In this document: positions 1 to 64,000 of the stretch, one piece after another
Position numbering within the stretch: the first letter of the stretch is position 1
How the letters are laid out: every line of letters begins with the position of its first letter
From: Reyranella sp. CPCC 100927
GTDB taxonomy: Bacteria; Pseudomonadota; Alphaproteobacteria; Reyranellales; Reyranellaceae
DNA length: 64,000 nucleotides
Direction of reading: 5' to 3'
Assembly (NCBI RefSeq): GCF_007859315.1
Contig: NZ_VOHA01000001.1
Location: forward strand, 186,001 to 250,000
The notes under the pieces: model-generated
Told to the model about the DNA's origin: nothing
The model's database searches: none
The model's input: the letters and a program-made list of their open reading frames with translations, nothing else
Position numbers and translations under genes: made by a program

Positions 1-1078
1 ATTCGATGATGCTGGATACGCGCGCATCCCGCAGCGGGGGATTGGTGCCGGTCTCGAGCGCCTCGTCGACAAGCTGATCCACCGTTCGATCGTTCAAAGT
101 TTCGGCGATCCAATTGGCCTGGCGCAAGTTACTGAATATTTCTCGTACGATCTCGCGCTTCTTCTTGGCGCTGGCGTCGTAGCCTATGACGAAGTCCCTG
201 AAGTCGTCCGTGTCGCCTGACCAAACGACGCCGCCGCCAGCTTTTGGCACGTCATTGCAGCCCACGCCGAGGATCGACCCACCATCGGAGAGGATTGCAG
301 CGCCTACCTGACGCGACAGATCAGCTGATCTCAGGGCTGCGGCCTGCGCAATGAACATGGAGTATTCATCGCGTCGGGGCGTATGGAACGGATGTCCGAA
401 AATCAGTTCAACAAACCGCCGCAGTTCTGCGCGCATCGCTGCCTCAGCACCCCATCGGAGAAACAGGTCACCCTTGGGAAAGGCGTCACGGACATTCTGG
501 CCCGTTCCGCTCCGGCCTGCGTTTGCGTCCTTCTCCACGAGGCGCTCTGCATCAGCACGATATCGGTCGCCGTTCGAATTGGACTTGGATTGCGCGATCC
601 TCTCGGCAAGACGGGCCACGCGGTCGGCGCGAGGCGCATACACCGATACAGTCAAGAATAGGTCACCATAGATCTTTCGGAGCGTCTCTATTTCCTCAGG
701 GTGTTTGAGCGAGTTGAGCAGGTAAACGACGCGCGAGGCCGGTGGGGCGTGCTCGCTGGCGTTGTCGCGACGCTCCTTGCGAATACGGGCAACAGACAGC
801 AGAGCCATGATGTCCGCGCAGTCGGTTCTCTGGCGCAAATCGTCCGCAGCATCCATGTGCGCATCGATGCGTGCCGCTTCGTCATGGGTGATTTCGGCAA
901 GATGCCCGAATTGGGTGAAGCTATGGAGGAGTGTGCTCAGTCGGACCTCACAGATCGCATAGCCGATCGCGGTGAACTCTGCCGAGATGCAGCGAATAAC
1001 AACGCGTAAGTCCGTCCCCGCAGGGCCGACCAAACCGACAATCACCTCGGGATGCCTGAGCGCTTCAATGCCGGCCAT
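1..1078 (-). CDS. Anti-phage dCTP/dCMP deaminase, AvcD/DcdV family (partial, runs off left edge)
   Basis: One uninterrupted minus-strand frame of 359 codons starts at the ATG at 1078 and leaves the window without a stop. The N-terminus has a P-loop-like GLVGPAGTDL (residues 15-24), typical of the NK-like domain of AvcD/DcdV deaminases. Around residues 235-275 comes the family signature RRDEYSMFIAQAAALRSAD, then LSRQVGAAILS and a GCNDVPKAGGG stretch. The frame ends at ...RVSSIIE. In relatives the zinc-ligand HAE motif follows within about ten residues, so the catalytic residues lie outside the window. Such enzymes deplete dCTP/dCMP during phage infection and block phage replication. AAGGGA four bases before the ATG is a good ribosome-binding site. 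The codons are AT-richer than those of the neighbours (TTA, ATA, AGA, AGT occur), which suggests horizontal transfer. A dCMP deaminase of pyrimidine metabolism is unlikely because of the N-terminal P-loop domain. Confidence 0.85.
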   Translation of the reverse strand, partial: MAGIEALRHPEVIVGLVGPAGTDLRVVIRCISAEFTAIGYAICEVRLSTLLHSFTQFGHLAEITHDEAARIDAHMDAADDLRQRTDCADIMALLSVARIRKERRDNASEHAPPASRVVYLLNSLKHPEEIETLRKIYGDLFLTVSVYAPRADRVARLAERIAQSKSNSNGDRYRADAERLVEKDANAGRSGTGQNVRDAFPKGDLFLRWGAEAAMRAELRRFVELIFGHPFHTPRRDEYSMFIAQAAALRSADLSRQVGAAILSDGGSILGVGCNDVPKAGGGVVWSGDTDDFRDFVIGYDASAKKKREIVREIFSNLRQANWIAETLNDRTVDQLVDEALETGTNPPLRDARVSSIIE

Positions 1079-1140
1079 AATGTCCCTTAAGTTGTATTGT
1101 ATTACAATAATACTATCTATATGCAAGCTTGCAAGGTTTA
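1079..1140 (-). promoter_or_regulatory. Promoter and palindromic operator candidates of the deaminase gene
   Basis: This AT-rich segment lies directly upstream of the minus-strand deaminase. Read on the minus strand, TTGCAA (1134-1129), 16 bases and TATTAT form a plausible sigma-70 promoter. Two perfect palindromes overlap it: TATTGTA-T-TACAATA at 1095-1109 and TGCAAGCTTGCA at 1122-1133. Their position over the -35 and -10 boxes fits operators for a repressor, but no regulator gene is visible in the window. In Vibrio the homologous gene is held inactive by the AvcI RNA encoded upstream; I cannot recognise an AvcI-like RNA here. Confidence 0.5.
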
Positions 1141-1244
1141 GCGCTTGTGCTTTGCACTAGGTGACGCGACCCCCATTGGGGGTGGGTGGCGCGCCGCCCA
1201 GTTCGTGGTACATGGGGCGGATTACTTCATCTCGCGAGTGTCCC

Positions 1245-2687
1245 ATGCCCGGCGGCCAGATCCTCATCAATGGCGACTGGCGGGCGCCCGCCTCTGGCGC
1301 GGCGCTGCCGGTGTTCAATCCCAGCGACGGTGCGGAGTTCGCGAAAATCGCGCGCGGCTCGGCCGAGGACATCGACGGCGCGGTGACGGCGGCGCGGGCG
1401 GCGCTGGAGGGCGGCGCCTGGAGCAAGGTGACGGCGGTCGAGCGCGGTCGGCTGTTGTCCAAGATGGCGCAGAAGGTGGCCGACCATGCCGAGGAGCTGG
1501 CGGTGCTGGAGGCCAAGGACACCGGCAAGCCGATCTCGCAGGCGCGCGCCGATGCCAACGCGCTGGCGCGCTATTTCGAGTTCTATGGCGGTGCTGCCGA
1601 CAAGATCCACGGCGAGACCATTCCCTATCTAAACGGCTATACCGTCTTCACCCTGCGCGAGCCGCACGGCGTGTGCGGGCAGATCATCCCGTGGAACTAT
1701 CCCATGCAGATCTTCGGCCGCACGGCGTGCGGCGCGCTGACCATGGGCAACGCCGTGGTGATGAAGCCGGCCGAGGAAGCATGCCTCTCGGTGCTGCGCG
1801 TTGCCGAATTGATGCTGGAGGTTGGCTTCCCGCCGGGCGCCATCAACATCGTGCCGGGCCTCGGCGCCGAGGCGGGCGCGGCGCTGGCCGACCATCCTGG
1901 TATCGATCATCTGAGCTTCACCGGCTCGCGCCAGGTCGGTGCGCTGGTGCAGGCGGCATCGGCCAAATACAACCGGCCCTGCACCATGGAACTGGGCGGC
2001 AAGAGCCCGCAGGTGGTGTTCGCCGATGCCGACATGGACGCAGCGCTGCCGTTCATCACGCGTGCGATCATCCAGAATGCCGGTCAGACCTGTTCCGCCG
2101 GTTCGCGGCTGCTGGTCGAGGACAAGGTCTATGACACGTTCGTAGGGCGCGTCGCCGAGAAGTTCAAGGCGCTGCGGGCTGGTCCGTGGGATCGCGATCT
2201 CGATGTCGGGCCGCTGATCTCGAAGAAGCAGAAAGAGCGCGTCGACGGTTTCGTGGAAAAGGCCACGGCGGCCGGCGTGAAGCTGCTGGCGGCGGGCGAG
2301 ACCGCGGCCAACGCACCGGCCGGCGGCTACTACGTGGCGCCGCAGGTCTACGGCGACGTGCCGGTGGATCACCTCCTGGCGCAGGAGGAGGTGTTCGGCC
2401 CGGTGTTGGCGGCGATCCGCTTCCGCGATGAGGCCGATGCCATCCGCATCGCCAACGCCACGCCCTACGGGCTGGTGGCGGGCGTGTGGACGCGCGACGG
2501 CGGCAAGCAGATGCGTCTGGCCAAGGCGATCAAGGCCGGCCAGGTGTTCATCAACAATTACGGTGCCGGCGGCGGCATCGAGCTGCCGTTCGGCGGCGTG
2601 AAGGGATCGGGCTTCGGCCGCGAGAAGGGCTTCACGGCGCTGCACGATTTTTCGACCTTGAAGACCGTGGCCATCCAGCACGGCTAA
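1245..2687 (+). CDS. NAD(P)+-dependent aldehyde dehydrogenase (ALDH superfamily)
   Basis: The 480-residue protein has the usual length of class 1/2 or betaine-aldehyde-type dehydrogenases, which oxidise aldehydes to carboxylates in the cytoplasm. Visible motifs are PWNYP near residue 150, the general base in MELGGKSP (Glu near 249), the catalytic cysteine in NAGQTCSAGSR (near 283), and EEVFGPV and PFGGVKGSGFGREKG near the C-terminus. The ATG at 1245 begins the normal N-terminus (QILINGDW). An in-frame ATG at 1212 and another at 1161 would add 11 or 28 atypical residues; no start has a strong ribosome-binding site. The SDR gene follows 17 bases downstream on the same strand, so the two probably form an alcohol/aldehyde catabolic operon. 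The substrate cannot be told from sequence. Confidence 0.9.
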   Translation: MPGGQILINGDWRAPASGAALPVFNPSDGAEFAKIARGSAEDIDGAVTAARAALEGGAWSKVTAVERGRLLSKMAQKVADHAEELAVLEAKDTGKPISQARADANALARYFEFYGGAADKIHGETIPYLNGYTVFTLREPHGVCGQIIPWNYPMQIFGRTACGALTMGNAVVMKPAEEACLSVLRVAELMLEVGFPPGAINIVPGLGAEAGAALADHPGIDHLSFTGSRQVGALVQAASAKYNRPCTMELGGKSPQVVFADADMDAALPFITRAIIQNAGQTCSAGSRLLVEDKVYDTFVGRVAEKFKALRAGPWDRDLDVGPLISKKQKERVDGFVEKATAAGVKLLAAGETAANAPAGGYYVAPQVYGDVPVDHLLAQEEVFGPVLAAIRFRDEADAIRIANATPYGLVAGVWTRDGGKQMRLAKAIKAGQVFINNYGAGGGIELPFGGVKGSGFGREKGFTALHDFSTLKTVAIQHG

Positions 2688-2704
2688 CGAACAGGGAGGA
2701 TACC

Positions 2705-3460
2705 ATGCGTCTGAAGGACAAGGTCGCGATCGTCACGGGTGCCGGCCAGGGCATCGGCGAGGCGATCGCGCAGCGGCTGGCTGAAGAGGGCGCCGCCGTG
2801 GTGATCAATGACGTGAACGCCGCCAATGGCCAGAAGGCCGCCAAGGCGATCACCGACAAGGGCGGCCGTGCTGTCTTCTGCGAGGGCGATGTCACCAAGC
2901 TGGCGGCCAACGAGGCGATGGTGGCGGCGGCGACCAAGAGCTTCGGGCGCATGGACGTGTTCGTCGCCAACGCCGGTGTCACGCACTGGAACAAGCCGAT
3001 GCTGGACGTCACCGAGGACGAGTTCGACAAGATGTTCGCGGTGAACGTGAAGGGCGTCTACCAGGCTGCGCGGGCCTGCGTGCCGGGATGGGAGGCGCAG
3101 AAGTCGGGCAACATGATCGTCATCGCCTCGACCGCGGGCATCCGGCCGCGGCCGGGCCTGGTGTGGTACAACGCCACCAAGGGCGCCGTGATCATCGCGG
3201 TGAAAGCGATGGCGGCCGAGTTCGGGCCCAAGGGCATCCGCTTCAACGCGATCTGCCCGGTCGCTACGGAAACGCCGCTGTTGGCCCACTTCATGGGCGG
3301 CGACAACGCCGACAACCGCACACGTTTTAATGCCACCGTGCCGCTGGGCCGCCTGGGCCAGCCGCTCGATCACGCCAATGCCGCGGTGTTCCTGGCGTCG
3401 GATGAGTCGGCTTTCATCACCGGCGTAGACCTGCCCGTGGACGGTGGTCGCTGTATTTGA
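2705..3460 (+). CDS. Short-chain dehydrogenase/reductase (classical SDR)
   Basis: This 251-residue classical SDR has the NAD-binding TGAGQGIG near the N-terminus, the NAG motif in VANAGVTH, a serine in IASTAG, and the catalytic YNATK (Tyr155, Lys159). It ends with the family's common VDGG motif. It would interconvert an alcohol and a carbonyl compound with NAD(H) or NADP(H). The ATG at 2705 is preceded by a strong GGGAGGA ribosome-binding site. It lies 17 bases after the aldehyde dehydrogenase, and the pair could act in sequence, alcohol to aldehyde to acid. The substrate is unknown. FabG and 3-hydroxyacyl dehydrogenases are close alternatives within the same family. Confidence 0.88.
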   Translation: MRLKDKVAIVTGAGQGIGEAIAQRLAEEGAAVVINDVNAANGQKAAKAITDKGGRAVFCEGDVTKLAANEAMVAAATKSFGRMDVFVANAGVTHWNKPMLDVTEDEFDKMFAVNVKGVYQAARACVPGWEAQKSGNMIVIASTAGIRPRPGLVWYNATKGAVIIAVKAMAAEFGPKGIRFNAICPVATETPLLAHFMGGDNADNRTRFNATVPLGRLGQPLDHANAAVFLASDESAFITGVDLPVDGGRCI

Positions 3461-3464
3461 GTTG

Positions 3465-3606
3465 TTCCTCCTCCCGCAAGAGGGAGAAGGTGGACGCCGC
3501 GCAGCGGCGGCCGGATGAGGGATTACGTACCGTGTCCTTAACCCCTCACCCTCCCATCGCGCTCTGCGCGACGGGTCCCTCCCTCTCCCGCTTGCGGGAG
3601 AGGGGT
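3465..3606. repeat. Intergenic palindromic repeat (REP-like)
   Basis: This gene-free stretch of about 140 bases holds two hairpins. The right one is a perfect 11-bp stem (3581-3591 with 3594-3604) whose core reads CCTCTCCCGCTTGCGGGAG. The left one around 3469-3486 pairs CTCCC with GGGAG. Such CTCTCCCGC/GCGGGAGAG elements recur between genes in many Proteobacteria, and the hairpin at 4175-4196 shares the core. It may also end transcription of the upstream SDR operon. No T-tract follows. Confidence 0.7.
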
Positions 3607-3620
3607 TAGGTCGGACCACC

Positions 3621-4166
3621 ATGCCCCGCTTGTTTGTCGCGTTGCCGCTACCTGACGCCATTGTTGATGATCTGGTGGCGCTGCAGGAAGGCGTTCCCGA
3701 TGCCGCCTGGGTGCCGTCGGACAATTTTCACATCACCCTGGCGTTCATCGGCAACGTGAACGGCGGTGCGCAGCGTGACATCGCCGATGCGTTGGCAACG
3801 ATCGATGGCCCGATCCTGGATCTCGAGATTGCCGGCGTCGATCACTTCGTTGAAGGCCGTACACCGAAGGTGTTGTACGCCGCCGTAACGCCGACCGAGG
3901 GGCTGACCCGGCTGCAGGAAAAGGTCAGCACGACCTTGCGGGGTGAAGGCATCACGCTCGACCGCCGCAAGTTCCGGCCGCATGTCACCTTGGCGCGCTT
4001 CCATCGCCACGCCGAGATGGGACACCACATCGCCCAGTTCGTCGCCAGCAACAATCTCTGCCGCTTCGGCCCGTTCGAGGTCGACTGCTTCCGTCTCTAC
4101 GAGAGCCACATGCGCCCCGACGGCGCCGTGTACACCGTCGAAGCGGAATACCCGCTGGGATATTGA
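3621..4166 (+). CDS. thpR: RNA 2',3'-cyclic phosphodiesterase (2H family, ThpR/LigT)
   Basis: The 181-residue protein belongs to the 2H phosphoesterase family. It has the paired catalytic motifs HxTL: HITLAF in the first half and HVTLARF in the second, at the expected spacing. The N-terminal RLFVALPLP is also typical. Bacterial members hydrolyse 2',3'-cyclic phosphate ends of RNA and were first described as 2'-5' RNA ligases. The start is 15 bases after a REP-like hairpin, so the leader is short. The gene stands alone and converges with the TctC gene. The family call is firm; the cellular substrate is not known. Confidence 0.9.
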   Translation: MPRLFVALPLPDAIVDDLVALQEGVPDAAWVPSDNFHITLAFIGNVNGGAQRDIADALATIDGPILDLEIAGVDHFVEGRTPKVLYAAVTPTEGLTRLQEKVSTTLRGEGITLDRRKFRPHVTLARFHRHAEMGHHIAQFVASNNLCRFGPFEVDCFRLYESHMRPDGAVYTVEAEYPLGY

Positions 4167-4174
4167 GCTAAGGT

Positions 4175-4196
4175 CCTCTCCCGCGAGCGGGAGAGG
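4175..4196. terminator. Bidirectional hairpin between convergent genes
   Basis: A perfect 10-bp inverted repeat (4175-4184 with 4187-4196, two-base loop) lies between the stops of the phosphodiesterase and the minus-strand TctC gene. It shares its CTCTCCCGC core with the repeat at 3581-3604, so it may be a REP-type element acting as a terminator. There is no clear T-tract. Confidence 0.5.
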
Positions 4197-4205
4197 TGAA
4201 AAACC

Positions 4206-5198
4206 TCACTCCGGCTTCAGTCCTGCCGCGTCGGCGACCTTCTTCCATTTCACGGTTTCGGCGGCGATGTGTTTGGCGAGCTCCTCCGACGTGCCGGGCA
4301 GCGGTGCGGCGCCGGCGTCGCGGATCTTCTTCTCGACGTCGGGCAGCTTGATGCCGCGCACGATCTCATCGCTCAGCTTCTTCACGATATCGGCCGGCGT
4401 GCCGGCCGGTGCCGAGACATACCACCACGGCGCCGCGTCGTAGCCGGGCACGCCCGACTCGGCGATGGTGGGCACGTCGGGCAGGTTGAACCAGCGCTTG
4501 GACGACGTCACCGCCAGGGCGCGGATGCCGCCGGACTGGATGTGCGGCAGGTAGACCGGCAGGTTGTCCATCACCGACGGGATGCGGCCGGGCAGCAGGT
4601 CCTGAATCACCAGCGCGCTGCCCTTGTAGACAATGTGCTCGACCTGGATGCCGGTCAGGCTCTTGAAATACTCCATCGCGAGATGGCCGGTCCCGCCGAT
4701 CGCGGGCGAGCCGTAGTTCAACTGGCCCGGCTTGGCCTTGGCGAGCGCGATGTACTCCTGCACCGTCTTGGCCGCGACGCCGGGATGCACGGCCAGCACA
4801 TTGGCGACCTCGCCCACCAATGCCACGGGCGCGAACGCCGTGGCGGTGTCGAACGGCATGCTCTTGTAGAGGAACTGGTTGGTGACGGCCGAACCGACGG
4901 TGCCTAGCAGCAGCGTATAGCCGTCGGGCGGGGCCTTGGCCACGATATCGGCGCCGACATTGCCGCCGGCACCGGGCCGGTTGTCGACGATCGCCTGGAC
5001 GTTCCACGTCGTCTGCAAGTGGTTCGCCACGATGCGGCCCAGGATGTCGGTGGCACCGCCGGCCGCGAAGCCGACAACGATGCGGATCGGCTTGTTGGGA
5101 TACCCGCCCTGCGCCCATCCGTGGCGCGCCAGCGCCGGGGCAGCGAGCAGCGTGCCACCCGTGATCAGGGCACGGCGTCGAGAGATCGAATGAAGCAT
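4206..5198 (-). CDS. Tripartite tricarboxylate transporter substrate-binding protein (TctC/Bug family)
   Basis: The 330-residue periplasmic binding protein has a twin-arginine-like N-terminal signal (SISRRRALITGG), then the mature start YPNKPIRIVVGFAAGG. The family hallmarks PGAGGNVGADIVAKAPPDGYT, NYGSPAIGGTGHLA and PDVPTIAESGVPGYD are all present. Bug proteins capture carboxylates and related small molecules for TctAB membrane partners, but no tctA or tctB lies nearby; orphan copies are common in this group. The ATG at 5198 has AGGGA upstream; an in-frame ATG at 5225 is a weaker alternative. It is less similar to the two tandem paralogues at 54.5-56.5 kb than they are to each other. Confidence 0.9.
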   Translation of the reverse strand: MLHSISRRRALITGGTLLAAPALARHGWAQGGYPNKPIRIVVGFAAGGATDILGRIVANHLQTTWNVQAIVDNRPGAGGNVGADIVAKAPPDGYTLLLGTVGSAVTNQFLYKSMPFDTATAFAPVALVGEVANVLAVHPGVAAKTVQEYIALAKAKPGQLNYGSPAIGGTGHLAMEYFKSLTGIQVEHIVYKGSALVIQDLLPGRIPSVMDNLPVYLPHIQSGGIRALAVTSSKRWFNLPDVPTIAESGVPGYDAAPWWYVSAPAGTPADIVKKLSDEIVRGIKLPDVEKKIRDAGAAPLPGTSEELAKHIAAETVKWKKVADAAGLKPE

Positions 5199-5242
5199 GG
5201 CATCCCTGTGCGGCTGTGTTGTCATCGGTTTTGCGTAATTGA

Positions 5243-6136
5243 TCACGCGCGCTCGATGTGGTCCAGCGTGCGCGCGATCTGTGCCGGATAGGGGTCGCCG
5301 AACAGGGCGGCATGCACCAGCAGCGGATAGAGATTGTAGATTGCGCACCGATGTTCGGCGAAACCGGGCGGCACCGGATTGAGCGTGAAATAGCGATGCT
5401 GGAAGGCCGCCGGAAAACCGCCGAACAGCGTGGTGAAGGCGATTTCGATCTCCGGATGGCTCCACGACACGGCCGGGTCGATCACGGCCACGACACGCCC
5501 GCGCCGGCAGAGCACGTTACCGGCCCGCAGATCGCCGTGGATCAGCGCCGGTTGCGCCGGCTCTGTCAGCAGTGTCTGCAGCCGCGCGCCCAGCTGCTCG
5601 ATGCGCTGCATCGTTGCCGTTTCCAGCCGGCCGCGACGCAGGGCCAGCCAGGCCGCGGTCCATACGCGCTTCCAGCGGAAGAACGCCGTCCAGGTGTCCC
5701 AGCGCTCGTTGATCTGCGGCAGGCCGCCGATCATCACGTCGTAGCGATAGCCGAACGGCGGTTCGCCGTCCGCCGGTATCGGGGTCCGGTGCAGAGCGGC
5801 GAGACGTTCCGCAAAGGCGGCGGCGCCCTCGTCGGACAACCGGCTGCCGTCATGATCGATCCAATCCATGACCAGCAGGCGATCGTCGCTGAAATGCACG
5901 CGCGGCACCGGCCAGCCGGCAGCGGCGAGGTCGCGCAGCGTGCGGCCTTCGCTTGTCAGGTGCCGCGGCGCGGTCTTGGCCACCAGCCTGTCGCCGCCGA
6001 TGGCGATCTGCCACAGGCGGGCGCCATGGCCGCCATCGGCCATCGCCGTGACCGACGCCGGGCGCTGGCCCAAGGCGGCCTCGATCTGCGCGTTGAGGGC
6101 CGCCGCATCGTCCAAGGGCTGGGCTCGGGTGGTCAC
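5243..6136 (-). CDS. Fructosamine/ketosamine-3-kinase family protein
   Basis: The 297-residue protein matches the FN3K family. LVAKTAP holds the ATP-binding lysine, and HLTSEGRTLRDLAAAGWPVP is typical of the N-lobe. Further on come the catalytic loop LIHGDLRAGNVL, the metal-binding VIDPAV, then EIEIAFTTLFGGFP and the C-terminal NLYPLLVH. Family members phosphorylate sugars bound to protein amines (ribulosamines, erythrulosamines, fructosamines), which destabilises the adduct and repairs the protein. The gene overlaps the stop of the upstream phosphatase by four bases (ATGA), so they are translationally coupled. Pairing of FN3K homologues with LMW phosphatases is known in bacteria and supports a deglycation role. 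An aminoglycoside phosphotransferase is less likely given the family-specific DPAV and FGGF motifs. Confidence 0.85.
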   Translation of the reverse strand: MTTRAQPLDDAAALNAQIEAALGQRPASVTAMADGGHGARLWQIAIGGDRLVAKTAPRHLTSEGRTLRDLAAAGWPVPRVHFSDDRLLVMDWIDHDGSRLSDEGAAAFAERLAALHRTPIPADGEPPFGYRYDVMIGGLPQINERWDTWTAFFRWKRVWTAAWLALRRGRLETATMQRIEQLGARLQTLLTEPAQPALIHGDLRAGNVLCRRGRVVAVIDPAVSWSHPEIEIAFTTLFGGFPAAFQHRYFTLNPVPPGFAEHRCAIYNLYPLLVHAALFGDPYPAQIARTLDHIERA

Positions 6137-6627
6137 GCCGTCAACGACGTGGCGCGCAGATGCTCCAGCAGCGCCGCGCAGCCGGCCTCGATGGTGTCCA
6201 GGGCGCGCTCGTAATCGGCGAGAGTGCCGTACCAGGGATCGGCGACCTCCTGCAGGCCCAGATGCGGCGCCGTGTCGAGGAACAGGCGCGGTTTGTCCTT
6301 CAATGCCGGCGGTGCCATGGCGCGCAACGCGCGCAGGTGGCCACGGTCCATCGCCAGCACGTGGTCGAAACGCTGCAGGTCAGGCGCGACGACCTGCCGG
6401 GCCCGCAGGTCGGCAAGGTCATAGCCGCGGCGTGCCGCCACGCGCACCGCGTCACGGCTGGGCGGCTCACCGACATGGCCGTCGTAGGTACCGGCCGAAT
6501 CGATGTGGAAGCCGGTCGCCAGGCCCTCCCGTGCAGCCATGGTCCGGAACACGCCCTCGGCCGTGGGCGAGCGGCAGATATTGCCGGTGCAGACGAACAG
6601 GACACCGATCACGCGCGTACCTCGCAT
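6133..6627 (-). CDS. Low-molecular-weight protein-tyrosine phosphatase family
   Basis: The 164-residue protein opens with VLFVCTGNICRSPTAEGVF, which contains the P-loop C(X)5R; the general-acid motif VADPWYG is near residue 122. These are the essential elements of the family. Because it is the first gene of a two-gene operon with an FN3K homologue, it may dephosphorylate ribulosamine- or erythrulosamine-5-phosphates, an activity shown for LMW-PTP-A in relatives, and so prepare substrate for the kinase. A protein-tyrosine phosphatase role (for instance for the Wzc-like kinase at 29-31 kb) is possible, but the genes are far apart. The sirtuin gene starts divergently 69 bases upstream. Confidence 0.9.
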   Translation of the reverse strand: MRGTRVIGVLFVCTGNICRSPTAEGVFRTMAAREGLATGFHIDSAGTYDGHVGEPPSRDAVRVAARRGYDLADLRARQVVAPDLQRFDHVLAMDRGHLRALRAMAPPALKDKPRLFLDTAPHLGLQEVADPWYGTLADYERALDTIEAGCAALLEHLRATSLTA

Positions 6628-6696
6628 ATCATGATGGCTATCTAACGTGCGCCGCGCCGCCGCGCTATGGTGGCGCGGTCAACCGGGAGAACGCGT

Positions 6697-7425
6697 ATGC
6701 ATCAGGATGTCGGCCAGGGCTGCATTGTCGTGCTGACCGGCGCCGGGATTTCCAAGGAGTCCGGCATCGATACCTTCCGCGACGAGGATGGGCTGTGGAG
6801 CAAGTTCGATCTCGAGGAGGTGGCCACCATCGAGGCGTGGCATCGCGACAAGCGCAAGGTGCTCGATTTCTATAACCAGGGTCTCACCTGGTTCCAGGGC
6901 GCCAACATCCGGCCCAATGCCGCGCACGAAGCGCTGGCGCGGTTGGAACGAGAATGGCCCGGCGAGGTGCTGGTCGTCACCCAGAACATCGACCTGCTGC
7001 ACGAGGGCGCCGGCTCGAAGAACGTACTGCACATGCATGGCCAGGCAGGGAAGATCCGCTGCATGGTCTGCGAGACGATCATCGACTCGGACATGCGGCT
7101 CGATGTCGAGACGCTGTGCCCGCATTGCGGCGCGCGCGGCCAGCTGCGTCCGCACGTCGTGTGGTTCGGCGAGATGCCGCTGCGGATGGACGAGATCTAC
7201 GCCGCGCTCGATCGCTGCCGCCTGTTCATGTCTGTCGGTACCTCGGGCATGGTCTATCCGGCCGCCGGTTTCGTGCAGCATGTCCGTCAGCGTGTTCCGC
7301 GGGCGCACACGGTGGAACTGAACCTTGAACCGTCGGACGGACACTCGCTGTTCCAGGAGCGCATCTACGGCCCGGCGACCGAGGTCGTACCGGCCTATAT
7401 TGAGAAAGTGTTGACAGGGGGATGA
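6697..7425 (+). CDS. cobB: Sirtuin NAD+-dependent protein deacylase (CobB-like)
   Basis: The 242-residue class III sirtuin has GAGISKESGIDTFRDEDGLW, TQNIDLLHEGAGS and the catalytic histidine in HMHGQ (His114). Zinc cysteines are CMVC and CPHCG, and VVWFGEMP follows. It removes acyl groups from lysines using NAD+. In E. coli CobB the FYNARRR segment supplies Tyr92 and Arg95, which mark desuccinylases. Here the same place reads FYNQGLTWF, so the tyrosine is kept but the arginine is not, and acetyl-lysine preference is more likely. The ATG at 6697 has GGGAGA seven bases upstream; a start at 6667 would add ten unconserved residues. It is divergent from the FN3K/phosphatase operon. Confidence 0.9.
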   Translation: MHQDVGQGCIVVLTGAGISKESGIDTFRDEDGLWSKFDLEEVATIEAWHRDKRKVLDFYNQGLTWFQGANIRPNAAHEALARLEREWPGEVLVVTQNIDLLHEGAGSKNVLHMHGQAGKIRCMVCETIIDSDMRLDVETLCPHCGARGQLRPHVVWFGEMPLRMDEIYAALDRCRLFMSVGTSGMVYPAAGFVQHVRQRVPRAHTVELNLEPSDGHSLFQERIYGPATEVVPAYIEKVLTGG

Positions 7426-7548
7426 CAGCAATTGGCCACGGTGTGTACTCGACAGGACAAGAAAATGTCATCCTGATAGAGTTTCGTGGCGGCGCTGACT
7501 GGGCTGGAACATACTACCCGTGTCTGAGTTCTTTCGGGGGGAGTTCAG

Positions 7549-8382
7549 ATGCCGGTCCCAGGGATGGGGGCGACCAGGCGTGGTCGCGTGGTGCAATGGG
7601 CGGGCGGTGCGTTTGCACTGCTGCTGGTGATCAGCGTATTCGGGCTGCGACCTGCGGCGGCCGACATGCCCAAGGCGCCCATCAGCGTGGCGCAGTCGTC
7701 GGTCGTCGCCGCGATCGATCCCGCGCAGTGGGGCGCACTGTTGGCCGCCGGCCATAACGACAAAGCCAACTATGACTACGCCACCGCCGACATCGCCAAG
7801 CGCTTGCGCGGCGTCGGCGTCAGCAACATTCGCATTCTGACGGCCACGCCGGAACACGCGATGCGTGCCGGGGCCGCGATGGCAACGCATGACGAGATCC
7901 GTGCGGCATTCGCCCGTATCGCGGGCCCGCAGACGGGTGCCTGCCTGTTCTTCATCACCTCGCATGCCAACCGCCGCGGCATTCATCTGGTGATCGACAG
8001 GAGCCAGCAGTACCTCACGGCTCGGGATCTCGATCGCTACGTGACCGAAGCCTGCGGCGATCGCCCGCAGGTTCTCATCCTGTCGGGTTGTTACAGCGGC
8101 GCGATGATCACGGATGCCATGACCCGCCATCCGCGGCGGATCATCATGGCCTCCGCCTCGCCCACGACCGTGTCCTACGGCGCGACAACGACCGAGCGCC
8201 ATCTGAATTTTGAGCGCTGCCTGATCAACGCCTACGATTCGGGAGTCTCGACCTGGCGTGATCTGTTCCTGCAGGCGCTGCCCTGTGTCGAAGAGCGCGA
8301 GGACTGGCTGCGGGTGCCGGCCTCCAAACCGGAAGCGTTCATCGGCGCCGCCGTCGTCGATCTCCGCATTCCCGGGCGCTGA
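7549..8382 (+). CDS. Caspase-like peptidase, C13 (legumain) family, membrane-anchored or exported
   Basis: The 277-residue protein has an N-terminal hydrophobic segment (residues ~17-36), a signal peptide or anchor ending near PAAADMP. After it comes a clan CD cysteine-peptidase core: strand CLFFITSHANRRG with the catalytic histidine (His139), and strand LILSGCYSG with the catalytic cysteine (Cys181), both after hydrophobic stretches as in caspases and legumains. The C-terminal part includes a lineage-specific WRDLFLQALPCVEEREDW segment. Bacterial C13 homologues are mostly uncharacterised. The ATG at 7549 has GGGGAG six bases upstream. A polytopic membrane protein follows on the same strand 92 bases downstream. 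The substrate and role are unknown; the position with envelope genes suggests periplasmic proteolysis. Confidence 0.8.
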   Translation: MPVPGMGATRRGRVVQWAGGAFALLLVISVFGLRPAAADMPKAPISVAQSSVVAAIDPAQWGALLAAGHNDKANYDYATADIAKRLRGVGVSNIRILTATPEHAMRAGAAMATHDEIRAAFARIAGPQTGACLFFITSHANRRGIHLVIDRSQQYLTARDLDRYVTEACGDRPQVLILSGCYSGAMITDAMTRHPRRIIMASASPTTVSYGATTTERHLNFERCLINAYDSGVSTWRDLFLQALPCVEEREDWLRVPASKPEAFIGAAVVDLRIPGR

Positions 8383-8474
8383 TCCTTGCCGGTCGCCTAT
8401 TAGCCCTACGGTGGCGAGGGTTTTGGTGGCAATCGCCGTTGAGTTGCACCGCGCCGCCGCCTAAAAGACCGCCC

Positions 8475-9725
8475 ATGACATGGGCTGAAACGATCTTGGC
8501 GCCGCTGGGTGTGGCGGTGCGTCTTCTGTGGCGTTTCTGGCCACAGCTCCTGCTGGTGGGCGCGATCGGATACCTGCTGCGCAATCTCCTGCTGACGGTC
8601 GCGGTCAAAGTTGGATTGCAGAACGCGCTGGCCGGCATGGTGATCCTGTCGTTGGTGGTGCTGACCAAGCTGGCCACGATCGTGATGATGTTCGGCGTGC
8701 TGCGGCCCGCGATGGCCGGCGTATCGTCGTTGAAGCAGACAGGTCATCCGACGCGCGGTGCGGTCGAGGACTCCTCGCCCATTGCCACGTCTCTGCTGAC
8801 GTTGACCGCGGTCGCGATCCTGCCGTTCTTCGTCTATTACGCGGCGTGGGGTTTCCTGGGCAATGTCGTACGCGAATATGCGCGCATTGCCTTGGCGAAC
8901 GTGCCGTTTGGTGAGAGCGCCAATTTCCTGGACGTGCTGCAGTCGAAATGGCTGATCGGTTCGATCGTCGTGTGCCTGATCATCCGCGGGTTCGCCAAAT
9001 ACATGAGCAAGACCGCCAAATCGCCGTATTGGCGTTTCCTTACGGTGGCGGCGGATGCAAGCTGGATGTTCATCGCGCTGTACGGGCTCAGTGTTTTCAA
9101 AGAGCGGATCATCGAAAGCATCGGCTCCGGCTCATTCAGCATGTCCTGGTCGCCGCTGAGCATGAGTGCCTGGGCCGCCGACGGCGTCATGCCGGTCGAG
9201 TTCACGCCGTCGGATTTTCTGAGCCAGGCCCAAGCGCTGTTCTTCTACGCCTTGTTGCCGGTCGTCTGGCTGGTGATGGCGGCAATCATCGCCGGTTACG
9301 ACGTGAAGGCCGGCGCCTTCGGCAGCAAGACGGATTCCAACACGGCGTCACCGGCATGGCGCAAGTGGCTGGAGGGTTTCTTCGGCCACTTCATCAAGGA
9401 CTATCGCGAGCGCTACCAGCCGGTATGGAATTGCATGCGCCTCACGCTGGGTGCCGGCGCCGCCACCATCCTGACGCTGGTGATCGGCTATCGGTTCATC
9501 GGCTGGTGTGGCGCCTGGATTTGGGTCGGTGCCACACGCGCCATCGGCGCGCTCGATCTTGCGACCTGGCAGGTGATTTCCAGCCCCATCTCTGTCCTCT
9601 TTGGCAGCCCCGCCGACCTGGACGGCGGCATTCTGTTGGATGCTTTACGCATCTGCCTGCTGGCCGGCGTGCTTGAGTATGCCGTGTCGTCCGGTATGAA
9701 GCGCGACGCTGTGCGGGGTCGCTAG
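8475..9725 (+). CDS. Polytopic membrane protein of unknown function
   Basis: The 416-residue protein has about seven to eight hydrophobic segments, for example near residues 15-35, 48-72, 94-118, 155-172, 193-212, 255-277 and 316-350. A longer soluble loop (residues ~215-250) carries SWSPLSMSAWAADG, and another lies before WLEGFFGHFIKDYRERYQ. I recognise no transporter or enzyme motif. The start chosen is the ATG at 8475; an in-frame TTG at 8439 is possible. It lies 92 bases downstream of the caspase-like peptidase and converges with three membrane-anchored proteins, so it may belong with them in one envelope function. No function is assigned. Confidence 0.7.
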   Translation: MTWAETILAPLGVAVRLLWRFWPQLLLVGAIGYLLRNLLLTVAVKVGLQNALAGMVILSLVVLTKLATIVMMFGVLRPAMAGVSSLKQTGHPTRGAVEDSSPIATSLLTLTAVAILPFFVYYAAWGFLGNVVREYARIALANVPFGESANFLDVLQSKWLIGSIVVCLIIRGFAKYMSKTAKSPYWRFLTVAADASWMFIALYGLSVFKERIIESIGSGSFSMSWSPLSMSAWAADGVMPVEFTPSDFLSQAQALFFYALLPVVWLVMAAIIAGYDVKAGAFGSKTDSNTASPAWRKWLEGFFGHFIKDYRERYQPVWNCMRLTLGAGAATILTLVIGYRFIGWCGAWIWVGATRAIGALDLATWQVISSPISVLFGSPADLDGGILLDALRICLLAGVLEYAVSSGMKRDAVRGR

Positions 9726-9752
9726 AGTCTGCTTCGATCGACCGAACAGGCG

Positions 9753-10304
9753 CTATTCCAGCACGAGATATGCCGGACGCGCCGTAGAGAGCGATATGAC
9801 AAGGTCGACATCGGCGATGTCGGCAGGCGTCACGAACGACTCGGCCATTCGGATCGTATCGCCGGCCTTGACGGGCTTGATGGCGGCTGTGCCGCAGCGT
9901 GGCCGCTCGACGGCCGCCGGTCGTATCCGGCGCGCGATCGGTGGTGCCAGGAACTGCGGCTTCCAGCGTCGTCGGCTGGCATCGGTCAGCCCGACGTTGC
10001 ACGTCGCGGCAAAGAGAGCCGGGTCGCTCACCGTAGCCTCGAACTCGACCACGATGACAGTGGCGTCGCTGCCCGGTTCGTTCAGCCGGTGCACCCGCTC
10101 GAGCCGCCATTCGGCCCCGGCATAGACGGCGGATGTGTTGGGTGCGGCGACGGTGGCGTTGAGCTCCTGCTGCGAGCGCCACTCCATCACGTCCTGATAG
10201 GAGCGGGTTGCGATGACAAGCGGTACGACGAGCAGCAATGCCAGGGCACTCTGCCAATACGCGCGTTTTTCTTTCGGTGTCGACGGGACGAGGGCCACCA
10301 TCAT
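9753..10304 (-). CDS. Membrane-anchored protein of unknown function (third gene of a trio)
   Basis: The 183-residue protein has one N-terminal membrane helix (ALALLLVVPLVIAT) followed by an extracytoplasmic domain rich in beta-strand-like segments such as DATVIVVEFEATVSD. Two cysteines (TCNVGL and PRCGT) could form a disulfide. The start is the ATG at 10304, which overlaps the stop of the previous gene by four bases (ATGA); further ATGs at 10322 and 10301 are alternatives. With the two upstream genes it forms a tightly coupled operon of similarly built proteins. The shape suggests an Ig-like or DUF4352-like domain, but that is a guess from the strand pattern, not a recognised motif. Confidence 0.65.
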   Translation of the reverse strand: MMVALVPSTPKEKRAYWQSALALLLVVPLVIATRSYQDVMEWRSQQELNATVAAPNTSAVYAGAEWRLERVHRLNEPGSDATVIVVEFEATVSDPALFAATCNVGLTDASRRRWKPQFLAPPIARRIRPAAVERPRCGTAAIKPVKAGDTIRMAESFVTPADIADVDLVISLSTARPAYLVLE

Positions 10305-10894
10305 CGCACCTCGAGTTGCCACTCACCGGCGTTCGTGCCTCTGACGATGCGAACGATGTTGCGCACGAACAGGGGCGTCGGCACGTTGGCCTTGATGTGG
10401 AGCTCGCTGTCGATGGGGGAGAAGGGTGTACGCGACACGAGGATCGTGGCGTCCTTGACCTGTTCCGGCGGTAATTCAAACAGCATCAGCACCTTGCGCG
10501 GCAGGCCCGGCTCCAGTCGCTCTGCGGGCAACAGCCCGGGCGCGGTCGCGGCGCGTTGGCTCATGGTGTAGCGGACGCCACTGGCGCCCATCCAGCTGGC
10601 GCTGCTGACGTTGATGCTTTCGTGACGCGCCGCGATCTGTGCTTCAACGACAGCCCACACGCCTGATGTGTCGAAAGTCTGCTCGCGGGTACCGCTCCTC
10701 AGCGCAATGCGCTCCGCCAGCGTGATTTTCGTCGCGGTCAGCTCGAACGCGCGCGCGGTCAGCCGCTCGCCCAAGGCGCCGTGGACGGCGATCGGGCGGG
10801 TGATGTCGGCATATCCCGGCTGCGTTTTTTGCAGGCCATAAAGCAGGGCGATCGCCGCTGCAACGCCGATAACGGCGATCGTCACGCGGATCAT
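10301..10894 (-). CDS. Membrane-anchored protein of unknown function (second gene of a trio)
   Basis: The 197-residue protein has an N-terminal membrane helix (MIRVTIAVIGVAAAIALLYG) and an exported domain with alternating hydrophobic strands, including GVWAVVEAQIAARHE and KVLMLFELPPEQVKDATIL. Its ATG at 10894 overlaps the upstream stop by four bases, and its own stop overlaps the next start the same way, so three products are probably made in fixed proportion. No family motif is recognised. The layout, one helix then a compact beta-rich domain, repeats in all three proteins and suggests an old gene triplication or a hetero-oligomer on the periplasmic face of the membrane. Confidence 0.65.
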   Translation of the reverse strand: MIRVTIAVIGVAAAIALLYGLQKTQPGYADITRPIAVHGALGERLTARAFELTATKITLAERIALRSGTREQTFDTSGVWAVVEAQIAARHESINVSSASWMGASGVRYTMSQRAATAPGLLPAERLEPGLPRKVLMLFELPPEQVKDATILVSRTPFSPIDSELHIKANVPTPLFVRNIVRIVRGTNAGEWQLEVR

Positions 10895-11490
10895 TTGCCG
10901 GCTGCCGCCGCGTCGCGGATGTCGACCGGCATGTCCAACGTTGCCACGACCGGCCCATCGAACCAGTTGGGCGCGCCGTAGAGATTGTCGCGCTCCTTGT
11001 AGATCTGGCTTGCGATCTTGAAACGCAGCTGCTGTGGCGGCGGTGGTGCGCCCGGAGGCCATGTCCATACTGCAATGACCCGTTCGGGCATGCCTGGATG
11101 CAGCCCGATGACGAGAGCGCTGTCCCGCGCCAGATAGAACATCGGCCTTTGCAGTCCGGCCGGCGGTGTGGCCAATTCAAGCAGGCGGGCATAGCTGGCA
11201 GTTGTTGCCGCTGACCGGTTGGTCAGGTCGAGTTCGACCATGAGGCGATTCTGCTGCGTTTGTGGCAGGCCTTGCATCTGCTTACCAAATTCGGCGCGGC
11301 GCGCCACGACCGTCCAACGACCGGTATCGAATGGCTGCCCGGTTGCGATCTGCTTGATGTCCTTGGGTTGCGACGCCTCATAGATCGCACTGGCGAACGA
11401 CACCGCGATCGCCAGCGCGGCGCCCACCCCGGCGATGAGGTATGCGACGGCCTGCTGACGCAGCGCGCCGAAATTGAAACGGCCGGGCAC
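10891..11490 (-). CDS. Membrane-anchored protein of unknown function (first gene of a trio)
   Basis: The 199-residue protein has a membrane helix near residues 14-36 (AYLIAGVGAALAIAVSFA) followed by an exported domain with NRLMVELDLTNRSA and a proline-rich WTWPPGAPPPPQQLRFK stretch. The start is a GTG at 11490 with AGGA eight bases upstream. The strand pattern LMVELDLTNRS resembles the core of Ig-like DUF4352-type domains. It is the promoter-proximal gene of the three-gene overlapping operon and lies 180 bases downstream of tRNA-Thr. The function is unknown; it is not an enzyme as far as motifs show. Confidence 0.65.
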   Translation of the reverse strand: MPGRFNFGALRQQAVAYLIAGVGAALAIAVSFASAIYEASQPKDIKQIATGQPFDTGRWTVVARRAEFGKQMQGLPQTQQNRLMVELDLTNRSAATTASYARLLELATPPAGLQRPMFYLARDSALVIGLHPGMPERVIAVWTWPPGAPPPPQQLRFKIASQIYKERDNLYGAPNWFDGPVVATLDMPVDIRDAAAAGK

Positions 11491-11499
11491 GGTGAATTC

Positions 11500-11655
11500 C
11501 TATGCGGATGGCGCGCCTCGCCGGCGCGCGGCAATCGATGACGGCATATACCTGGGGTCGAACATGCCGCAGAACATGGAGACACAGGCCGGCCGCCGCA
11601 ACCATTGTTCGGCAGCGCCGGCAGTGATCGCCAGCGTGCCGGCCATCACCACCAT
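11500..11655 (-). CDS. Possible small protein between tRNA-Thr and the membrane-protein trio
   Basis: A 51-codon frame starts at the ATG at 11655, shortly after the tRNA 3' end. Its TAG stop (11502-11500) lies inside the ribosome-binding site of the next gene, an arrangement typical of translational coupling. The N-terminal half is hydrophobic (MAGTLAITAGAA), the middle has two cysteines, and the tail is basic (IAARRRGAPSA). There is no strong ribosome-binding site. It could be a real leader-type small protein or chance. Confidence 0.3.
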   Translation of the reverse strand: MVVMAGTLAITAGAAEQWLRRPACVSMFCGMFDPRYMPSSIAARRRGAPSA

Positions 11656-11670
11656 GCCGTACCGGAAGAA

Positions 11671-11745
11671 TGGTGCCCCGAGTCGGATTTGAACCAACGG
11701 CCTACCGCTTACGAAGCGGTTGCTCTACCGCTGAGCTATCGGGGC
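11671..11745 (-). tRNA. tRNA-Thr (anticodon CGT), CCA encoded
   Basis: Read on the minus strand, the sequence folds as a complete cloverleaf. The acceptor stem pairs GCCCCGA with TCGGGGC, the D-arm pairs GCTC with GAGC, the anticodon arm is ACCGC-TTCGTAA-GCGGT (anticodon CGT, reading ACG codons), and the T-arm is GTTGG-TTCAAAT-CCGAC. The encoded ACCA ends at 11671. Confidence 0.95.
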
Positions 11746-11877
11746 GCGGGCGGGGTCATACGGGAAAGCGGCTGCTACTTCAAGGCCGAGGCTGCGGATG
11801 CCGGTGCAATCGGCCATCGTCCGGAGGGTTGAATGATCAAGGGGAGGCCTTCGGGAACTGCCCACGACGGCGCAACG

Positions 11878-11895
11878 CATTGAAATAATTCAATG
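11878..11895 (+). promoter_or_regulatory. Operator-like inverted repeat upstream of the efflux operon
   Basis: A perfect inverted repeat CATTGAA-ATAA-TTCAATG sits in an AT-rich patch about 130 bases upstream of the macA start. The TTGAAA at 11880-11885 inside it could be a -35 box, with AT-rich sequence 17 bases on. Efflux operons are often controlled by a repressor binding such a site; no regulator gene is adjacent. Confidence 0.4.
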
Positions 11896-12024
11896 AAAAC
11901 GTAAATATGCGGATGTACTGCGATAAGATAGATGCTTGGCGGCGGGGCCTGGCCGCCCGGCTTTCGCCGTAAACGGTTACAATCGTGCTGTCGGTTTCCG
12001 CACCAGTCCGGCAGGGATGCTGCA

Positions 12025-13278
12025 ATGGCACCCCGCGTACGGTGTCATGATACCGACAGGATGATGATCCCTCGTATGCGTCTGCCCCGAGTCCCGACCC
12101 CTGCCATGCCACGCCGCGCCATCTTCGCTCTCATCGGTCTGCCCGTCATCGCCGCTGTCCTGGTGGGCGGCTGGCTGTTGTGGCCAGGCAGCGATGGTGA
12201 GTCCCGCGGCGCGCCGCTGACCCAGAAGGTGTCGATCGGCGACATCGAGGACACGGTATCGGCCGTGGGTACCCTGCAGCCGCGCGAATATGTCGATGTG
12301 GGTACCCAGGTCTCGGGCCAGCTCCAGAAGATCATGGTCGACTTCGGCGCCAAGGTGGAGAAGGGCCAGCAACTGGCCCAGATCGACCCCACCGTCTACC
12401 AGGCCAAGGTCAGCGCCGACGAGGCCCAGCTGCAGAGCCTGAAAGCGCAGCTTGCCGACAAGCAGGCGCAGAAGCTGCTGGCCGACCAACAGCTCAAGCG
12501 TCAGAAGGAGCTGCTCGCATCCAAGGCCACCAGCCAGGACGCGCATGATATCGCCGACGCCAACGTCAAGATCGCGGCGGCGCAGATCAGCATGATCGAA
12601 GCGCAGATCCAGCAGACCGAGTCGACCTTGAACGGCGACCGCGCCAACCTCAATTACACGAAGATCTTCGCCCCGATGTCGGGCACCGTCGTCAACATTA
12701 CCGCCAAGCAAGGCCAGACGCTGAATGCCAACCAGCAGGCGCCGATCATCCTGCGCATTGCCGACCTCGATCCCATGACGGTGTGGACGCAGGTGTCGGA
12801 GGCCGACGTGCCGCGGCTGAAGGTCGGCATGCCGGCGTACTTCACCACGTTGGGTCAGCCCGACCGCAAGCGCTTCGGCAAGTTGCGGCAGGTCCTGCCG
12901 ACGCCCGAGGTCGTCAACAACGTCGTCCTTTATTCGTCCTTGTTCGAGGTCGAGAATCCCGAGGGCGACCTGCTGCCGCAGATGAGCGCACAGGTCTTTT
13001 TCGTCGTTGCCGCCGCCAAGCAGGTGCCCCTGGTGCCGGTCGCGGCGCTGCGGCCGGCGCGTGGCCAGGCTGCCGACGGCAAGAAGATGTATCGGGTTCG
13101 CGTCGTCGAGGGCGGCCGCATCGCCGATCGCACCATCGAGGTCGGTGTCATCAACCGCGTCGTTGCCGAGGTCAAATCCGGCCTCGCTGCCGGCGACGAG
13201 GTGGTCATCAGCGACACGCCGCCGCCGGCGGGCAAACCTGCCGCCAAGCCCGCCAACGCGCGCGGTCCACGGCTATGA
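12025..13278 (+). CDS. macA: MacA-type periplasmic adaptor (membrane fusion protein) of an ABC efflux pump
   Basis: The 417-residue adaptor has an N-terminal membrane helix (IFALIGLPVIAAVLVGGWLL), then a lipoyl half-motif (GTLQPREYVDVGTQVSGQL). A long alpha-helical hairpin of about 100 residues follows, then the second lipoyl half (IFAPMSGTVVNI), a beta-barrel and a membrane-proximal domain. The C-terminal tail is Ala/Pro/Lys-rich. It bridges MacB and an outer-membrane channel. The start chosen, ATG at 12025, has AGGGA seven bases upstream; ATGs at 12061 and 12064 give a shorter N-terminus and are possible. macB begins 12 bases downstream. Confidence 0.9.
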   Translation: MAPRVRCHDTDRMMIPRMRLPRVPTPAMPRRAIFALIGLPVIAAVLVGGWLLWPGSDGESRGAPLTQKVSIGDIEDTVSAVGTLQPREYVDVGTQVSGQLQKIMVDFGAKVEKGQQLAQIDPTVYQAKVSADEAQLQSLKAQLADKQAQKLLADQQLKRQKELLASKATSQDAHDIADANVKIAAAQISMIEAQIQQTESTLNGDRANLNYTKIFAPMSGTVVNITAKQGQTLNANQQAPIILRIADLDPMTVWTQVSEADVPRLKVGMPAYFTTLGQPDRKRFGKLRQVLPTPEVVNNVVLYSSLFEVENPEGDLLPQMSAQVFFVVAAAKQVPLVPVAALRPARGQAADGKKMYRVRVVEGGRIADRTIEVGVINRVVAEVKSGLAAGDEVVISDTPPPAGKPAAKPANARGPRL

Positions 13279-13290
13279 GCGGCCGGCCCG

Positions 13291-15285
13291 ATGACTGACG
13301 CGGCATCCATCGAACCGATCGATCCCCTGGCGCGACCGCCGGCGCAACGCGCCCCGCTGATCGAGCTGCGCGACATCACCAAGACCTATGTGCGCGGCGA
13401 TGTCGCGACCGAGGTGCTGCACGGCATCTCGCTCGACATCCAGGCCGGCGAGTTCGTCGCCATCATGGGGGCGTCGGGGTCGGGCAAGTCGACACTGATG
13501 AATCTGATCGGGCTGCTCGACCGGCCGACGTCGGGTCGCTACCGCTTTGCCGGCGAGGAGGTCTCGGAACTCGATACGGATCGCCGCGCCTTGCTGCGCC
13601 GGGAATCCTTCGGCTTCATCTTCCAGCAATACAATCTGCTTGCCGCCGCCACGGCCACCGAGAATGTCGAGGTGCCGGCCATCTATGCCGGCCTGCCGCA
13701 TGGCAAGCGCGTGCAGCGTGCGCGACACCTGCTCACCACCCTGGGCCTGGGAGAACGGCTCGATCATCGCCCCAGCCAGCTCTCGGGTGGCCAGCAGCAG
13801 CGCGTGTCGATCGCGCGCGCGCTGATGAACGGCGGATCGGTGATCCTGGCCGACGAACCGACCGGCGCACTCGACAGTCGCAGCGGCGAAGAAGTGATGC
13901 GCCTGCTGCACGACCTCAACGCCGACGGCCATACGGTTCTGCTGATCACGCACGATCCCGACGTCGCGGCACAGGCCAGGCGAGTCATCGAGATCAAGGA
14001 TGGCAACATCGTCAGCGACCGTGGCACGTCGGTACCCTCACCAGCGACGTCGGCAACACCGGCGCACCAGGCCGCGCGCGGCTCGACGGTGATTCCCGAC
14101 GCGGTCGAAGCCGCGAAGATGGCGATGCGGTCTCTGCGCGCCAACCTGATGCGGACTCTGCTGACTTTGCTCGGCATCATCATCGGCGTGGCGTCGGTGG
14201 TGGCGATGCTGGCCATCGGTGATGGCGCCAAGCAGCAGGTGCTGAGCCGGATCACCGCCATGGGCACTGACCTGTTGCTGATCAGGCCTGGTGCGCCCAA
14301 CGTGCGCCGGGCCGGCGCGCTGACGGCAACTCTGGTGGCGGCCGACGCCGATGCCATCGACGACCTGCCGAACGTCTCGGTGGCGGTGCCCGAGTATCCC
14401 GGCCAGGTGACCGTGCGCTACCAGAGCCGTGACTATGTCACGCAGGCCGATGGCACGACGCAGTTCTTCCCGCAGGCCCGCGACTGGCCGGTGGCGAGCG
14501 GCACCTTCTTCAGCGAATCGGACGTGAAAAGCTACGCCCCGGTGGTCGCTCTCGGCCAGACCGTGGTGCGTGCGCTCTTTCCCGAAGGCTTCGATCCGGT
14601 CGGCACGTTCGTGCTGGTGAACAACGTGCCGTTCCAGGTCATCGGCGTGATGAGCCCCAAGGGCGCCGCGCCGTCCGGCGCCGACCAGGACGACATCGTC
14701 TTTACACCCTTGTCGACGGGTGCGCTGCGCCTGTTCGGTCAGCGCTATGTGCGTTCGATTACCGTACGGGTCGACGATGTCAGCAAGATTGACGATACGC
14801 AGGAGGCGATCCGGCAACTGCTGATCGAGCGCCACAAGAACGAGGATTTCCAGATTCGCAACATGGTCTCGATCCTCGAGGCGGCAACCGAGACTCAGAA
14901 TACGCTGACGATCCTCCTGGGCTCGATCGCGGCGATCTCTCTGCTGGTGGGTGGCATCGGCGTGATGAACATCATGCTGGTCAGCGTCACCGAGCGGACC
15001 CGCGAGATCGGCATCCGCATGGCGACCGGCGCGCGCCGTTTCAATATCCTGTTGCAGTTCAATACCGAGGCGCTGGTTGTCTGTGCCATCGGCGGGGTGA
15101 TCGGCGTGATCGCGGGGCTGGCCACCGCCTGGGGCTTCGCCCAGTTGGGCCGGCCCGTCATGTTCTCGGCCGGTCCCGTCATCCTGGCCTTTGCCTGCGC
15201 CTTTGCCACCGGGCTGTTGTTCGGGTATCTCCCGGCACGCAAGGCGGCCAACCTCGATCCCGTCGTGGCCCTGGCCGCGGACTGA
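13291..15285 (+). CDS. macB: MacB-type ABC transporter, fused ATPase and permease
   Basis: The 664-residue protein has an N-terminal ATPase: Walker [10 protein letters not shown], signature LSGGQQQRV, and Walker [13 protein letters not shown]. Four membrane helices surround a large periplasmic domain; the first helix is near residue 290 ([19 protein letters not shown]) and three more lie near the C-terminus, ending in the [16 protein letters not shown] tail typical of FtsX/MacB permeases. MacB uses ATP to drive periplasmic substrates (macrolides, peptides, siderophores or lipopeptides in relatives) through MacA and a TolC-like channel. The stop overlaps a possible ATG of the next ORF. The substrate here is unknown. 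Confidence 0.92.
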
Positions 15286-15356
15286 TGCTCGCACTCAATT
15301 TTCTCGTTCATACCCGCGCTCAATTCCCTCCCCCGTCCGATGGTGTAAGTGCCGTG

Positions 15357-16766
15357 ATGCGTCGCCTCCTTGTCCCGATCGCCCTTGCCGGTGCGCTGAC
15401 CGGTTGCTCCATCCTCGGACCGGACTACCAGCCCGAACAGGTCGATGTTCCCGAGCGCTGGCAGTGGAGCAACCAGGGCGTCGGCGTTTGGCCCGACCCT
15501 GTCTGGTGGCAGGTTTTCCGCAGCCCCGAACTCGACCGCCTGATGGCCTCGGCCGCCGAAGGCAACCGCGACCTGAAAGCCGCCGTCGCGCGCATCGCGC
15601 AGGCCGAGGCGCAGGCCAAGATCGCCGGTGCGGCGCTGTATCCGACCTTCGGCGCCGACGGCTCGGGGACCCGCAGTTCGCAGAACAGGGCACCGCTGGG
15701 CCGCACCGTGACCAAGACGTATGCCCTGGGTCTGAACGCGGGCTATCAGTTCAACTTGTTCGGCGCCGAGTACTCATCGGCCAAGGCGGCGGTCACGCGC
15801 ATCGAGGCCAGCCGCTACGACCGCGAAACGGTGGCGCTGACCATCAACACCAATGTGGCGCAGACCTACTTCCAGATCCTGACCCTGCGCGAGCGCGTGC
15901 GCATCGCCAACAGTTCGCTGGCGACATCGTCGCGCCTGCTGGGGCTGCTCGAGGAGCAGCGCCGGATCGGCACCACGTCAGACCTCGAGGTCGCGCAACA
16001 GCGGGCGGATGTGGCAACGCAGCGCGCGGCCATTCCGGCCCTGGTGCAGGCCGAGCGTGAAAGCCTGGCGGCGCTGGCGCTGCTGCTGGGCCGCAACCCG
16101 CAGGGGTTCGAACTGCAGGCGCGCAATCTCGAAGGCTTCACGTTGCCCAAGGTCATCTCCGGCATGCCGTCGGACTTGCTGCTGCGCCGGCCCGACATCC
16201 GCACCGCTGAAGCCAATCTGCGTGCCGCCAATCTCGACATCCAGTCGGCGCGCGCCGCGCGTTTCCCGAACATTTCGCTGACGGCCAGTGGCGGCACGGC
16301 CAGCGCGGTGTTGGGCAGCCTGTTCTCGCCGGCCAGCATGCTCTACACGATCGCTGCCAGCCTGACGGCGCCCATCTTCCAGGGCGGCGCCCTTGAAGGT
16401 CAGGAGAAATTGTCGAAGGCGCGATACGAAGAGCTGATCGAGACGTACCGGACCGCCATCCTGTCCAGCTTCCGCGATGTCGACAACGCCTTGAGCGGTG
16501 TCGATCAGTTCCGTCAGCAGTACGCCTTCAATTTGCAGGCGCGCACCGAAGCCCGCGAAGCCTATCGCTTGGCCGAGTTGCGCTACCGCGCCGGTACCAT
16601 CGACTTCCTGACGGTGCTGGACACCCAGCGTGCGGTACTGCAGGCCGAGGACGCGCTGGCGCAGTCACAGCTGGCCCATATCAACGCCCTGGTCAGCCTC
16701 TATCAGGCACTGGGCGGCGGCTGGGGTGGCACGGTCCAGCCAAACCCGCCCATCGGCAAACTGTAG
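15357..16766 (+). CDS. Outer-membrane efflux lipoprotein, TolC/NodT family
   Basis: The 469-residue channel protein has a lipoprotein signal (LAGALTGCS, lipidated Cys18) followed by the NodT/OprM start GPDYQPEQVDVPERW. Two repeats of the outer-membrane-efflux domain are visible, with LRRPDIRTAEANLRAANLDI and YRAGTIDFLTVLDTQRAVL, typical of TolC relatives. It completes the tripartite MacA-MacB pump encoded just upstream. The ATG at 15357 places the lipobox at the normal distance; the ATG at 15285, overlapping the macB stop, would put 24 unrelated residues in front of the signal. The start choice is therefore based on the signal peptide. Confidence 0.9.
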   Translation: MRRLLVPIALAGALTGCSILGPDYQPEQVDVPERWQWSNQGVGVWPDPVWWQVFRSPELDRLMASAAEGNRDLKAAVARIAQAEAQAKIAGAALYPTFGADGSGTRSSQNRAPLGRTVTKTYALGLNAGYQFNLFGAEYSSAKAAVTRIEASRYDRETVALTINTNVAQTYFQILTLRERVRIANSSLATSSRLLGLLEEQRRIGTTSDLEVAQQRADVATQRAAIPALVQAERESLAALALLLGRNPQGFELQARNLEGFTLPKVISGMPSDLLLRRPDIRTAEANLRAANLDIQSARAARFPNISLTASGGTASAVLGSLFSPASMLYTIAASLTAPIFQGGALEGQEKLSKARYEELIETYRTAILSSFRDVDNALSGVDQFRQQYAFNLQARTEAREAYRLAELRYRAGTIDFLTVLDTQRAVLQAEDALAQSQLAHINALVSLYQALGGGWGGTVQPNPPIGKL

Positions 16767-16885
16767 TTACGATACCGACAATACACAGCGCAGCGCGGAG
16801 CGACATCGCTGCGATACATGGCCAATGCAAATTACCCGTCGGCGGCAGCACGGGAACTGTCGCCGGATCTTCCGGGGAGTTTACA

Positions 16886-17044
16886 ATGAGCCGTCATCGC
16901 ACCGCCGCATTGATCACCAATATCGAAACCGATGACCTGGTCACGACGCCAGAAGCTGCCAACGACAACGACGATTTCGACGCCTTTGCCAGCGATGTCG
17001 TTGCCATCCTGCTCCAGGACGGGCTTAAGCTGCTCGCCGGCTAA
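16886..17044 (+). CDS. Small acidic protein of 52 residues, unknown function
   Basis: A 52-residue frame starts at the ATG at 16886 with an excellent ribosome-binding site (GGGGAG seven bases upstream) and ends with TAA at 17042-17044. The N-terminus is basic (MSRHRTAALI). The middle is strongly acidic and Asn/Asp-rich (EAANDNDDFDAFASD), and the end is amphipathic and hydrophobic (VVAILLQDGLKLLAG). It lies alone between the efflux operon and a membrane-protein gene. The precise ribosome-binding site and non-random composition favour a real gene. It is not recognisably a toxin, an antitoxin or a RiPP precursor. Confidence 0.6.
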   Translation: MSRHRTAALITNIETDDLVTTPEAANDNDDFDAFASDVVAILLQDGLKLLAG

Positions 17045-17080
17045 AGCCCCACCGTCCTGTCACGGACAGGCTCTGACACC

Positions 17081-17887
17081 ATGACCAGCACCTCCATTCA
17101 GCGGATCCTGCACCAGCCACCGGGCGAGAAGACGGTGCTGCCGCTGATGTCGGCGATCGGGCTGGGCTTCGCCGTCTTCGTGCTGATGAGCGTCATCCCC
17201 TCGGCGCTGGGCTTCGTATCGTACGGCCTCGGCATGGGCGCCCTGGTGGCGTTGTCCCTCGCGGGACTGTCGTGGGGCTATCGCACGGGCATCCTGTCGA
17301 TCCTCGGCGCGACGTTCGTGGCGCTGCTGCCGGCCGCGCTGGCGGTGGGCGGCACTGACGACCTCAAGACCGCCCGGCGGATAACGGCGGCCGAGATTCC
17401 CATTGCCGACGCGCCGGTGCGCACTGACGCCCAGGTGCTGATCTTCAGCGACGTGCGGGTCGCCACCGATTTCACGGTGACCTGGACCACGCGCAGACCC
17501 AGCGGCCAGGAGCTGCACTATGCCATGGCGCCCCTGGTCCCCACGGACTGGCAGCGCAGCGCGCCGGTGCCGGCGTGGCGCGTGTGCAGTGGCGGCGATG
17601 CCGACTGGTGCCCGTGGGCGCTGTCGCAGCCCGTGCGGGCGACGCAGCGTGTGTCGGCCGCCGATGAGGAGCGCTATCGCTCGAGCATGGCCGAGATGAC
17701 CAAGCGCTTCGGTTTGACGCCAGCGCCGGGCGCGCCATTGCTGCAGCTCACCACGCCGCCGTCGCAGCGCGCCGAGGCGGCCATGACCGGCGTGATCTTC
17801 ATGCCCATCCTCGGCTTCGTGGCGTGGCTGCTGGGCCTGTTGCTGTGGCGCGGCGTGCGCCGCCTGCGGCATGGCGCGGCCGGTTGA
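17081..17887 (+). CDS. Membrane protein of unknown function
   Basis: The 268-residue protein has three hydrophobic segments near the N-terminus (about residues 19-40, 46-64 and 70-90), an extracytoplasmic-looking middle domain, and one C-terminal helix (TGVIFMPILGFVAWLLGLLLW). Two cysteines in WRVCSGGDADWCPW could form a disulfide outside the cytoplasm. The topology, helices around a soluble domain of about 150 residues, is all that can be said; no family motif is recognised. It starts 36 bases after the 52-residue ORF and may be co-transcribed with it. A rho-independent terminator follows at 18035-18058. Confidence 0.7.
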   Translation: MTSTSIQRILHQPPGEKTVLPLMSAIGLGFAVFVLMSVIPSALGFVSYGLGMGALVALSLAGLSWGYRTGILSILGATFVALLPAALAVGGTDDLKTARRITAAEIPIADAPVRTDAQVLIFSDVRVATDFTVTWTTRRPSGQELHYAMAPLVPTDWQRSAPVPAWRVCSGGDADWCPWALSQPVRATQRVSAADEERYRSSMAEMTKRFGLTPAPGAPLLQLTTPPSQRAEAAMTGVIFMPILGFVAWLLGLLLWRGVRRLRHGAAG

Positions 17888-18034
17888 CCCGCCCGGCGCT
17901 TCGCTGCATAAGGCACGCCATGACCGGCGTCCGCCATCCTGATCGCGCTGCTGCGCGGCGAATGCGCTCCGTCCTCGACGAAGACGGGACGGCAAGGTGA
18001 CGCGCGGGCGATAGCATACCCCTCGATGCCTCCG

Positions 18035-18058
18035 GCCCTTCCTCGCGAAGGGCTTTTT
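18035..18058 (+). terminator. Rho-independent terminator just upstream of the MetRS gene
   Basis: The stem GCCCTTC/GAAGGGC (7 bp, five-base loop) is followed by TTTTT. It ends 31 bases before the MetRS start. It probably ends transcripts from the upstream membrane-protein gene, but since it could lie inside a metG leader it might also act as an attenuator. Confidence 0.75.
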
Positions 18059-18089
18059 CATGTCCGCACCGGACACGACGGAGGGGTCG

Positions 18090-19769
18090 ATGACCAAGGT
18101 TCTGATCACCAGCGCATTGCCGTACATCAACGGCGTCAAGCATCTGGGCAACATCGCCGGCTCGCTGCTGCCGGCCGACATCCATGCCCGCTTCTGCCGC
18201 CAGGTCGGCCATGACGTGTTGTTTCTGTGCGGTACCGATGAACACGGCACGCCAGCCGAGCTCGCAGCCCATGCCGCCGGCGGCGCAGTGGCCGACTACT
18301 GCGCGCGCCAGCATGCGATCCAGGCCGACATCTACCGGCGCTTCGGTTTTTCCTTTGATCATTTCTCGCGCACGTCGGGGGCGGCCAACCACGCCCTCAC
18401 CCAGGCGCTGTTCCGGCATCTGGACGCGGCAGGCTTCATCGAAGAGCGCACGGTCCGCCAGGCCTATTCGCCAGCCGAAGGGCGCTTCCTGCCGGATCGC
18501 TACGTGATCGGTACGTGCCCCCATTGCGGGGACGCGAATGCGCGCGGCGATCAATGCGAGGCTTGCACCCGCGTTCTTGATCCGCACGAACTGATCGCGC
18601 CGCGGTCGGCGATCTCGGGTGCCGGCGACATCGAATTCCGCGAGTCGCGGCATCTGTTCCTCCGCCAGTCCGCCTTGGTGCCGCGCTTGCGCCGATGGAT
18701 CGAGGCGCAACGCGACTGGCCCCTGCTGGTGCGCTCCATCGGCCTGAAGTGGCTCGACGAGGGACTGCAGGACCGCTGCATCACGCGCGATCTGTCGTGG
18801 GGTGTGCCGGTGCCGCGGCCCGGCTTCGAGGACAAGGTCTTCTACGTCTGGTTCGATGCACCGATCGGTTACATCGCCGCCGCCGTCGAATGGGCGCAAG
18901 CATTGCCGGGACGTGACTGGCGTGCGTGGTGGGAAGGTGGGGCCGCTGTCCGCTACGTCCAGTTTCTCGGCAAGGACAACGTGCCGTTCCACACCATCGG
19001 CTTCCCCGCGACCATCATCGGTTCGGGCCAGGCGCTGAAGCTGCCCGACTACATCAAGGGCTTCCATTGGCTGGCCTATGAGGGCGGCAAGTTCTCGACC
19101 AGCCAGCGCCGCGGCATCTTCGCCGACACGGCATTGGCGGTTCTGCCCGCCGACTGCTGGCGCTGGTGGCTGGCGGCCAATGCGCCGGAGAGCGCCGATG
19201 TCGATTTCACCGTCACGCGCTTTCGCGACGGCATCAACAAGGACCTTGCCGATACGTTCGGCAACCTGGTCAACCGCTGCCTCACGTTCACCGCCGCGGC
19301 CTTCGACGCCGCGGTGCCGGCCGACGGCGAGCCGGGACCGCGTGAACAGCAGCTGGCGAGCGACCTCGACCATCACCTGGGCCGGCTTCGCGGCTATCAC
19401 GAGGCGCTCACGTTGCGTCATGCCGCGGAAGGCGTACGGACGATCTGGCGGTTGGCGAACAGCTATCTTGCCGAGACGGCGCCCTGGACGGTGATCAAGA
19501 CCGATCGGAACCGTGCCGCGGTCATCATCAGGACCGGCGTCAATCTCGTGCGGACGGCGGCGGTCGTCGCCTGGCCTTTCATTCCCGACGCCGCATCGCG
19601 CGTGCTGCGTGCCCTGGGCGAGGAGGTGGGCATTCCGCCATGGGTGGCAAGTGGCGTGCAGGCGCTGGGTGCCGTCGAGGCTGGCCGCTGCATCAGCGTA
19701 CCGCCGGTGCTGTTTCCCAAGATCGGCGACGACATCGAGCGCCGGCTGACGGGCGCCGCGCACCATTGA
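18090..19769 (+). CDS. metG: Methionyl-tRNA synthetase, divergent (KFSTS) type
   Basis: The 559-residue class I synthetase has the HIGH-like HLGN (residue ~18) and a four-cysteine zinc knuckle (CPHC...CEAC, residues ~143-160). It also carries the WGVPVP and FYVWFDAPIGY methionine-site motifs and an anticodon domain beginning with DLADTFGNLVNRCL. The second active-site signature reads KFSTS (near residue 333) instead of KMSKS, so the second lysine is missing. The C-terminal tRNA-binding extension of E. coli MetRS is absent. It charges tRNA-Met in the cytoplasm. The ATG at 18090 has GGAGG at ideal distance; the in-frame ATG at 18060 lies too close to the terminator. It could be the only MetRS or a second, drug-tolerant copy. 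Confidence 0.88.
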   Translation: MTKVLITSALPYINGVKHLGNIAGSLLPADIHARFCRQVGHDVLFLCGTDEHGTPAELAAHAAGGAVADYCARQHAIQADIYRRFGFSFDHFSRTSGAANHALTQALFRHLDAAGFIEERTVRQAYSPAEGRFLPDRYVIGTCPHCGDANARGDQCEACTRVLDPHELIAPRSAISGAGDIEFRESRHLFLRQSALVPRLRRWIEAQRDWPLLVRSIGLKWLDEGLQDRCITRDLSWGVPVPRPGFEDKVFYVWFDAPIGYIAAAVEWAQALPGRDWRAWWEGGAAVRYVQFLGKDNVPFHTIGFPATIIGSGQALKLPDYIKGFHWLAYEGGKFSTSQRRGIFADTALAVLPADCWRWWLAANAPESADVDFTVTRFRDGINKDLADTFGNLVNRCLTFTAAAFDAAVPADGEPGPREQQLASDLDHHLGRLRGYHEALTLRHAAEGVRTIWRLANSYLAETAPWTVIKTDRNRAAVIIRTGVNLVRTAAVVAWPFIPDAASRVLRALGEEVGIPPWVASGVQALGAVEAGRCISVPPVLFPKIGDDIERRLTGAAHH

Positions 19770-19820
19770 TGACGACGCGGCACTTTCGTTACGCCACAGC
19801 GGGCGGTCACCGACGCATTT

Positions 19821-19835
19821 GTGCATCGTATGCAC
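19821..19835 (+). promoter_or_regulatory. Operator-like inverted repeat upstream of the permease
   Basis: A perfect GTGCAT-CGT-ATGCAC palindrome lies 44 bases before the permease start, a typical place for a repressor site of the GntR or similar families. No regulator gene is adjacent. A related half-site pair (GTGCA-CGT-TGCAC) occurs at 53526-53538. Confidence 0.35.
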
Positions 19836-19879
19836 TGTGAACCTGTGCCAGCGTGCCGGTCCGTTGAACGAGAGTCTGC

Positions 19880-21337
19880 ATGCCTGTTCTTCTCGCGGTA
19901 GCGCCGTTGCTGCTGGTCATGGCGTTGCTGGCCAGTGGACGCGTGAGTGCCCTGCCGGCGGGCGCCGCCGGCCTGGCGGCAACGCTGCTGGTTGTCCTGA
20001 TTGCCCCGCCGGAGAATACCGCGCTGCTTCCGTTTCTGGCGTACAACACCTTTGTCGGTGCCTGGCTTGCCTGGCAGGTGATCGCCATCGTTCTCGGCGG
20101 CATCTTCTTCTATCTTTGCGTCCGGGCCCGCGATCTCGCCGGGCAGCCCGCGTCGCCGGCTTTGCCGGTAGCGGACGACCTTCACCCGCGTCTCTACTTC
20201 GTCTGCTTCCTGCTGGGACCGTTCGCCGAGGCCGTGACGGGTTTTGGTGTCGGCTATGTCATCACGCTGGCCACGGTGGTGCGGCTGGGCGTTCGTGGTG
20301 TGCCGGCGTTGGTGCTGGGCCTCTACAGCCAGAGCCTGGTGCCGTGGGGCGCGCTGGCCGCCGGCACGACTCTGGGTGCGCAGATCGCCGGCATGGAACC
20401 GACGGTACTGGGGGCTCGCAGCGCCGTGCTGCAAATGCCCATGCACGCGGCGTACCTGGCGCTGTTCTGGCATTTCCTGCGCGCATCCGGCGTGCCGCTC
20501 CGCGTCGCGCGCTGCCTGGAGGATGTCGCCTGGACCGTTGTCACGGTCGCCGCGGTGTGGCTGGCCCATGCCGTGATCGACGTCGAGATCGCCGGCGCCG
20601 CGCCCCTGGGCGCACTGGTGGCGCTGCGCTGGGTGCGCAACGAGCGGCCTGACCTGATGGCTTTGCGACGCGCGCTGCGGACATCGCTGCCCTATGTGGC
20701 ATTGACCCTGGCGCTGGTGGCGACGCGCACGGTGCCGCCGTTGCAAGCCGTGCTGAAGTCCCTGGCGGCGTGGCAGCCGTTGCCCGACCAACCGCCGTTC
20801 GCGCCGTTCTACGTCCCGGGCTTCTGGTTGCTGGTGATTGGCGCGGGCACGCTGGTGGCAGCGCGCGCACCGGCGTGGCGCGTCGTTCGTGACACGGTGG
20901 CCTCAGGGTGGCGTCCTTCCGTCGTGACGCTGTTCTTCGTCGTGATGGCTGCCTTCTATGTCGCGGCGGGCATGGCGGCGTCGATTGCCGATGCCCTGCA
21001 CGCCGCGATGGGTGTTGCCTCGGCGCTGGGCGCACCGTTGTTCGCTGCCATCGGCGGCTTTCTGACCGGCAGCGGCTCGGCATCGAATGCCATGCTGATG
21101 CCCATGCAGATCGCCGTGGCGGCCGAGGCACATGTCGATCCGTCGTGGATGGCGGCGGTACAGAACGCGGTCACCACCAACCTCACCATGCTGTCCCCGA
21201 TCCGGGTCTCGATGGGCGTTGCGATCCTGGCCCTCGCCCGGGGCGACAGTGCGGTCTACCGCGCCGCCTGGCCCCTGGCCTTGCCGCCGATTGTGGCCGG
21301 CATGGGTACAATCGGATGGCTATTGGCCGTCGGCTAG
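19880..21337 (+). CDS. L-lactate permease (LctP/LldP) family transporter
   Basis: The 485-residue polytopic protein has some twelve hydrophobic segments and the LctP hallmark GPFAEAVTGFGVG in the first half, with GGFLTGSGSASNAML and QNAVTTNLTMLSPIRVSMG in the last third. The family imports lactate, glycolate or related 2-hydroxy acids with protons. It is somewhat shorter than E. coli LldP (about 550 residues), with a reduced N-terminal region. The gene stands alone, with no lactate dehydrogenase beside it, so the substrate is uncertain. An inverted repeat 44 bases upstream may be an operator. Confidence 0.82.
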   Translation: MPVLLAVAPLLLVMALLASGRVSALPAGAAGLAATLLVVLIAPPENTALLPFLAYNTFVGAWLAWQVIAIVLGGIFFYLCVRARDLAGQPASPALPVADDLHPRLYFVCFLLGPFAEAVTGFGVGYVITLATVVRLGVRGVPALVLGLYSQSLVPWGALAAGTTLGAQIAGMEPTVLGARSAVLQMPMHAAYLALFWHFLRASGVPLRVARCLEDVAWTVVTVAAVWLAHAVIDVEIAGAAPLGALVALRWVRNERPDLMALRRALRTSLPYVALTLALVATRTVPPLQAVLKSLAAWQPLPDQPPFAPFYVPGFWLLVIGAGTLVAARAPAWRVVRDTVASGWRPSVVTLFFVVMAAFYVAAGMAASIADALHAAMGVASALGAPLFAAIGGFLTGSGSASNAMLMPMQIAVAAEAHVDPSWMAAVQNAVTTNLTMLSPIRVSMGVAILALARGDSAVYRAAWPLALPPIVAGMGTIGWLLAVG

Positions 21338-21413
21338 CGCGACAGGTGACGTCGCAAAGACGGGGCGCTAGGGTGCCCGCCGATCGTGGCAACCAAACAA
21401 CGAGGAGCATTCC

Positions 21414-22283
21414 ATGGCGAAAGTCGCCTTTCTCGGCCTGGGCGTAATGGGCTTTCCGATGGCGGGCCATCTCGTCGCCAAAGGCCACGATGTGACCGTC
21501 TACAACCGCACCTTCGCCAAGGCCCAGCAGTGGACGCAGAAGCACAAGGGCAAGGCCGCCAAGACGCCGCGCGAAGCGGCGGAAGGCAACGAGATCGTGT
21601 TCTGTTGCGTGGGTAACGACGATGATCTGCGCTCGGTCGTGCTGGGCGCCGACGGTGGGCTGGCCGGCATGAAGGCGGGCACCATTTTCGTCGACCACAC
21701 CACGGCCTCGGCCAAGGTCGCGCGCGAACTCTACGATGCGGCCAGGCAGCAGGGCATCGACTTCATCGACGCGCCCGTGTCGGGCGGCCAGGCGGGCGCC
21801 GAGAACGGCGTGCTGACCGTGATGTGCGGCGGCGACCAGGCGCCGTTCGACAACGCCAAGCCGGTCATCGACAGCTTCGCGCGCGCCTGTGTCCTGATCG
21901 GTGCGTCCGGCGCCGGCCAGCTCACCAAGATGGTGAACCAGATCTGCATCGCCGGCGTCGTGCAGGGCCTGTCAGAAGCCGTCAATTTCGGCATGAAGGC
22001 CGGCCTCGACATGGAAAAGGTGATCGGTGCCATCTCCAAGGGCGCGGCCCAGAGCTGGCAGATGGAGAACCGCTGGAAGACGATGGTCGACGACAAGTTC
22101 GAATTCGGTTTCGCCGTCGACTGGATGCGCAAGGACCTCGGCATCTGCCTCGATGAGTCCAAGACCAACGGCGCGCAGCTGCCGATGACCGCGCTGGTCG
22201 ATCAGTTCTACGCCCGTGTCCAGGCGCGGGGCGGCCGGCGCTGGGACACCTCGAGCCTGATCCAGCTCCTGGCCAAGCCATAG
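21414..22283 (+). CDS. NAD(P)-dependent beta-hydroxyacid dehydrogenase (3-hydroxyisobutyrate dehydrogenase family)
   Basis: The 289-residue protein has the N-terminal dinucleotide fold VAFLGLGVMGFPMAGHL, DHTTASAKVARE and the substrate motif FIDAPVSGGQAGAENG. The catalytic lysine lies in GQLTKMVNQ and is followed by a C-terminal helical domain ending DTSSLIQLL. Members oxidise 3-hydroxyisobutyrate, tartronate semialdehyde or related acids, or act as imine or succinic-semialdehyde reductases. The ATG at 21414 has GAGGAG upstream. The neighbours (lactate permease, GST) do not fix the substrate. Confidence 0.88.
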   Translation: MAKVAFLGLGVMGFPMAGHLVAKGHDVTVYNRTFAKAQQWTQKHKGKAAKTPREAAEGNEIVFCCVGNDDDLRSVVLGADGGLAGMKAGTIFVDHTTASAKVARELYDAARQQGIDFIDAPVSGGQAGAENGVLTVMCGGDQAPFDNAKPVIDSFARACVLIGASGAGQLTKMVNQICIAGVVQGLSEAVNFGMKAGLDMEKVIGAISKGAAQSWQMENRWKTMVDDKFEFGFAVDWMRKDLGICLDESKTNGAQLPMTALVDQFYARVQARGGRRWDTSSLIQLLAKP

Positions 22284-22387
22284 GCGCATCCAGGATTAGA
22301 AAAACTCAGCGAAGGGGTGACAAAGCCTCAGTTGTCGCAGGCGGTGATTCAAACCACCATGCCGGTTAGGACAACGGGAGGTGTCGC

Positions 22388-23035
22388 ATGTACAAACTCT
22401 ATGCGCACACGGGCTGGGGCTCGGCGCTCACCGAGGCCCAGCTCGCTTGGTACGGCTTGCCGTTCGAAACCGAGGAGGTGGGCAATCTCTTCCGATCGAA
22501 GGCGGCGCGCGAGCGCCTGACCAAGATCAACCCGTTGGCGCAGTTGCCGACGCTGGTGCTGCCCGATGGCCGCATCATGACCGAGAGCGTCGCCATCACG
22601 TTCCACTTCGCCGACAGTGCGCCGGCCGGCAGATCGCTCGTGCCGGCGTCGCCGGGCGCGGAACGCGACGCGTTCCTGCGGTGGTTGGTATTCCTGGTCA
22701 CGAACATCTACCCGACGTTCACGATCGGCGATGACACCAGCCGCTGGATTTCCGGCGACGGGCCGCGCAAGGAACTGCAAGAGGCGATGGAGGCCTATCG
22801 CGAGCGGCTGTGGCGCATGGTCGAGCCTGCTGCCAGTGACGAGGGCCCGTGGTTCCTCGGTGCCCGCTTCTCGGCGCTCGACATCTACATCTCGGTGATG
22901 ACGCGCTGGACGCCGAAGCGTGCATGGTTCGCGGCCAACGCACCCAAGCTGCATGCGATTGCACTGCGCGGCGACACGGTGCCGGAACTGGCGCCCGTCT
23001 GGCAGCGCAACTACGCGCCGCCCGCCGCTGCCTGA
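22388..23035 (+). CDS. Glutathione S-transferase family protein
   Basis: The 215-residue protein has an N-terminal thioredoxin-like domain (YKLYAHTGWGSALTEAQLAW), with INPLAQLPTLVLPDG giving the cis-proline loop and MTESVAITFHFAD the glutathione-contacting ES motif. An all-helical C-terminal domain follows, with FSALDIYISVMTRW where GSTs have the N-capping box. It would conjugate or reduce substrates with glutathione. The residue after the first strand is not a clear Cys or Ser, so the chemistry is uncertain. The start is preceded by GGGAGG. It is one of two GSTs in the window (the other at 63082). Confidence 0.85.
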   Translation: MYKLYAHTGWGSALTEAQLAWYGLPFETEEVGNLFRSKAARERLTKINPLAQLPTLVLPDGRIMTESVAITFHFADSAPAGRSLVPASPGAERDAFLRWLVFLVTNIYPTFTIGDDTSRWISGDGPRKELQEAMEAYRERLWRMVEPAASDEGPWFLGARFSALDIYISVMTRWTPKRAWFAANAPKLHAIALRGDTVPELAPVWQRNYAPPAAA

Positions 23036-23063
23036 CAGCCGGCCGCGCGATCGCCGGCGCGGT

Positions 23064-23426
23064 TCACCCGCGCCGGCTCATCGCCACGTGGCGTACGCCA
23101 ACGATCTCGCCGAGGCAGTTGCCGACATGCCGCGCGGCGTCGGGGTCCAGACCATCGACCTGCAGATCGACGCTCAGCGTGTCCTCGATGCCGTGTGCGT
23201 CGCGCTCGACACAGCGGCTGGCATGGACGACCAGCGGCACCAGGCCACGCTTGGCGACGAACTCGAGCACGCGTGGCAGCAGGCCGGGTGAGGGATCGGC
23301 GCTGACGCCGTAGCACCACACCGGCGCGTCAAGCGCATGCACCACGGGACGCGGTTGCTCGGGTGCGTGGAAACGACGGAATGACGGAGAAGAGGTGGAC
23401 GGCTCAGTGGCCGTGGCGGCAGACAT
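23064..23426 (-). CDS. Stand-alone ACT-domain protein
   Basis: The 120-residue protein carries one ACT-like domain: the first strand and loop VWCYGVSADPSPGLLPRVLEF, a helix, then DTLSVDLQVDGLD and the last strand VGVRHVAMSRR. The DPSPGLLPR loop resembles the regulatory small subunit of acetolactate synthase (IlvM/IlvN type). No synthase gene is adjacent, so it may bind an amino acid and regulate an enzyme elsewhere. About 40 N-terminal residues are Ser/Pro-rich and unconserved-looking. The ATG at 23426 has AGGAG eight bases upstream. It is divergent from the creatininase-family gene. Confidence 0.6.
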   Translation of the reverse strand: MSAATATEPSTSSPSFRRFHAPEQPRPVVHALDAPVWCYGVSADPSPGLLPRVLEFVAKRGLVPLVVHASRCVERDAHGIEDTLSVDLQVDGLDPDAARHVGNCLGEIVGVRHVAMSRRG

Positions 23427-23579
23427 GATTGCGCTCCTGAGACGGACGAACGAAATAGCCTTCGACCCGGGCCCGATGAGGGACCGGGCGGCTAATTCGC
23501 CGACCGATGAGCGCGTGCATCCGCATGGCCGCTACAGTACGCTCGCCGCCACATCGAAGCAAGATCGGCGGAGCACATC

Positions 23580-24323
23580 ATGCGCCTGCAGCTCGTCACC
23601 TGGCCCGACGTCGAGCAGTATCTCAAGAGCAGCACCGGCATCATCATTCCAATCGGTTCGACCGAGCAGCATGGCCCCAACGGCCTGGTCGGTACCGATG
23701 CCTTGACGGCGGAATTCATCGCCCACGGGGTCGGCGAGAAGACCGGCGCGCTGGTAGCGCCAACCATCGCGGTCGGCATGGCGCAGCATCATCTCGGCTT
23801 TCCGGGCTCGATGACATTGCGGCCTTCGACTCTGATCGCGGTGGTGCGGGATAACATTCAGTCCCTGATGCGCCATGGATTCACACGATTCTTTTTCGTC
23901 AATGGCCACGGCGGCAATATTGCAACGGTCACGGCGGCGTTTTCGGAGATCTATGCCGAGCGCTCTCTGCAGCGCGGCAGCAATGCCCCCTCGGTGAAGT
24001 GCAAGCTGCGCAACTGGTGGGAAGGATCAGGCAGCCGGGCACTGTCGAAGGAGCTGTATGGCAGCCAGGAAGGCAGCCATGCCACGCCGAGCGAGGTGTC
24101 GCTCACCTTCTTCATGCATCCGCAGACCGAAAAGAAGGTGCCGATGGAGCCTGAGGTGGCACCCAACGGCAGCTTTGCCGATGCCGACGATTACCGCAGC
24201 ACATTCCCCGACGGCCGCATCGGCTCGAACCCCAACCTGTCGACAGCCGCGCATGGCAAGCGCATCTACGAGATTGCCGTCGACGAAGTCGCGCGCGACT
24301 ACCTGGCGTTTGCCGCATCGTGA
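23580..24323 (+). CDS. Creatininase-family metal-dependent amidohydrolase
   Basis: The 247-residue protein has the family's metal-binding motifs: IIPIGSTEQHGPNG, TDALTAE, the GMAQHHLGFPGSMTL loop and FFVNGHGGN, with a Glu-containing segment GSHATPSEVS later. Relatives hydrolyse creatinine, or act in riboflavin or mycofactocin pathways and on other cyclic amides. Nothing nearby defines the substrate; the next genes are an NTF2-like protein and a Nudix hydrolase on the same strand, which could form a small operon. The start is fixed by the domain's N-terminus. Confidence 0.87.
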   Translation: MRLQLVTWPDVEQYLKSSTGIIIPIGSTEQHGPNGLVGTDALTAEFIAHGVGEKTGALVAPTIAVGMAQHHLGFPGSMTLRPSTLIAVVRDNIQSLMRHGFTRFFFVNGHGGNIATVTAAFSEIYAERSLQRGSNAPSVKCKLRNWWEGSGSRALSKELYGSQEGSHATPSEVSLTFFMHPQTEKKVPMEPEVAPNGSFADADDYRSTFPDGRIGSNPNLSTAAHGKRIYEIAVDEVARDYLAFAAS

Positions 24324-24357
24324 GGATACGTGAGAACGGAAACCGACGGAGGAACCC

Positions 24358-24741
24358 ATGACCCCGACCACCGCCGAGCGCGACACGATCTTCAAGGCTT
24401 TCGGCCGCGCCTTCTTCAAGCAGGATCTCGACGCGATGTACCAGGTGGTGACGCCGGACTTCGTCTGGAGCGTCCAGGGCGGCGATGCGCCGCGGCAGTT
24501 GACGTCGCGTGAGGCAATCGTCGCGTACTTCGCCGAACGCAAGCAGCAGGTCGAGAACGTGCGCTTCCACGACGTGGTTTATCACCACGCGCCGGACGCG
24601 ACGTTCATGACCTTCCGCATTACCGGTACCGACAAGACGACGGGCCGTGCGTTCGAGAACATCGGTGTCGAGCGCTACACGTTCCGTGGTGGCAGGCTGG
24701 CCGTGAAGGACGTCTATACCAAGCTCGCCGGCGCGGCATGA
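24358..24741 (+). CDS. NTF2-like/SnoaL-fold protein
   Basis: The 127-residue protein has the cone-shaped NTF2-like pattern: an N-terminal helix, FFKQDLDAMYQVVTPDFVWSV, then TSREAIVAYFAERKQQ and C-terminal strands ending YTFRGGRLAVKDVYTKL. Members are small-molecule-binding proteins, ketosteroid-isomerase-like enzymes or subunits of oxygenases; the fold does not predict the reaction. CGGAGG precedes the ATG. Its stop overlaps the Nudix start by four bases (ATGA), so the two are translated together. Confidence 0.75.
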   Translation: MTPTTAERDTIFKAFGRAFFKQDLDAMYQVVTPDFVWSVQGGDAPRQLTSREAIVAYFAERKQQVENVRFHDVVYHHAPDATFMTFRITGTDKTTGRAFENIGVERYTFRGGRLAVKDVYTKLAGAA

Positions 24742-25325
24742 CGGGCGAGCGGGATCCGGCCGCGCGCATCCCGGGCATCGTACAGCGCTACCTGGCGCGC
24801 TTCCCCAGCGAGAAGGAGCGCCTCAGGCCGTTGCTCGATCGGCTGGCCGACCCGACGGACATGTTCGCCCGCGAGTCGATGTCGGGACATGTCACCGGCA
24901 GTGCCTTCGTCGTCGACCCCAAGCGCGACGTCATTCTGCTGATCCACCATGCGACGCTCGATCGCTGGCTGCAGCCTGGCGGTCACGTCGATGCCGGCGA
25001 AAGTCCCCGGGACGGCGCGGCCCGCGAGACCTGGGAAGAGACAGGGCTGCAACGGTTCATCCCCAGTGATTGGAGCGACGATCCCTCGCTGCCACTCGAC
25101 ATCGACCCACACATGATCCCGGCCAACGACCGGCGCGGCGAGCGCCAGCACTACCATTTCGATTTTCGCTATCTCTTCAGTGCCGATTCGACCCAGCAGC
25201 TCACAGCGCAGGACGGCGAAGTGAAGGGCGTGCGCTGGCTGCCCGTCAATTCGCTGCTGGACAACGATCCGGACGGCGTCTGGAAAATCGTGGTCGGCAA
25301 ACTGCGCGCGGTCGTGCGGCCGTGA
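24738..25325 (+). CDS. Nudix hydrolase
   Basis: The 195-residue protein contains a full Nudix box, GHVDAGESPRDGAARETWEE plus TGL, matching G-x5-E-x7-REU-x-EE-x-G-U, at about residues 78-100. The flanking strands LLIHHATLDRWLQPG and HYHFDFRYLF are typical. It would hydrolyse a nucleoside diphosphate linked to another group. The N-terminal ~60 residues are helical and may form a substrate-selecting lid. The ATGA overlap with the NTF2-like gene suggests co-translation, but their functional link is unknown. Confidence 0.9.
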   Translation: MTGERDPAARIPGIVQRYLARFPSEKERLRPLLDRLADPTDMFARESMSGHVTGSAFVVDPKRDVILLIHHATLDRWLQPGGHVDAGESPRDGAARETWEETGLQRFIPSDWSDDPSLPLDIDPHMIPANDRRGERQHYHFDFRYLFSADSTQQLTAQDGEVKGVRWLPVNSLLDNDPDGVWKIVVGKLRAVVRP

Positions 25326-25363
25326 GCCCCTTCCTCCCACGCGAGGCGGGATGGGCGAGGGCT

Positions 25364-26161
25364 CTACTCCGCAGCGGCGCGTAGCGGCGCGCCGAGGCGT
25401 TCCACGGCGCGCGCCCGGCAGGCGGCGCTGAAGGCGTCGAACAGCTTCAGCGACAAGGGATTCTCGCGCGCCTTGTGCTCAGGGTGCCATTGCACGGCGC
25501 AAACGAAACCGGGCGCATCAATGACGCTGGCTGATTCGATCTGGCCATCGGGTGCGACGGCTTCCACCCGCAGCCGCGGCGCCAGGCGATCGATGCCCTG
25601 GCCGTGCAGCGAGTTGACCTGCGCCTCCGTGCATCCCAGCAACGCATGCAGCTGTCCGCCGGGCGTGATGGCGATGGCATGTGCCGGCTCGAGCTTGGGC
25701 TCCAGCGCGTCCGTACGGGGTGCACGATGGTCCAGGCGGCCAGGTACTTCCTCGACATGCTGGTACAGCGTGCCACCCAAGGCCACGTTCAGCTCCTGAA
25801 AGCCGCGGCAGATGGCAAACAAGGGAACGGCCCGCTCGATGGCGCGTCGGATCAGCGGCAGCGTGGTCATGTCCCGCGCCGGATCGGCGGCAACGCCACG
25901 GCGGGCCGGCGGACCGCCATAGTGTGCCGGTTCGACGTTGGACGGGCTGCCGGTGAGGATCAGTCCGTCCAGCACATCCAGCACGCGATCGACGTCCAGG
26001 CCATCCTCGCCGGCGCCGACGGCCGGCAGGATCAGCGGCACCCCGCCGACGACATCGGTAACAACCTGGATGTACTTCTCGCCGACCGTATGAGCGGTCC
26101 ACACCGTGATCGTGCGCCGGCAGGCGGATACGCCGATCAACGGGCGCACAGCGCGGGACAT
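25364..26161 (-). CDS. Class I glutamine amidotransferase-like gamma-glutamyl hydrolase (peptidase C26, PuuD-like)
   Basis: The 265-residue protein has the class I amidotransferase triad: nucleophile Cys in FAICRGFQELNVALGG and the His/Glu pair in VQWHPEH. PLIGVSACRRT, LTGSPSNVEPAHYGG and VNSLHGQGIDRLAP match gamma-glutamyl-GABA hydrolases and their relatives. It would cleave gamma-glutamyl amides in polyamine or amine breakdown. No puuABC partners lie nearby. It converges with the Nudix gene and diverges from the nucleotidyltransferase gene. Confidence 0.87.
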   Translation of the reverse strand: MSRAVRPLIGVSACRRTITVWTAHTVGEKYIQVVTDVVGGVPLILPAVGAGEDGLDVDRVLDVLDGLILTGSPSNVEPAHYGGPPARRGVAADPARDMTTLPLIRRAIERAVPLFAICRGFQELNVALGGTLYQHVEEVPGRLDHRAPRTDALEPKLEPAHAIAITPGGQLHALLGCTEAQVNSLHGQGIDRLAPRLRVEAVAPDGQIESASVIDAPGFVCAVQWHPEHKARENPLSLKLFDAFSAACRARAVERLGAPLRAAAE

Positions 26162-26247
26162 CGGGTTCTCAGCCTCGCATAGCCATTCGTTCGGGTATTT
26201 TCGTGCAGTTTGCGTGCCAGGGCAATTGTCGGTATTCGCTGCCAGCC

Positions 26248-27099
26248 ATGCCCATCGATCCCGATGTCATCCCGCCCGACACGGCAGCCCGGATTGCTGA
26301 CGAGCTCGGGCAGATCGAGACCCGCCACGATGTCGCGGTGCTGTTCGCCATCGAATCAGGCAGCCGGGCCTGGGGCTTTCATTCGCCCGACAGCGACTTC
26401 GACGTGCGCTTCGTCTATGCCCACCGGCTCGATTGGTACCTGACGGTACGGCCGGGTCGCGACGTGATCGAGGCGCCGATCAGCGAGGGACTGGACATTT
26501 CGGGTTGGGATGTGCGCAAGGCCCTGGCGTTGGCCTGCAAGTTCAACCCCGTCCTGCCGGAATGGCTGCGCTCGCCGATCGTCTATCGCTGGCAAACGGA
26601 TCTCGTGGAGCCGCTGCACCGTTTCGTCGGCCTGCGCCCGGGGCCGGTGGCGACGCGGCGGCACTATCTGGGACTGGCGCGCCGCCAGTTCCTGGGCGAC
26701 ATCGACGGCCGCGACAGCGTGCGCCTCAAGAAGTACTTCTATTCGATCCGCCCGGCGCTGGCCCTGCGGTGGCTCCACCGTCGACCTGACGATCCCTTGC
26801 CCATGGACCTGCCGGCCTTGCGGGCGGGTGTCGCGCTCGATCCGGCGGTGTCGCACGCGCTCGACCATCTGTTGTCGCTGAAGGCCCAGGCGCATGAACT
26901 GGGTGTCGGGCCGCGCGTGCCGCTGCTCGACGACTTCATTCGTGCCGAGATGGAAGATGCCACGGGATGGCTGGCTATGCAGCCGCCGGCCGAGGGCGCC
27001 GATCTGAAAGCAGCCGATCAAACCCTGCGGACGATCATCCGCAGCGCCGACGGCATCATTGCGGCACGTCCAGTCGGGACCCTTGCTGCGACACCCTAG
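26248..27099 (+). CDS. Predicted nucleotidyltransferase (RlaP/YcgL-like, pol-beta fold)
   Basis: The 283-residue protein has the minimal nucleotidyltransferase core: FAIESGSRAWGF (GS motif), then SPDSDFDVRFVY, whose DxD coordinates metal. Downstream come GLDISGWDVRKALALACKFNP and YRRLARR-like helices (YLGLARRQF, RLKKYFYSIRP). This arrangement matches the PF10127-type predicted nucleotidyltransferases, sometimes found beside RNA-repair genes; none is visible here. The start used is the ATG at 26248; the one at 26203 would add 15 residues. The substrate is unknown. Confidence 0.8.
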   Translation: MPIDPDVIPPDTAARIADELGQIETRHDVAVLFAIESGSRAWGFHSPDSDFDVRFVYAHRLDWYLTVRPGRDVIEAPISEGLDISGWDVRKALALACKFNPVLPEWLRSPIVYRWQTDLVEPLHRFVGLRPGPVATRRHYLGLARRQFLGDIDGRDSVRLKKYFYSIRPALALRWLHRRPDDPLPMDLPALRAGVALDPAVSHALDHLLSLKAQAHELGVGPRVPLLDDFIRAEMEDATGWLAMQPPAEGADLKAADQTLRTIIRSADGIIAARPVGTLAATP

Positions 27100-27170
27100 C
27101 AATCCCGGCCTTCCCGCCCCACGGTATCCCGCCCTATGCTGCGGACCACTGAGGAGACGAGGAGATCGAG

Positions 27171-28121
27171 ATGCAAAAGCGCAAGCTGGGGCGATCCGGT
27201 ATCGACGTGGCGCCGTTAGCGTTCGGGGGCAACGTGTTCGGCTGGACGGCCGATGAAGCGCGGTCCTTCACCCTGCTCGACAATTTCGTCGGTGCCGGCT
27301 TCAACCTGATCGACACGGCCGATGTCTATTCGGTGTGGGCGCCCGGGCATACGGGCGGCGAATCGGAAACCGTGATCGGCAACTGGCTGAAGAAGCGGGG
27401 CGGTCGCGACAAGGTGGTGATCGCCACCAAGGTCGGCATGCAGATGGCGCCCGATCGCAAGGGGCTTGCCAAGGCTTACATCCTGCGCTCGGCCGAAGAA
27501 TCCCTGAAGCGATTGCAGACCGACTACATCGACCTCTACCAGTCGCACAAAGACGATCCCGATGCGCCCCTGGAGGAACGTTTCGAGGCCTACGCCCAGC
27601 TCGTGAAGCAGGGCAAGGTGCGCGCCATCGGCGCCTCGAACTACGATGCTGCCCGGCTGAAGGCGGCGCTGGAGACCAGCGCCAAGCTCGGCGCGCCGCG
27701 CTACGAGACCCTGCAGCCGCACTACAATCTCTGCGAACGTGGCCTCTTCGAGGGCCCACTGCAGGATCTCTGCCTCAAGGAAGAGATCGGCGTCATCGGC
27801 TACTACTCGCTGGCCTCCGGATTCCTGACCGGCAAATACCGCAATGAGAACGACCTGGGCCAAAGCGTGCGGGGCGGCGGCGTGAAGAAGTACCTCAACA
27901 CCCGCGGCTTCGGCATCCTGAAGGCGCTCGACGACGTGGCCGCACAGGTGAAGGCAACGCCGGCCCAGGTGACACTAGCCTGGACCATGGCTCGGCCTTC
28001 GGTCGCGGCGCCGATCGTCAGCGCGACGAGCGCGCAGCAGCTGAGCGACATCCTCAAGGCGGTCGACGTCAAGCTCGACACCGCCGCCATCGCCCGTCTC
28101 GACGCCGCCAGCGCGCCCTAG
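27171..28121 (+). CDS. Aldo/keto reductase
   Basis: The 316-residue TIM-barrel oxidoreductase has the N-terminal RKLGRSGIDVAPLAFGGNVF, the tetrad residues in FNLIDTADVY (Asp, Tyr), ATKVG (Lys) and YQSHKDD (His), and GASNYDAARL. The NADPH-binding end reads APIVSATSAQQL. It reduces aldehydes or ketones with NADPH; family members of this type often act on sugar-derived or small carbonyls. GAGGAG lies upstream of the ATG. No partner genes are evident. Confidence 0.9.
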   Translation: MQKRKLGRSGIDVAPLAFGGNVFGWTADEARSFTLLDNFVGAGFNLIDTADVYSVWAPGHTGGESETVIGNWLKKRGGRDKVVIATKVGMQMAPDRKGLAKAYILRSAEESLKRLQTDYIDLYQSHKDDPDAPLEERFEAYAQLVKQGKVRAIGASNYDAARLKAALETSAKLGAPRYETLQPHYNLCERGLFEGPLQDLCLKEEIGVIGYYSLASGFLTGKYRNENDLGQSVRGGGVKKYLNTRGFGILKALDDVAAQVKATPAQVTLAWTMARPSVAAPIVSATSAQQLSDILKAVDVKLDTAAIARLDAASAP

Positions 28122-28196
28122 CGCGTTGGCGCTGCCTGGCCGAACCAGCTTTTCCAACATAGCCATCGCGCCCCGCGGGGCGGCGCTGGCTGACCA

Positions 28197-28979
28197 TCAC
28201 GGCGGCGGCGCGATGTAGGCGGCGTCGAATTTCTCGAGCAATGCGGGATCATTCGCCAGGGCGTCACGTACCGCCGGCAGGCCGTAGCTGCGCTTCGCCA
28301 GTGCGACGAGGGTACGCAGATCGCGGTCGGCAAGGGCGCGGATTTCCGCCAGGGCCAGCTGGCGTGCCGGTTCGTCGAGCAGGTGCCAGTATCGGCAGGC
28401 CATCTCAATGCGCTGCACGAGATAGCGCGGATCAAACGGTGCCACGGCGATGGCGCGTTGCAGTGCCGTGGCGAACAACGGATCACGCGGGTCACGCGCC
28501 TGCAGTGCCAGGGCCAGGATCGTCCACGCTGTCGGATGAGCCGGCGACTGCCGGATCGCGCGCCGGGCAATCTCGGCCGCCTGGCTCAGGCGTTCCGCGG
28601 CCAAGGCCGCGTCGTCGGCAGCGCGTCCGGCCTGGGCCAGGCGGACGGCTGCCAGCAGCGCCATCAGGTCGGCATCGTCTTGCCACTGCAGCGCGTGCTG
28701 CAAGGCCAAGGCTGCGCTCTCGATCTGCGGGTTTGCCACAGTGGTGTCATTCACCACGGCGCGTTCCGCAATGCTGCGGGCGTCCAGCAGCTCGATGGCC
28801 GCGAGCAGGCGCGGTATGCCCAGCGCCAACAACATCACGCCGCCCAGCATCGCCACCAAGGCGACGAACAGGCGCGCGGGCCGTCGCCGGTCGGGGTCAA
28901 GCGTGTAGCGGTCGAGCGCGCGGTGCGGCTTCTCGCGCGGCTCGCCCTCGCTCTCCATGGCGGACGCAGACAGCTTCAT
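28197..28979 (-). CDS. Membrane-anchored helical-repeat (TPR-like) protein of the envelope-export cluster
   Basis: The 260-residue protein has a basic cytoplasmic N-terminus, one membrane helix (LFVALVAMLGGVMLLALGI) and a long region of paired helices rich in Ala/Leu, with TPR-like spacing such as PTAWTILALALQARDP and PFDPRYLVQRIEMACRYW. It lies 47 bases downstream of the Wzc-like kinase gene on the same strand, so it is probably in its operon. The ATG at 28979 has GGAG nine bases upstream; a TTG at 29030 overlapping the kinase stop is an alternative. The likely role is scaffolding of the polysaccharide machinery, by context only. Confidence 0.65.
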   Translation of the reverse strand: MKLSASAMESEGEPREKPHRALDRYTLDPDRRRPARLFVALVAMLGGVMLLALGIPRLLAAIELLDARSIAERAVVNDTTVANPQIESAALALQHALQWQDDADLMALLAAVRLAQAGRAADDAALAAERLSQAAEIARRAIRQSPAHPTAWTILALALQARDPRDPLFATALQRAIAVAPFDPRYLVQRIEMACRYWHLLDEPARQLALAEIRALADRDLRTLVALAKRSYGLPAVRDALANDPALLEKFDAAYIAPPP

Positions 28980-29026
28980 GGGGCCATTCTCCGGCGCACT
29001 GCTGGCGGTGCGCCGACCGGGCGTCC

Positions 29027-31309
29027 TCAACCGTCGCCGTAGTAGCGCCGGTAGCCGCGGTAATAGTAGACGCCGCTGTCGGTATAGTCGTACTGGGCAT
29101 GGCGGCGCAGGTCGACCTGGCTCAGCACGATGCCCGACAGCCGGGCGCCGGCCTCGTAGACCATCTTGACGCCGGTCATCGCCACGTCGCGTCGCGTCTT
29201 TTCCCAGCGGACGACGAAAATCGTCGTGTCGGTCTGGCGCACCAGCAGCAGCGCATCGGAAACAGCCAGCACCGGCGGACTGTCGAGCACCACCAGATCG
29301 AAGGCATCGCTCAGCTGCTGCAGCAGGCGGCGCATGCGCAGGCTGCCCAGCAGGTCGGTCGGCGATGGCGGCCGTTTGCCGGCGAGGACGTAATAGAGGC
29401 CGGTCTTGGGTTCGACCTGCACCAGGTCTTCCAGATCACGCTGTCCGGACAGGAACTCTGCCAGGCCGACTTCATTGTCGACCGACAGGTTCTTGTGCAG
29501 CGACGGCTGACGCATGTCGCAGTCGATGATCAACGTGCGGGCGCCCGAAGCGGCGGACGCCGCCGCCAGTGACAGCGCCGTGGTGGTCTTGCCTTCACCG
29601 GGTACCGACGAGGTGACAACGACCGTGCGCTGCGGATGATCGGCGCTGCTGAGCGCGATGCCTGTGCGGATGGTGCGCAGCGCTTCGGAGTAGGCCGAAT
29701 TCGGCTTGTCCACGACGTTGAGCCAGGGTTTCTGGTTGCGCCGCAGCCGACCGGTCGACTGGAACGGTACCATGCCCAGCGCGGCGACACCGGTCTGTTG
29801 CTCGAGTTGATGAACGGAGCGGAAGCCCGAGTCCATCAGCTCGATGCCGATCGATAGCGCAACGCCCAGCGCGAGCGACGCCACAAAGGCCATCAGCACG
29901 ATCAGTTCCTTGCGCGGCGCGACAGGCAGCATCGGCACGGCAGCCTCGTTGATCTGCCTGGCGTCACCTTTCTTGTCGACGCTGGCCAGCACGTTGACTT
30001 CCTGCAACCGGGTCAGCAGCGTCGAATAAAGCTGTTTGGCTGTATCGAGTTCGGTCTGCAGGGCGCGCAGCTGCGCCGAACCTTCGGTTTGCCGCTTCAG
30101 CTCGCGCTCCAGGCGATCGGCCTCCGCCCTGAGCTTGTTGGCGTTCTCGCGGGCGGCCTTGGCCTCGGCCTGCAAGTTGATGGCGCCACGCTGGCGCTCG
30201 GCGTCGAGCCGGGCGCGCACGGCCGCCAAACGCTTCGCCGCCTTCATGTATTCGGGGTGACCTGGCGCGGCGTAGGACGCCACGGCCTGCAGTTCCTTTT
30301 CGGCGGCGGCCACTTCGGTCAGCAGCGTGGTGCCGGCGAGGTCCGACGAGACGCCTTGCTTGATGCCCAGCTCCTTCTGGGTTGCGACCTGGTCGGCCGC
30401 GAGTAGCTGGGTGCGGATGTCCGCCAGGGTCTTGGCCAGCGACGACGCGTCGGTGGTGTCGTACATGGCGTTCTCAGCCCGGAACTTCGCGAGGTTCCGT
30501 TCCGCTTCAACCACCTTGGCACGGGCGTCGTCGATGCGGGTGCTGAGAAACTTCATCATCTCCAGCGGACCCTCCGACTTCTCCTTCTTCTGGTCCTCAA
30601 TGTAGCTGCGGATCGCCTGGTTGACCGAGGCGGCCGCCAGTTGCGGATCGGGCGAGCGGAAGCGCACGGTCAGCACCAGAGAGGTCTGCATCGCCTGCGT
30701 ACTGAGGCTCACCAGCCAGGCATCCGCAATCTGGCTGGTGAGCCTGTCACGCGCCTCCGGCGACATGGCTGCCAGGCGACGGTCGATCTCATCGGGTGAA
30801 AACTGCGGCTTGGCTGGCGGGTCGGCCAAATGCAGGATTTGCAGCGCCGGCTGGAAAATGGCGCGCAGGCGGCTCTGCTCGGGTGGTGCAAGATCGGGGT
30901 TGTAGAGCGGGCTCTTCGCCAGCCCCAGCGCAATAACCGACTGACGTGCAAGACGTTCGGCGCGCAGTTTGGCGGCCTCGGTCTCCATCGCGCGGTAGTC
31001 GATCGGTTGCTGCGCATAGTCGGCAGGGGAGCGCATCACGTCCCGAGACTGCGGTTCCACCACCATCTCAGCTTGGGCTTGGTACACAGGCGCCATCTGG
31101 TTCGCCACCAGCCAGGCGATGGTGGTGCCAATCAAGGCCAGGCCGCCGATCAGCAGCTTGTGGCGACGCAAGGTGCCCAGAATCTGCCGTGCCGAGAGGC
31201 CAGAACCGCCCTCGTCCCCGCCGCCGCCTCCGGGAGGCGTCGGCAGTGGCGGCAATGTTTCAGCAGGCAGATTATTATTTCCGGTCTGCAAACGGCTGAC
31301 GTTGGCCAT
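29027..31309 (-). CDS. Polysaccharide co-polymerase with BY-kinase domain (Wzc/ExoP-like)
   Basis: The 760-residue protein has a Gly/Pro-rich start, a first membrane helix (LLIGGLALIGTTIAWLVA), a long periplasmic coiled-coil Wzz domain, and a second helix near residues 470-495. A cytoplasmic kinase domain follows with Walker A VPGEGKTTTALSLA, Walker A' LIIDCDMRQP and Walker B LVVLDSPPVL. The C-terminus ends in a tyrosine cluster (YDYTDSGVYYYRGYRRYY), the autophosphorylation tail. Such proteins control chain length and export of capsular or exopolysaccharide together with a Wza-like protein (here at 37.5 kb). GAAGG precedes the ATG at 31309. No cognate Wzx, Wzy or glycosyltransferase genes are in the window. 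Confidence 0.92.
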   Translation of the reverse strand: MANVSRLQTGNNNLPAETLPPLPTPPGGGGGDEGGSGLSARQILGTLRRHKLLIGGLALIGTTIAWLVANQMAPVYQAQAEMVVEPQSRDVMRSPADYAQQPIDYRAMETEAAKLRAERLARQSVIALGLAKSPLYNPDLAPPEQSRLRAIFQPALQILHLADPPAKPQFSPDEIDRRLAAMSPEARDRLTSQIADAWLVSLSTQAMQTSLVLTVRFRSPDPQLAAASVNQAIRSYIEDQKKEKSEGPLEMMKFLSTRIDDARAKVVEAERNLAKFRAENAMYDTTDASSLAKTLADIRTQLLAADQVATQKELGIKQGVSSDLAGTTLLTEVAAAEKELQAVASYAAPGHPEYMKAAKRLAAVRARLDAERQRGAINLQAEAKAARENANKLRAEADRLERELKRQTEGSAQLRALQTELDTAKQLYSTLLTRLQEVNVLASVDKKGDARQINEAAVPMLPVAPRKELIVLMAFVASLALGVALSIGIELMDSGFRSVHQLEQQTGVAALGMVPFQSTGRLRRNQKPWLNVVDKPNSAYSEALRTIRTGIALSSADHPQRTVVVTSSVPGEGKTTTALSLAAASAASGARTLIIDCDMRQPSLHKNLSVDNEVGLAEFLSGQRDLEDLVQVEPKTGLYYVLAGKRPPSPTDLLGSLRMRRLLQQLSDAFDLVVLDSPPVLAVSDALLLVRQTDTTIFVVRWEKTRRDVAMTGVKMVYEAGARLSGIVLSQVDLRRHAQYDYTDSGVYYYRGYRRYYGDG

Positions 31310-31698
31310 CGCCCTTCCTTGTGCACGCACGCACACACGCAGTCGTAAGACCGCAAAGATACCAACTTCAAAAAAGAAGGCTAAATTACTCTAATGACAT
31401 GGAAATTGGAATCGGAATCAAATCCGGTGATTCTTCGTAGAGCCTACCGTATGTTGTGATTGGCGTTCCCGCGCCCACCACATCAACGATCACGCAGTAT
31501 CATCCCGCTCGGTTCGATCCGTCGCGGAGTTGATTCCGGCCCGTCCCCGGTTCCGACAATGCCCTCATGAAGTTGCATTGTTACGCTATCAAATGAGTGT
31601 TCACATGTCAAGGATGCATCGCAGAGCGCAACTATGCATTGTTCGCATGGCGTCCGCACATAGCGGCGTCATTTCGGCGGCGTGGCGGCGCGGCCTTG
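31310..31698. other. Intergenic region between the kinase and mini-HlyD genes
   Basis: These 389 bases carry no supported gene. The part next to the kinase gene has a short GTGTGTGCGTGCGTGC dinucleotide run and an AT-rich block around 31370-31430, where a promoter for the kinase would lie; I see no convincing -35/-10 pair. The rest (31440-31690) is featureless. Confidence 0.6.
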
Positions 31699-32310
31699 CT
31701 AATTTCGCTCGCGTAGGCTCGGGCCGACCGTGCCCAGGAAGCCTGATGTGAAGAAGCTCAGGATCGACCGCTCGCCGACGTGAAAGTCGACCGTGGCGGT
31801 CATGCCGGCCAGCAGGCGTGCGCGTTGCGGATCATCGCCCAGGAACGCCTTGTCGATGGCGATGCGGGTTATGAAAGACGGCGCCGTCGCTACGTCCGTG
31901 ATGTCCACGACCTTACCTTTCAGCATGCCGTGTCGGGTCCAATCAAAGGCATGAACCTTGATGAAGGCGTCCTGGCCCGGCGCGATCATGCCAACATCGG
32001 CACTGGAGACGCGCGCTACGATCTCGAACGGCAGTCCATTGGCGGTCGCGCGCACGACAGCTGGTGCACTCACCACCTCGTCAATGCGTGCGACATGCAT
32101 CCAGGTGATGATGGCGATGACCATGGCTGACAAGGTGACAATCAGCCAAGTCGCGAGCGGTGCATGGCGGCGCTGCGCGATCGCCTCGGCCGTCGGCAGG
32201 AAGTCTGCGTAACGATCGGCGGGCAGGCGCGCCACGGCAGCCGCGCGCCCGGGCAAGTCCGTCGCCCGGCTTTGCCGTGTGGCCTTGCTTGTCTCGACGA
32301 TGTCGGTCAT
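31699..32310 (-). CDS. Very short HlyD-like adaptor (lacks lipoyl and alpha-hairpin domains)
   Basis: The 203-residue protein resembles a type I secretion adaptor with its middle removed. The N-terminal cytoplasmic tail ends in a membrane helix (LATWLIVTLSAMVIAIITWM) and VARIDEVVSAPAVV, the usual HlyD entry. After only about 30 residues it reaches the C-terminal beta-barrel part (VGMIAPGQDAFIKVHAFDW, GKVVDITDVA) and ends with the family-like LLAGMTATVDFHVGERSIL. Normal HlyD proteins have about 400-450 residues, including a long helical hairpin that reaches TolC; that segment is absent without any frameshift trace. The ATG at 32310 lies 22 bases after the stop of the ABC transporter gene, so the two are an operon. 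It could be a functional variant or a deletion relic. Confidence 0.75.
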   Translation of the reverse strand: MTDIVETSKATRQSRATDLPGRAAAVARLPADRYADFLPTAEAIAQRRHAPLATWLIVTLSAMVIAIITWMHVARIDEVVSAPAVVRATANGLPFEIVARVSSADVGMIAPGQDAFIKVHAFDWTRHGMLKGKVVDITDVATAPSFITRIAIDKAFLGDDPQRARLLAGMTATVDFHVGERSILSFFTSGFLGTVGPSLRERN

Positions 32311-32332
32311 GCCCGTCCCCAACACCTGTGTA

Positions 32333-34600
32333 TCAAGCCGGCGTCAGCGGCATGCCGATGCCCAGGCCAGCGATCGTCGCGGGCGGTGGCGTCTTTTGGC
32401 CTCGGCTGGTCTCCGCCATACGGATACGGGCGTATGCCATGACATCGGTCGGCGGGCCGAACCGCTCGATGCGGCCGTCGACGATCAGAGCCACCTTGTC
32501 GGCAATTGCCAGCGGCGCCAGCCGGTGGGTGATCATGATGACGGTGCGGCCGCGCGCGTTGTCACGCAGTGCGCGCAGCAACTGCTCTTCGCTGGCCGGG
32601 TCCAGGGCGCTGGTCGCCTCGTCGAGCACGATGAGACGCGGGTTGCGGATCAGGGCGCGGGCGATGCACAGCAACTGCTTCTGTCCGGCGGAAAGGCCGA
32701 CACCGCGTTCGCCGAGAACCGTGTTGTAGCCCTGCGGCAGGCGCTGGATGAAGCCGTGGGCGCCGACGAACTTGGACACGGCCACGACGCGCGCCGTGTC
32801 CTTGTCGGCAATCCCCATGGCGATGTTCTCTCGCACGGTGCCGGCAAAGAGCTGAACGTCCTGCGGCACGCAGCCGATCTGCGCCCGCAGTTGGGCCGGC
32901 GACATGTGGGCAATATCGGTGCCATCGACCAGGATCCGGCCCGATGTCGGGCGATAGAGGCCTTGGATCAGGTTGGTGATCGTGGTCTTGCCCGAGCCGG
33001 AGGGACCGATGATGCCCACGATGGAGCCGGCTTCGATCTGCAGGTCGACGTCGTGCAGGACCGCCGGTGCGTCGTCATCGTAGCGGAAGGTCGCGCGCTC
33101 GAGCGCCACCCTGCCGTTGATCGGCGGCATGGGCGCCTGCCGGCCGGGCAGGATCTCCGCCGGGATGCGCATCATCTCGTCAACCCGAGCAAAAGCCGAT
33201 CTCACGGCCTGGATCGTGTGCCAGGCGTTGACCACCTGCCGCATCGGCGCCAGCGTGCGGCTGGCCAACATGTTGGCCGCGATCAGTGCGCCGATCGACA
33301 GACGCTGCTCGACCAGTTCGAAGACGCCAAGCAGGACGACCCCCAGCGCGACGAACAACTGCAGCGTGCCGGTCAGGGACGCAACGATGTTGGCCAGGTT
33401 GTTGGTCCGAAATCCCGCCCACGCCGACTGCGCGACACGCACGCCCCAGCGCCTCTCCATCTCCGCTTCAAGGCCAAGCGCCTTGATCGTGCCGGCGTTG
33501 GTCACCGTCTCGCTCAGCGCCGAACTCTTGGCTGCCAGGGCCTGGAAGTTTTCGTCGATGTGGCGCTTCTGCGCCCGGTGCGTCGCCAGCGAGACGCCGG
33601 CGAACAGCGGCACCGCCGCCAGCACGAACAGTCCGATCGGCCCGTTGATGGCGAAGAGAACGCCCAGATAGAGACCAGCGAAACCCAGATCGATGATCAG
33701 CGACGGCATCTGGCCGGAGAAAAACAGTCGCAGCGTATCGAGCTGGCGCAGCCGCTCGGCGATGACGCCTGATGGTGTGCGCTCGAAGTGTCGAAAGGGC
33801 AGGTGAACCAGATGCCGGACCACTTCGCTCGACAGCAGGGTGTCGATGCGCGCACCGGTATGGCTCGACACGTAGCCACGCAGGATGCGCAGGACCAGAT
33901 CGAACAGGTAGGCGATGGCCATGCCTGCCATCAGCACGATCACGGTGGTGCCGAGCGTCTCGGGATTGCCGTGGGCAATAACGCGATTGAACACCGCCAT
34001 CATGAAGAGCGGCGTGGCCAATGCGAGGATGTTGATGACGAAAGACGCGACCAGCAGTTCGCCCGACACTTTCCGGATCCGGCGGCGCAGCGCTGCCCGC
34101 CAGCCCAAGGCGTCGGGCGGGTCCCCGTCTGCAACCAGAATAACGCGGTCGGCCAGTGCGGTGATGGCGTCGGCGCTCAGCGTGAGGGTGCTGCCGACCG
34201 CGGGATCGAACAGGCGGAACGCCGTCCCGTCGCGCTGCGTGACGACATAGGACGGGCCAGCGGATTTTCCGACAACGACAAAAGGCAGCGGCATGCACGC
34301 CAAGCTGGCCGCCGTCAGAGCCGCGTCGGCCGCCCGCCAGCCGAAACGCTCGCAGGCCAGCAGGAACAGCGGTACGTCCATAGTGTCGCTGCCCACAGGC
34401 ACCAGCGCGCGCACCTCAGCTTCGGCCACCGGTCGGCCCCGCTGTTGGGCGACATGCAGAAAACAGCGCAACAGGATGTCGATGGGCTTCAGCGCCGCTG
34501 ATGCAACATGCCCAGGATCAGTCGCCTGGCCGAAAGCAGTCGCGACCTGCGGCGCTATCAGCGAGTCGGGCATTTCCAGGATTGAACGATCGGGCGGCAT
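32333..34600 (-). CDS. Type I secretion ABC transporter with C39-like domain (LapB/HlyB type)
   Basis: The 755-residue protein has an N-terminal C39-like domain (PIDILLRCFLHVAQQRGRPV and AFRLFDPAVG) that shows no convincing protease triad, so it is read as a substrate-docking domain. It then has six membrane helices (about residues 165-450) and an ATPase domain with Walker A GPSGSGKTT, signature LSAGQKQLL and Walker B LIVLDEATSALDP. Such exporters move large unfolded proteins, often RTX adhesins, straight out of the cell with HlyD and TolC partners. Its HlyD partner here is the unusually short gene next door. No RTX substrate gene is visible. It is divergent from the export genes at 35-38 kb. 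Confidence 0.88.
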   Translation of the reverse strand: MPPDRSILEMPDSLIAPQVATAFGQATDPGHVASAALKPIDILLRCFLHVAQQRGRPVAEAEVRALVPVGSDTMDVPLFLLACERFGWRAADAALTAASLACMPLPFVVVGKSAGPSYVVTQRDGTAFRLFDPAVGSTLTLSADAITALADRVILVADGDPPDALGWRAALRRRIRKVSGELLVASFVINILALATPLFMMAVFNRVIAHGNPETLGTTVIVLMAGMAIAYLFDLVLRILRGYVSSHTGARIDTLLSSEVVRHLVHLPFRHFERTPSGVIAERLRQLDTLRLFFSGQMPSLIIDLGFAGLYLGVLFAINGPIGLFVLAAVPLFAGVSLATHRAQKRHIDENFQALAAKSSALSETVTNAGTIKALGLEAEMERRWGVRVAQSAWAGFRTNNLANIVASLTGTLQLFVALGVVLLGVFELVEQRLSIGALIAANMLASRTLAPMRQVVNAWHTIQAVRSAFARVDEMMRIPAEILPGRQAPMPPINGRVALERATFRYDDDAPAVLHDVDLQIEAGSIVGIIGPSGSGKTTITNLIQGLYRPTSGRILVDGTDIAHMSPAQLRAQIGCVPQDVQLFAGTVRENIAMGIADKDTARVVAVSKFVGAHGFIQRLPQGYNTVLGERGVGLSAGQKQLLCIARALIRNPRLIVLDEATSALDPASEEQLLRALRDNARGRTVIMITHRLAPLAIADKVALIVDGRIERFGPPTDVMAYARIRMAETSRGQKTPPPATIAGLGIGMPLTPA

Positions 34601-34991
34601 GCACTGACCAAGTCAGACCCGTTACCGGCTGGCTACGAGAGTGAAAATGAAGCTGCATCAATACGCCGGCCCGTGCACGACTGGCTGTTCGATGCGGCGC
34701 CAGATTCTCATCCAAGGAACATTATTGCAGAAAATTTCCGTATTAACAATAGCTTATAAGATTTTTATAAAGTATTTAATGAAGAAATTCGATTTAGGTT
34801 AGCGCGCACCGAAAATATCGACCGGCAAACTGCGCCATTTTGGGCCGAAAATGCCCTGTTTTGACGCCTGTATTCTCTATTTGTTCTCGGCATTATTGTC
34901 GGTTCGTGAGAAAGGTAGTACTTTTCTGAAGGTGAAAATGTTATGGTTTATGCATCTACCGAACAATCACGGCAGCCTCAGGAAGCGATTT
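34601..34991. promoter_or_regulatory. AT-rich divergent regulatory region of the export cluster
   Basis: This 391-base gap separates the divergent ABC transporter and secreted-protein genes. Its core (about 34720-34800) is strikingly AT-rich for this genome, with several TTAT/ATAA steps (TATAAGATTTTTATAAAG). TTGTCG at ~34897 followed 17 bases later by TACTTT could be a promoter for the plus-strand genes. AT-rich tracts upstream of exopolysaccharide genes are typical targets of MucR/Ros or H-NS-like regulators in Alphaproteobacteria; this is inference. Confidence 0.5.
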
Positions 34992-36074
34992 ATGTTGCTC
35001 TCACGCATCGCGCCCGCTCTCGGCGGCATCATCCTTGCAGCGAGTGTGCTGACACCCGCCGCAGCGGCGCCGCCGCAACTCGGTGGCTCTCGGGCGGCGG
35101 CTCCCACCGTACTGGTGGCGCAGGCCAACGATCTTGCCGATGCCATTGCGCGCAATGACGGAGACTGGCGCGGCCGCATTCGTAACTATCTGCAGGCAGC
35201 TTACCCTGATCGTGTGGCGACCACCGACCGGGCCATTCAACTGCTGAAGTCCGTAAACCAGAAGTGCCTGGCCTCGCGCACGTGCCCGCCGAACGTCCTC
35301 AATGAGATCGCCCTGATCTCGAAGGGCTCGGTATGCGCCGCGCATATCATCGATTCGGTTTGCGTACGACGCTTCAACGTGCCGAACGGCGCGCAGGCGT
35401 TCGACTTTGGTCCGGTCGGCCAGCCGGTGTACCCGGGCATGCGCGCCGTTTCACCGGGCGATCCGCGCATCGCGGGCAACAATCTCACCGGCGTTCGCTA
35501 CAACGATGCCTACCCCGCTTCGGGGGACTCGATCATCGGCATATCGAGCTTCAAGACGTCGATGCCTCAGGGACGCTATCGGGTCGTTCTCGTCAGCGGC
35601 AAGCGGCCGCTGGCCCAGGCTCTGACGACGCCATTCGGTCGCACGATCCAGGCCAATGGTCGTTCGATTGAGGTGACGGCGGCAGGTCCGGATCGCTGGC
35701 TGCCGCGCGGCGCGCTGGCCAATGGCGCACCGGAACAGGTCTTTTCGCCCAGCAACGTACTGCCGGGTAGTGCGCCGGCCGTCGTGTTCGATGTCGATCA
35801 TGCCGGCGGCGACCTGCAGCTCACCTTTCCGCAAACGGCCGAGATCGGCGCTCTGCTGATCGAGCCTGCTGGCCAGACCTCCGGCTTCGTGCTGGACTCC
35901 ACCGCCCAGTCTCAGGGACCCGTGTCCAACCGCAGCTGCCTGGAACAGGAGGCTCGCATCGATCGGGCCTTGGCCGAGTTGCCGCAGGATCAGCCGCCGG
36001 GACCTCGCAGGAATCCGCAGACGCAGCCGGAGCCGCCGTGCCGGGGTATCTGCCAACCCTTGAGCCGCAGTTAG
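34992..36074 (+). CDS. Secreted protein of unknown function in the export cluster
   Basis: The 360-residue protein has a clear signal peptide (MLLSRIAPALGGIILAASVL, cleavage after AAA near residue 26). The mature part has four cysteines in CLASRTCPPN and VCAAHIIDSVC, which may form disulfides, a beta-rich central domain (residues ~190-310), and a Pro/Gln-rich tail ending PEPPCRGICQPLSRS. No family is recognised. The ATG at 34992 has AGGA eight bases upstream; an ATG at 34938, with AAGG upstream, would give a longer signal region. It is the first gene of the plus-strand set with the outer-membrane barrel and the Wza-like lipoprotein, which suggests a periplasmic role in polymer export. Confidence 0.65.
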   Translation: MLLSRIAPALGGIILAASVLTPAAAAPPQLGGSRAAAPTVLVAQANDLADAIARNDGDWRGRIRNYLQAAYPDRVATTDRAIQLLKSVNQKCLASRTCPPNVLNEIALISKGSVCAAHIIDSVCVRRFNVPNGAQAFDFGPVGQPVYPGMRAVSPGDPRIAGNNLTGVRYNDAYPASGDSIIGISSFKTSMPQGRYRVVLVSGKRPLAQALTTPFGRTIQANGRSIEVTAAGPDRWLPRGALANGAPEQVFSPSNVLPGSAPAVVFDVDHAGGDLQLTFPQTAEIGALLIEPAGQTSGFVLDSTAQSQGPVSNRSCLEQEARIDRALAELPQDQPPGPRRNPQTQPEPPCRGICQPLSRS

Positions 36075-36110
36075 TCGTTTCATCGTCTTATCTTCTCTCG
36101 GGGCAGTCAC

Positions 36111-37448
36111 GTGCGTATTTCATCGACCTTCAGGGCCGGGCGAATCCTTGCGGTTCTCCTGGCCGGGTGCAGCGGCGTTGTTGGCGGGATCGGCGCCATG
36201 CCTGCCGCCGCTCAATACACGGCGCCGCCGCCGGCGCCAGCACCGGCTCCGGATCAGCCTGCTCCGAAACGTCTGGCACCTCAGGCAGATGAGCCATCGG
36301 CGCGCGATGCGTCGGTCCTGCGACGCGAGCGCGGCGATCCGCCCGATGGGTTTCCCATCGGCAGCTTCACCTTCTTTCCCAGGCTCGAGGTGGACGGCGA
36401 GTATGACGACAACGTCTATCGCACCCGCCGCAACCGGAAGGGCGATTTCATTTTCCGGGCACGGCCGTCTTTCACGCTCGCAAGCGACTGGGGCCAGCAC
36501 GCACTGGCGCTCTACGCCAGCGCCGATGTGACGCGCTACATCGATCAGTCGAAAGAAAGCTATGTCGGGTTCGCCGTCGGTGCGCGCGGTAGCGTCGATA
36601 TCACCGATGAATGGCGGTGGAACACCAATGCCGAATTCGCCCGCGTCGGATTGGGGCGCGGCTCACCCGGCCTGCTCACCACCGGGTTTGATGGCCGGCG
36701 GCAGATCGTCAACGTCATCACGGCGGCGACCGAACTCGCCTACAACGGTGACCTGTTCTACGGCCGTATCGGTCCCCGTTTCCGTCGCTTCGAGTATGTG
36801 CGGGGCGTATCCACCAACGAGAACTTTAACGTCTACGATATCAGCGCGCGCCTCGGCTACCGGATCACGCCTGAGCTGTCGGTGTTCATCGACCCGTCGT
36901 ATGAGTGGGTGCGTTACGATCGCAATGGCGCTTTCCGCAACAACCAGGGCTTCGATATTCGCGGCGGCGTTGCCTACGACGTTACCCGGACGTTAACCGC
37001 CGAGCTCGGCTTCGGCTACTTCCGGCGCACCTACAGTGGCATTGGCAAACCGCAGGATGGTCTGTCGTTCCTGGGCCGGCTGTTCTGGAACCCGCTCGAC
37101 AACGTTTCGATCGAGGCGGAAGCGCGCCGTTCGTTCTCGCAGTACCGTGCATTCGGTCTCGGCACGGCGGCTATCGGCAACGCCGTCGAAACCTCGTTCA
37201 GCCTGCGCGCAGGCTGGGAACCGTTCGATCCGCTGCTGCTCGATGCTGGCGTATCGTATGCCCGGTATCGCTACGAAGGCGAAGGCTTGCGCGAAAACTT
37301 CTGGCTCTTCGATGTCGGCGCGAAGTACTTCTTCAACAAGAACTTCTATGCCGGCCCGCGCTATCTGTACGAACGCCGCAATGCCAAGCCGAGGAGCGCG
37401 AACTACACGGATAACCGCTTCCTGATCACGCTCGGCGCTCAGTTCTGA
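36111..37448 (+). CDS. Outer-membrane beta-barrel protein (PF10082-like, exopolysaccharide-associated)
   Basis: The 445-residue protein has a signal sequence ending near AAAQYTAPPP, a Pro-rich linker, then about 340 residues of alternating amphipathic strands with frequent aromatic girdle residues. It ends ITLGAQF, with the terminal phenylalanine that directs barrels to the BAM machinery. VDGEYDDNVYRTRRNRKGDF matches the start of the barrel family often encoded beside exopolysaccharide genes in Alphaproteobacteria. It may form the outer-membrane route for the polymer. The start codon is GTG at 36111. It sits between the secreted protein and the Wza-like gene. Confidence 0.82.
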   Translation: MRISSTFRAGRILAVLLAGCSGVVGGIGAMPAAAQYTAPPPAPAPAPDQPAPKRLAPQADEPSARDASVLRRERGDPPDGFPIGSFTFFPRLEVDGEYDDNVYRTRRNRKGDFIFRARPSFTLASDWGQHALALYASADVTRYIDQSKESYVGFAVGARGSVDITDEWRWNTNAEFARVGLGRGSPGLLTTGFDGRRQIVNVITAATELAYNGDLFYGRIGPRFRRFEYVRGVSTNENFNVYDISARLGYRITPELSVFIDPSYEWVRYDRNGAFRNNQGFDIRGGVAYDVTRTLTAELGFGYFRRTYSGIGKPQDGLSFLGRLFWNPLDNVSIEAEARRSFSQYRAFGLGTAAIGNAVETSFSLRAGWEPFDPLLLDAGVSYARYRYEGEGLRENFWLFDVGAKYFFNKNFYAGPRYLYERRNAKPRSANYTDNRFLITLGAQF

Positions 37449-37489
37449 GATCAGTGGGGTGGAAGAATTCATATTGCGATAGGTTAGCG

Positions 37490-38101
37490 ATGATCATCGG
37501 ATGTCAGTCACAGCGTTTTGTAGGCCACAAGCCTTCCACTCGATGGACAGTGTCAGCCGTGGCGCTCGTCGGCGTGCTGGCACTTGCCGGATGCGAAGGC
37601 GGTACGACCAGCACGGGTGTGCCATGCCCCAGCACCAAGGCTGCCATCGGCGGCCTTGAATACAAGCTGGGCGTCGGCGACAAGGTCCGTGTCACCGTCG
37701 TGGGCCAGCCCGAGCTGGGCAGCGAAGCCGAGGTCGATGCCGGTGGCAAAATCGTGATCGCCTTGGCCGGTGAGATTGCTGCCGTCGACCGTACGGTGTC
37801 GGAGATCCAGGCAGATATCACCGCCAGACTGAAGTCCAACATCCTGGTCGATCCGCGCGTGTCGGTGCAGGTCGCTGGCTACCGGCCCGTGACCGTGCTT
37901 GGCCAGGTGCGCCAGCCGGGCCGCTACCCGTACTCCTTTGGACTCGATGTTCGCGGTGCGACGGCGCTGGCCGGCGGTCTCGACCGGCGCGCGAGCCCGG
38001 AGCGGTCGGTGGTCTTCCGTCCCGGGCAAACCTGCGACGCCAAGCCCGATACACCGCTGTTCCCTGGCGACACCATCGAAGTGTTGCGTCGCGGCGGCTG
38101 A
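37490..38101 (+). CDS. Wza-like polysaccharide export lipoprotein
   Basis: The 203-residue lipoprotein has the lipobox LALAGC (Cys near residue 35), then a poly-export domain starting YKLGVGDKVRVTVVGQPEL and a SLBB domain VTVLGQVRQPGRYPYSFGLDV. It is shorter than E. coli Wza (379 residues) and has one SLBB unit, as in many alphaproteobacterial export proteins. It would form the periplasmic and outer-membrane conduit working with the Wzc-like kinase at 29-31 kb. The ATG at 37490 has AGG seven bases upstream; a GTG at 37454 is a weaker alternative. A strong terminator follows at 38126-38152. Confidence 0.9.
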   Translation: MIIGCQSQRFVGHKPSTRWTVSAVALVGVLALAGCEGGTTSTGVPCPSTKAAIGGLEYKLGVGDKVRVTVVGQPELGSEAEVDAGGKIVIALAGEIAAVDRTVSEIQADITARLKSNILVDPRVSVQVAGYRPVTVLGQVRQPGRYPYSFGLDVRGATALAGGLDRRASPERSVVFRPGQTCDAKPDTPLFPGDTIEVLRRGG

Positions 38102-38125
38102 GCCTCTACCTCTTTTCGTGTGTTG

Positions 38126-38152
38126 AAGGGTCGGTCCATGGGACCGGCCCTT
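38126..38152 (+). terminator. Strong hairpin terminator after the export operon
   Basis: A 12-bp stem with a three-base loop (left arm 38126-38137, right arm 38141-38152, one G-T pair) lies 25 bases after the Wza-like stop and ends in TTT. It probably closes the plus-strand export operon. Confidence 0.75.
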
Positions 38153-38194
38153 TGCGTTGATGCGTATCGCATGCCGGGTTTTCCCCGGCGGATT

Positions 38195-38223
38195 TTGACA
38201 GCGCCCGATCCGTGTCGGTTATG
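38195..38223 (+). promoter_or_regulatory. Sigma-70-like promoter very close to a start codon
   Basis: A perfect TTGACA (38195-38200), a 17-base spacer and GTTATG make a plausible promoter. The start of transcription would fall near 38230, only about five bases before the ATG at 38235, so the transcript may be leaderless. Confidence 0.45.
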
Positions 38224-38234
38224 TTGCATCTGTT

Positions 38235-39059
38235 ATGAAGACGCCGGCAGCTATTGCCACGCTGCGAGACACAAAGCGCCTGTGGGTGATCCCTGCCGTC
38301 CACGGCATGGTGCACCGATTGCATTCCGTGGCCGATGCGATCGCGGCCCGACTGGAACCGGGTGACGCGCTCGTTTTCCTCGGCAATTTGATCGGTGGTG
38401 CCGTTGGCGGTGAAACGTCCGATGTGGCGCCGACATTGGATCTCGCATTGGCATTGCGGCGGCGCACATTGGCGTTGCCGGGAGCACGTGCCTGCGATGT
38501 GGTCTTTCTGCGCGGGGCGCAGGAAGAGATGTGGACCAAGCTGGAGCAGCTTCACTATGCCCAGGGCCCGAGGGAGGTCCTGCGCTGGATGTTGCAGCGC
38601 GGGCTGGGTGCCACGATCGCGGCCTATGGCGGTGACGCGGCGATCGGCGACGGCGAGCGCGCCGTGCGCGACGGACCGATGGCGATCGCGCGCTGGACCA
38701 CGCAGTTGCGTCAGGCATTGCGTGCGCGCCCCGGCCATGCCCAGTGGCTGGCGGCGATCCGTCGTGCGGCATTGAGCGAGGATGGCCGGCTGATCGCGGT
38801 ACACCAGGGCCTCGATACGACCAAGCCGCTCGACCTGCAGGGTGACGCCTTCTGGTGGGGCGGCAGCACGCCGTTCGAGGCGATCGATGCACCCTATGAC
38901 GGGATCGAACGCTTCATCCGCGGTTTCGACCGCAACCATCCCGGCGTGCACGATCAGCCCCACACGCTGACGCTCGATGCCGGCTGTGGCTTCGGCGGCC
39001 CGCTGCTGGGCGCGCTGCTGGATTCGCACGGCAGGGTCCTCGACGTCGTCGAGGGATGA
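38235..39059 (+). CDS. PPP-family metallophosphatase homologue with lost metal ligands (probable pseudo-phosphatase)
   Basis: The 274-residue protein follows the layout of small bacterial PPP phosphatases (PrpA, ApaH-like). The GDxHG motif reads PAVHG (Asp lost, His kept), GDxxDRG reads FLGNLIG (Asp lost), and GNHE reads RGAQEE (Asn and His lost). The later histidine is kept in AVHQGLD, and the C-terminal DAGCGFGGPLLGALLD matches the family's substrate-binding end. The overall fold is therefore likely but catalysis doubtful; it may bind phosphoprotein or nucleotides. The gene has its own promoter and follows the export operon terminator. It is not frameshifted, so it is a maintained protein rather than a pseudogene. 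Confidence 0.7.
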   Translation: MKTPAAIATLRDTKRLWVIPAVHGMVHRLHSVADAIAARLEPGDALVFLGNLIGGAVGGETSDVAPTLDLALALRRRTLALPGARACDVVFLRGAQEEMWTKLEQLHYAQGPREVLRWMLQRGLGATIAAYGGDAAIGDGERAVRDGPMAIARWTTQLRQALRARPGHAQWLAAIRRAALSEDGRLIAVHQGLDTTKPLDLQGDAFWWGGSTPFEAIDAPYDGIERFIRGFDRNHPGVHDQPHTLTLDAGCGFGGPLLGALLDSHGRVLDVVEG

Positions 39060-39072
39060 CGTCGCCGGCGCC

Positions 39073-39813
39073 TCACACGTCCAGACGCTTGAACAACGGT
39101 TCGGGAACCGCCTTCACGGCCATCATGATCCAACGCCAGGTGGCGGGGCTGTAGACGACGGTGGCCCGTCGGTGGGCCGCGCGCCAGCAATCGTCGGCGA
39201 CGGCTTCTGCCGTTGCGACACCGCGCAGGCCTGTGCGCGTGAACGTCATGGCGCTGTCGAAGGGGCCGGCTTTCACCAGGCTCACTGACACCCCGGCGCG
39301 GTGCAGGCGGCCGCGATAGCCGGAAGCCAGGGCGTGCAAGCCGGCCTTGCTGGCGCCGTAGACATAGTTGCGTGGCCTGCCGCGATCGCCCGCAACGGAG
39401 CCCACGATGACCACGCGGGCGCCGCGTTTCGCCTCGAGCACCGGCAGGAGCCGCAGCAGGATCGTGGCCGCGCCGGTCAGGTTGGCATCCAGTGTCACGG
39501 CCGCCAGCGCCGGTTTGCTTTCCATCTCGGCTTGCATGGGCATGGCGGCGAACGCCAACAGTACGTTAGGCCGTTCGGCCGACGCCAGCCGCGCAGCGAC
39601 GGCGGCATGGGTTTGCGGTGCCACGGCATCGAAGGCGACGATGTCGACATCGGCGGCGAAGCGTGTGCGCAGATCGGCGGCGCCGTCGGCGAGGTCGGCG
39701 GTATCGCGTCCGGCCAGCAGCAAGCGCGCGCCCTCGCGGGCCGCACGTCGCGCGAAGGCGCGCGCCAGCGCCGAGGAGGCGCCGAGGATCAGCCACGTAT
39801 CGCGCGATGCCAT
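39073..39813 (-). CDS. dprE2: DprE2-like short-chain dehydrogenase (decaprenylphosphoryl-D-2-keto-erythropentose reductase family)
   Basis: The 246-residue SDR starts WLILGASSALARAFARR, a glycine-poor Rossmann motif as in DprE2. It has VIVGSVAGDRGRPRNYVYGA with catalytic Tyr and the following Lys (YGASK), VKAGPFDSAMTF, and the DprE2-type end VYSPATWRWIMMAVKAVPE. In mycobacteria DprE2 reduces the 2-keto intermediate made by DprE1, turning polyprenyl-phosphoryl-ribose into the arabinose donor. Here it follows the DprE1 homologue by six bases in the same operon. In a Gram-negative host the product would supply arabinofuranose for envelope glycans. It converges with the pseudo-phosphatase gene. 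Confidence 0.82.
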   Translation of the reverse strand: MASRDTWLILGASSALARAFARRAAREGARLLLAGRDTADLADGAADLRTRFAADVDIVAFDAVAPQTHAAVAARLASAERPNVLLAFAAMPMQAEMESKPALAAVTLDANLTGAATILLRLLPVLEAKRGARVVIVGSVAGDRGRPRNYVYGASKAGLHALASGYRGRLHRAGVSVSLVKAGPFDSAMTFTRTGLRGVATAEAVADDCWRAAHRRATVVYSPATWRWIMMAVKAVPEPLFKRLDV

Positions 39814-39819
39814 CGCCGC

Positions 39820-41181
39820 CTACACGACGTAGTCGCGCAACCGCAGCCGGCGCGCGAGGTCGGACTGCAGGCGCATATCGGGATCGACATCGGCGAGCAC
39901 GGCGCGGAAGTCGGCAAGGCGGGGATACATCGCGGCAAAGCCATGATCCGTCAGGTGCGCGTCGCTGGCCAGGAAGATGCGGCCGCCGCGGTCCAGCGTT
40001 TCGCGTTCCAGACGATGCATCAGGTTCGGCGTGGCCACGGTCGTCGGCAGGTCCAGCGTCAGTCTGATGCCGGGCCGTGCGATGCTCAGCAGGCCGCGGC
40101 CCTCGTTGCCGACGACGTGCATGGCGGCGCGAAGGGCACCGCCGTCGCGCCGCGTGATGTCGAGCAGTCGTCGCACGGCCGCTGTCGCGCCCTCGGCGGG
40201 CAACGCGCACTGCAACTGGGCGAAGCCGGGGCGATCATCGTGCCGTCGGATGGTGCTGTCGTGCTGGAACAGGAAACGATCGAGGGGCAGTACGCTGTGG
40301 CGGCCGCGCAATGCCCGCCGGAAGCGGTGTGCGTTGAGGGTGCGCTGCGGCAAGAATGCGCGTGGTGGCGACGGCGATCGCATCGGTGTCCATGTCCGTC
40401 GGCTCGCCGATGCGATGTCGGCGGTTTCCACCACGCCGCGACCCTGTGCGCTGCCGGTGGCCAGCGTATCGATCCACGCCGCTGCATAGTCATGTGCTGG
40501 CGCAGCGGTGCTCAGGTTTTCGATCAGCGTTTCCAGCGATCGGACGGCCTGATGGTGGACCGTGACGAAGGCCGATGCGGCCGGTACCAGGCGGATCGCG
40601 GCGCGCGCGATGACACCGGTCAGGCCCATGCCGCCGATGGTGGCGCCAAACAAGGCTGTGTCGTCCTCCTGCGTGATACGCCGCAAACCGTGGCGTGGCG
40701 TGATCAGATCCAGCCATGCCACGTGATCGCCGAAGGAGCCGACGCGTGCATGGTTCTTGCCGTGCGAATCGGTGGCGATCAGGCCGCCGACCGTGGCGGT
40801 GCCGGGAGCAGGGCAGGCGGCCGGCATGTGGCCGCGCGGGAGGAACGTGCGCAGGATGTCGCCGATCGTCACGCCAGCCTCGACCTCGACGACGCGGCTC
40901 GCACCATCGAACGACAGCATGCGGTCCAGCCGCACCGTAAGCGCCACGGCGCCGCCGTCGTTGAGCGTGGCGTCACCCAGGCTGTGGCCGCCGCCGCGCG
41001 CGATCAGACTGCGTCCCTCTGGCGCCGGGATCGCAGACTGCAACCGCGCCGGCCGGTCGGGTCGGCAGACCAACTGGGTCGCCGTGGCGCGGCCGGTGGA
41101 GTCCGACAGTCGGCGCTGGACCCAGCCGCCTTCCAGTGCGCCGACATCGGCATCATCGTCACGTGCCGTGACGTCCGTCAT
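39820..41181 (-). CDS. dprE1: DprE1-like FAD-dependent oxidase (decaprenylphosphoryl-ribose oxidase family)
   Basis: The 453-residue vanillyl-alcohol-oxidase-fold flavoprotein has LIARGGGHSLGDATLNDGG, then PGTATVGGLIATDSHGKNH and GATIGGMGLTGVI for FAD binding. The DprE1 C-terminal signature is FAAMYPRLADFRAVLADVDP followed by SDLARRLRL. It would oxidise the 2'-hydroxyl of polyprenylphosphoryl-ribose, with DprE2 completing the epimerisation. At the place of the mycobacterial inhibitor-binding Cys387 (PGWNIC in M. tuberculosis, from memory) this protein reads PGIRLT, a threonine. The operon partner DprE2 is directly downstream. No UbiA-type phosphoribosyltransferase is in the window. Confidence 0.82.
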   Translation of the reverse strand: MTDVTARDDDADVGALEGGWVQRRLSDSTGRATATQLVCRPDRPARLQSAIPAPEGRSLIARGGGHSLGDATLNDGGAVALTVRLDRMLSFDGASRVVEVEAGVTIGDILRTFLPRGHMPAACPAPGTATVGGLIATDSHGKNHARVGSFGDHVAWLDLITPRHGLRRITQEDDTALFGATIGGMGLTGVIARAAIRLVPAASAFVTVHHQAVRSLETLIENLSTAAPAHDYAAAWIDTLATGSAQGRGVVETADIASASRRTWTPMRSPSPPRAFLPQRTLNAHRFRRALRGRHSVLPLDRFLFQHDSTIRRHDDRPGFAQLQCALPAEGATAAVRRLLDITRRDGGALRAAMHVVGNEGRGLLSIARPGIRLTLDLPTTVATPNLMHRLERETLDRGGRIFLASDAHLTDHGFAAMYPRLADFRAVLADVDPDMRLQSDLARRLRLRDYVV

Positions 41182-41208
41182 GGCCGCAGTATGCCACAGC
41201 TGCGCCGC

Positions 41209-41493
41209 TCAGGTGGATTCGGTGACATCCTCGTACAGCAGGCGGGCTTCGCTGGCCGGCCCACGCCGCAGGCCGTTGGCGACAATGCGTACCACCCGCA
41301 CATGCGGGCCCAGCGTGAAGGTCAGCACCATGCCAGGTCCGACCAAAGCGTGCGGCTTGTCGGTAGGTCGGCCATCGATGCGAAACGGCGTGTCCGCCAC
41401 GGCACGGCTCGCCACACTCCGCGAACGAAAAAAGCGCGCATGCCACAGCCACTTGTCGAGTCGGATCGTTTCGCCACCGGGCGACGCCGACAC
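41209..41493 (-). CDS. S4-domain RNA-binding protein (Hsp15-like)
   Basis: The 94-residue protein is an S4 domain: IRLDKWLWHARFFRSRSVA, RIDGRPTDKPHALVGPGMVL and a short C-terminal tail. Hsp15 (HslR) recycles stalled 50S subunits carrying nascent chains; alphaproteobacterial relatives usually sit next to the helicase found here upstream. It starts with GTG at 41493, with GGGGA eight bases upstream, 22 bases after the helicase stop, so the two form an operon. The domain call is firm; the exact role is inferred. Confidence 0.85.
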   Translation of the reverse strand: MSASPGGETIRLDKWLWHARFFRSRSVASRAVADTPFRIDGRPTDKPHALVGPGMVLTFTLGPHVRVVRIVANGLRRGPASEARLLYEDVTEST

Positions 41494-41515
41494 AGGCGCT
41501 ATCCCCGGCTCTCTG

Positions 41516-44500
41516 TCACGTCTTGCCCAGCTTCAACTCGAGCAGCTTGGCGAAAGGTGAATCGGAAGCAGGGCGATCGCCCTTCTTCTCGGTCGTGGCG
41601 ACAAGTCGGACCTCCGGTCCCTGCTCGCGATCACGATCGCGGCGTGGCCCGCCGAAACGACGCTCGCCGTCGCCGCGCCGCTCGCCGCCTTGCGGGCCAC
41701 CAAACTTGCCGCCACCCTGCGGGCCACCAAACTTGCCGCCACCCTCGGGCCGATCGCGCCGTTCCTCGCGCGGGCCGCGATCGCGTCGCGGCGGCCTGCG
41801 ATCATCGCCCGGCGTCGTGGCGGCCTCGCCCGCCGATGGTTGCGCTGGTGCGCCACCGCCCGGTGGCGGTGCGTCCGACCGCCGCTCGCGACGTGGCCGG
41901 CGGTCCTCGCGTCCCTCGTGCGGTGCCTGGTCGCCGTGGCGCCGACGCCGCCATTCGGGCGGCGGTCCGCGTCGGTCGCCACGATTCTCGTCACGCTCGC
42001 GCTGGAAGCGCGGCCGCATCGAGAAGGTTGTCGGGCCTTCGGCACCTTCGGGCGGCTGGTGCACGCGATAGCCGAGCGCACGCAGGATGATGGTCATCTC
42101 CGCTTCGCCGCAGCCGATCAGCGACAGCATCTCCGGCGTGATGCGGAAATGGCCCGGCGGCAGTGACGGCCTTTCCGGCACGGCAGGCGCGGCTTCTCCC
42201 GGTTTCTTCGATACGGCAGCGGCCAGGCTCCATGTCCGGGAGATGGGCGAGAAAATCTCGGCCACGGGAATCGTGCCGCTGGTTTCCGGCGAACTGCGGG
42301 TCCACACCGGCACGTCGACGACCGGCGCGTCGGCTTGCTGCGGTTCGCCTGTCGCGCTGCCCGGCACCGTGTCGGCCGGCGACGCCGCGGCGTCGAGTAC
42401 CTCGCCCAGGGCGGCGGCGGCGATCATCCATTCGCTGACGACGCCGTCCGTGCCGGTCGCTGGCGGCGGCGCGGCGGAGGCTGGTTGTTGCTTCGGCCCT
42501 TCCTGCCATGCCCGGTGTACCTCGCGCGAGGTGCGCACGGCGTTGCGCGCGACCCACGCGAGGCGTTCGACCATGTCGGCGCGGATGGCGCGATCGCCCA
42601 TCGGCAGGTAGCCGACGGCGGCCAGGAAGTCGCGATCCATCTCCGGTGTGATCGCAATCGACGTCCGTCCCTCGGACGGCAGCTGCGGGATGCTCTCGGC
42701 GCCTTTGAAGATGGTCCACAACAGCGCCCGCGTGCGGATGGCGCCCGGTTTCAGCATGGTCGGGATGAAGACGGTGTAGACGCCCAGCCGCACGCCCGCA
42801 CGCGCCAGCGCCTTGCGGTCGGCGTCGGTCATGGCGGCGATCTGTTCCTCCAGCGGCGCGCGCGGCATCGCACCCAGCGCCTCGCCAAGCTGGAAGACAA
42901 CGCCACGGGCCGCACCCGACAGCTCGGCTTCGCGCGCTGCCATCAGGTCGGGCAGCGACTTCTTGATACTGGCCTCGAGCCAGTCGGCGCAGCGCTTGCG
43001 CACCGTCTCGCGCGCCGGCCCATCGAGCAGATCGCTGCTCAACGGTTCGACCTTGGGCGACAGCGCATCGGCGCCGGGCAGCAGACGCGCGATGGCGCCG
43101 CCACCCCATGTCAGGCGCAGCTTGTCATCGATGCCGATGGCGGCATCGGGCGCGTTCGCGAATTTCTCCAGCCGCGCCGGCAACTCCTGGCGCAGCGCGC
43201 GCAGCGCGGCCGACAGCACGGTCCGCTGATCAGCTTCGTCACGTGCGGCTTCGGGCGCAAAACGGAAGCCCTCGATGCGCCCCAGCCGCTCACCCTCAAC
43301 CGTGACTTCGCCCGTTTCCGAGACGCCAGTCATCAATTCCTCCGGCAACTTCAGTTTCCTTACCAGCAAGGCGGTACGCCGGTCCACAAACCGTTGCGTC
43401 AGCCGCTGGTGCAACGCATCAGACAGGCGGTCCTCGATGGCCCGCGTCCTTTCCTGCCACTGAGCCGCGCGCTCGAGCCAGCCGACGCGGTGCGAAATAT
43501 AGGTCCAGGTCCGCGTGTGTGCGATACGCGCCATCAGGGTGTCGATATCGCCATCGTAGCGTTCCAGGCGCTTGATATGGCCATCGATCCACTCTTCCGG
43601 AAGGCGCTCCTGCGGTGCCGTGAGGTAACGAAAGAGCTGGGCGAGCAGGGTGGTGTGCTCCTCGCTCATGGTTTTGCGGAAATCAGGGACCTGGCAGATG
43701 TCCCACAACAGCCGCACGCGCTGATGGCTTTTGGCTCCATCGGCGATTTCCGGTCGCTGCGCCAGCGCGGCCAACGCGATCTGGTCGTCGGCATCGCGGG
43801 CACGCTGCAGGCCGGGCAATGACGGCGGCGCGCCCAGCGAGTCGAGCAACGCTGGGATTGACCGGAAATCGAGGTCGGCGCTGCGCCACTGGATGGTGCG
43901 GATCGGATCGAACCGGTGATTCTCGATCGCCTCGACCTGTTCCTGGCTCAGCGGCCCGATATCGGCGGTGGTCCCGAACGTGCCGTCGGTCATATGCCGT
44001 CCGGCCCGCCCGGCGATCTGCGCCAGTTCCTCGTTGCGCAGCGGCCTGACCCCGCGCCCGTCGAACTTCTGCACGCCGGCGAACCAGACGTGCGTGACCT
44101 CCATGTTAAGGCCCATGCCGATGGCGTCGGTGGCGACCAGGTAGTCGACCTCGCCGTTCTGGAACATCTCGACCTGGGCATTGCGTGTGCGCGGACTGAG
44201 CGCGCCCATCACCACGGCGGCGCCGCCGCGCTGGCGGCGCACCAGTTCGGCCAGCGCATAGACCTCGCTGGCGGAAAAACCGACGATGGCCGACCGCGCC
44301 GGCAGGCGGGTCACTTTCTTGCTGCCGCCATAGCTCAAGGTCGAGAATCGCGGGCGGGCGATGATCTCGATATCCGGAAACAGGCGCTGCAGCAGGGGCC
44401 GCATGGTGTCGGCGCCCAGCAGCATGGTCTCATCCATGCCTCTGGCGCGTAGCAGCCTGTCGGTAAAGACGTGGCCGCGCTCGGGGTCGGCGCACATCTG

Positions 44501-44800
44501 GATCTCGTCGATGGCCAGGAACCGTACCGGCCGGTCCAACGGCATCGATTCGACGGTCGCGATGAAATAGCGCGCGTTGGGCGGCTGGATCTTTTCCTCG
44601 CCGGTCACCAAGGCCACGGCGCCGGCGCCCACTTTGCGCACGGCGCGATCGTAGTTCTCCCGCGCCAGCAGGCGCAGCGGAAAGCCGATCATGCCCGACT
44701 CGTGGCCGAGCAGCCGTTCCATCGCCAGATGGGTCTTGCCGGTATTGGTCGGCCCGAGCACCGCGATGAGGCGGCGCTCCGAAGGCACAGACACGCTCAT
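41516..44800 (-). CDS. Suv3-like superfamily 2 RNA helicase with long basic C-terminal tail
   Basis: The 1094-residue protein has Walker A LGPTNTGKTHLAMERLLG, motif II FLAIDEIQM, VATDAIGMGLNM (motif V) and QIAGRAGRH (motif VI), matching the Suv3 group of RNA helicases found in mitochondria and Alphaproteobacteria. A helical C-terminal domain follows. From about residue 960 the chain becomes a disordered Arg/Gly/Pro/Asp-rich tail with a tandem GGGKFGGPQ repeat, suited to RNA or RNase contact, and it ends with a conserved-looking SPFAKLLELKLGKT. It probably works in RNA decay or ribosome assembly. The S4-domain gene is in the same operon downstream. Confidence 0.88.
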   Translation of the reverse strand: MSVSVPSERRLIAVLGPTNTGKTHLAMERLLGHESGMIGFPLRLLARENYDRAVRKVGAGAVALVTGEEKIQPPNARYFIATVESMPLDRPVRFLAIDEIQMCADPERGHVFTDRLLRARGMDETMLLGADTMRPLLQRLFPDIEIIARPRFSTLSYGGSKKVTRLPARSAIVGFSASEVYALAELVRRQRGGAAVVMGALSPRTRNAQVEMFQNGEVDYLVATDAIGMGLNMEVTHVWFAGVQKFDGRGVRPLRNEELAQIAGRAGRHMTDGTFGTTADIGPLSQEQVEAIENHRFDPIRTIQWRSADLDFRSIPALLDSLGAPPSLPGLQRARDADDQIALAALAQRPEIADGAKSHQRVRLLWDICQVPDFRKTMSEEHTTLLAQLFRYLTAPQERLPEEWIDGHIKRLERYDGDIDTLMARIAHTRTWTYISHRVGWLERAAQWQERTRAIEDRLSDALHQRLTQRFVDRRTALLVRKLKLPEELMTGVSETGEVTVEGERLGRIEGFRFAPEAARDEADQRTVLSAALRALRQELPARLEKFANAPDAAIGIDDKLRLTWGGGAIARLLPGADALSPKVEPLSSDLLDGPARETVRKRCADWLEASIKKSLPDLMAAREAELSGAARGVVFQLGEALGAMPRAPLEEQIAAMTDADRKALARAGVRLGVYTVFIPTMLKPGAIRTRALLWTIFKGAESIPQLPSEGRTSIAITPEMDRDFLAAVGYLPMGDRAIRADMVERLAWVARNAVRTSREVHRAWQEGPKQQPASAAPPPATGTDGVVSEWMIAAAALGEVLDAAASPADTVPGSATGEPQQADAPVVDVPVWTRSSPETSGTIPVAEIFSPISRTWSLAAAVSKKPGEAAPAVPERPSLPPGHFRITPEMLSLIGCGEAEMTIILRALGYRVHQPPEGAEGPTTFSMRPRFQRERDENRGDRRGPPPEWRRRRHGDQAPHEGREDRRPRRERRSDAPPPGGGAPAQPSAGEAATTPGDDRRPPRRDRGPREERRDRPEGGGKFGGPQGGGKFGGPQGGERRGDGERRFGGPRRDRDREQGPEVRLVATTEKKGDRPASDSPFAKLLELKLGKT
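41690..41745 (-). repeat. 27-bp tandem repeat in the helicase tail
   Basis: Two identical 27-base units in tandem encode two copies of a nine-residue GGGKFGGPQ-type unit in the disordered tail of the helicase. The identical nucleotide sequence suggests recent duplication by slippage, so copy number may vary between strains. Confidence 0.75.
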
Positions 44801-44876
44801 ACCGCACGATTCCGCGCCGCGCCGGGAAAGGCAAGCATCTCCGTCAGCCGCGAGGTCGCAGTCCGTGCGTCAAAAC

Positions 44877-44908
44877 TACCCTCCCCCGCATCGGAGCGGG
44901 GAAGGGTA
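44877..44908 (-). terminator. Hairpin after the dioxygenase gene
   Basis: TACCCTCCCCCGC pairs with GCGGGGAAGGGTA (one mismatch, six-base loop). It lies eight bases past the stop of the minus-strand dioxygenase gene, at the end of the sulfonate operon, and before the helicase start. Confidence 0.55.
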
Positions 44909-44915
44909 CGCGCGA

Positions 44916-45824
44916 TTATGCCTGCGCGCCGCGCCGGGCGATGCTGTGCCGGCCGTCGACGCTGACGGGTACCGGCCCCTTGATGGTCACGCGGCGCACG
45001 ATGCGGGGCTGGTCGCCGTAGTCGTCGACGGCGCGGTGCTGGGTGGCGCGGTTATCCCAGATGGCGACGTCACCCGGTGCCCAGCGCCAGCGCACGGTGT
45101 TCTCGTGCCGAGTGATGTGGGCCTGGAACAACTCGAACAGGCGTCGCGAATCGGCGGCGTTGAGGCCGATGAAGCGCTTGAAGAAATGGCCCAGCACCAA
45201 CGTGCGCTCGCCGCTCTCCGGATGTACGCGCACCAACGGATGCTCGGTCTCGTAAACCGTCTTGGTGAAGATTTCGTTGTGGCGACGCAGATCCTCGGGC
45301 CGCGCGTTGGGCCTGCTGGCGGCATAGTCATAGTCGTTGCTGTGCACCGCCCACAGCTTGTCAGCCAGTTCGCGCAGGATCGGCGGCAGGTCGGCATAGG
45401 CAATCGCGGTGTTGGCCCACACCGTATCGCCGCCGGCGTCAGGCACGACGACACCCCGCAGGATCGAGATCTCCGGCGGCGCATCGACGAACGTCACGTC
45501 GGTATGCCAGGAACTGGCGCGGCCGCCGCCGTGCGAACCGTCGATGTCGAGGATGAACGACGTCCCGGACAGCGAGGGCACCGTCGGGTGTGGCACCAGT
45601 TCGCCCAGCAGGCGGCCGAACGCTTCCTGGCCAGCTTCATCCAGATGATGCTGGCCGCGGAAGAACAGCACCTTGTGGCGAACCAGCGCCTGGCGGATGG
45701 CCGCGACCTGTGCCGAGTCCAGTTGTCCCGACAACGTGATGCCCTGCGCCTCGGCGCCGATGCGGGCCGTGACCGGTCGTATGTCGAGCGCCGTGCGTTC
45801 CAGAACGGCAGCTTGTGCACTCAT
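44916..45824 (-). CDS. tauD: TauD/TfdA-family alpha-ketoglutarate-dependent dioxygenase
   Basis: The 302-residue iron(II)/2-oxoglutarate oxygenase has the facial triad HxD in SSWHTDVTF and the distal histidine in ATQHRAVDDY, with the 2-oxoglutarate-binding arginine in QPRIVRRVTIKG. LVLGHFFKRFIGLN is typical of TauD. It would release sulfite from taurine or a related sulfonate when sulfur is scarce. It is the last gene of a five-gene operon (ATPase, binding protein, two permeases, dioxygenase), which supports that role. The ATG at 45824 has GGAG upstream; the 28 codons before it are not part of the domain. Confidence 0.88.
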   Translation of the reverse strand: MSAQAAVLERTALDIRPVTARIGAEAQGITLSGQLDSAQVAAIRQALVRHKVLFFRGQHHLDEAGQEAFGRLLGELVPHPTVPSLSGTSFILDIDGSHGGGRASSWHTDVTFVDAPPEISILRGVVVPDAGGDTVWANTAIAYADLPPILRELADKLWAVHSNDYDYAASRPNARPEDLRRHNEIFTKTVYETEHPLVRVHPESGERTLVLGHFFKRFIGLNAADSRRLFELFQAHITRHENTVRWRWAPGDVAIWDNRATQHRAVDDYGDQPRIVRRVTIKGPVPVSVDGRHSIARRGAQA

Positions 45825-45858
45825 CGTGTTCTCCTGTTCAGGATGGGAAATCGCCAGC

Positions 45859-46719
45859 TCAGGTCGGCCGCCAGCGCAGAAGCCGGGCCTCGATCGCCGA
45901 GGCACCACGGTTGATCAGGAAACCGACCAGGCCGAGGATCAGAATGCCGAGCATCACCAGGTCCATCTGGAAGCGTTCGCGACCGGCGATGATCAGGCCG
46001 CCAATGCCGGGCCCCACCGTCATGAAGTACTCGGCCCCGACGCTGGCGACCCACGAGTAGATCAGCGCCAGATGGATGCCGGTCAGGATCGACGGCAGCG
46101 CCGACGGCAGATAGAGCTTGGTGATCAGCTGGGGCGTCGTGAACCGCAGCGTTTGTCCGACCTCGACCAGCTGGTTGGACGCGCTGCGCATGCCCTCGTA
46201 AGTATTCAATACGACAGGAATCAGCGCCGCCGCCGAGATGAAGGCGATCTTGGCCGCTTCGCCGAAGCCGAACCAGATCGAGATCAGTGGAATCCACGCC
46301 AGGATGGCGATCTGGCGCACGCCGTTGAAGGTGGGGGTCGCCAGACGGTCAGCCAGGCGTGACAGTCCGAGCAATGTTCCCAGCGCGATGCCGGTGACGG
46401 TGCCGATGGTGAAGCCGATAGCATCACGGACAAGGCTTGCCGCCAGATGGTAAAGGAGGTCCTCGTCGACGATTTGCACGATCGCCGTGCGCGCGACCTG
46501 CTCCAGCGGCGGCAGGATGCGCGGATCGATCAGACGCAGGTGGCTCGCAGCCTCCCACGCGATCAGCAGCAGAACCGGCAACGCGATACCACGCAGCGCC
46601 TGACGTTTCCTGGGAGCGCGGGCGTCCCGCCCGCTCATGTCCGGCGACAATAAGGATATCGCCTTGATGCGGGCCAGAGGCCCGCGCTCCCGGGAGCCAG
46701 AGCGGGCGCTCGTCGTCAT
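45859..46719 (-). CDS. ABC transporter permease (SsuC/TauC-like), N-terminus carrying an inserted palindromic repeat
   Basis: The 286-residue permease has six membrane helices and the EAA loop region with LVEVGQTLRFTTPQLITKLY and YLPSALPSILTGI, as in sulfonate and nitrate importers. Residues ~10-36 (RERGPLARIKAISLL and following) are encoded entirely by an 80-bp palindromic repeat (46612-46691) and look unlike any permease N-terminus; the domain proper starts near ALRGIALPVLLLIAWE. The ATG at 46719 overlaps the stop of the preceding permease by four bases (ATGA). It probably pairs with that permease as a heterodimer in the inner membrane. Confidence 0.87.
   Translation of the reverse strand: MTTSARSGSRERGPLARIKAISLLSPDMSGRDARAPRKRQALRGIALPVLLLIAWEAASHLRLIDPRILPPLEQVARTAIVQIVDEDLLYHLAASLVRDAIGFTIGTVTGIALGTLLGLSRLADRLATPTFNGVRQIAILAWIPLISIWFGFGEAAKIAFISAAALIPVVLNTYEGMRSASNQLVEVGQTLRFTTPQLITKLYLPSALPSILTGIHLALIYSWVASVGAEYFMTVGPGIGGLIIAGRERFQMDLVMLGILILGLVGFLINRGASAIEARLLRWRPT
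46612..46691. repeat. 80-bp palindromic repeat inside a permease gene
   Basis: Perfect 12-bp terminal inverted repeats (GGGAGCGCGGGC at 46612-46623 and its complement at 46680-46691) enclose an element with internal GGGCGTCCCGCCC-type symmetry. GGGAGCGCGGGC...GCCCGC elements are usually intergenic; this one lies in-frame in the first 36 codons of the permease without introducing a stop. Confidence 0.8.
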
Positions 46720-47603
46720 GCCCGACCGCCACGGGCGCCGTCGGCGAAGCGCCAGCGTTGCAGCCGGCGTTCGATGATCGCCATCACCTTGTCGAGACCG
46801 AAGCCGACGATGCCGATCAGGACCATCGCGATCATCACGGCATCGAGCCAGAACATCTGCCGGCCCCACACCAGCAGGTAGCCGAGGCCTTCCGACGAGG
46901 CCAGCAGCTCGACGGCAACCAGCGCCATCCACGCATGCGTCAATCCATAGCGTACGCCGGTGAAGATCGGCGGGATGGCGCCGGGCAGCATCACCTGGCG
47001 CAGCAGCTGCCAGCGGTTGAAGCGATACAGGGCAGCGACCTCGCCATAGGCGGGCGGAACGCTGCGAATGCCGGCGAAGCTGTTCATCGTCATCGGCACG
47101 AAGGCGGCCTTGGCGATCACCAGGATCTTCAGGCCCTCGCCGATACCCACCAGCAGCATCAGCAACGGGATCCAGCCCAGTGTCGGCACCTGCGCGAAGG
47201 CGGTGAACAGCGGCCGGGTGTAGTCCTCGACCGTGCGAGACAGGCCCATTGCGACGCCGAGTGCCAATCCGACGATGGCGCCGATGCTGAATCCGTAGAC
47301 GACGCGCAGCAGGCTGATAGCGGTATGTTTTGCTAGGTCACCGCTGCGCCACATCTCGACCAGACCGTGCTCGACGTCGGCCGGTGCGGGCAGGATCTGC
47401 GGCGGCAGCCACTCGAATGCCGCGCTCAGCGTCCATAACGCCAGCAGCGACAAGGGCAGGACCAGCGCAACGGCGCCGCCGCCGAGCGGCCGCAGCCATG
47501 GGCTGACCGCGACCTTCCTGCGCGTAGCGCCACGATCACCCGCCAAGACGCGGCCCACCGGGCCGTTCCTCAGGGTGTAGTACGCCATCCCCGCCTCGAT
47601 CAT
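46716..47603 (-). CDS. ABC transporter permease (SsuC/TauC-like)
   Basis: The 295-residue permease has six membrane helices and a clear binding-protein-dependent transport loop (GEVAALYRFNRWQLLRQVML, then PGAIPPIFTGVRYGL). Its ATG overlaps the stop of the binding-protein gene by four bases, and its stop overlaps the next permease start, so the operon is tightly coupled. Two different permeases in one sulfonate-type operon point to a heterodimeric channel, unlike the single ssuC of E. coli. The sulfonate assignment rests on the neighbouring ATPase, binding protein and TauD. Confidence 0.88.
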   Translation of the reverse strand: MIEAGMAYYTLRNGPVGRVLAGDRGATRRKVAVSPWLRPLGGGAVALVLPLSLLALWTLSAAFEWLPPQILPAPADVEHGLVEMWRSGDLAKHTAISLLRVVYGFSIGAIVGLALGVAMGLSRTVEDYTRPLFTAFAQVPTLGWIPLLMLLVGIGEGLKILVIAKAAFVPMTMNSFAGIRSVPPAYGEVAALYRFNRWQLLRQVMLPGAIPPIFTGVRYGLTHAWMALVAVELLASSEGLGYLLVWGRQMFWLDAVMIAMVLIGIVGFGLDKVMAIIERRLQRWRFADGARGGRA

Positions 47604-48694
47604 GAGCCGCTGGCGGGCTTACCGTCCGCGCCGTAGCGCGTCCAGAACGTCTCCAGGCCGAGCTCCTTGAGCGCCGCATCCAGGAACTGTGGTGCGAACC
47701 AACCTTCGACGCTGACGTCGCGCCGGATCAGGCCGAATTCCCGGGCTTGCTGGGCCTGGTACCGGTAGTGCGCGACGATCGAGTCGTCGATCAGCGGCGA
47801 GTTGCGATACTTCAGCGGTTGGTCGGCGAAGTCTGCCTTGTAGGCGGCGGCAGGTCGGCCGGATTTCGCCCAGATCGCGAACACCGCGTCGCGGTTCTCC
47901 TCCTGCGAGGACCACCACGATGCGCGCGTCAGCGCCTTGACGAGACGTGCGGTGAGTTCAGGACGGCGGTTCGCAAAGGCTTCTGTGGCGATCAGGGTCG
48001 AGTGGCGCTCGAAAGCAGGGTTGTCGCCCTTGGTCGTGTAGACGATGGTCGCCAGTCCCTGGTCGGCCAGCAGCAGCAGGCCGAAATTGCCGAAGGCGGC
48101 ATCGATGTTCTTGCTTGCCAGCGCAGCGTTGGTCGACGCCTCGTCCATGTTGATGACCTGCAGGTCACGTTCGCCGAGGCCGTTGGCAGCCAGGACTTTC
48201 ACAGCGGCAAGATGGTTGTTGGTGCCGCGGAAAATCGAAACCTTGCGGCCCTTCAGATCCTTGACGCTCGTGATGTTCGAACCGGGCGCCGCCGCCAGAT
48301 AGATCGGGGCGTGGGCACCCGACGCCAGCAGGATCTTGGTTTTCAGTCCGCTGGCCCGGCCGATCACACTGGGCAGGTCGCCTTGCAGGGCGAAGTCGAG
48401 CTGTCCGTTGGCGAAGGCTTCGTTCACGGCCGGTCCGGCACCTTTGAAAAAGAACCACTCCACCTTGATCGCGGGATCGTTCTTGAACTCGTCCTCGACA
48501 TAGCGGTTGGCATGCGCGATCGCCGCCGAACTGCCGCCGGCGAACGGCCGATTGTCGATGCCGATCGAGGCGAACCCTATGCGCACCGTGACCGGATCCT
48601 GGGCGCGTATTGCTCCCGCCGGCGCCAGCAACAGCAGGCCGAGCGTCGCCAACGCAACGCCACGACGTGTCCAACGGATGGAAATCATGCGCAT
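47600..48694 (-). CDS. Periplasmic sulfonate/taurine-type substrate-binding protein (SsuA/TauA family)
   Basis: The 364-residue protein has a signal peptide (RRGVALATLGLLLLAPAGAI, cleavage near RAQDP). The mature domain shows VTVRIGFASIG, GQLDFALQGDLPSVI, LKGRKVSIFRGTNNHLAAV and VINMDEASTNAALASKNIDA, all typical of NMT1/SsuA-like binding proteins. It delivers a small sulfonate or related molecule to the two permeases. The ATG at 48694 shares one base with the stop of the ATPase gene; an ATG at 48688 is also possible. The ligand is not determined by sequence. Confidence 0.87.
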   Translation of the reverse strand: MRMISIRWTRRGVALATLGLLLLAPAGAIRAQDPVTVRIGFASIGIDNRPFAGGSSAAIAHANRYVEDEFKNDPAIKVEWFFFKGAGPAVNEAFANGQLDFALQGDLPSVIGRASGLKTKILLASGAHAPIYLAAAPGSNITSVKDLKGRKVSIFRGTNNHLAAVKVLAANGLGERDLQVINMDEASTNAALASKNIDAAFGNFGLLLLADQGLATIVYTTKGDNPAFERHSTLIATEAFANRRPELTARLVKALTRASWWSSQEENRDAVFAIWAKSGRPAAAYKADFADQPLKYRNSPLIDDSIVAHYRYQAQQAREFGLIRRDVSVEGWFAPQFLDAALKELGLETFWTRYGADGKPASGS

Positions 48695-49530
48695 CACGCG
48701 GCTGCCTGTTGCGGTGGGATGGAGATCGCAGCGGGGCGCGTCTGGGGTTTGCTCGACCACGGCCCATCAGGCCCGGTCGTCGCTTCCAGTGCCGCCAGCA
48801 CTGCGTTGCGTGTCCGCAGCAGCACGGCATCGCTGCGATCGCGCGGGTGAGCCAATCCGACCTCGAACGTCTCGGCAATGCGACCTGGCCGTGGCGCCAT
48901 GACCACGACCCGGTCCCCGAGATAGACCGCTTCATCCACGTCGTGTGTCACCAGGACCATGGTGATCCGCTCGTGCGACCAGATCCGTTGCAGCTCGGCC
49001 TGCAGGCGTGCCCGGGTCAGCGCATCGAGCGCGCCGAAGGGTTCATCCAACAGCAGCAATCCGGGTCGGTTCACCAGGCCGCGCGCGATCGCGGCACGCT
49101 GCGCCATGCCGCCGGAGAGCTGATGCGGAAAGGCATTCTCGAACCCCGACAAGCCGACCAGGTCGATGTGCTCGGCAACGGATCGCCGCTTTGCCGCCGT
49201 GTCCATGTCGGCGTTGAGCAGGCCCAGGGCAACATTCTGCGCCACCGACAGCCACGGAAACAGGCGGGGCTCCTGGAAGACCAGGCCACGATCCAGGCTG
49301 GGTCCGTCGATGCCGTCGCCGTCGTAGTCGATGGTGCCGCCGTAGTCGCGATCCAGGCCGGCGACCAGGCGCAGCAGGGTGGATTTACCGCAACCGCTGG
49401 CGCCGACGATGGTGACAAATTCACCCGCGGCGACCGACACGTTGACGTTGTCGAGCACAGGCAACAGTGCACCCGCGACCTGGAACTGCTTGGCGACGTT
49501 CCGAATTTCCAGATGCCCCTGCTGCGCCAT
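48694..49530 (-). CDS. ABC transporter ATPase (SsuB/TauB-like)
   Basis: The 278-residue ATPase has Walker A VGASGCGKSTLLRL, LVFQEPRLFPWLSVAQNVALG, signature LSGGMAQRAAIARGL, Walker B LLLLDEPFGALDALTR and the switch histidine in VTHDVDEAVYLGD. QEPRLFPW is characteristic of nitrate/sulfonate/taurine importers. It is the first gene of the minus-strand operon. The ATG at 49530 has AAAGG upstream; the 11 codons before it are unlikely to be translated. A short C-terminal tail (about 30 residues, ending QQAAA) is unusual. Confidence 0.9.
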   Translation of the reverse strand: MAQQGHLEIRNVAKQFQVAGALLPVLDNVNVSVAAGEFVTIVGASGCGKSTLLRLVAGLDRDYGGTIDYDGDGIDGPSLDRGLVFQEPRLFPWLSVAQNVALGLLNADMDTAAKRRSVAEHIDLVGLSGFENAFPHQLSGGMAQRAAIARGLVNRPGLLLLDEPFGALDALTRARLQAELQRIWSHERITMVLVTHDVDEAVYLGDRVVVMAPRPGRIAETFEVGLAHPRDRSDAVLLRTRNAVLAALEATTGPDGPWSSKPQTRPAAISIPPQQAAA

Positions 49531-49667
49531 GTGAAGCCTTTCGCAAGGAGGGCGACGCAGCAACGACCGCGCGCATCAACGCGGCGACCATGGCACAGGG
49601 CAGCACGTGGCCGTTTTCGATTTTTTCTTTAGCCCCACGTCACGTTTTCTATCGTGAGATGCGTCGC

Positions 49668-49683
49668 TGCCCCGAGCGGGGCA
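49668..49683 (-). terminator. Hairpin after the methyltransferase gene
   Basis: A perfect 7-bp stem TGCCCCG/CGGGGCA with a two-base loop lies 17 bases past the minus-strand methyltransferase stop and upstream of the sulfonate operon. It lacks a T-tract, so termination is uncertain. Confidence 0.4.
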
Positions 49684-49699
49684 ATGATGGAGATGGGTT

Positions 49700-50497
49700 C
49701 TATATCTCCGCCGGGCGTCGCGCGATCAGCGCCGTGCCCTCCAGCACTTCGTCGATGGCACCGTCGATCGCGTAAGGTGCCAGCACCGCGTGCACGTCCG
49801 CCGCGAGATCGTCACGGCGCGAGCCGGCGCGGCCTTGCCAAGCCTTGGCAAAGGACAGCGCGCGGTCGACCATGTGATTCAACGTGGTGCGGCGTGGCTC
49901 CAGGACGGCGATGCGTTCCAGGTGGGCGAAGGCCGACTGCTGCAGTATGGCTTCGTGGTCCTTGTGCGCCGCCAGCCGCTCGCGCGCCGGATCGTGCGTG
50001 GCATAGCTGTCCACCGTGCGTTCGAAGGCGTCGTGCCAGGCGTTGGCTGCGACGGGCGGATACGACTCGCTGAACAGCGCAACGCCGCCACCAGGTTCGA
50101 TCAACGAATCGAGGATTTGCAGCGTGCGGGCGCGGTCCATCCAGTGGAAGGCGCGGCCGATCGTGACCAGCCGGAAGCGGCCGAATGCCGGACTGAGATC
50201 GTGAGAACTGCCGAGAACGAAGTTGATGTGCACGCTGGCGCGCTCGGCGCTGCGTCGTGCCACGCGCAGCATCTCAGGCTCGGGGTCGATGCCCGTCACC
50301 GCGCGCGCGAAGGGTTCGAAGTCGAGCGCCGGGAATCCCGGACCCGTGCCGAGGTCCAGGACGTCCTGCGTGCCGTCGAGATCCAACAGTTCGGCAACGC
50401 GCTGTGCGAGCAGCCGCGGATAGGTCGGTCGCCCGACGGCATAGACCTCGGCCAGTGCCTTGAACCGGTTCGGAAAGAGGACGTGATCGACCGACAT
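49700..50497 (-). CDS. SAM-dependent class I methyltransferase (Methyltransf_11-like)
   Basis: The 265-residue protein has the SAM-binding motif DVLDLGTGPGFPALDF, motif II VTGIDPEPEMLRVARR, an acidic residue in HDLSPAFGRFRLVTIGRAFH, and WMDRARTLQILDSLIEPGG as motif III. The early RFKALAEVYAVGRPTYPRLL is typical of small-molecule methyltransferases of this group. The substrate is unknown; neighbours give no clue. The ATG at 50497 has AGGA seven bases upstream; the 20 codons before it are not conserved-looking. Confidence 0.85.
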   Translation of the reverse strand: MSVDHVLFPNRFKALAEVYAVGRPTYPRLLAQRVAELLDLDGTQDVLDLGTGPGFPALDFEPFARAVTGIDPEPEMLRVARRSAERASVHINFVLGSSHDLSPAFGRFRLVTIGRAFHWMDRARTLQILDSLIEPGGGVALFSESYPPVAANAWHDAFERTVDSYATHDPARERLAAHKDHEAILQQSAFAHLERIAVLEPRRTTLNHMVDRALSFAKAWQGRAGSRRDDLAADVHAVLAPYAIDGAIDEVLEGTALIARRPAEI

Positions 50498-50705
50498 CGG
50501 ACATTCCTGCGCGGGAGGGAGATCGCGTCCATCATACGGACCTGCCGGCAGGTCCATGCTTCAGACTTTCTAACAACACCTTCAATGCCGGCGCACGATG
50601 GTCGGTGAAGATTTTCTTCACGATGACCTTTCGATATCTAAATTGTGCCGGTGTGCCGCATCGTCGCTAATGGCCGAAGACCAAGTGCCATGACAGGACA
50701 GCGCG

Positions 50706-52151
50706 ATGACAATCAGGCCGCGACCGGCTCACAACGTCACCATCATCGGCGGCGGGTTCTCCGGTGCCCTCGCCGCGATCAAGCTGATCAATGCAGCGAC
50801 TCAGCCGTTGCTGGTGCGCATCATCGAACCGCGCACCGAGCTGGGGCGTGGCCTTGCCTACTCGACGCGGCAGTCGTCGCATCTGGTGAACGGCCCGGCC
50901 AAGCTGTTCGGGTTGCATCCCGATCAACCCGACCACTTCGCGCGCTGGCTCACCGACTACGGCACGACCTGGGGCTGGCGTGATCCGCAGGAAGCCGATT
51001 ACGCCAATGCCTTCGCGCCGCGCTGGGTGCTGGGCCTTTATGTTCAAGCCGAGCTTGCGGCGGCCGTGGCGCAGGCAGCACCCGGTGTGAGCCTGGAGCA
51101 TGTTGTGGGCGAGGCACGCGACGTCTGGCGCAACGGCGATGCGCTCAGCGTCGCGTTGAGCGATGGCCGTGTGCTGGTCGCTGATCATGTCGTGCTGGCG
51201 CTGGGCGTCTTCCAGGCACGTCCGCGGTTCGCCGACGATCCATCGCTGCTGCAGTCCGGTCGCTACATTGAGGACCCCTGGAACGTACAGGCCTACAAGG
51301 CCGTACCGCCCGAGGGCGACGTGGCGTTGATCGGCAGCGGTCTCACCATGCTGGATGCGGTGGTGACTCTCGAACGACGCGGCTTTCGCGGCTGCTACCA
51401 TGTGATCTCGCGCCGCGGGTTATTGGTGCAGCCGCGCCGCGAGGTCACGCCGTGGCGCGACTTCCTGGCCGAAGGCGGGTTGCCGCGTACCGTGGTCGTA
51501 CTGCTGCAACGCATCAGGCGCGAGCTGACGGCGGTGCGCCAGTCGGGTGCGGATTGGCAATCGCTGGTGGCGGCTATTCGCCCGCATGTCGGTGCCCTGT
51601 GGCAGGGCGCCGACGAGACGCAGCGGCATCGCTTCCTGCGTCACCTGCGGCCGTTCTGGGAAAACGCCATGCATCGCTCGCCTGGTCCCTCGGCCCTGCT
51701 GCTGGAAGAGGTACGCGAAGCAGGGCGTTTCATTCATCGCGCCGCGCGCGTGCGGGATTTGCAGTTCGAGCCCAACGGGCGGGTCGCCGTGACCCTGCAG
51801 CTGCGCGGCAGCGACGTACGCGTGGCGGTGACGGTCGATACCGTGATCAACTGCACAGGTGCCCACTATGAATGGGCGCAAGCCGGTGACCGGCCGCTGG
51901 TGACGAACCTTCTGCGCCGTGGTCTGGTGCGGCCGGGGCCGCTGGCCTTCGGCATCGATGCCGATCAACATGCGGCCGCCATCGAGCGCGACGGCGCGGT
52001 GTCCGACCAGCTCTCTGCCATCGGCCCACCGTTGCGCGGCACGCGCTGGGAATCGAGCACCAACGTCGAACTGCTGCAGCAGGCGATTGCGCTGGCTGAA
52101 CGGCTGGCGTCGGCGGTCCCCGTCCCCGCTGAGACGGTAGCCGCGGCATAG
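50706..52151 (+). CDS. FAD/NAD(P)-binding oxidoreductase-like protein (PF13454-type)
   Basis: The 481-residue protein has an N-terminal FAD-binding motif NVTIIGGGFSGALAAIKL and EPRTELGRGLAYSTRQSSHL, typical of the FAD-NAD(P)-binding family of HpnW/YdhS-like proteins. A second dinucleotide motif is DVALIGSGLTMLDAVVTL, and VDTVINCTGAHYEWA lies near the C-terminus. It is probably a flavoprotein of unknown reaction. The serine acetyltransferase gene follows within 41 bases, and a link to cysteine or sulfur metabolism is possible but unproved. Confidence 0.8.
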   Translation: MTIRPRPAHNVTIIGGGFSGALAAIKLINAATQPLLVRIIEPRTELGRGLAYSTRQSSHLVNGPAKLFGLHPDQPDHFARWLTDYGTTWGWRDPQEADYANAFAPRWVLGLYVQAELAAAVAQAAPGVSLEHVVGEARDVWRNGDALSVALSDGRVLVADHVVLALGVFQARPRFADDPSLLQSGRYIEDPWNVQAYKAVPPEGDVALIGSGLTMLDAVVTLERRGFRGCYHVISRRGLLVQPRREVTPWRDFLAEGGLPRTVVVLLQRIRRELTAVRQSGADWQSLVAAIRPHVGALWQGADETQRHRFLRHLRPFWENAMHRSPGPSALLLEEVREAGRFIHRAARVRDLQFEPNGRVAVTLQLRGSDVRVAVTVDTVINCTGAHYEWAQAGDRPLVTNLLRRGLVRPGPLAFGIDADQHAAAIERDGAVSDQLSAIGPPLRGTRWESSTNVELLQQAIALAERLASAVPVPAETVAAA

Positions 52152-52191
52152 TGCCTGATCGTCAGACGGATTGCTTCACGGAGCCTCTTCG

Positions 52192-53145
52192 GTGAGCGAA
52201 TACAGATCCCGGCCGTGGCCGGCATCAGGGGACGACGAGGCCAATTGGGACCTGGCTTCCATCGTCGCCGCGCTGCGCGTCTCGCGCGAGGTGATCAACA
52301 AGGTGCGCCATCGCGGCTATGTCCGCGAACTGCCGTCCCGCGCCGTGCTGGCGGACATCATCGGTGAGCTGTCGGCGGCACTGTTTCCGACGCACTACGG
52401 CCGGCCCGACCTGTCGGATGAGAGCATCGACTACTTCGTGGGCAACACGCTCAACAGCGCGCTCACGGCGCTCGCCGAACAGGTGCGGCGCGGGCTGCTG
52501 CTCGATGCGGAGCCGCACGAGGAGAGCATATTGGCGGTGCGTGCGGCGGCGATCACGCGCAGCTTCGCCGCGCGTCTGCCCGCGATCCGTGCTGCCCTGG
52601 TGAGCGATCTGATGGCAGCCTGGCACGGCGATCCGTCCGCCACCAGCACGACCGAGGTTCTGCTGTGCTATCCCGGCATGAACGCCATCATCCATCATCG
52701 GTTGGCGCATGCGCTGCATCGGCTGGGGGCGCCGGTGGTGGCCCGGTTGATCGCTGGTCTCGCCCATTCGGCAACCGGCATCGACATCCATCCCGGTGCC
52801 GAGATCAGCGGCAGCTTCTTCATCGACCACGGCACGGGCGTGGTGATCGGTGAAACCGCCATTCTCGGCGAGAACGTGCGGCTCTATCAGGCCGTTACCC
52901 TGGGCGCTCGCCGCTTTCCGGCCGACGCCAATGGCGTCTTGATCAAGGGCGGCGCCCGCCATCCCATCATCGAGGACAACGTGGTGATCTATGCCGGCGC
53001 CACGATCCTGGGCCGCATCACCGTCGGCCGCGATTCGGTTATCGGCGGCAACGTCTGGCTCACCCACAGCGTGCCGCCAGGCAGCGGCATCACCCAGGCC
53101 CAGCCGAGCCAAGACAGAGGCGATAACCTGGCCCCGTCGGTATGA
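52192..53145 (+). CDS. cysE: Serine O-acetyltransferase (EpsC/CysE type)
   Basis: The 317-residue protein has an extended N-terminal helical domain and the left-handed beta-helix with ATGIDIHPGAEISGSFFIDH, then GTGVVIGETAILGENVRLYQ, AVTLGARRFP and GATILGRITVGRDSVIGGNV. The paired Asp/His of CysE lie in HPGAEI and FIDHGTG. It makes O-acetylserine from serine and acetyl-CoA for cysteine synthesis. It is longer than E. coli CysE and matches the EpsC-type enzymes. GTG at 52192 with GGAG eight bases upstream is the likely start; a TTG at 52171 is possible. No cysteine synthase gene is adjacent. Confidence 0.9.
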   Translation: MSEYRSRPWPASGDDEANWDLASIVAALRVSREVINKVRHRGYVRELPSRAVLADIIGELSAALFPTHYGRPDLSDESIDYFVGNTLNSALTALAEQVRRGLLLDAEPHEESILAVRAAAITRSFAARLPAIRAALVSDLMAAWHGDPSATSTTEVLLCYPGMNAIIHHRLAHALHRLGAPVVARLIAGLAHSATGIDIHPGAEISGSFFIDHGTGVVIGETAILGENVRLYQAVTLGARRFPADANGVLIKGGARHPIIEDNVVIYAGATILGRITVGRDSVIGGNVWLTHSVPPGSGITQAQPSQDRGDNLAPSV

Positions 53146-53157
53146 CGTAACAGGCCG

Positions 53158-53454
53158 TCATCCGCCCTTGGCGGCGCCATCCATGAAGGTTGCCAGCTTC
53201 ACGTCCAGCTCGGTGACACCGCCGGCATCATGGGTCGCCAGCGTGACCTCGACACGGTTGTAGACGTTGAACCATTCGGGATGGTGGTCCATTTTTTCGG
53301 CGACGAATGCCGCGCGCGTCATGAAGGCGAAGGCGGCATTGAAATCGGCGAAACGAAACGACTTTGTAATGGCATCGCGGCCATCGACGTCACGCCAGCC
53401 GTCAAGACCGGCCAGCGCCTGCGCTCTTTGCGCGCCACTGAGCTTGGTTGGCAT
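53158..53454 (-). CDS. phhB: Pterin-4a-carbinolamine dehydratase
   Basis: The 98-residue protein has the dehydratase core: [39 protein letters not shown] with the catalytic histidines, and [17 protein letters not shown]. It regenerates tetrahydrobiopterin-type cofactors by dehydrating the carbinolamine; relatives also bind transcription factors. The ATG at 53454 has GAGGAGG upstream. No phenylalanine hydroxylase gene is nearby, so the partner enzyme is unknown. It diverges from the zincin gene. Confidence 0.92.
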
Positions 53455-53558
53455 GCGAAATCCTCCTCTTGACAGATATGCCGGTGGTCGTAGCACCATT
53501 GAACCACCATGGACCCACGTCCCTTGTGCACGTTGCACGCCGGGTCTAGGAGACGACC

Positions 53559-54005
53559 ATGGCTTCATATAGCGACGATACGCCACCACGACTTTTCACC
53601 TCCGCGCCCACGCTGGAGGAAATCGAACAGATCGCAGCCGAGGCCCTGGCGTCGATCCCGACGGAGTTCCGTCGCCACACGGCCAATGTCCGCATCCACA
53701 TCGAGGAATTCCCGACGGAAGAGATCGAGAAGGCCATGGAACTCGAGAGTCCCTTTGATCTTCTGGGACTCTATCAAGGTGTGTCCATGGCCGAGAAGAG
53801 CGCGGCCCACGTCGCCAACGACATCGACCGCGTGTTCCTCTATCGTCGGCCCATCCTCGACTACTGGATTGAATCGGGCGAGGACCTGACGCATCTGGTG
53901 CGTCACGTGCTGATTCATGAGATCGGCCACCATTTCGGCCTCAGCGACGAGGATATGGACGCCATCGAAGCGCAGGCCGAGGCACGCGCTACGGCGCAGG
54001 GCTGA
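53559..54005 (+). CDS. Small zincin-like metallopeptidase family protein
   Basis: The 148-residue protein has the zinc-binding motif [14 protein letters not shown] (HExxHxxGxxD) near its C-terminus and [14 protein letters not shown] in the middle, both characteristic of the DUF1025/minimal gluzincin family widespread in bacteria. Its substrates are unknown. An AGGAG-like site precedes the ATG. The last 17 bases overlap the 3' end of the convergent DNA glycosylase gene (53989-54005), so the two transcripts can pair. Confidence 0.85.
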
Positions 54006-54564
54006 TCCGCCGCGCCGCCACGAAGCGGCCGACTTCCTGCCACGGCGCGATGTTCCACCAGGACCGCGCCCGCCCCGACGGTGAGGGCAGAACGAAGTAC
54101 ACGATCTTGCGCAATGCTGCAGGGTCTAAGGCGGCCAACGAGGCATCGCCTTGGCGGCCGTACTCGATTGTCTTCGCGCCGAAGAACAAGGCGCCGGCAT
54201 TCTTGCTGGTGAATGCGACTGCAGCCGGCCGGTAACGCTCTAGCTTGGCGGCAAGGGTGGCGCGGTCCATGGCTTGCGGCGACAATTCGTGGTCGCTGCC
54301 GTATTCGGTCTTGTTGAGATCGGTCAGGCCGATCCCATGCTGCAGCACTTCGGGGTACCGCTTGGGCTCGAAGCGTTCCGGCAGGACGCCGACCAGATGC
54401 AAGGTCCGCCAGAAGCCGTTGCCGCGGTTGGCGTAGTAGGCCCGCTCGCGGTACGAGATCGGGCTGGGCGCCGTGCCGCAGAACACCAGATCCAGGCCCG
54501 GCGCCAGGACATCCGGCACCAGCGGCTGGACGCTGCCGCTACTCTGGCGTGATGCCGGCGGCAC
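53989..54564 (-). CDS. mug: G/U mismatch-specific DNA glycosylase (MUG family)
   Basis: The 191-residue protein has LDLVFCGTAPSPISYRERAY, then YYANRGNGFWRTLHLVG and GLTDLNKTEYGSD, with VLPSPSGRARSWW as the DNA-intercalating motif. This is the double-strand uracil-DNA glycosylase pattern. In E. coli Mug the first motif is GINPGLSS; here APSPIS keeps the PS element. It removes uracil or ethenocytosine opposite guanine. GTG at 54564 with GAGG six bases upstream is the start, 26 bases inside the end of the TctC gene. It is the last gene of a four-gene minus-strand run. Confidence 0.85.
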   Translation of the reverse strand: MPPASRQSSGSVQPLVPDVLAPGLDLVFCGTAPSPISYRERAYYANRGNGFWRTLHLVGVLPERFEPKRYPEVLQHGIGLTDLNKTEYGSDHELSPQAMDRATLAAKLERYRPAAVAFTSKNAGALFFGAKTIEYGRQGDASLAALDPAALRKIVYFVLPSPSGRARSWWNIAPWQEVGRFVAARRISPAP

Positions 54565-55519
54565 GGATCACCTCACCCCAGCGTTGGTGCTCGGCCCTGA
54601 CATGAGGCGCGAGCTGCGTCTCTGTCATGTCCATCGGCTCGACGCCCATCTCCGCGAAACGCGCCCGCAGGTCGGGCGCCGCAATGCTGGCCATGGCATC
54701 GGCGCGCAATCGCTCGATGGCGTCGCGCGGCGTGCCGGTGCGCACGAACAGCATGTTCCAGGCGCTCACCACCACATCGGGGAACCCTTGTTCGGCGAAG
54801 GTCGGCACGTCGGGCAGCGTCGGTGCCCGGGTCGCGCCGGTCATGGCGATCGCCTTGAGCTTGCCGGCCTGCACCAGCGCGCGCAGGCTGTCGAAGTTCG
54901 AGACAACCAGCGGAATGTGTCCTGCCACGGCATCGCTTGCCGCCGGTGTGGCGCCCTTGTAGGTGGCCAGCGTCAGGTCGATGCCTGTGCGCAGCTTGAA
55001 CAGCGCCATCGACAGGTTGGCCGACGTGCTGGCGCCGGAAGAGCCGCAGTTGATCTTGCCGGGCTCGGCCTTGGCGGCGGCGACCAGTTTGGGGATCGTG
55101 TCGTGCGGGAAGGCTGGATTTGCGCACAGTAGGTTGGGCTGTGAACCGACGGCGGCTACCGCAATGAAATCGGCGAACGGATCGTAGGGCAGCTTCTGCA
55201 GATGCGGATTGATGGTGTGGGTTGCCGTATTGCCCATCAGCACGGTGTAGCCGTCGGCCGGTGCCCGCGCCACGATCTCGGCGGCCAACACGCCGCTGGC
55301 CCCGGGACGGTTGTCGGCCACGATCTGTTGGCCCAGCCGCGCCGACAGCTTGGCCGAGACCAGGCGCGCGACATTGTCCTGTGCACTGCCGGCGGGAACC
55401 GGGATCACCAGACGCACCGGCCGTGCCGGCCAGCCCTCGGCACGGCTCGGACCGGTTGTTATGGCGGGCACAAAGGCCGCACTGGTGGCAGTGACAAAGG
55501 CGCGGCGCGACAGGCGCAT
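54539..55519 (-). CDS. TctC/Bug-family substrate-binding protein, tandem copy A
   Basis: The 326-residue exported protein has a signal region MRLSRRAFVTATSAAFVPAI, the mature start WPARPVRLVIPVPAGSAQDN, and PGASGVLAAEIVARAPADGY, NCGSSGASTSANLSMALF and PDVPTFAEQGFPDV of the Bug family. It is a clear paralogue of the next gene upstream (55559-56542); the two differ mainly in the signal peptide and scattered residues. No TctA/TctB permease is present. Together with the acyl-CoA dehydrogenase they may serve uptake and use of an organic acid. Confidence 0.9.
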   Translation of the reverse strand: MRLSRRAFVTATSAAFVPAITTGPSRAEGWPARPVRLVIPVPAGSAQDNVARLVSAKLSARLGQQIVADNRPGASGVLAAEIVARAPADGYTVLMGNTATHTINPHLQKLPYDPFADFIAVAAVGSQPNLLCANPAFPHDTIPKLVAAAKAEPGKINCGSSGASTSANLSMALFKLRTGIDLTLATYKGATPAASDAVAGHIPLVVSNFDSLRALVQAGKLKAIAMTGATRAPTLPDVPTFAEQGFPDVVVSAWNMLFVRTGTPRDAIERLRADAMASIAAPDLRARFAEMGVEPMDMTETQLAPHVRAEHQRWGEVIRAAGITPE

Positions 55520-55558
55520 GAGCTTCTCCGGACTCCCGACGATGGCGGACGGCGACCT

Positions 55559-56542
55559 TCAGTCCGGCTTGAGGCCGGCGGCGCGGATCACCTCGCCCCA
55601 GCGTTCATACTCAGCACGCACGTAGGGCACCAGTTGCGCCTCCGTCATGTCCATGGGCTCGACGCCCATCTCCGCGAAGCGTGCCCGCAGATCGGCGGCG
55701 GCGACGCTGGCCACCGTCTCCGCCCGCAGCCGCTCGACAGCCTCGCGCGGCGTGCCGGTGGGCACGAACAGCATCGTCCATGCCGTCACCACCACGTCGG
55801 GAAAGCCCTGCTCGGCGAATGTCGGTACATCGGGCAGGGCTGGCGAACGCGCCGCGCCGGTCGTGGCAATTGCCTTGAGCTTGCCGACCTGCACCAGGGC
55901 GCGCAGGCTGTCGAAGTTCGAGGCGACCAGCGGTATGTGCCCGGCCACGGCGTCGTTTGCTGCCGGCGCGGCGCCTTTGTAGGCGGCCAGCGTCAGGTCG
56001 ATACCGGCACGCAGTTTGAACAACGCCATCGACAGGCTGGGCGACGTGCTGGTGCCGGACGAACCGTAGTTGATCTTGCCGGGCGCCGCTTTGGCGGCGG
56101 CCACCAGCTTGGCGACGGTATCGTGCGGGAAGGCCGGATGGGCGCACAGCAGGTTGGGCTGTGAGCCGGTGGCTGCCACGGCGATGAAATCGCCGAACGG
56201 ATCATAGGGCAGCTTTTGCAGATGCGGGTTGATCGTGTGCGAGGCGATGTTGCCCAGCAGCACCGTGTAGCCGTCGGCTGGCGCTTTCGCCACGATGTCG
56301 GCGGCCAGGATGCCGCTGGCGCCGGGCCGGTTGTCGGGCACGACCTGCTGCCCCAATCGCTCCGACAGCTTGGCGGCCACCACCCGTCCCACGTTGTCCT
56401 GCGCGCCGCCGGCGGGGAAGGGGATCACCAGGCGCAACGGTCGCGACGGCCAGGCCTGGGCGTGGCTCATGCGGATCGTCGCGGCGGATGCCGCCAGCAC
56501 GGTACTGGCAGCGGCAACAAAGGCACGGCGCGACAGGCGCAT
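55559..56542 (-). CDS. TctC/Bug-family substrate-binding protein, tandem copy B
   Basis: The 327-residue protein begins MRLSRRAFVAAASTVLAASA with a twin-arginine-like signal, then WPSRPLRLVIPFPAGGAQDN and PGASGILAADIVAKAPADGY. YDPFGDFIAVAATGSQPNLL and NYGSSGTSTSPSLSMALFKL match copy A almost word for word, so the pair arose by tandem duplication. Changes such as NYGSS here versus NCGSS in copy A lie in the ligand-binding cleft, so ligands may differ. The ATG at 56542 has GGAG upstream and lies 23 bases after the acyl-CoA dehydrogenase stop. Confidence 0.9.
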   Translation of the reverse strand: MRLSRRAFVAAASTVLAASAATIRMSHAQAWPSRPLRLVIPFPAGGAQDNVGRVVAAKLSERLGQQVVPDNRPGASGILAADIVAKAPADGYTVLLGNIASHTINPHLQKLPYDPFGDFIAVAATGSQPNLLCAHPAFPHDTVAKLVAAAKAAPGKINYGSSGTSTSPSLSMALFKLRAGIDLTLAAYKGAAPAANDAVAGHIPLVASNFDSLRALVQVGKLKAIATTGAARSPALPDVPTFAEQGFPDVVVTAWTMLFVPTGTPREAVERLRAETVASVAAADLRARFAEMGVEPMDMTEAQLVPYVRAEYERWGEVIRAAGLKPD

Positions 56543-56565
56543 CTCGCTCTCCGGTGGGTTCGGCC

Positions 56566-58368
56566 TCAAGCCGACACCAGCGCCGCCGCCTTTTCAAGAG
56601 GAACTGCGGCATCCGATAGCAGCAATGACGTCGCCTCATCCTCCCAGGAGTCGTCGTGCCATGCGAACGGGTCGTGCGGCGTGAGCCGATGCGCCAGGAC
56701 CATCCGGGCCAGGAGCAGCCGGCGCGCATCACCACCTGCCATGCCGAGTGCGGCACCTTCCGCCGCCAGCAACGCGGCGGTGGCGGCATGATAGAGCGTG
56801 CCGGCTGCCATGCGGCAGCGCTTCTCCTGTTTCGGATCGGCAGCGACTTTTTCCGCGAAGTCCGCGGCGCGGCCCATCGTGGCGCTCAGCAGGCCACGGA
56901 ACTGACCGGGCAGGGATGGCGAGCGGCCCAGCCGGTCGTCGATCGCCGCCTGCAGCGCGCGGTGGCCGCTGCTCTTGCCCACCGCGCGGGTAACCACATC
57001 AAGCGCGTTGATGTTGCTGGTGCCTTCCCACAACGTGCCGATCTGCGCATCGCGCACCAGCCTCGCGTTGGCCCATTCCTCGATGTAGCCGGTGCCGCCG
57101 CGCACCTCCAGTGCGTGGCTCGCCACGGGAATGTTGTCGCGGCAGGCGCGGAACTTGAAGACGGGCGTCAGGATGCGCAGCAGCTCTGCGGCACCGCGGT
57201 CGCCGGCATGGGCGCGGCCCATGACATCGGCCGACCACAGCGCCATCGACAGCGCCTGCTCGGTCGGCACCATGATCTTCATCAGCTGGCGCCGCATCAG
57301 CGGGAAGGCGTCGATGGTGTGGCCGAAGGCGCGGCGGTGGCGCGCCACCACCAGCGCCTCGTTCAGGCAGCGGCGCATCATGGCGGCGGCCCGCACACCG
57401 TGCGACAGGCGCGACAGGTTCACCTGGTTCATCATCTGCTTGAAGCCGTTCTGCGCGTCGCCCACCAGGTAGGCCGTGGCGCCGTCCAGTCGCACCTCGC
57501 CCGACGCCATCGAGCGCGTGCCGAGCTTGTCCTTCAGCCGCACGACGCGATAGGCATTGCGCGACCCGTCCTCCAGGCGCCGCGGCAGGGCGAACAGCGC
57601 CAGCCCCTTGGTGCCCGCTGCCGCGCCGCGCGGACGCGCCAGCATCACCGTCACGTCGGCATCGGCATGGCTGCAGAACCATTTGTCGCCGAAGATCCGC
57701 CAGCGGTCGATGCCGTCCGGGCCCATGCCGATCCGCTCGGCCTCGGTCTCGATGGCGCCGACATCCGAACCGCCGGCCTTTTCAGTCATGAACTGCGCGC
57801 CCTTGAGCACGCTGGCCATGTCGGTCGACAGCAGGCGGTCCAGCAGCAGCCGCTTCAGCGCGTCGGAGCCATACTTCTTGATGGTGAGGTTGGATGTGTC
57901 CGACATGCTGATCGGACACATCAGGCCGAATTCTGCCTGCACGAACAGATAGGTGAAACCATACTTCACCACGGGCGGCGCCGCGTCGGGCATGCCCAGC
58001 ACGCCGGCGCGGTGGCTCATCGCGTGCATGCCGAAGTCGCCGAAGGCGATCCGCTCCATCGCGCGATAGGCCGGGTGGTACTCGATCCATTCCTCGTCGC
58101 GGCCGAAGCGGTCGCGCGGGTGCAGCACCGGGCCGTGCTTGTCGGCCTCGTCGGCCAGTTCGTCGAGCTGATTGCCGGCCAGCGCGCTCATGCGATCGAA
58201 ATGCGGGTCCATTCGCGCCCGCCAGTCGGGATCGAGATAGAGGCCCAGCAGGTCACGGAACCCGCGATCGGCGCGATAGAAGTTCATGCCCCGGCAGTCG
58301 GGTGCGATGTGATGCGCGCCGAAGGGCCTCGGCGTCTCGAGCCGCGGGCGGGTGGTATCGTCGGGCAT
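56566..58368 (-). CDS. Long-form acyl-CoA dehydrogenase family protein (AidB-like)
   Basis: The 600-residue flavoprotein is longer than classical acyl-CoA dehydrogenases (about 380), as are AidB-type members. It has FVQAEFGLMCPISMSDTS, GAQFMTEKAGGSDVGAIETE for FAD contact, GDKWFCSHADADV, and HALEVRGGTGYIEEWANARL with IGTLWEGTSNINALDVV near the end, which matches AidB. The reaction may be an acyl-CoA dehydrogenation or a detoxifying oxidation. It heads a minus-strand run with two TctC genes and a DNA glycosylase. ATG at 58368 has GGAG six bases upstream; ATGs at 58374 and 58389 are also in frame. Confidence 0.86.
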   Translation of the reverse strand: MPDDTTRPRLETPRPFGAHHIAPDCRGMNFYRADRGFRDLLGLYLDPDWRARMDPHFDRMSALAGNQLDELADEADKHGPVLHPRDRFGRDEEWIEYHPAYRAMERIAFGDFGMHAMSHRAGVLGMPDAAPPVVKYGFTYLFVQAEFGLMCPISMSDTSNLTIKKYGSDALKRLLLDRLLSTDMASVLKGAQFMTEKAGGSDVGAIETEAERIGMGPDGIDRWRIFGDKWFCSHADADVTVMLARPRGAAAGTKGLALFALPRRLEDGSRNAYRVVRLKDKLGTRSMASGEVRLDGATAYLVGDAQNGFKQMMNQVNLSRLSHGVRAAAMMRRCLNEALVVARHRRAFGHTIDAFPLMRRQLMKIMVPTEQALSMALWSADVMGRAHAGDRGAAELLRILTPVFKFRACRDNIPVASHALEVRGGTGYIEEWANARLVRDAQIGTLWEGTSNINALDVVTRAVGKSSGHRALQAAIDDRLGRSPSLPGQFRGLLSATMGRAADFAEKVAADPKQEKRCRMAAGTLYHAATAALLAAEGAALGMAGGDARRLLLARMVLAHRLTPHDPFAWHDDSWEDEATSLLLSDAAVPLEKAAALVSA

Positions 58369-58516
58369 GGGCATCTCCGTGGGCGGCATGGCCGTGCATT
58401 AGCCCGCGCCGCCCGGCGGTTCAACACGTGACGCCAGCCATGCGTCGGCGCCGGCGTTGCCGACCGATGCGATCATGCCATGCTTCTGGTCTGCCAACGT
58501 CCGGAAAGGCCGTCGA

Positions 58517-59773
58517 ATGACCTCGCCCCCGCGTGACACACCGGCGCCCGAACCATGCGGGGGGCTGTCGCGGACGCGGCTGGTCTGCTTCTTCTGCGGC
58601 GTAGAGAGGCCCACCGATCTTCATCCTGTCTGTCGCGCCTGCGGCGGCACGATGATCGCCCGGACGCTGTGGCCGGGCTGCCTGCCTGCGGGCAGATGCT
58701 TCTGGGATTTCGCCGATCTCCTGCCGGTGGCGAACCATCGCGTCAGCCTCGGCGAAGGCGGGACGCCGTTGCTCAAACTCCGGCGCTTGTTTCCGGACGA
58801 TGCCGTGTATGCCAAGGCGGAATGGACCAATGCCACTGGTTCGTTCAAGGATCGCGGGTCGGCCGTGGCGGTCTCGGCCGCCCTGTCGCTCGGTGCCGAG
58901 GGCGTCATCTGCGCGTCGACAGGCAACAATGCCGCGTCGGTCAGCGCCTTTGCCGCGCGCGCCGGTCTACCCTGCATCGTCGCGCTGCCGAAGGGCACGC
59001 CGGCCAACAAGATCACCCAGGCCAAGGCGCACGGCGCCATCGTGCTGGAGGTGCCTGGCGACTTCAGCGATGCCTACCGCGAGGCGGCGCGGATCCAGGG
59101 TGCGGTCGCTGGCTGGGCCAATCTCACATCGACGTATCTCAACCCCTACATGACCGCAGCCCACGCGACGATTTTCTACGAACTTCACGCCGAACTCGGC
59201 GAGGTGGGCACCGTGATCGTGCCGATCGGGGCGGGCCCGATGCTCGACGGCATCATGCAGGGTGCCCGGACTCTGCATGAACAGGGGTATCTGAAGCGAT
59301 TGCCGCTGCCGATCGGGGTGCAGGGCGTGGGCTGCGCGCCCATCGCGGATGCCTTCGCGCGCGGGGAAGATGTCGTTACGGCGTGGCCGGCACCGGTGCA
59401 GGGCATGGCGGGTTCGATCAACGATCCGTTGCGCGGCTATCCCGACGATGGAACGCGAACCTTGAGGATTCTACGGTCGGCCAACGGGCGAGCCGTCGCC
59501 GTCAGCGATTCGCAGATCCGTCGCGCGATGCGCGATCTGGGTCGCCATGAGGGGATCGCGGCCGAGCCTGCTGCCGCGACGCCGTTGGCGGCATGGCGCG
59601 ATCTGGCCGCCGCCGATCTGCCACGGCCGATCGTGCTGGTCATATCGGGTCATGCGCTCAAGGATCCGACAGCGCAGCCCACTGCTGCGGCGCAGAGCCT
59701 GGATATCGACGCCGGTGCGACACCTGCCGCCGTTGTTGCCGCCGCGATGCGCCAGTTCGCACTGAAATCTTGA
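58517..59773 (+). CDS. Threonine synthase-like PLP-dependent enzyme with N-terminal zinc ribbon
   Basis: The 418-residue protein starts with a zinc-ribbon-like pair (CFFCG and CRACGG), then the fold-type II PLP core: EGGTPLLKLRRLFP, the PLP lysine in NATGSFKDRGSAVAVSAA, CASTGNNAASVSAFAARAGL, and a glycine-rich phosphate loop VIVPIGAGPMLDGIM. It most resembles threonine synthase, which makes threonine from O-phosphohomoserine. Other family members (threonine dehydratase, cysteate synthase) cannot be excluded. It is a lone gene upstream of polA. Confidence 0.82.
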   Translation: MTSPPRDTPAPEPCGGLSRTRLVCFFCGVERPTDLHPVCRACGGTMIARTLWPGCLPAGRCFWDFADLLPVANHRVSLGEGGTPLLKLRRLFPDDAVYAKAEWTNATGSFKDRGSAVAVSAALSLGAEGVICASTGNNAASVSAFAARAGLPCIVALPKGTPANKITQAKAHGAIVLEVPGDFSDAYREAARIQGAVAGWANLTSTYLNPYMTAAHATIFYELHAELGEVGTVIVPIGAGPMLDGIMQGARTLHEQGYLKRLPLPIGVQGVGCAPIADAFARGEDVVTAWPAPVQGMAGSINDPLRGYPDDGTRTLRILRSANGRAVAVSDSQIRRAMRDLGRHEGIAAEPAAATPLAAWRDLAAADLPRPIVLVISGHALKDPTAQPTAAAQSLDIDAGATPAAVVAAAMRQFALKS

Positions 59774-59883
59774 TTTAAAAGGATGATTCTCGGGTTTCCG
59801 AAGGCGGTCGTGACACTGCCGTTCATCCCCAGCGCGGGTTGATCCCCGCTGACGCCCGCGCCGGGGCATGCTACCCACCTGAC

Positions 59884-62800
59884 ATGCCTCGCAAGCCCGC
59901 CGCTGCGGCCAAGCCGGCCGCCACTCCCGCACCCGCTCCGCGCGCCCGCGCCAAGAGCGAGGCTGCCCCGTCACCAACTGCTGTTGCCGCTGTCGGCGGC
60001 GAGAACAAGCCGCTGAAGCATCTGTGGCTGATCGACGGATCGGGTTACATTTTCCGCGCCTATCACGCGCTGCCGCCGATGAACCGGCCCGATGGTACGC
60101 CGGTCAATGCCGTGTACGGCTTCTGCACCATGATCACCAAGTTCCTGCTGGAGCGGCCGGAGATCGACCACATCGCCGTTATCCACGACCACAGCGAGCG
60201 CACGTTTCGTAACGAGATCTATCCGGAATACAAGGCACACCGGCCCGAGCTGCCCGAAGCGCTGGTGCCGCAGTTCCCGCTGCTGCGCGAGGCCAATCGC
60301 ATGTTCGGCCTGCCGTGCATCGAGATGCCGGGCTACGAGGCCGATGACCTGATCGCGACCTACGCCCGCGTGGCGGTCGCCGCCGGCGCCGATGTCACCA
60401 TCGTCTCGTCCGACAAGGATCTGATGCAGCTGGTGGGCGACAAGGTCTCGATGTACGACCCGATCAAGCTGCGCACCCTGGGCCGCGATGCCGTCATCGA
60501 GAAGTTCGGTGTCGGGCCGGAGAAGGTGATCGACGTACAGGCGCTGGCCGGCGACAGCACCGACAACGTACCCGGCGTACCCGGTATCGGGATCAAGACC
60601 GCGGCCCAGCTGATTACCGAGTACGGCGATCTCGAAACGCTGCTGCAACGCGCCGGCGAGATCAAGCAGCCCAAGCGGCGCGAGGCCTTGCAGGTCAACG
60701 CCGAGCTGGCCCGCGTCTCGCGCCGGCTGGTGACGTTGACCGACACCGTGCCGATCACGGAACAGCCGGATACGTTCGATAAGAAGCTGCCGGATCTCGA
60801 CAAGCTGATTCCCTGGCTGGAGAAGCAGGGTTTCCGCTCGCTGCTGGCGAAGTACGGCGCCATGAAAGGCGCCCCTGCCAGGGGCACGCCGGCAGCGGAC
60901 GGCGGATCCGAGCCGGATCCCATCGCCGCTGAGCAGGCACTGGCACCGGCCTTTGCGACCGAGGGCAATGAAGCATCGGCAGCCAATGCCAATACCGGCG
61001 ACTCGCAGACGGCCGGCAACCTCGATTGGCGCCTGCCGCGCAAGAAGCCGTTCGGTGCCGCCGACTATGAGCTGGTGACCAGCCTCAAGACGCTCGACGA
61101 TGTCATCAAATCGGCGCATGCCGCGGGTGTGCTGGCGATTGCGTGTCGCACCGATTCGTCCAGTCCGCTCGACGGCAACCTGGTGGGCATCGCCCTGGCG
61201 CTGCCCGATGGTCCGGTTGCCGACGTCGGCGCCGGCCGCCGCCGCGCCGTCTATGTGCCGCTGGCGCATCGTCCGCCGGGTCCCGTCGGATCGGCCCAGG
61301 GCGCGCTGGATCTGGGCGGCGGTTCCACCGCGCCGGCGGAGGGTGCCAAGGCGGATCTGCTGCCCGGCCAGCTGCCGCAGGCCGACGTTCTCGCGCGCCT
61401 GAAGCCGCTGCTGGAAGACCCGGGCGTTTTGAAGGTGGGGCAGAACATCAAGCCCCATTGGACCGTGCTGGGCCGCCACGGCGTCGCGCTGACGCCGATC
61501 GACGATGCCATGCTGCTGTCGTTCGTGCTCGAAGGCGGGCTGCATGGGCACGGTACCAGCGAAATCGCCGAGCGTTTCCTGGGCGTGCAGACCACGAAGC
61601 TTAGCGACGTCGTGGGCAGCGGCGCCAAGCAGGTGACATTCGACCGCGTGGCGATGGACAAGGCGCGCGACTACGCGGCCGAGGACGTCGACGTCACGAT
61701 GCAGTTGTGGCTGGCGCTGAAGCCGCGGATCGCTGCGGAGCGCGTGGCGACGCTGTACGAAACCATCGAGCGACCGCTGATTCCGGTGCTGGCCACGATG
61801 GAAAGCGCCGGTGTGAAGGTTGACGCCACCGAACTGCGCCGGTTGAGCAGCGATTTCGAACGCCGCATGGCAGCGCTCGAGGCCGACCTGCACAAGCTCG
61901 CCGGCCGTGAGTTCAATGTCGGCTCGCCCAAGCAGCTGGGCGAGATCCTGTTCGACGAAATGAAGCTGCCCGGCGGCAAGCGCAACAAGAGCGGCACCTG
62001 GAGCACGGATGCCAGCGTGCTGGAAGAGCTGGCGGAGCAGGGGCACGAGCTGCCGGGCAAGCTGCTGGAACACCGCCAGCTCGCCAAGCTGAAAGGCACG
62101 TACACCGATGCGCTGGTGGCGGAGATCAATCCCAAGACCCGGCGCGTGCACACGTCCTACATGATGACCGGTGCCGCGACCGGACGCCTGGCATCGACCG
62201 ATCCCAACCTGCAGAACATCCCGGTGCGCACCGAGGATGGCCGCAAGATCCGCAAGGCGTTCATCGCCGAGGCCGGCCACAAGCTCTTGAGCGCCGACTA
62301 TTCGCAGATCGAGCTGCGCCTGCTGGCGCACGTGGCCGACATCGCGTCGCTGAAAGAAGCCTTCGAACGCGGTGACGACATCCATGCCATCACGGCCGCG
62401 GAGGTGTTCAACATCCCGGCCAAGGGCATGGATCCGCTGGTGCGCCGGCGCGCCAAGGCGATCAATTTTGGTATCATCTATGGCATCTCGCCGTTCGGGC
62501 TGGCGGCCCAGCTCGGCATCCCGCAGGGCGAAGCGCGCACCTACATCGATACCTACTTCAAGCGTTATCCCGGCATTCGCGATTACATGGAGCGCACCAA
62601 GGCGTTCTGCCGCAAGACCGGCTATGTGCAGACGCCGTTCGGTCGCAAGGTCCACCTGGCCTGGATCAATGACAAGAACCCGGCACACCGCAGCTTCCAT
62701 GAACGGGCCGCGATCAATGCGCCGCTGCAGGGCGGTGCCGCCGACATCATCAAGCGCGCCATGATCCGCCTGCCTGGCGCCCTACGCGCGGCGTCGCTGG

Positions 62801-62970
62801 AGACGCGCATGCTGCTGCAGGTGCACGACGAGCTGGTCTTCGAGGCACCCGAGGCCGAGATCAAACGCGCCTCGGCCGTGATCCAGGAGACCATGCAGCA
62901 CGCCGCTCGCCTGTCGGTGCCGCTGGTGGTCGAGGTCGGATCTGGCGTTACGTGGGCCGAAGCACACTGA
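59884..62970 (+). CDS. polA: DNA polymerase I, with degenerate 3'-5' exonuclease motifs
   Basis: The 1028-residue protein has the 5' nuclease (residues ~55-340: WLIDGSGYIFRAYHALPPMN and DSTDNVPGVPGIGIKTAA), a low-complexity linker, an exonuclease-like domain (~400-600) and the polymerase domain (~640-1028). The polymerase part holds SADYSQIELRLLAHVAD (motif A, ~802), RRRAKAINFGIIYGIS (motif B) and QVHDELVFE (motif C, ~979). In the exonuclease region the usual DxE reads AIACRTDSS near residue 417, and the second aspartate is lost in VGQNIKPHW (~517). Only YAAEDVDVT (~596) keeps its acidic residues, so proofreading is probably absent. An Ala/Pro/Lys-rich N-terminal extension precedes the nuclease. 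The ATG at 59884 is preferred over 59839. Confidence 0.95.
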   Translation: MPRKPAAAAKPAATPAPAPRARAKSEAAPSPTAVAAVGGENKPLKHLWLIDGSGYIFRAYHALPPMNRPDGTPVNAVYGFCTMITKFLLERPEIDHIAVIHDHSERTFRNEIYPEYKAHRPELPEALVPQFPLLREANRMFGLPCIEMPGYEADDLIATYARVAVAAGADVTIVSSDKDLMQLVGDKVSMYDPIKLRTLGRDAVIEKFGVGPEKVIDVQALAGDSTDNVPGVPGIGIKTAAQLITEYGDLETLLQRAGEIKQPKRREALQVNAELARVSRRLVTLTDTVPITEQPDTFDKKLPDLDKLIPWLEKQGFRSLLAKYGAMKGAPARGTPAADGGSEPDPIAAEQALAPAFATEGNEASAANANTGDSQTAGNLDWRLPRKKPFGAADYELVTSLKTLDDVIKSAHAAGVLAIACRTDSSSPLDGNLVGIALALPDGPVADVGAGRRRAVYVPLAHRPPGPVGSAQGALDLGGGSTAPAEGAKADLLPGQLPQADVLARLKPLLEDPGVLKVGQNIKPHWTVLGRHGVALTPIDDAMLLSFVLEGGLHGHGTSEIAERFLGVQTTKLSDVVGSGAKQVTFDRVAMDKARDYAAEDVDVTMQLWLALKPRIAAERVATLYETIERPLIPVLATMESAGVKVDATELRRLSSDFERRMAALEADLHKLAGREFNVGSPKQLGEILFDEMKLPGGKRNKSGTWSTDASVLEELAEQGHELPGKLLEHRQLAKLKGTYTDALVAEINPKTRRVHTSYMMTGAATGRLASTDPNLQNIPVRTEDGRKIRKAFIAEAGHKLLSADYSQIELRLLAHVADIASLKEAFERGDDIHAITAAEVFNIPAKGMDPLVRRRAKAINFGIIYGISPFGLAAQLGIPQGEARTYIDTYFKRYPGIRDYMERTKAFCRKTGYVQTPFGRKVHLAWINDKNPAHRSFHERAAINAPLQGGAADIIKRAMIRLPGALRAASLETRMLLQVHDELVFEAPEAEIKRASAVIQETMQHAARLSVPLVVEVGSGVTWAEAH

Positions 62971-62977
62971 GGGTCAC

Positions 62978-63057
62978 GTCATTCCGAGCGAAGCGAGGAA
63001 TCTCCGGCGAGCCGAGACTCCCTTTCGAGGAGATGTCTCGCTACGCTCGACATGACG
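62978..63057. repeat. Palindromic repeat between polA and the GST gene
   Basis: An 80-base element starts GTCATTCCGAGCGAAGCGAG and ends with CGCTACGCTCGACATGAC, so GTCAT...ATGAC form the outer arms. Two internal hairpins share the CGAGCGAAGCGAG motif, typical of short dispersed palindromes (BIME/REPIN-like) in Proteobacteria. A similar GTCATCCCGAGCG element lies at 63775-63880. Confidence 0.7.
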
Positions 63058-63081
63058 GACGGGGCTGACAGGAGCTATTCC

Positions 63082-63711
63082 ATGCTGAAGATCTACGGCC
63101 GCGCCAACTCGATCAACGTGCAGAAGGCGTTGTGGGTGGCAGACGAGTGCGGGCTGGCCTACGAGCGAACCGATGTCGGCGGTGCTTTCGGCGGCAACGA
63201 CCAGCCGTGGTATCGCGCGATGAATCCCAACGGCACCGTGCCGACCATCGATGACGGCGGCTATATCCTCTGGGAGTCGAACGCGATCGTGCGCTATCTC
63301 GCATCGACCCATGCTGCCGGCACGTTGTGGCCCAAGGAACCCAAGCCGCGTGGCGAAGCCGACCGGTGGATGGACTGGCAGCTGTCGGTGATCGCGTCGG
63401 GCATGACAACGCTGTTCTGGGGCTGGATCCGCACGCCGCCGGAGAAGCGTGACCTGGAGGCCATGGAAAAGGCGCGCGTCGCCACCGCCGATTTGTGGTC
63501 CCGCCTCGACGGTCATCTCGCCGACCGGGCCTATGTAGCCGGCGATCACTTTACCATGGGCGATATTCCGGCCGGAGCCATGGCCTATCGCTGGTTCAAC
63601 CTGCCGTTCGCGCGGGAAGGACTGCCGGCGATGCCGCACCTGCGCGCCTGGTATGACCGTCTGGCGGCACGCCCGGCCTACCAGAAGCACGTCATGATCA
63701 AGATGACCTGA
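63082..63711 (+). CDS. Glutathione S-transferase family protein
   Basis: The 209-residue protein has the thioredoxin-like domain LKIYGRANSINVQKALWVAD with the Ser/Asn typical of theta/beta-like active sites, NPNGTVPTIDDGGYILWESN (cis-proline and Glu-Ser), and a helical C-terminal domain with AGDHFTMGDIPAGAMAYRW, the N-capping box. AGGAG eight bases upstream supports the ATG at 63082. It is flanked on both sides by long palindromic repeats. The substrate is unknown; relatives detoxify electrophiles. Confidence 0.88.
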   Translation: MLKIYGRANSINVQKALWVADECGLAYERTDVGGAFGGNDQPWYRAMNPNGTVPTIDDGGYILWESNAIVRYLASTHAAGTLWPKEPKPRGEADRWMDWQLSVIASGMTTLFWGWIRTPPEKRDLEAMEKARVATADLWSRLDGHLADRAYVAGDHFTMGDIPAGAMAYRWFNLPFAREGLPAMPHLRAWYDRLAARPAYQKHVMIKMT

Positions 63712-63774
63712 TTTCCGCCCGCGCGAAGCGGGGCGTCAGGGCCTGGTACCCGGAATCACGCGTCACTGATACCG

Positions 63775-63880
63775 CTGTCATCCCGAGCGCAGCGAGGGAT
63801 CTTCTGCAAGCGACGCACGGGTGCGCCTGCATCGAAAGATCCCTCTCCTGAGCCTGCCGAAGGGGCGCTCGGGATGACAG
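63775..63880. repeat. Palindromic repeat downstream of the GST gene
   Basis: A 106-base element begins CTGTCATCCCGAGCG and ends CGCTCGGGATGACAG, a perfect 15-bp outer inverted repeat. Inside are arms around GATCTTTCG/CGAAAGATC-like pairs. GTCATCCCGAGCGCAGCGAG elements are common dispersed repeats in Alphaproteobacteria. It may also end transcription of the GST gene. Confidence 0.8.
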
Positions 63881-63910
63881 TCCCAAGTCACACTCGAGCG
63901 ATAGCGGGTA

Positions 63911-64000
63911 CTAGGCCAGCCGATAGATCTTCGCCGGCACAACGCGGCCACGGATGGCCTGTTCGCCGACGAAGACGGGAGTAGCGCTGAGCGCCGTCGG
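63911..64000 (-). CDS. C-terminal fragment of an unidentified gene at the right edge
   Basis: An open minus-strand frame enters from the right edge and stops with TAG at 63913-63911. The visible 29 residues include ALSATPVFVGEQAIRGRVVP and end AKIYRLA. The GEQ-x-x-RGRVVPAKIYRL end resembles the tail of class III adenylate/guanylate cyclase domains (last strand LRG...PV.VY.L), but too little is visible to be sure. Confidence 0.5.
   Translation of the reverse strand, partial: PTALSATPVFVGEQAIRGRVVPAKIYRLA

Follow-up and report, generated by a model that had tools for sequence, protein, structure and literature searches.

Enzymes that destroy dNTPs endanger their own cell, and how they are restrained and released is the central question for the AvcD/DcdV family of anti-phage deaminases. 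In AvcID, a type III toxin-antitoxin system of Vibrio and E. coli ETEC, the AvcD deaminase is bound and inhibited by AvcI, whose gene lies upstream and gives an RNA of about 280 nt, and the loss of AvcI on transcription shut-off triggers AvcD (PMC10511110). For AvcD relatives, deamination, depletion of the dC pool, phage protection and control by a labile inhibitor are established (PMC10511110), and over-production of AvcD without its partner leads to filamentation (PMC9455884). Here we ask how a deaminase gene of this kind may be controlled at the left edge of a 64,000-nucleotide stretch of DNA, which as a whole is called the window (G000:C1:186001-250000, in a host genome of 9.08 Mb; a window position equals the L002 position minus 18000).

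The preliminary description reported an unbroken frame of 359 codons cut by the window edge, and this frame is real: it starts with an ATG at window position 1078, stays open through position 1 and contains the region RRDEYSMFIAQAAALRSAD. It lies on the minus strand, which that description did not give, and its part in the window represents codons 1-359 of a gene for 509 residues, the rest of which extends about 450 bp beyond the edge.

window 1..1078, minus strand: 5' two-thirds of the deaminase gene, codons 1-359 (ORF)
L002:17549-19078 = G000:C1:185549-187078, minus strand: whole deaminase gene, 509 residues (ORF read leftwards past the window)

The frame was also said to break off just before the zinc motif, and the assignment was made to depend on HAE and PCxxC (HxE/PCxxC) motifs in the continuation. 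Both are found there, as HAEMNAI (H365/E367) and PCHMC (C393/C396); H365, E367, C393 and C396 are invariant in 37 homologues, the alignment placing PCxxC at P392-C393-H-M-C396. The proposed AvcD/DcdV membership is borne out by NF041025.1, 'anti-phage dCTP deaminase' (449.6 bits, curated cut-off 400; residues 11-461, profile positions 1-435 of 437), and by the PADLOC dCTPase model (E = 4e-155). As both models are passed, the deaminase taken alone adds one more ordinary member to a known family, and its identity as an anti-phage dCTP deaminase is almost certain. A P-loop-like N-terminus was claimed as well, and this stands in part: the loop GLVGPAGTDL resembles a P-loop, but it is a degenerate Walker A motif without the lysine. 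No Walker A lysine is conserved in the 37-homologue alignment, and within the loop only the last glycine (G21) is invariant there. In the AlphaFold model (pLDDT 89.6) the nearest solved folds are adenylate-kinase-related proteins for the N-terminal half and dCMP and dCMP/dCTP deaminases for the C-terminal half, which points to a P-loop kinase-like N-terminal domain lacking the Walker A lysine. The enzyme is thus pictured as two fused domains: a nucleotide-kinase-like one, whose P-loop is degenerate, and a zinc dCTP/dCMP deaminase, which would turn dC nucleotides into dU nucleotides and so starve a replicating phage of dCTP.

The gene occupies a variable piece of the chromosome. Its noted AT-richness is confirmed (59.5% GC at 1-1078 vs 66.2% +/- 2.5% elsewhere; 5/310 windows are equally low), and the whole strain-variable segment that holds it has 57.0% GC. 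The idea that the neighbourhood may be a defence island was not supported, however. None of ten neighbouring proteins matches PADLOC, the remaining neighbourhood having been read as ORFs only, and the gene content is metabolic: flavodoxin, P450 and enoyl-CoA hydratases on one side, and an aldehyde dehydrogenase (ALDH), an SDR and other metabolic genes on the other. The flavodoxin and ALDH genes directly flank the deaminase unit. In two relatives of the same genus these flanking proteins are 91-93% (flavodoxin) and 95-96% (ALDH) identical whereas the segment between them differs, similarity ending at the flavodoxin stop codon and the ALDH start codon.

left edge L002:17334 (flavodoxin stop, outside the window), right edge window 1243, no strand: strain-variable segment (comparison with relatives)

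In the window's genome this segment consists of just the deaminase, one small ORF and spacers, so nothing but the deaminase unit occupies this spot, which varies between strains. At the same spot, G001 carries a deaminase only 48% identical to the window's together with a transposase-like gene, while G003 carries a degraded gene in the form of deaminase fragments, one of them inverted (L141, G003:C57:136500-139900). In G001, a Vineibacter terrae-like relative, the transposase-like ORF (L140:2921-4150, read by eye) adjoins the deaminase unit. The deaminase locus of G001 agrees in both identity and coordinates with Vineibacter terrae NZ_VDUZ01000016, which suggests a Vineibacter-like alphaproteobacterium as the host of the window. 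A long inverted repeat was also observed in the window's genome between the P450 and enoyl-CoA hydratase genes (L002:15371-15460). The Rfam matches near the deaminase gene, which are sub-threshold and belong to two unrelated families, fall on this repeat (L002:15337-15460) and were discarded as unrelated to the deaminase.

The small ORF of the segment begins 22 bp past the deaminase stop codon, on the same strand and outside the window, and is here called P0002.

L002:17341-17526 = G000:C1:185341-185526, minus strand: partner ORF P0002, 61 aa, with Shine-Dalgarno sequence AAGGAG (ORF)

P0002 has no match in Pfam, NCBIfam or PADLOC, and 12 of its relatives have none in PADLOC and isolated weak ones only elsewhere. 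By tblastn against the fetched deaminase loci, its best relatives lie directly behind other deaminases. An iterated profile made from these relatives was searched against every six-frame ORF of 98 loci (19,363 in total) and settled on 15 loci. In each of these the match lies at the 3' end of the deaminase gene and on its strand, and the hosts, which are far apart, include Pseudomonas, Variovorax, Geomonas, Thalassospira, Neoroseomonas, a Vibrio nigripulchritudo plasmid and a human-gut contig. A small ORF preceded by a ribosome-binding site follows 18 of 27 window-type deaminases, whereas among the other long ORFs of these loci 56 of 880 are followed by one (binomial p = 8e-16, a value that is nominal because the loci are phylogenetically related). 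A later survey of 289 alphaproteobacterial genomes yielded four unseen window-type deaminases (L166-L169). Three of them have the small protein at the same place (L166, L167 and L169; seed-profile E = 6e-7, 3e-10 and 1e-9), and L168 has a small ORF there by position only. When the small-protein profile was searched against these 289 whole genomes (E <= 0.001), it matched the window's genome and two others only, each time directly behind a deaminase, at about 50-65 bp in the two others; the third new locus, L166, fell under the threshold of that search. Among 398 genomes of the phylum it matched the window's genome only (E <= 0.001), and in both surveys (398 and 289 genomes) the window-type small protein was seen only beside a deaminase.

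The linkage is tight, and the small proteins themselves are highly divergent. Among 13 sequences just two positions, A14 and W21, are invariant, and no stretch of the family is conserved enough for an alignment-based scan of viral contigs. L003, L010, L014 and L017 have a partner ORF by position only, and no recognisable small protein is present behind the window-type deaminases L004 and L099. The single-sequence fold of P0002 suggests, with modest confidence, two helices (3-19 and 23-31) around a WP motif (pLDDT 71, too low for a fold search). A phage protein family of 55 positions, phrog_38465, gives a weak profile match to P0002 (E = 9e-6) and to two relatives in this helical WP motif; the match may reflect a shared short motif only, and no genomic context was found for the family's members. 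Apparent matches to the small protein in Nankokuvirus phages lie inside ORFs of about 390-535 aa (E about 0.1) and were set aside as chance. Two plasmid-borne loci carry a larger hypothetical gene of about 170-180 aa that overlaps the deaminase 3' end (L163:3667-4185, Pseudosulfitobacter; L164:3545-4084, Rhizobium CIAT894).

Comparison of related loci bears on whether the small ORFs encode proteins. In such pairs differences are about two to ten times more frequent at synonymous sites than at non-synonymous ones, as in L011/L013 (pS = 0.60, pN = 0.22, p = 2e-5), L053/L059 (pS = 0.68, pN = 0.26) and L087/L118 (pS = 0.88, pN = 0.47), with a coding signal likewise in L100/L101; for three pairs all six frames were compared, and the coding frame gave the strongest signal each time. 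Codon-level selection of this kind shows that the small-protein family is translated. The partner nevertheless evolves faster than the enzyme (62% vs 92% amino acid identity in L011/L013, synonymous divergence being high in both). As expected of a protein antitoxin (type II-like), a small gene is found in the same unit as the enzyme and is conserved with it, and we are highly confident that the deaminase and P0002 form a two-gene unit.

The role of the second gene can be approached by comparison with known systems. With AvcID the unit shares the enzyme family, the domain order, the zinc motifs, the expected depletion of the dC pool and a second small component encoded beside the enzyme. It differs in that this component is not an upstream RNA but a protein of 61 aa, translated from a gene behind that of the enzyme, and the ETEC enzyme is only about 32% identical to the window's deaminase. 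The window's protein passes both models of DcdV, the dCTP deaminase of Tal et al. 2022 (PADLOC dCTPase, NF041025.1), but those entries describe a single protein whereas the unit here has a second gene. In Sofic-AS1, a Fic-domain toxin serves in defence and a short antitoxic protein is encoded downstream of it (PMC12249575). The genetic logic is the one proposed here, in which a small gene behind a toxic defence enzyme would neutralise that enzyme through its protein product; the enzyme of Sofic-AS1 is unrelated, and the likeness is one of gene arrangement. No protein partner of an AvcD/DcdV deaminase was found in the literature searched, a body of work without the two founding papers of 2022. 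The small partner gene is new, and the deaminase and partner together are a new variant of the AvcD/DcdV systems.

By analogy with AvcI, P0002, a predicted helical protein of 61 aa from the same unit, would most likely bind the deaminase and keep it inactive in uninfected cells, in parallel to the RNA in vibrios. Phage shut-off of host gene expression would lead to loss of P0002 and thereby free the enzyme, and the protein would in this sense replace the RNA regulator. We infer the interaction, the direction of regulation and the phage trigger of the unit, and the linkage, the coding signal and the AvcI parallel lead us to lean slightly towards P0002 being an inhibitor. The overall picture of a two-gene anti-phage unit, in which the small protein most likely acts as a labile inhibitor of the deaminase, seems reasonably probable.

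Other explanations begin with the enzyme itself. A metabolic dCMP or dCTP deaminase serving dTTP synthesis and having no defence role would agree with the C-terminal dCMP_cyt_deam domain and with the dCMP deaminases among the nearest solved folds, yet it appears very improbable given the two-domain architecture and the NF041025.1 equivalog score, which is above its cut-off while the housekeeping models stay far beneath theirs (curated equivalogs: ComEB 52.4 bits vs 219, TadA 18.4 vs 150, RibD 17.6 vs 156). Best matches confined to housekeeping enzymes, the outcome that the preliminary description had warned of, were therefore not obtained. Further points against a metabolic role are the patchy occurrence of the deaminase (about 4% of genomes in the surveys), the few full-length copies among 61 relatives, its strain-variable, AT-rich spot and its relatives on plasmids and viral contigs. 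Judged from these sequence features, an anti-phage role of the deaminase is very probable. Scans of viral contigs with enterobacterial deaminases gave no matches. Two deaminases of alphaproteobacterial type (L058 and L064) were observed on OY282369.1, a 3.17 Mb chromosome labelled Cenarchaeum (archaeon), perhaps a mislabelled assembly. A defence deaminase might still work alone or under an AvcI-like RNA, the downstream ORF being a hitch-hiker or belonging to a 3' RNA without protein function, and here the upstream region is informative.

window 1079..1243, no strand: intergenic stretch (165 bp) separating the start codons of the divergent deaminase and ALDH genes
window 1107..1134, minus strand: sigma-70-like promoter TTGCAA-16-TATTAT for the deaminase (consensus match only)

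In favour of this explanation, AvcID is the only arrangement found described in the literature searched, and the predicted fold of the upstream 165-nt RNA is somewhat better than those of shuffled sequences (z = -2.85). However, a gap of only 165 bp is too short for an AvcI-type RNA of about 280 nt, so that the antitoxin RNA directly upstream that defines type III AvcID is not found at the window's deaminase. The promoter search returned one site, with 0.2 expected. Its second hexamer stops 28 bp short of the deaminase start codon, which predicts a leader of only about 20 nt, and the Rfam search found no match at the deaminase gene. The recurrence of the small ORF at the same position in unrelated hosts and independent surveys, and the protein-level selection on it in several pairs, strongest in the coding frame, also speak against a downstream ORF without protein function, and we regard the explanation as improbable. 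A shorter RNA element may be present upstream, or an RNA elsewhere.

The main rival of inhibition by P0002 is a role as an activator, adaptor or phage sensor that switches the deaminase on upon detecting a phage product. Such a protein would give the same linkage and the same fast evolution as an inhibitor: the partner evolves much faster than the enzyme, as expected for a part that meets changing phage proteins, and the types of small-protein sequence differ between clades. The antitoxin gene comes first in many toxin-antitoxin pairs, and the second position of P0002 therefore counts against reading it as an inhibitor. Fast evolution fits antitoxins too, however. For the characterised AvcD, the partner acts as an inhibitor and not as an activator, transcription shut-off being the trigger (PMC10511110), and making the enzyme in excess without that partner leads to filamentation (PMC9455884). 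A labile inhibitor agrees better with this behaviour than an activator does, and we consider the activator or sensor role rather unlikely.

Small ORFs beside the deaminase also occur in other parts of the family, where the partner architectures follow the clades of the deaminase tree. In the sister clade, made up mostly of Rhizobiales and relatives, the deaminase is not followed by anything comparable; instead a divergent small ORF lies just upstream, about 20-120 bp from the deaminase, in 40 loci. These ORFs are coding according to codon-level selection and represent five sequence types (12, 13, 6, 3 and 6 loci, some IMG/VR entries being near-duplicates), each found at significant E-values only at the divergent upstream position; L146 is an unseen locus of the RRGP type found later (E = 4e-7). 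Profile comparison makes it probable that the RRGP type and the downstream, window-type family are homologous (hhalign P = 5e-5; 0/40 column shuffles as good). The RRGP type alone is linked in this way, homology to the window-type small protein not being shown by hhalign for the divergent DFR, MAG, YYWL and YKW families. Our tentative suggestion, which we hold at somewhat less than even confidence, is that the AvcD/DcdV family in general has a small regulator protein as its second component, encoded after the enzyme in the clade of the window's deaminase, divergently upstream in the Rhizobiales-type one and co-directionally upstream in gammaproteobacteria.

Co-directional small ORFs were observed directly upstream of the deaminase in gammaproteobacterial AvcD-type loci and a gut contig, where AvcI is described:

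L090:705-887, co-directional: upstream small ORF
L091:124-306, co-directional: upstream small ORF
L122:2209-2394, co-directional: upstream small ORF
L160:1702-1872, co-directional: upstream small ORF
L161 (ends 51 bp before the deaminase), L150, L152 and L119: further loci with upstream co-directional small ORFs

These ORFs have a common C-terminus, 'A..(I/L)(I/L)..(A/S)(S/Q)K(I/L).W-stop', with synonymous codon variation at conserved positions and ribosome sites before several of them; the upstream ORF of the ETEC locus (L086) is without this A..W-stop C-terminus. If the gammaproteobacterial ORFs are functional, the published avcI constructs need re-examination at the level of start codons.

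An unstable RNA is the only restraint mechanism found described for the family in the literature searched. If small proteins are indeed a general component, many members would be protein-controlled, and the RNA-antitoxin model would cover part of the family or be incomplete. The single-protein models that annotate AvcD/DcdV miss half of the unit. A small partner common across the clade provides an experimental handle on how these enzymes are held in check, as it involves two genes, one of them 61 codons long.
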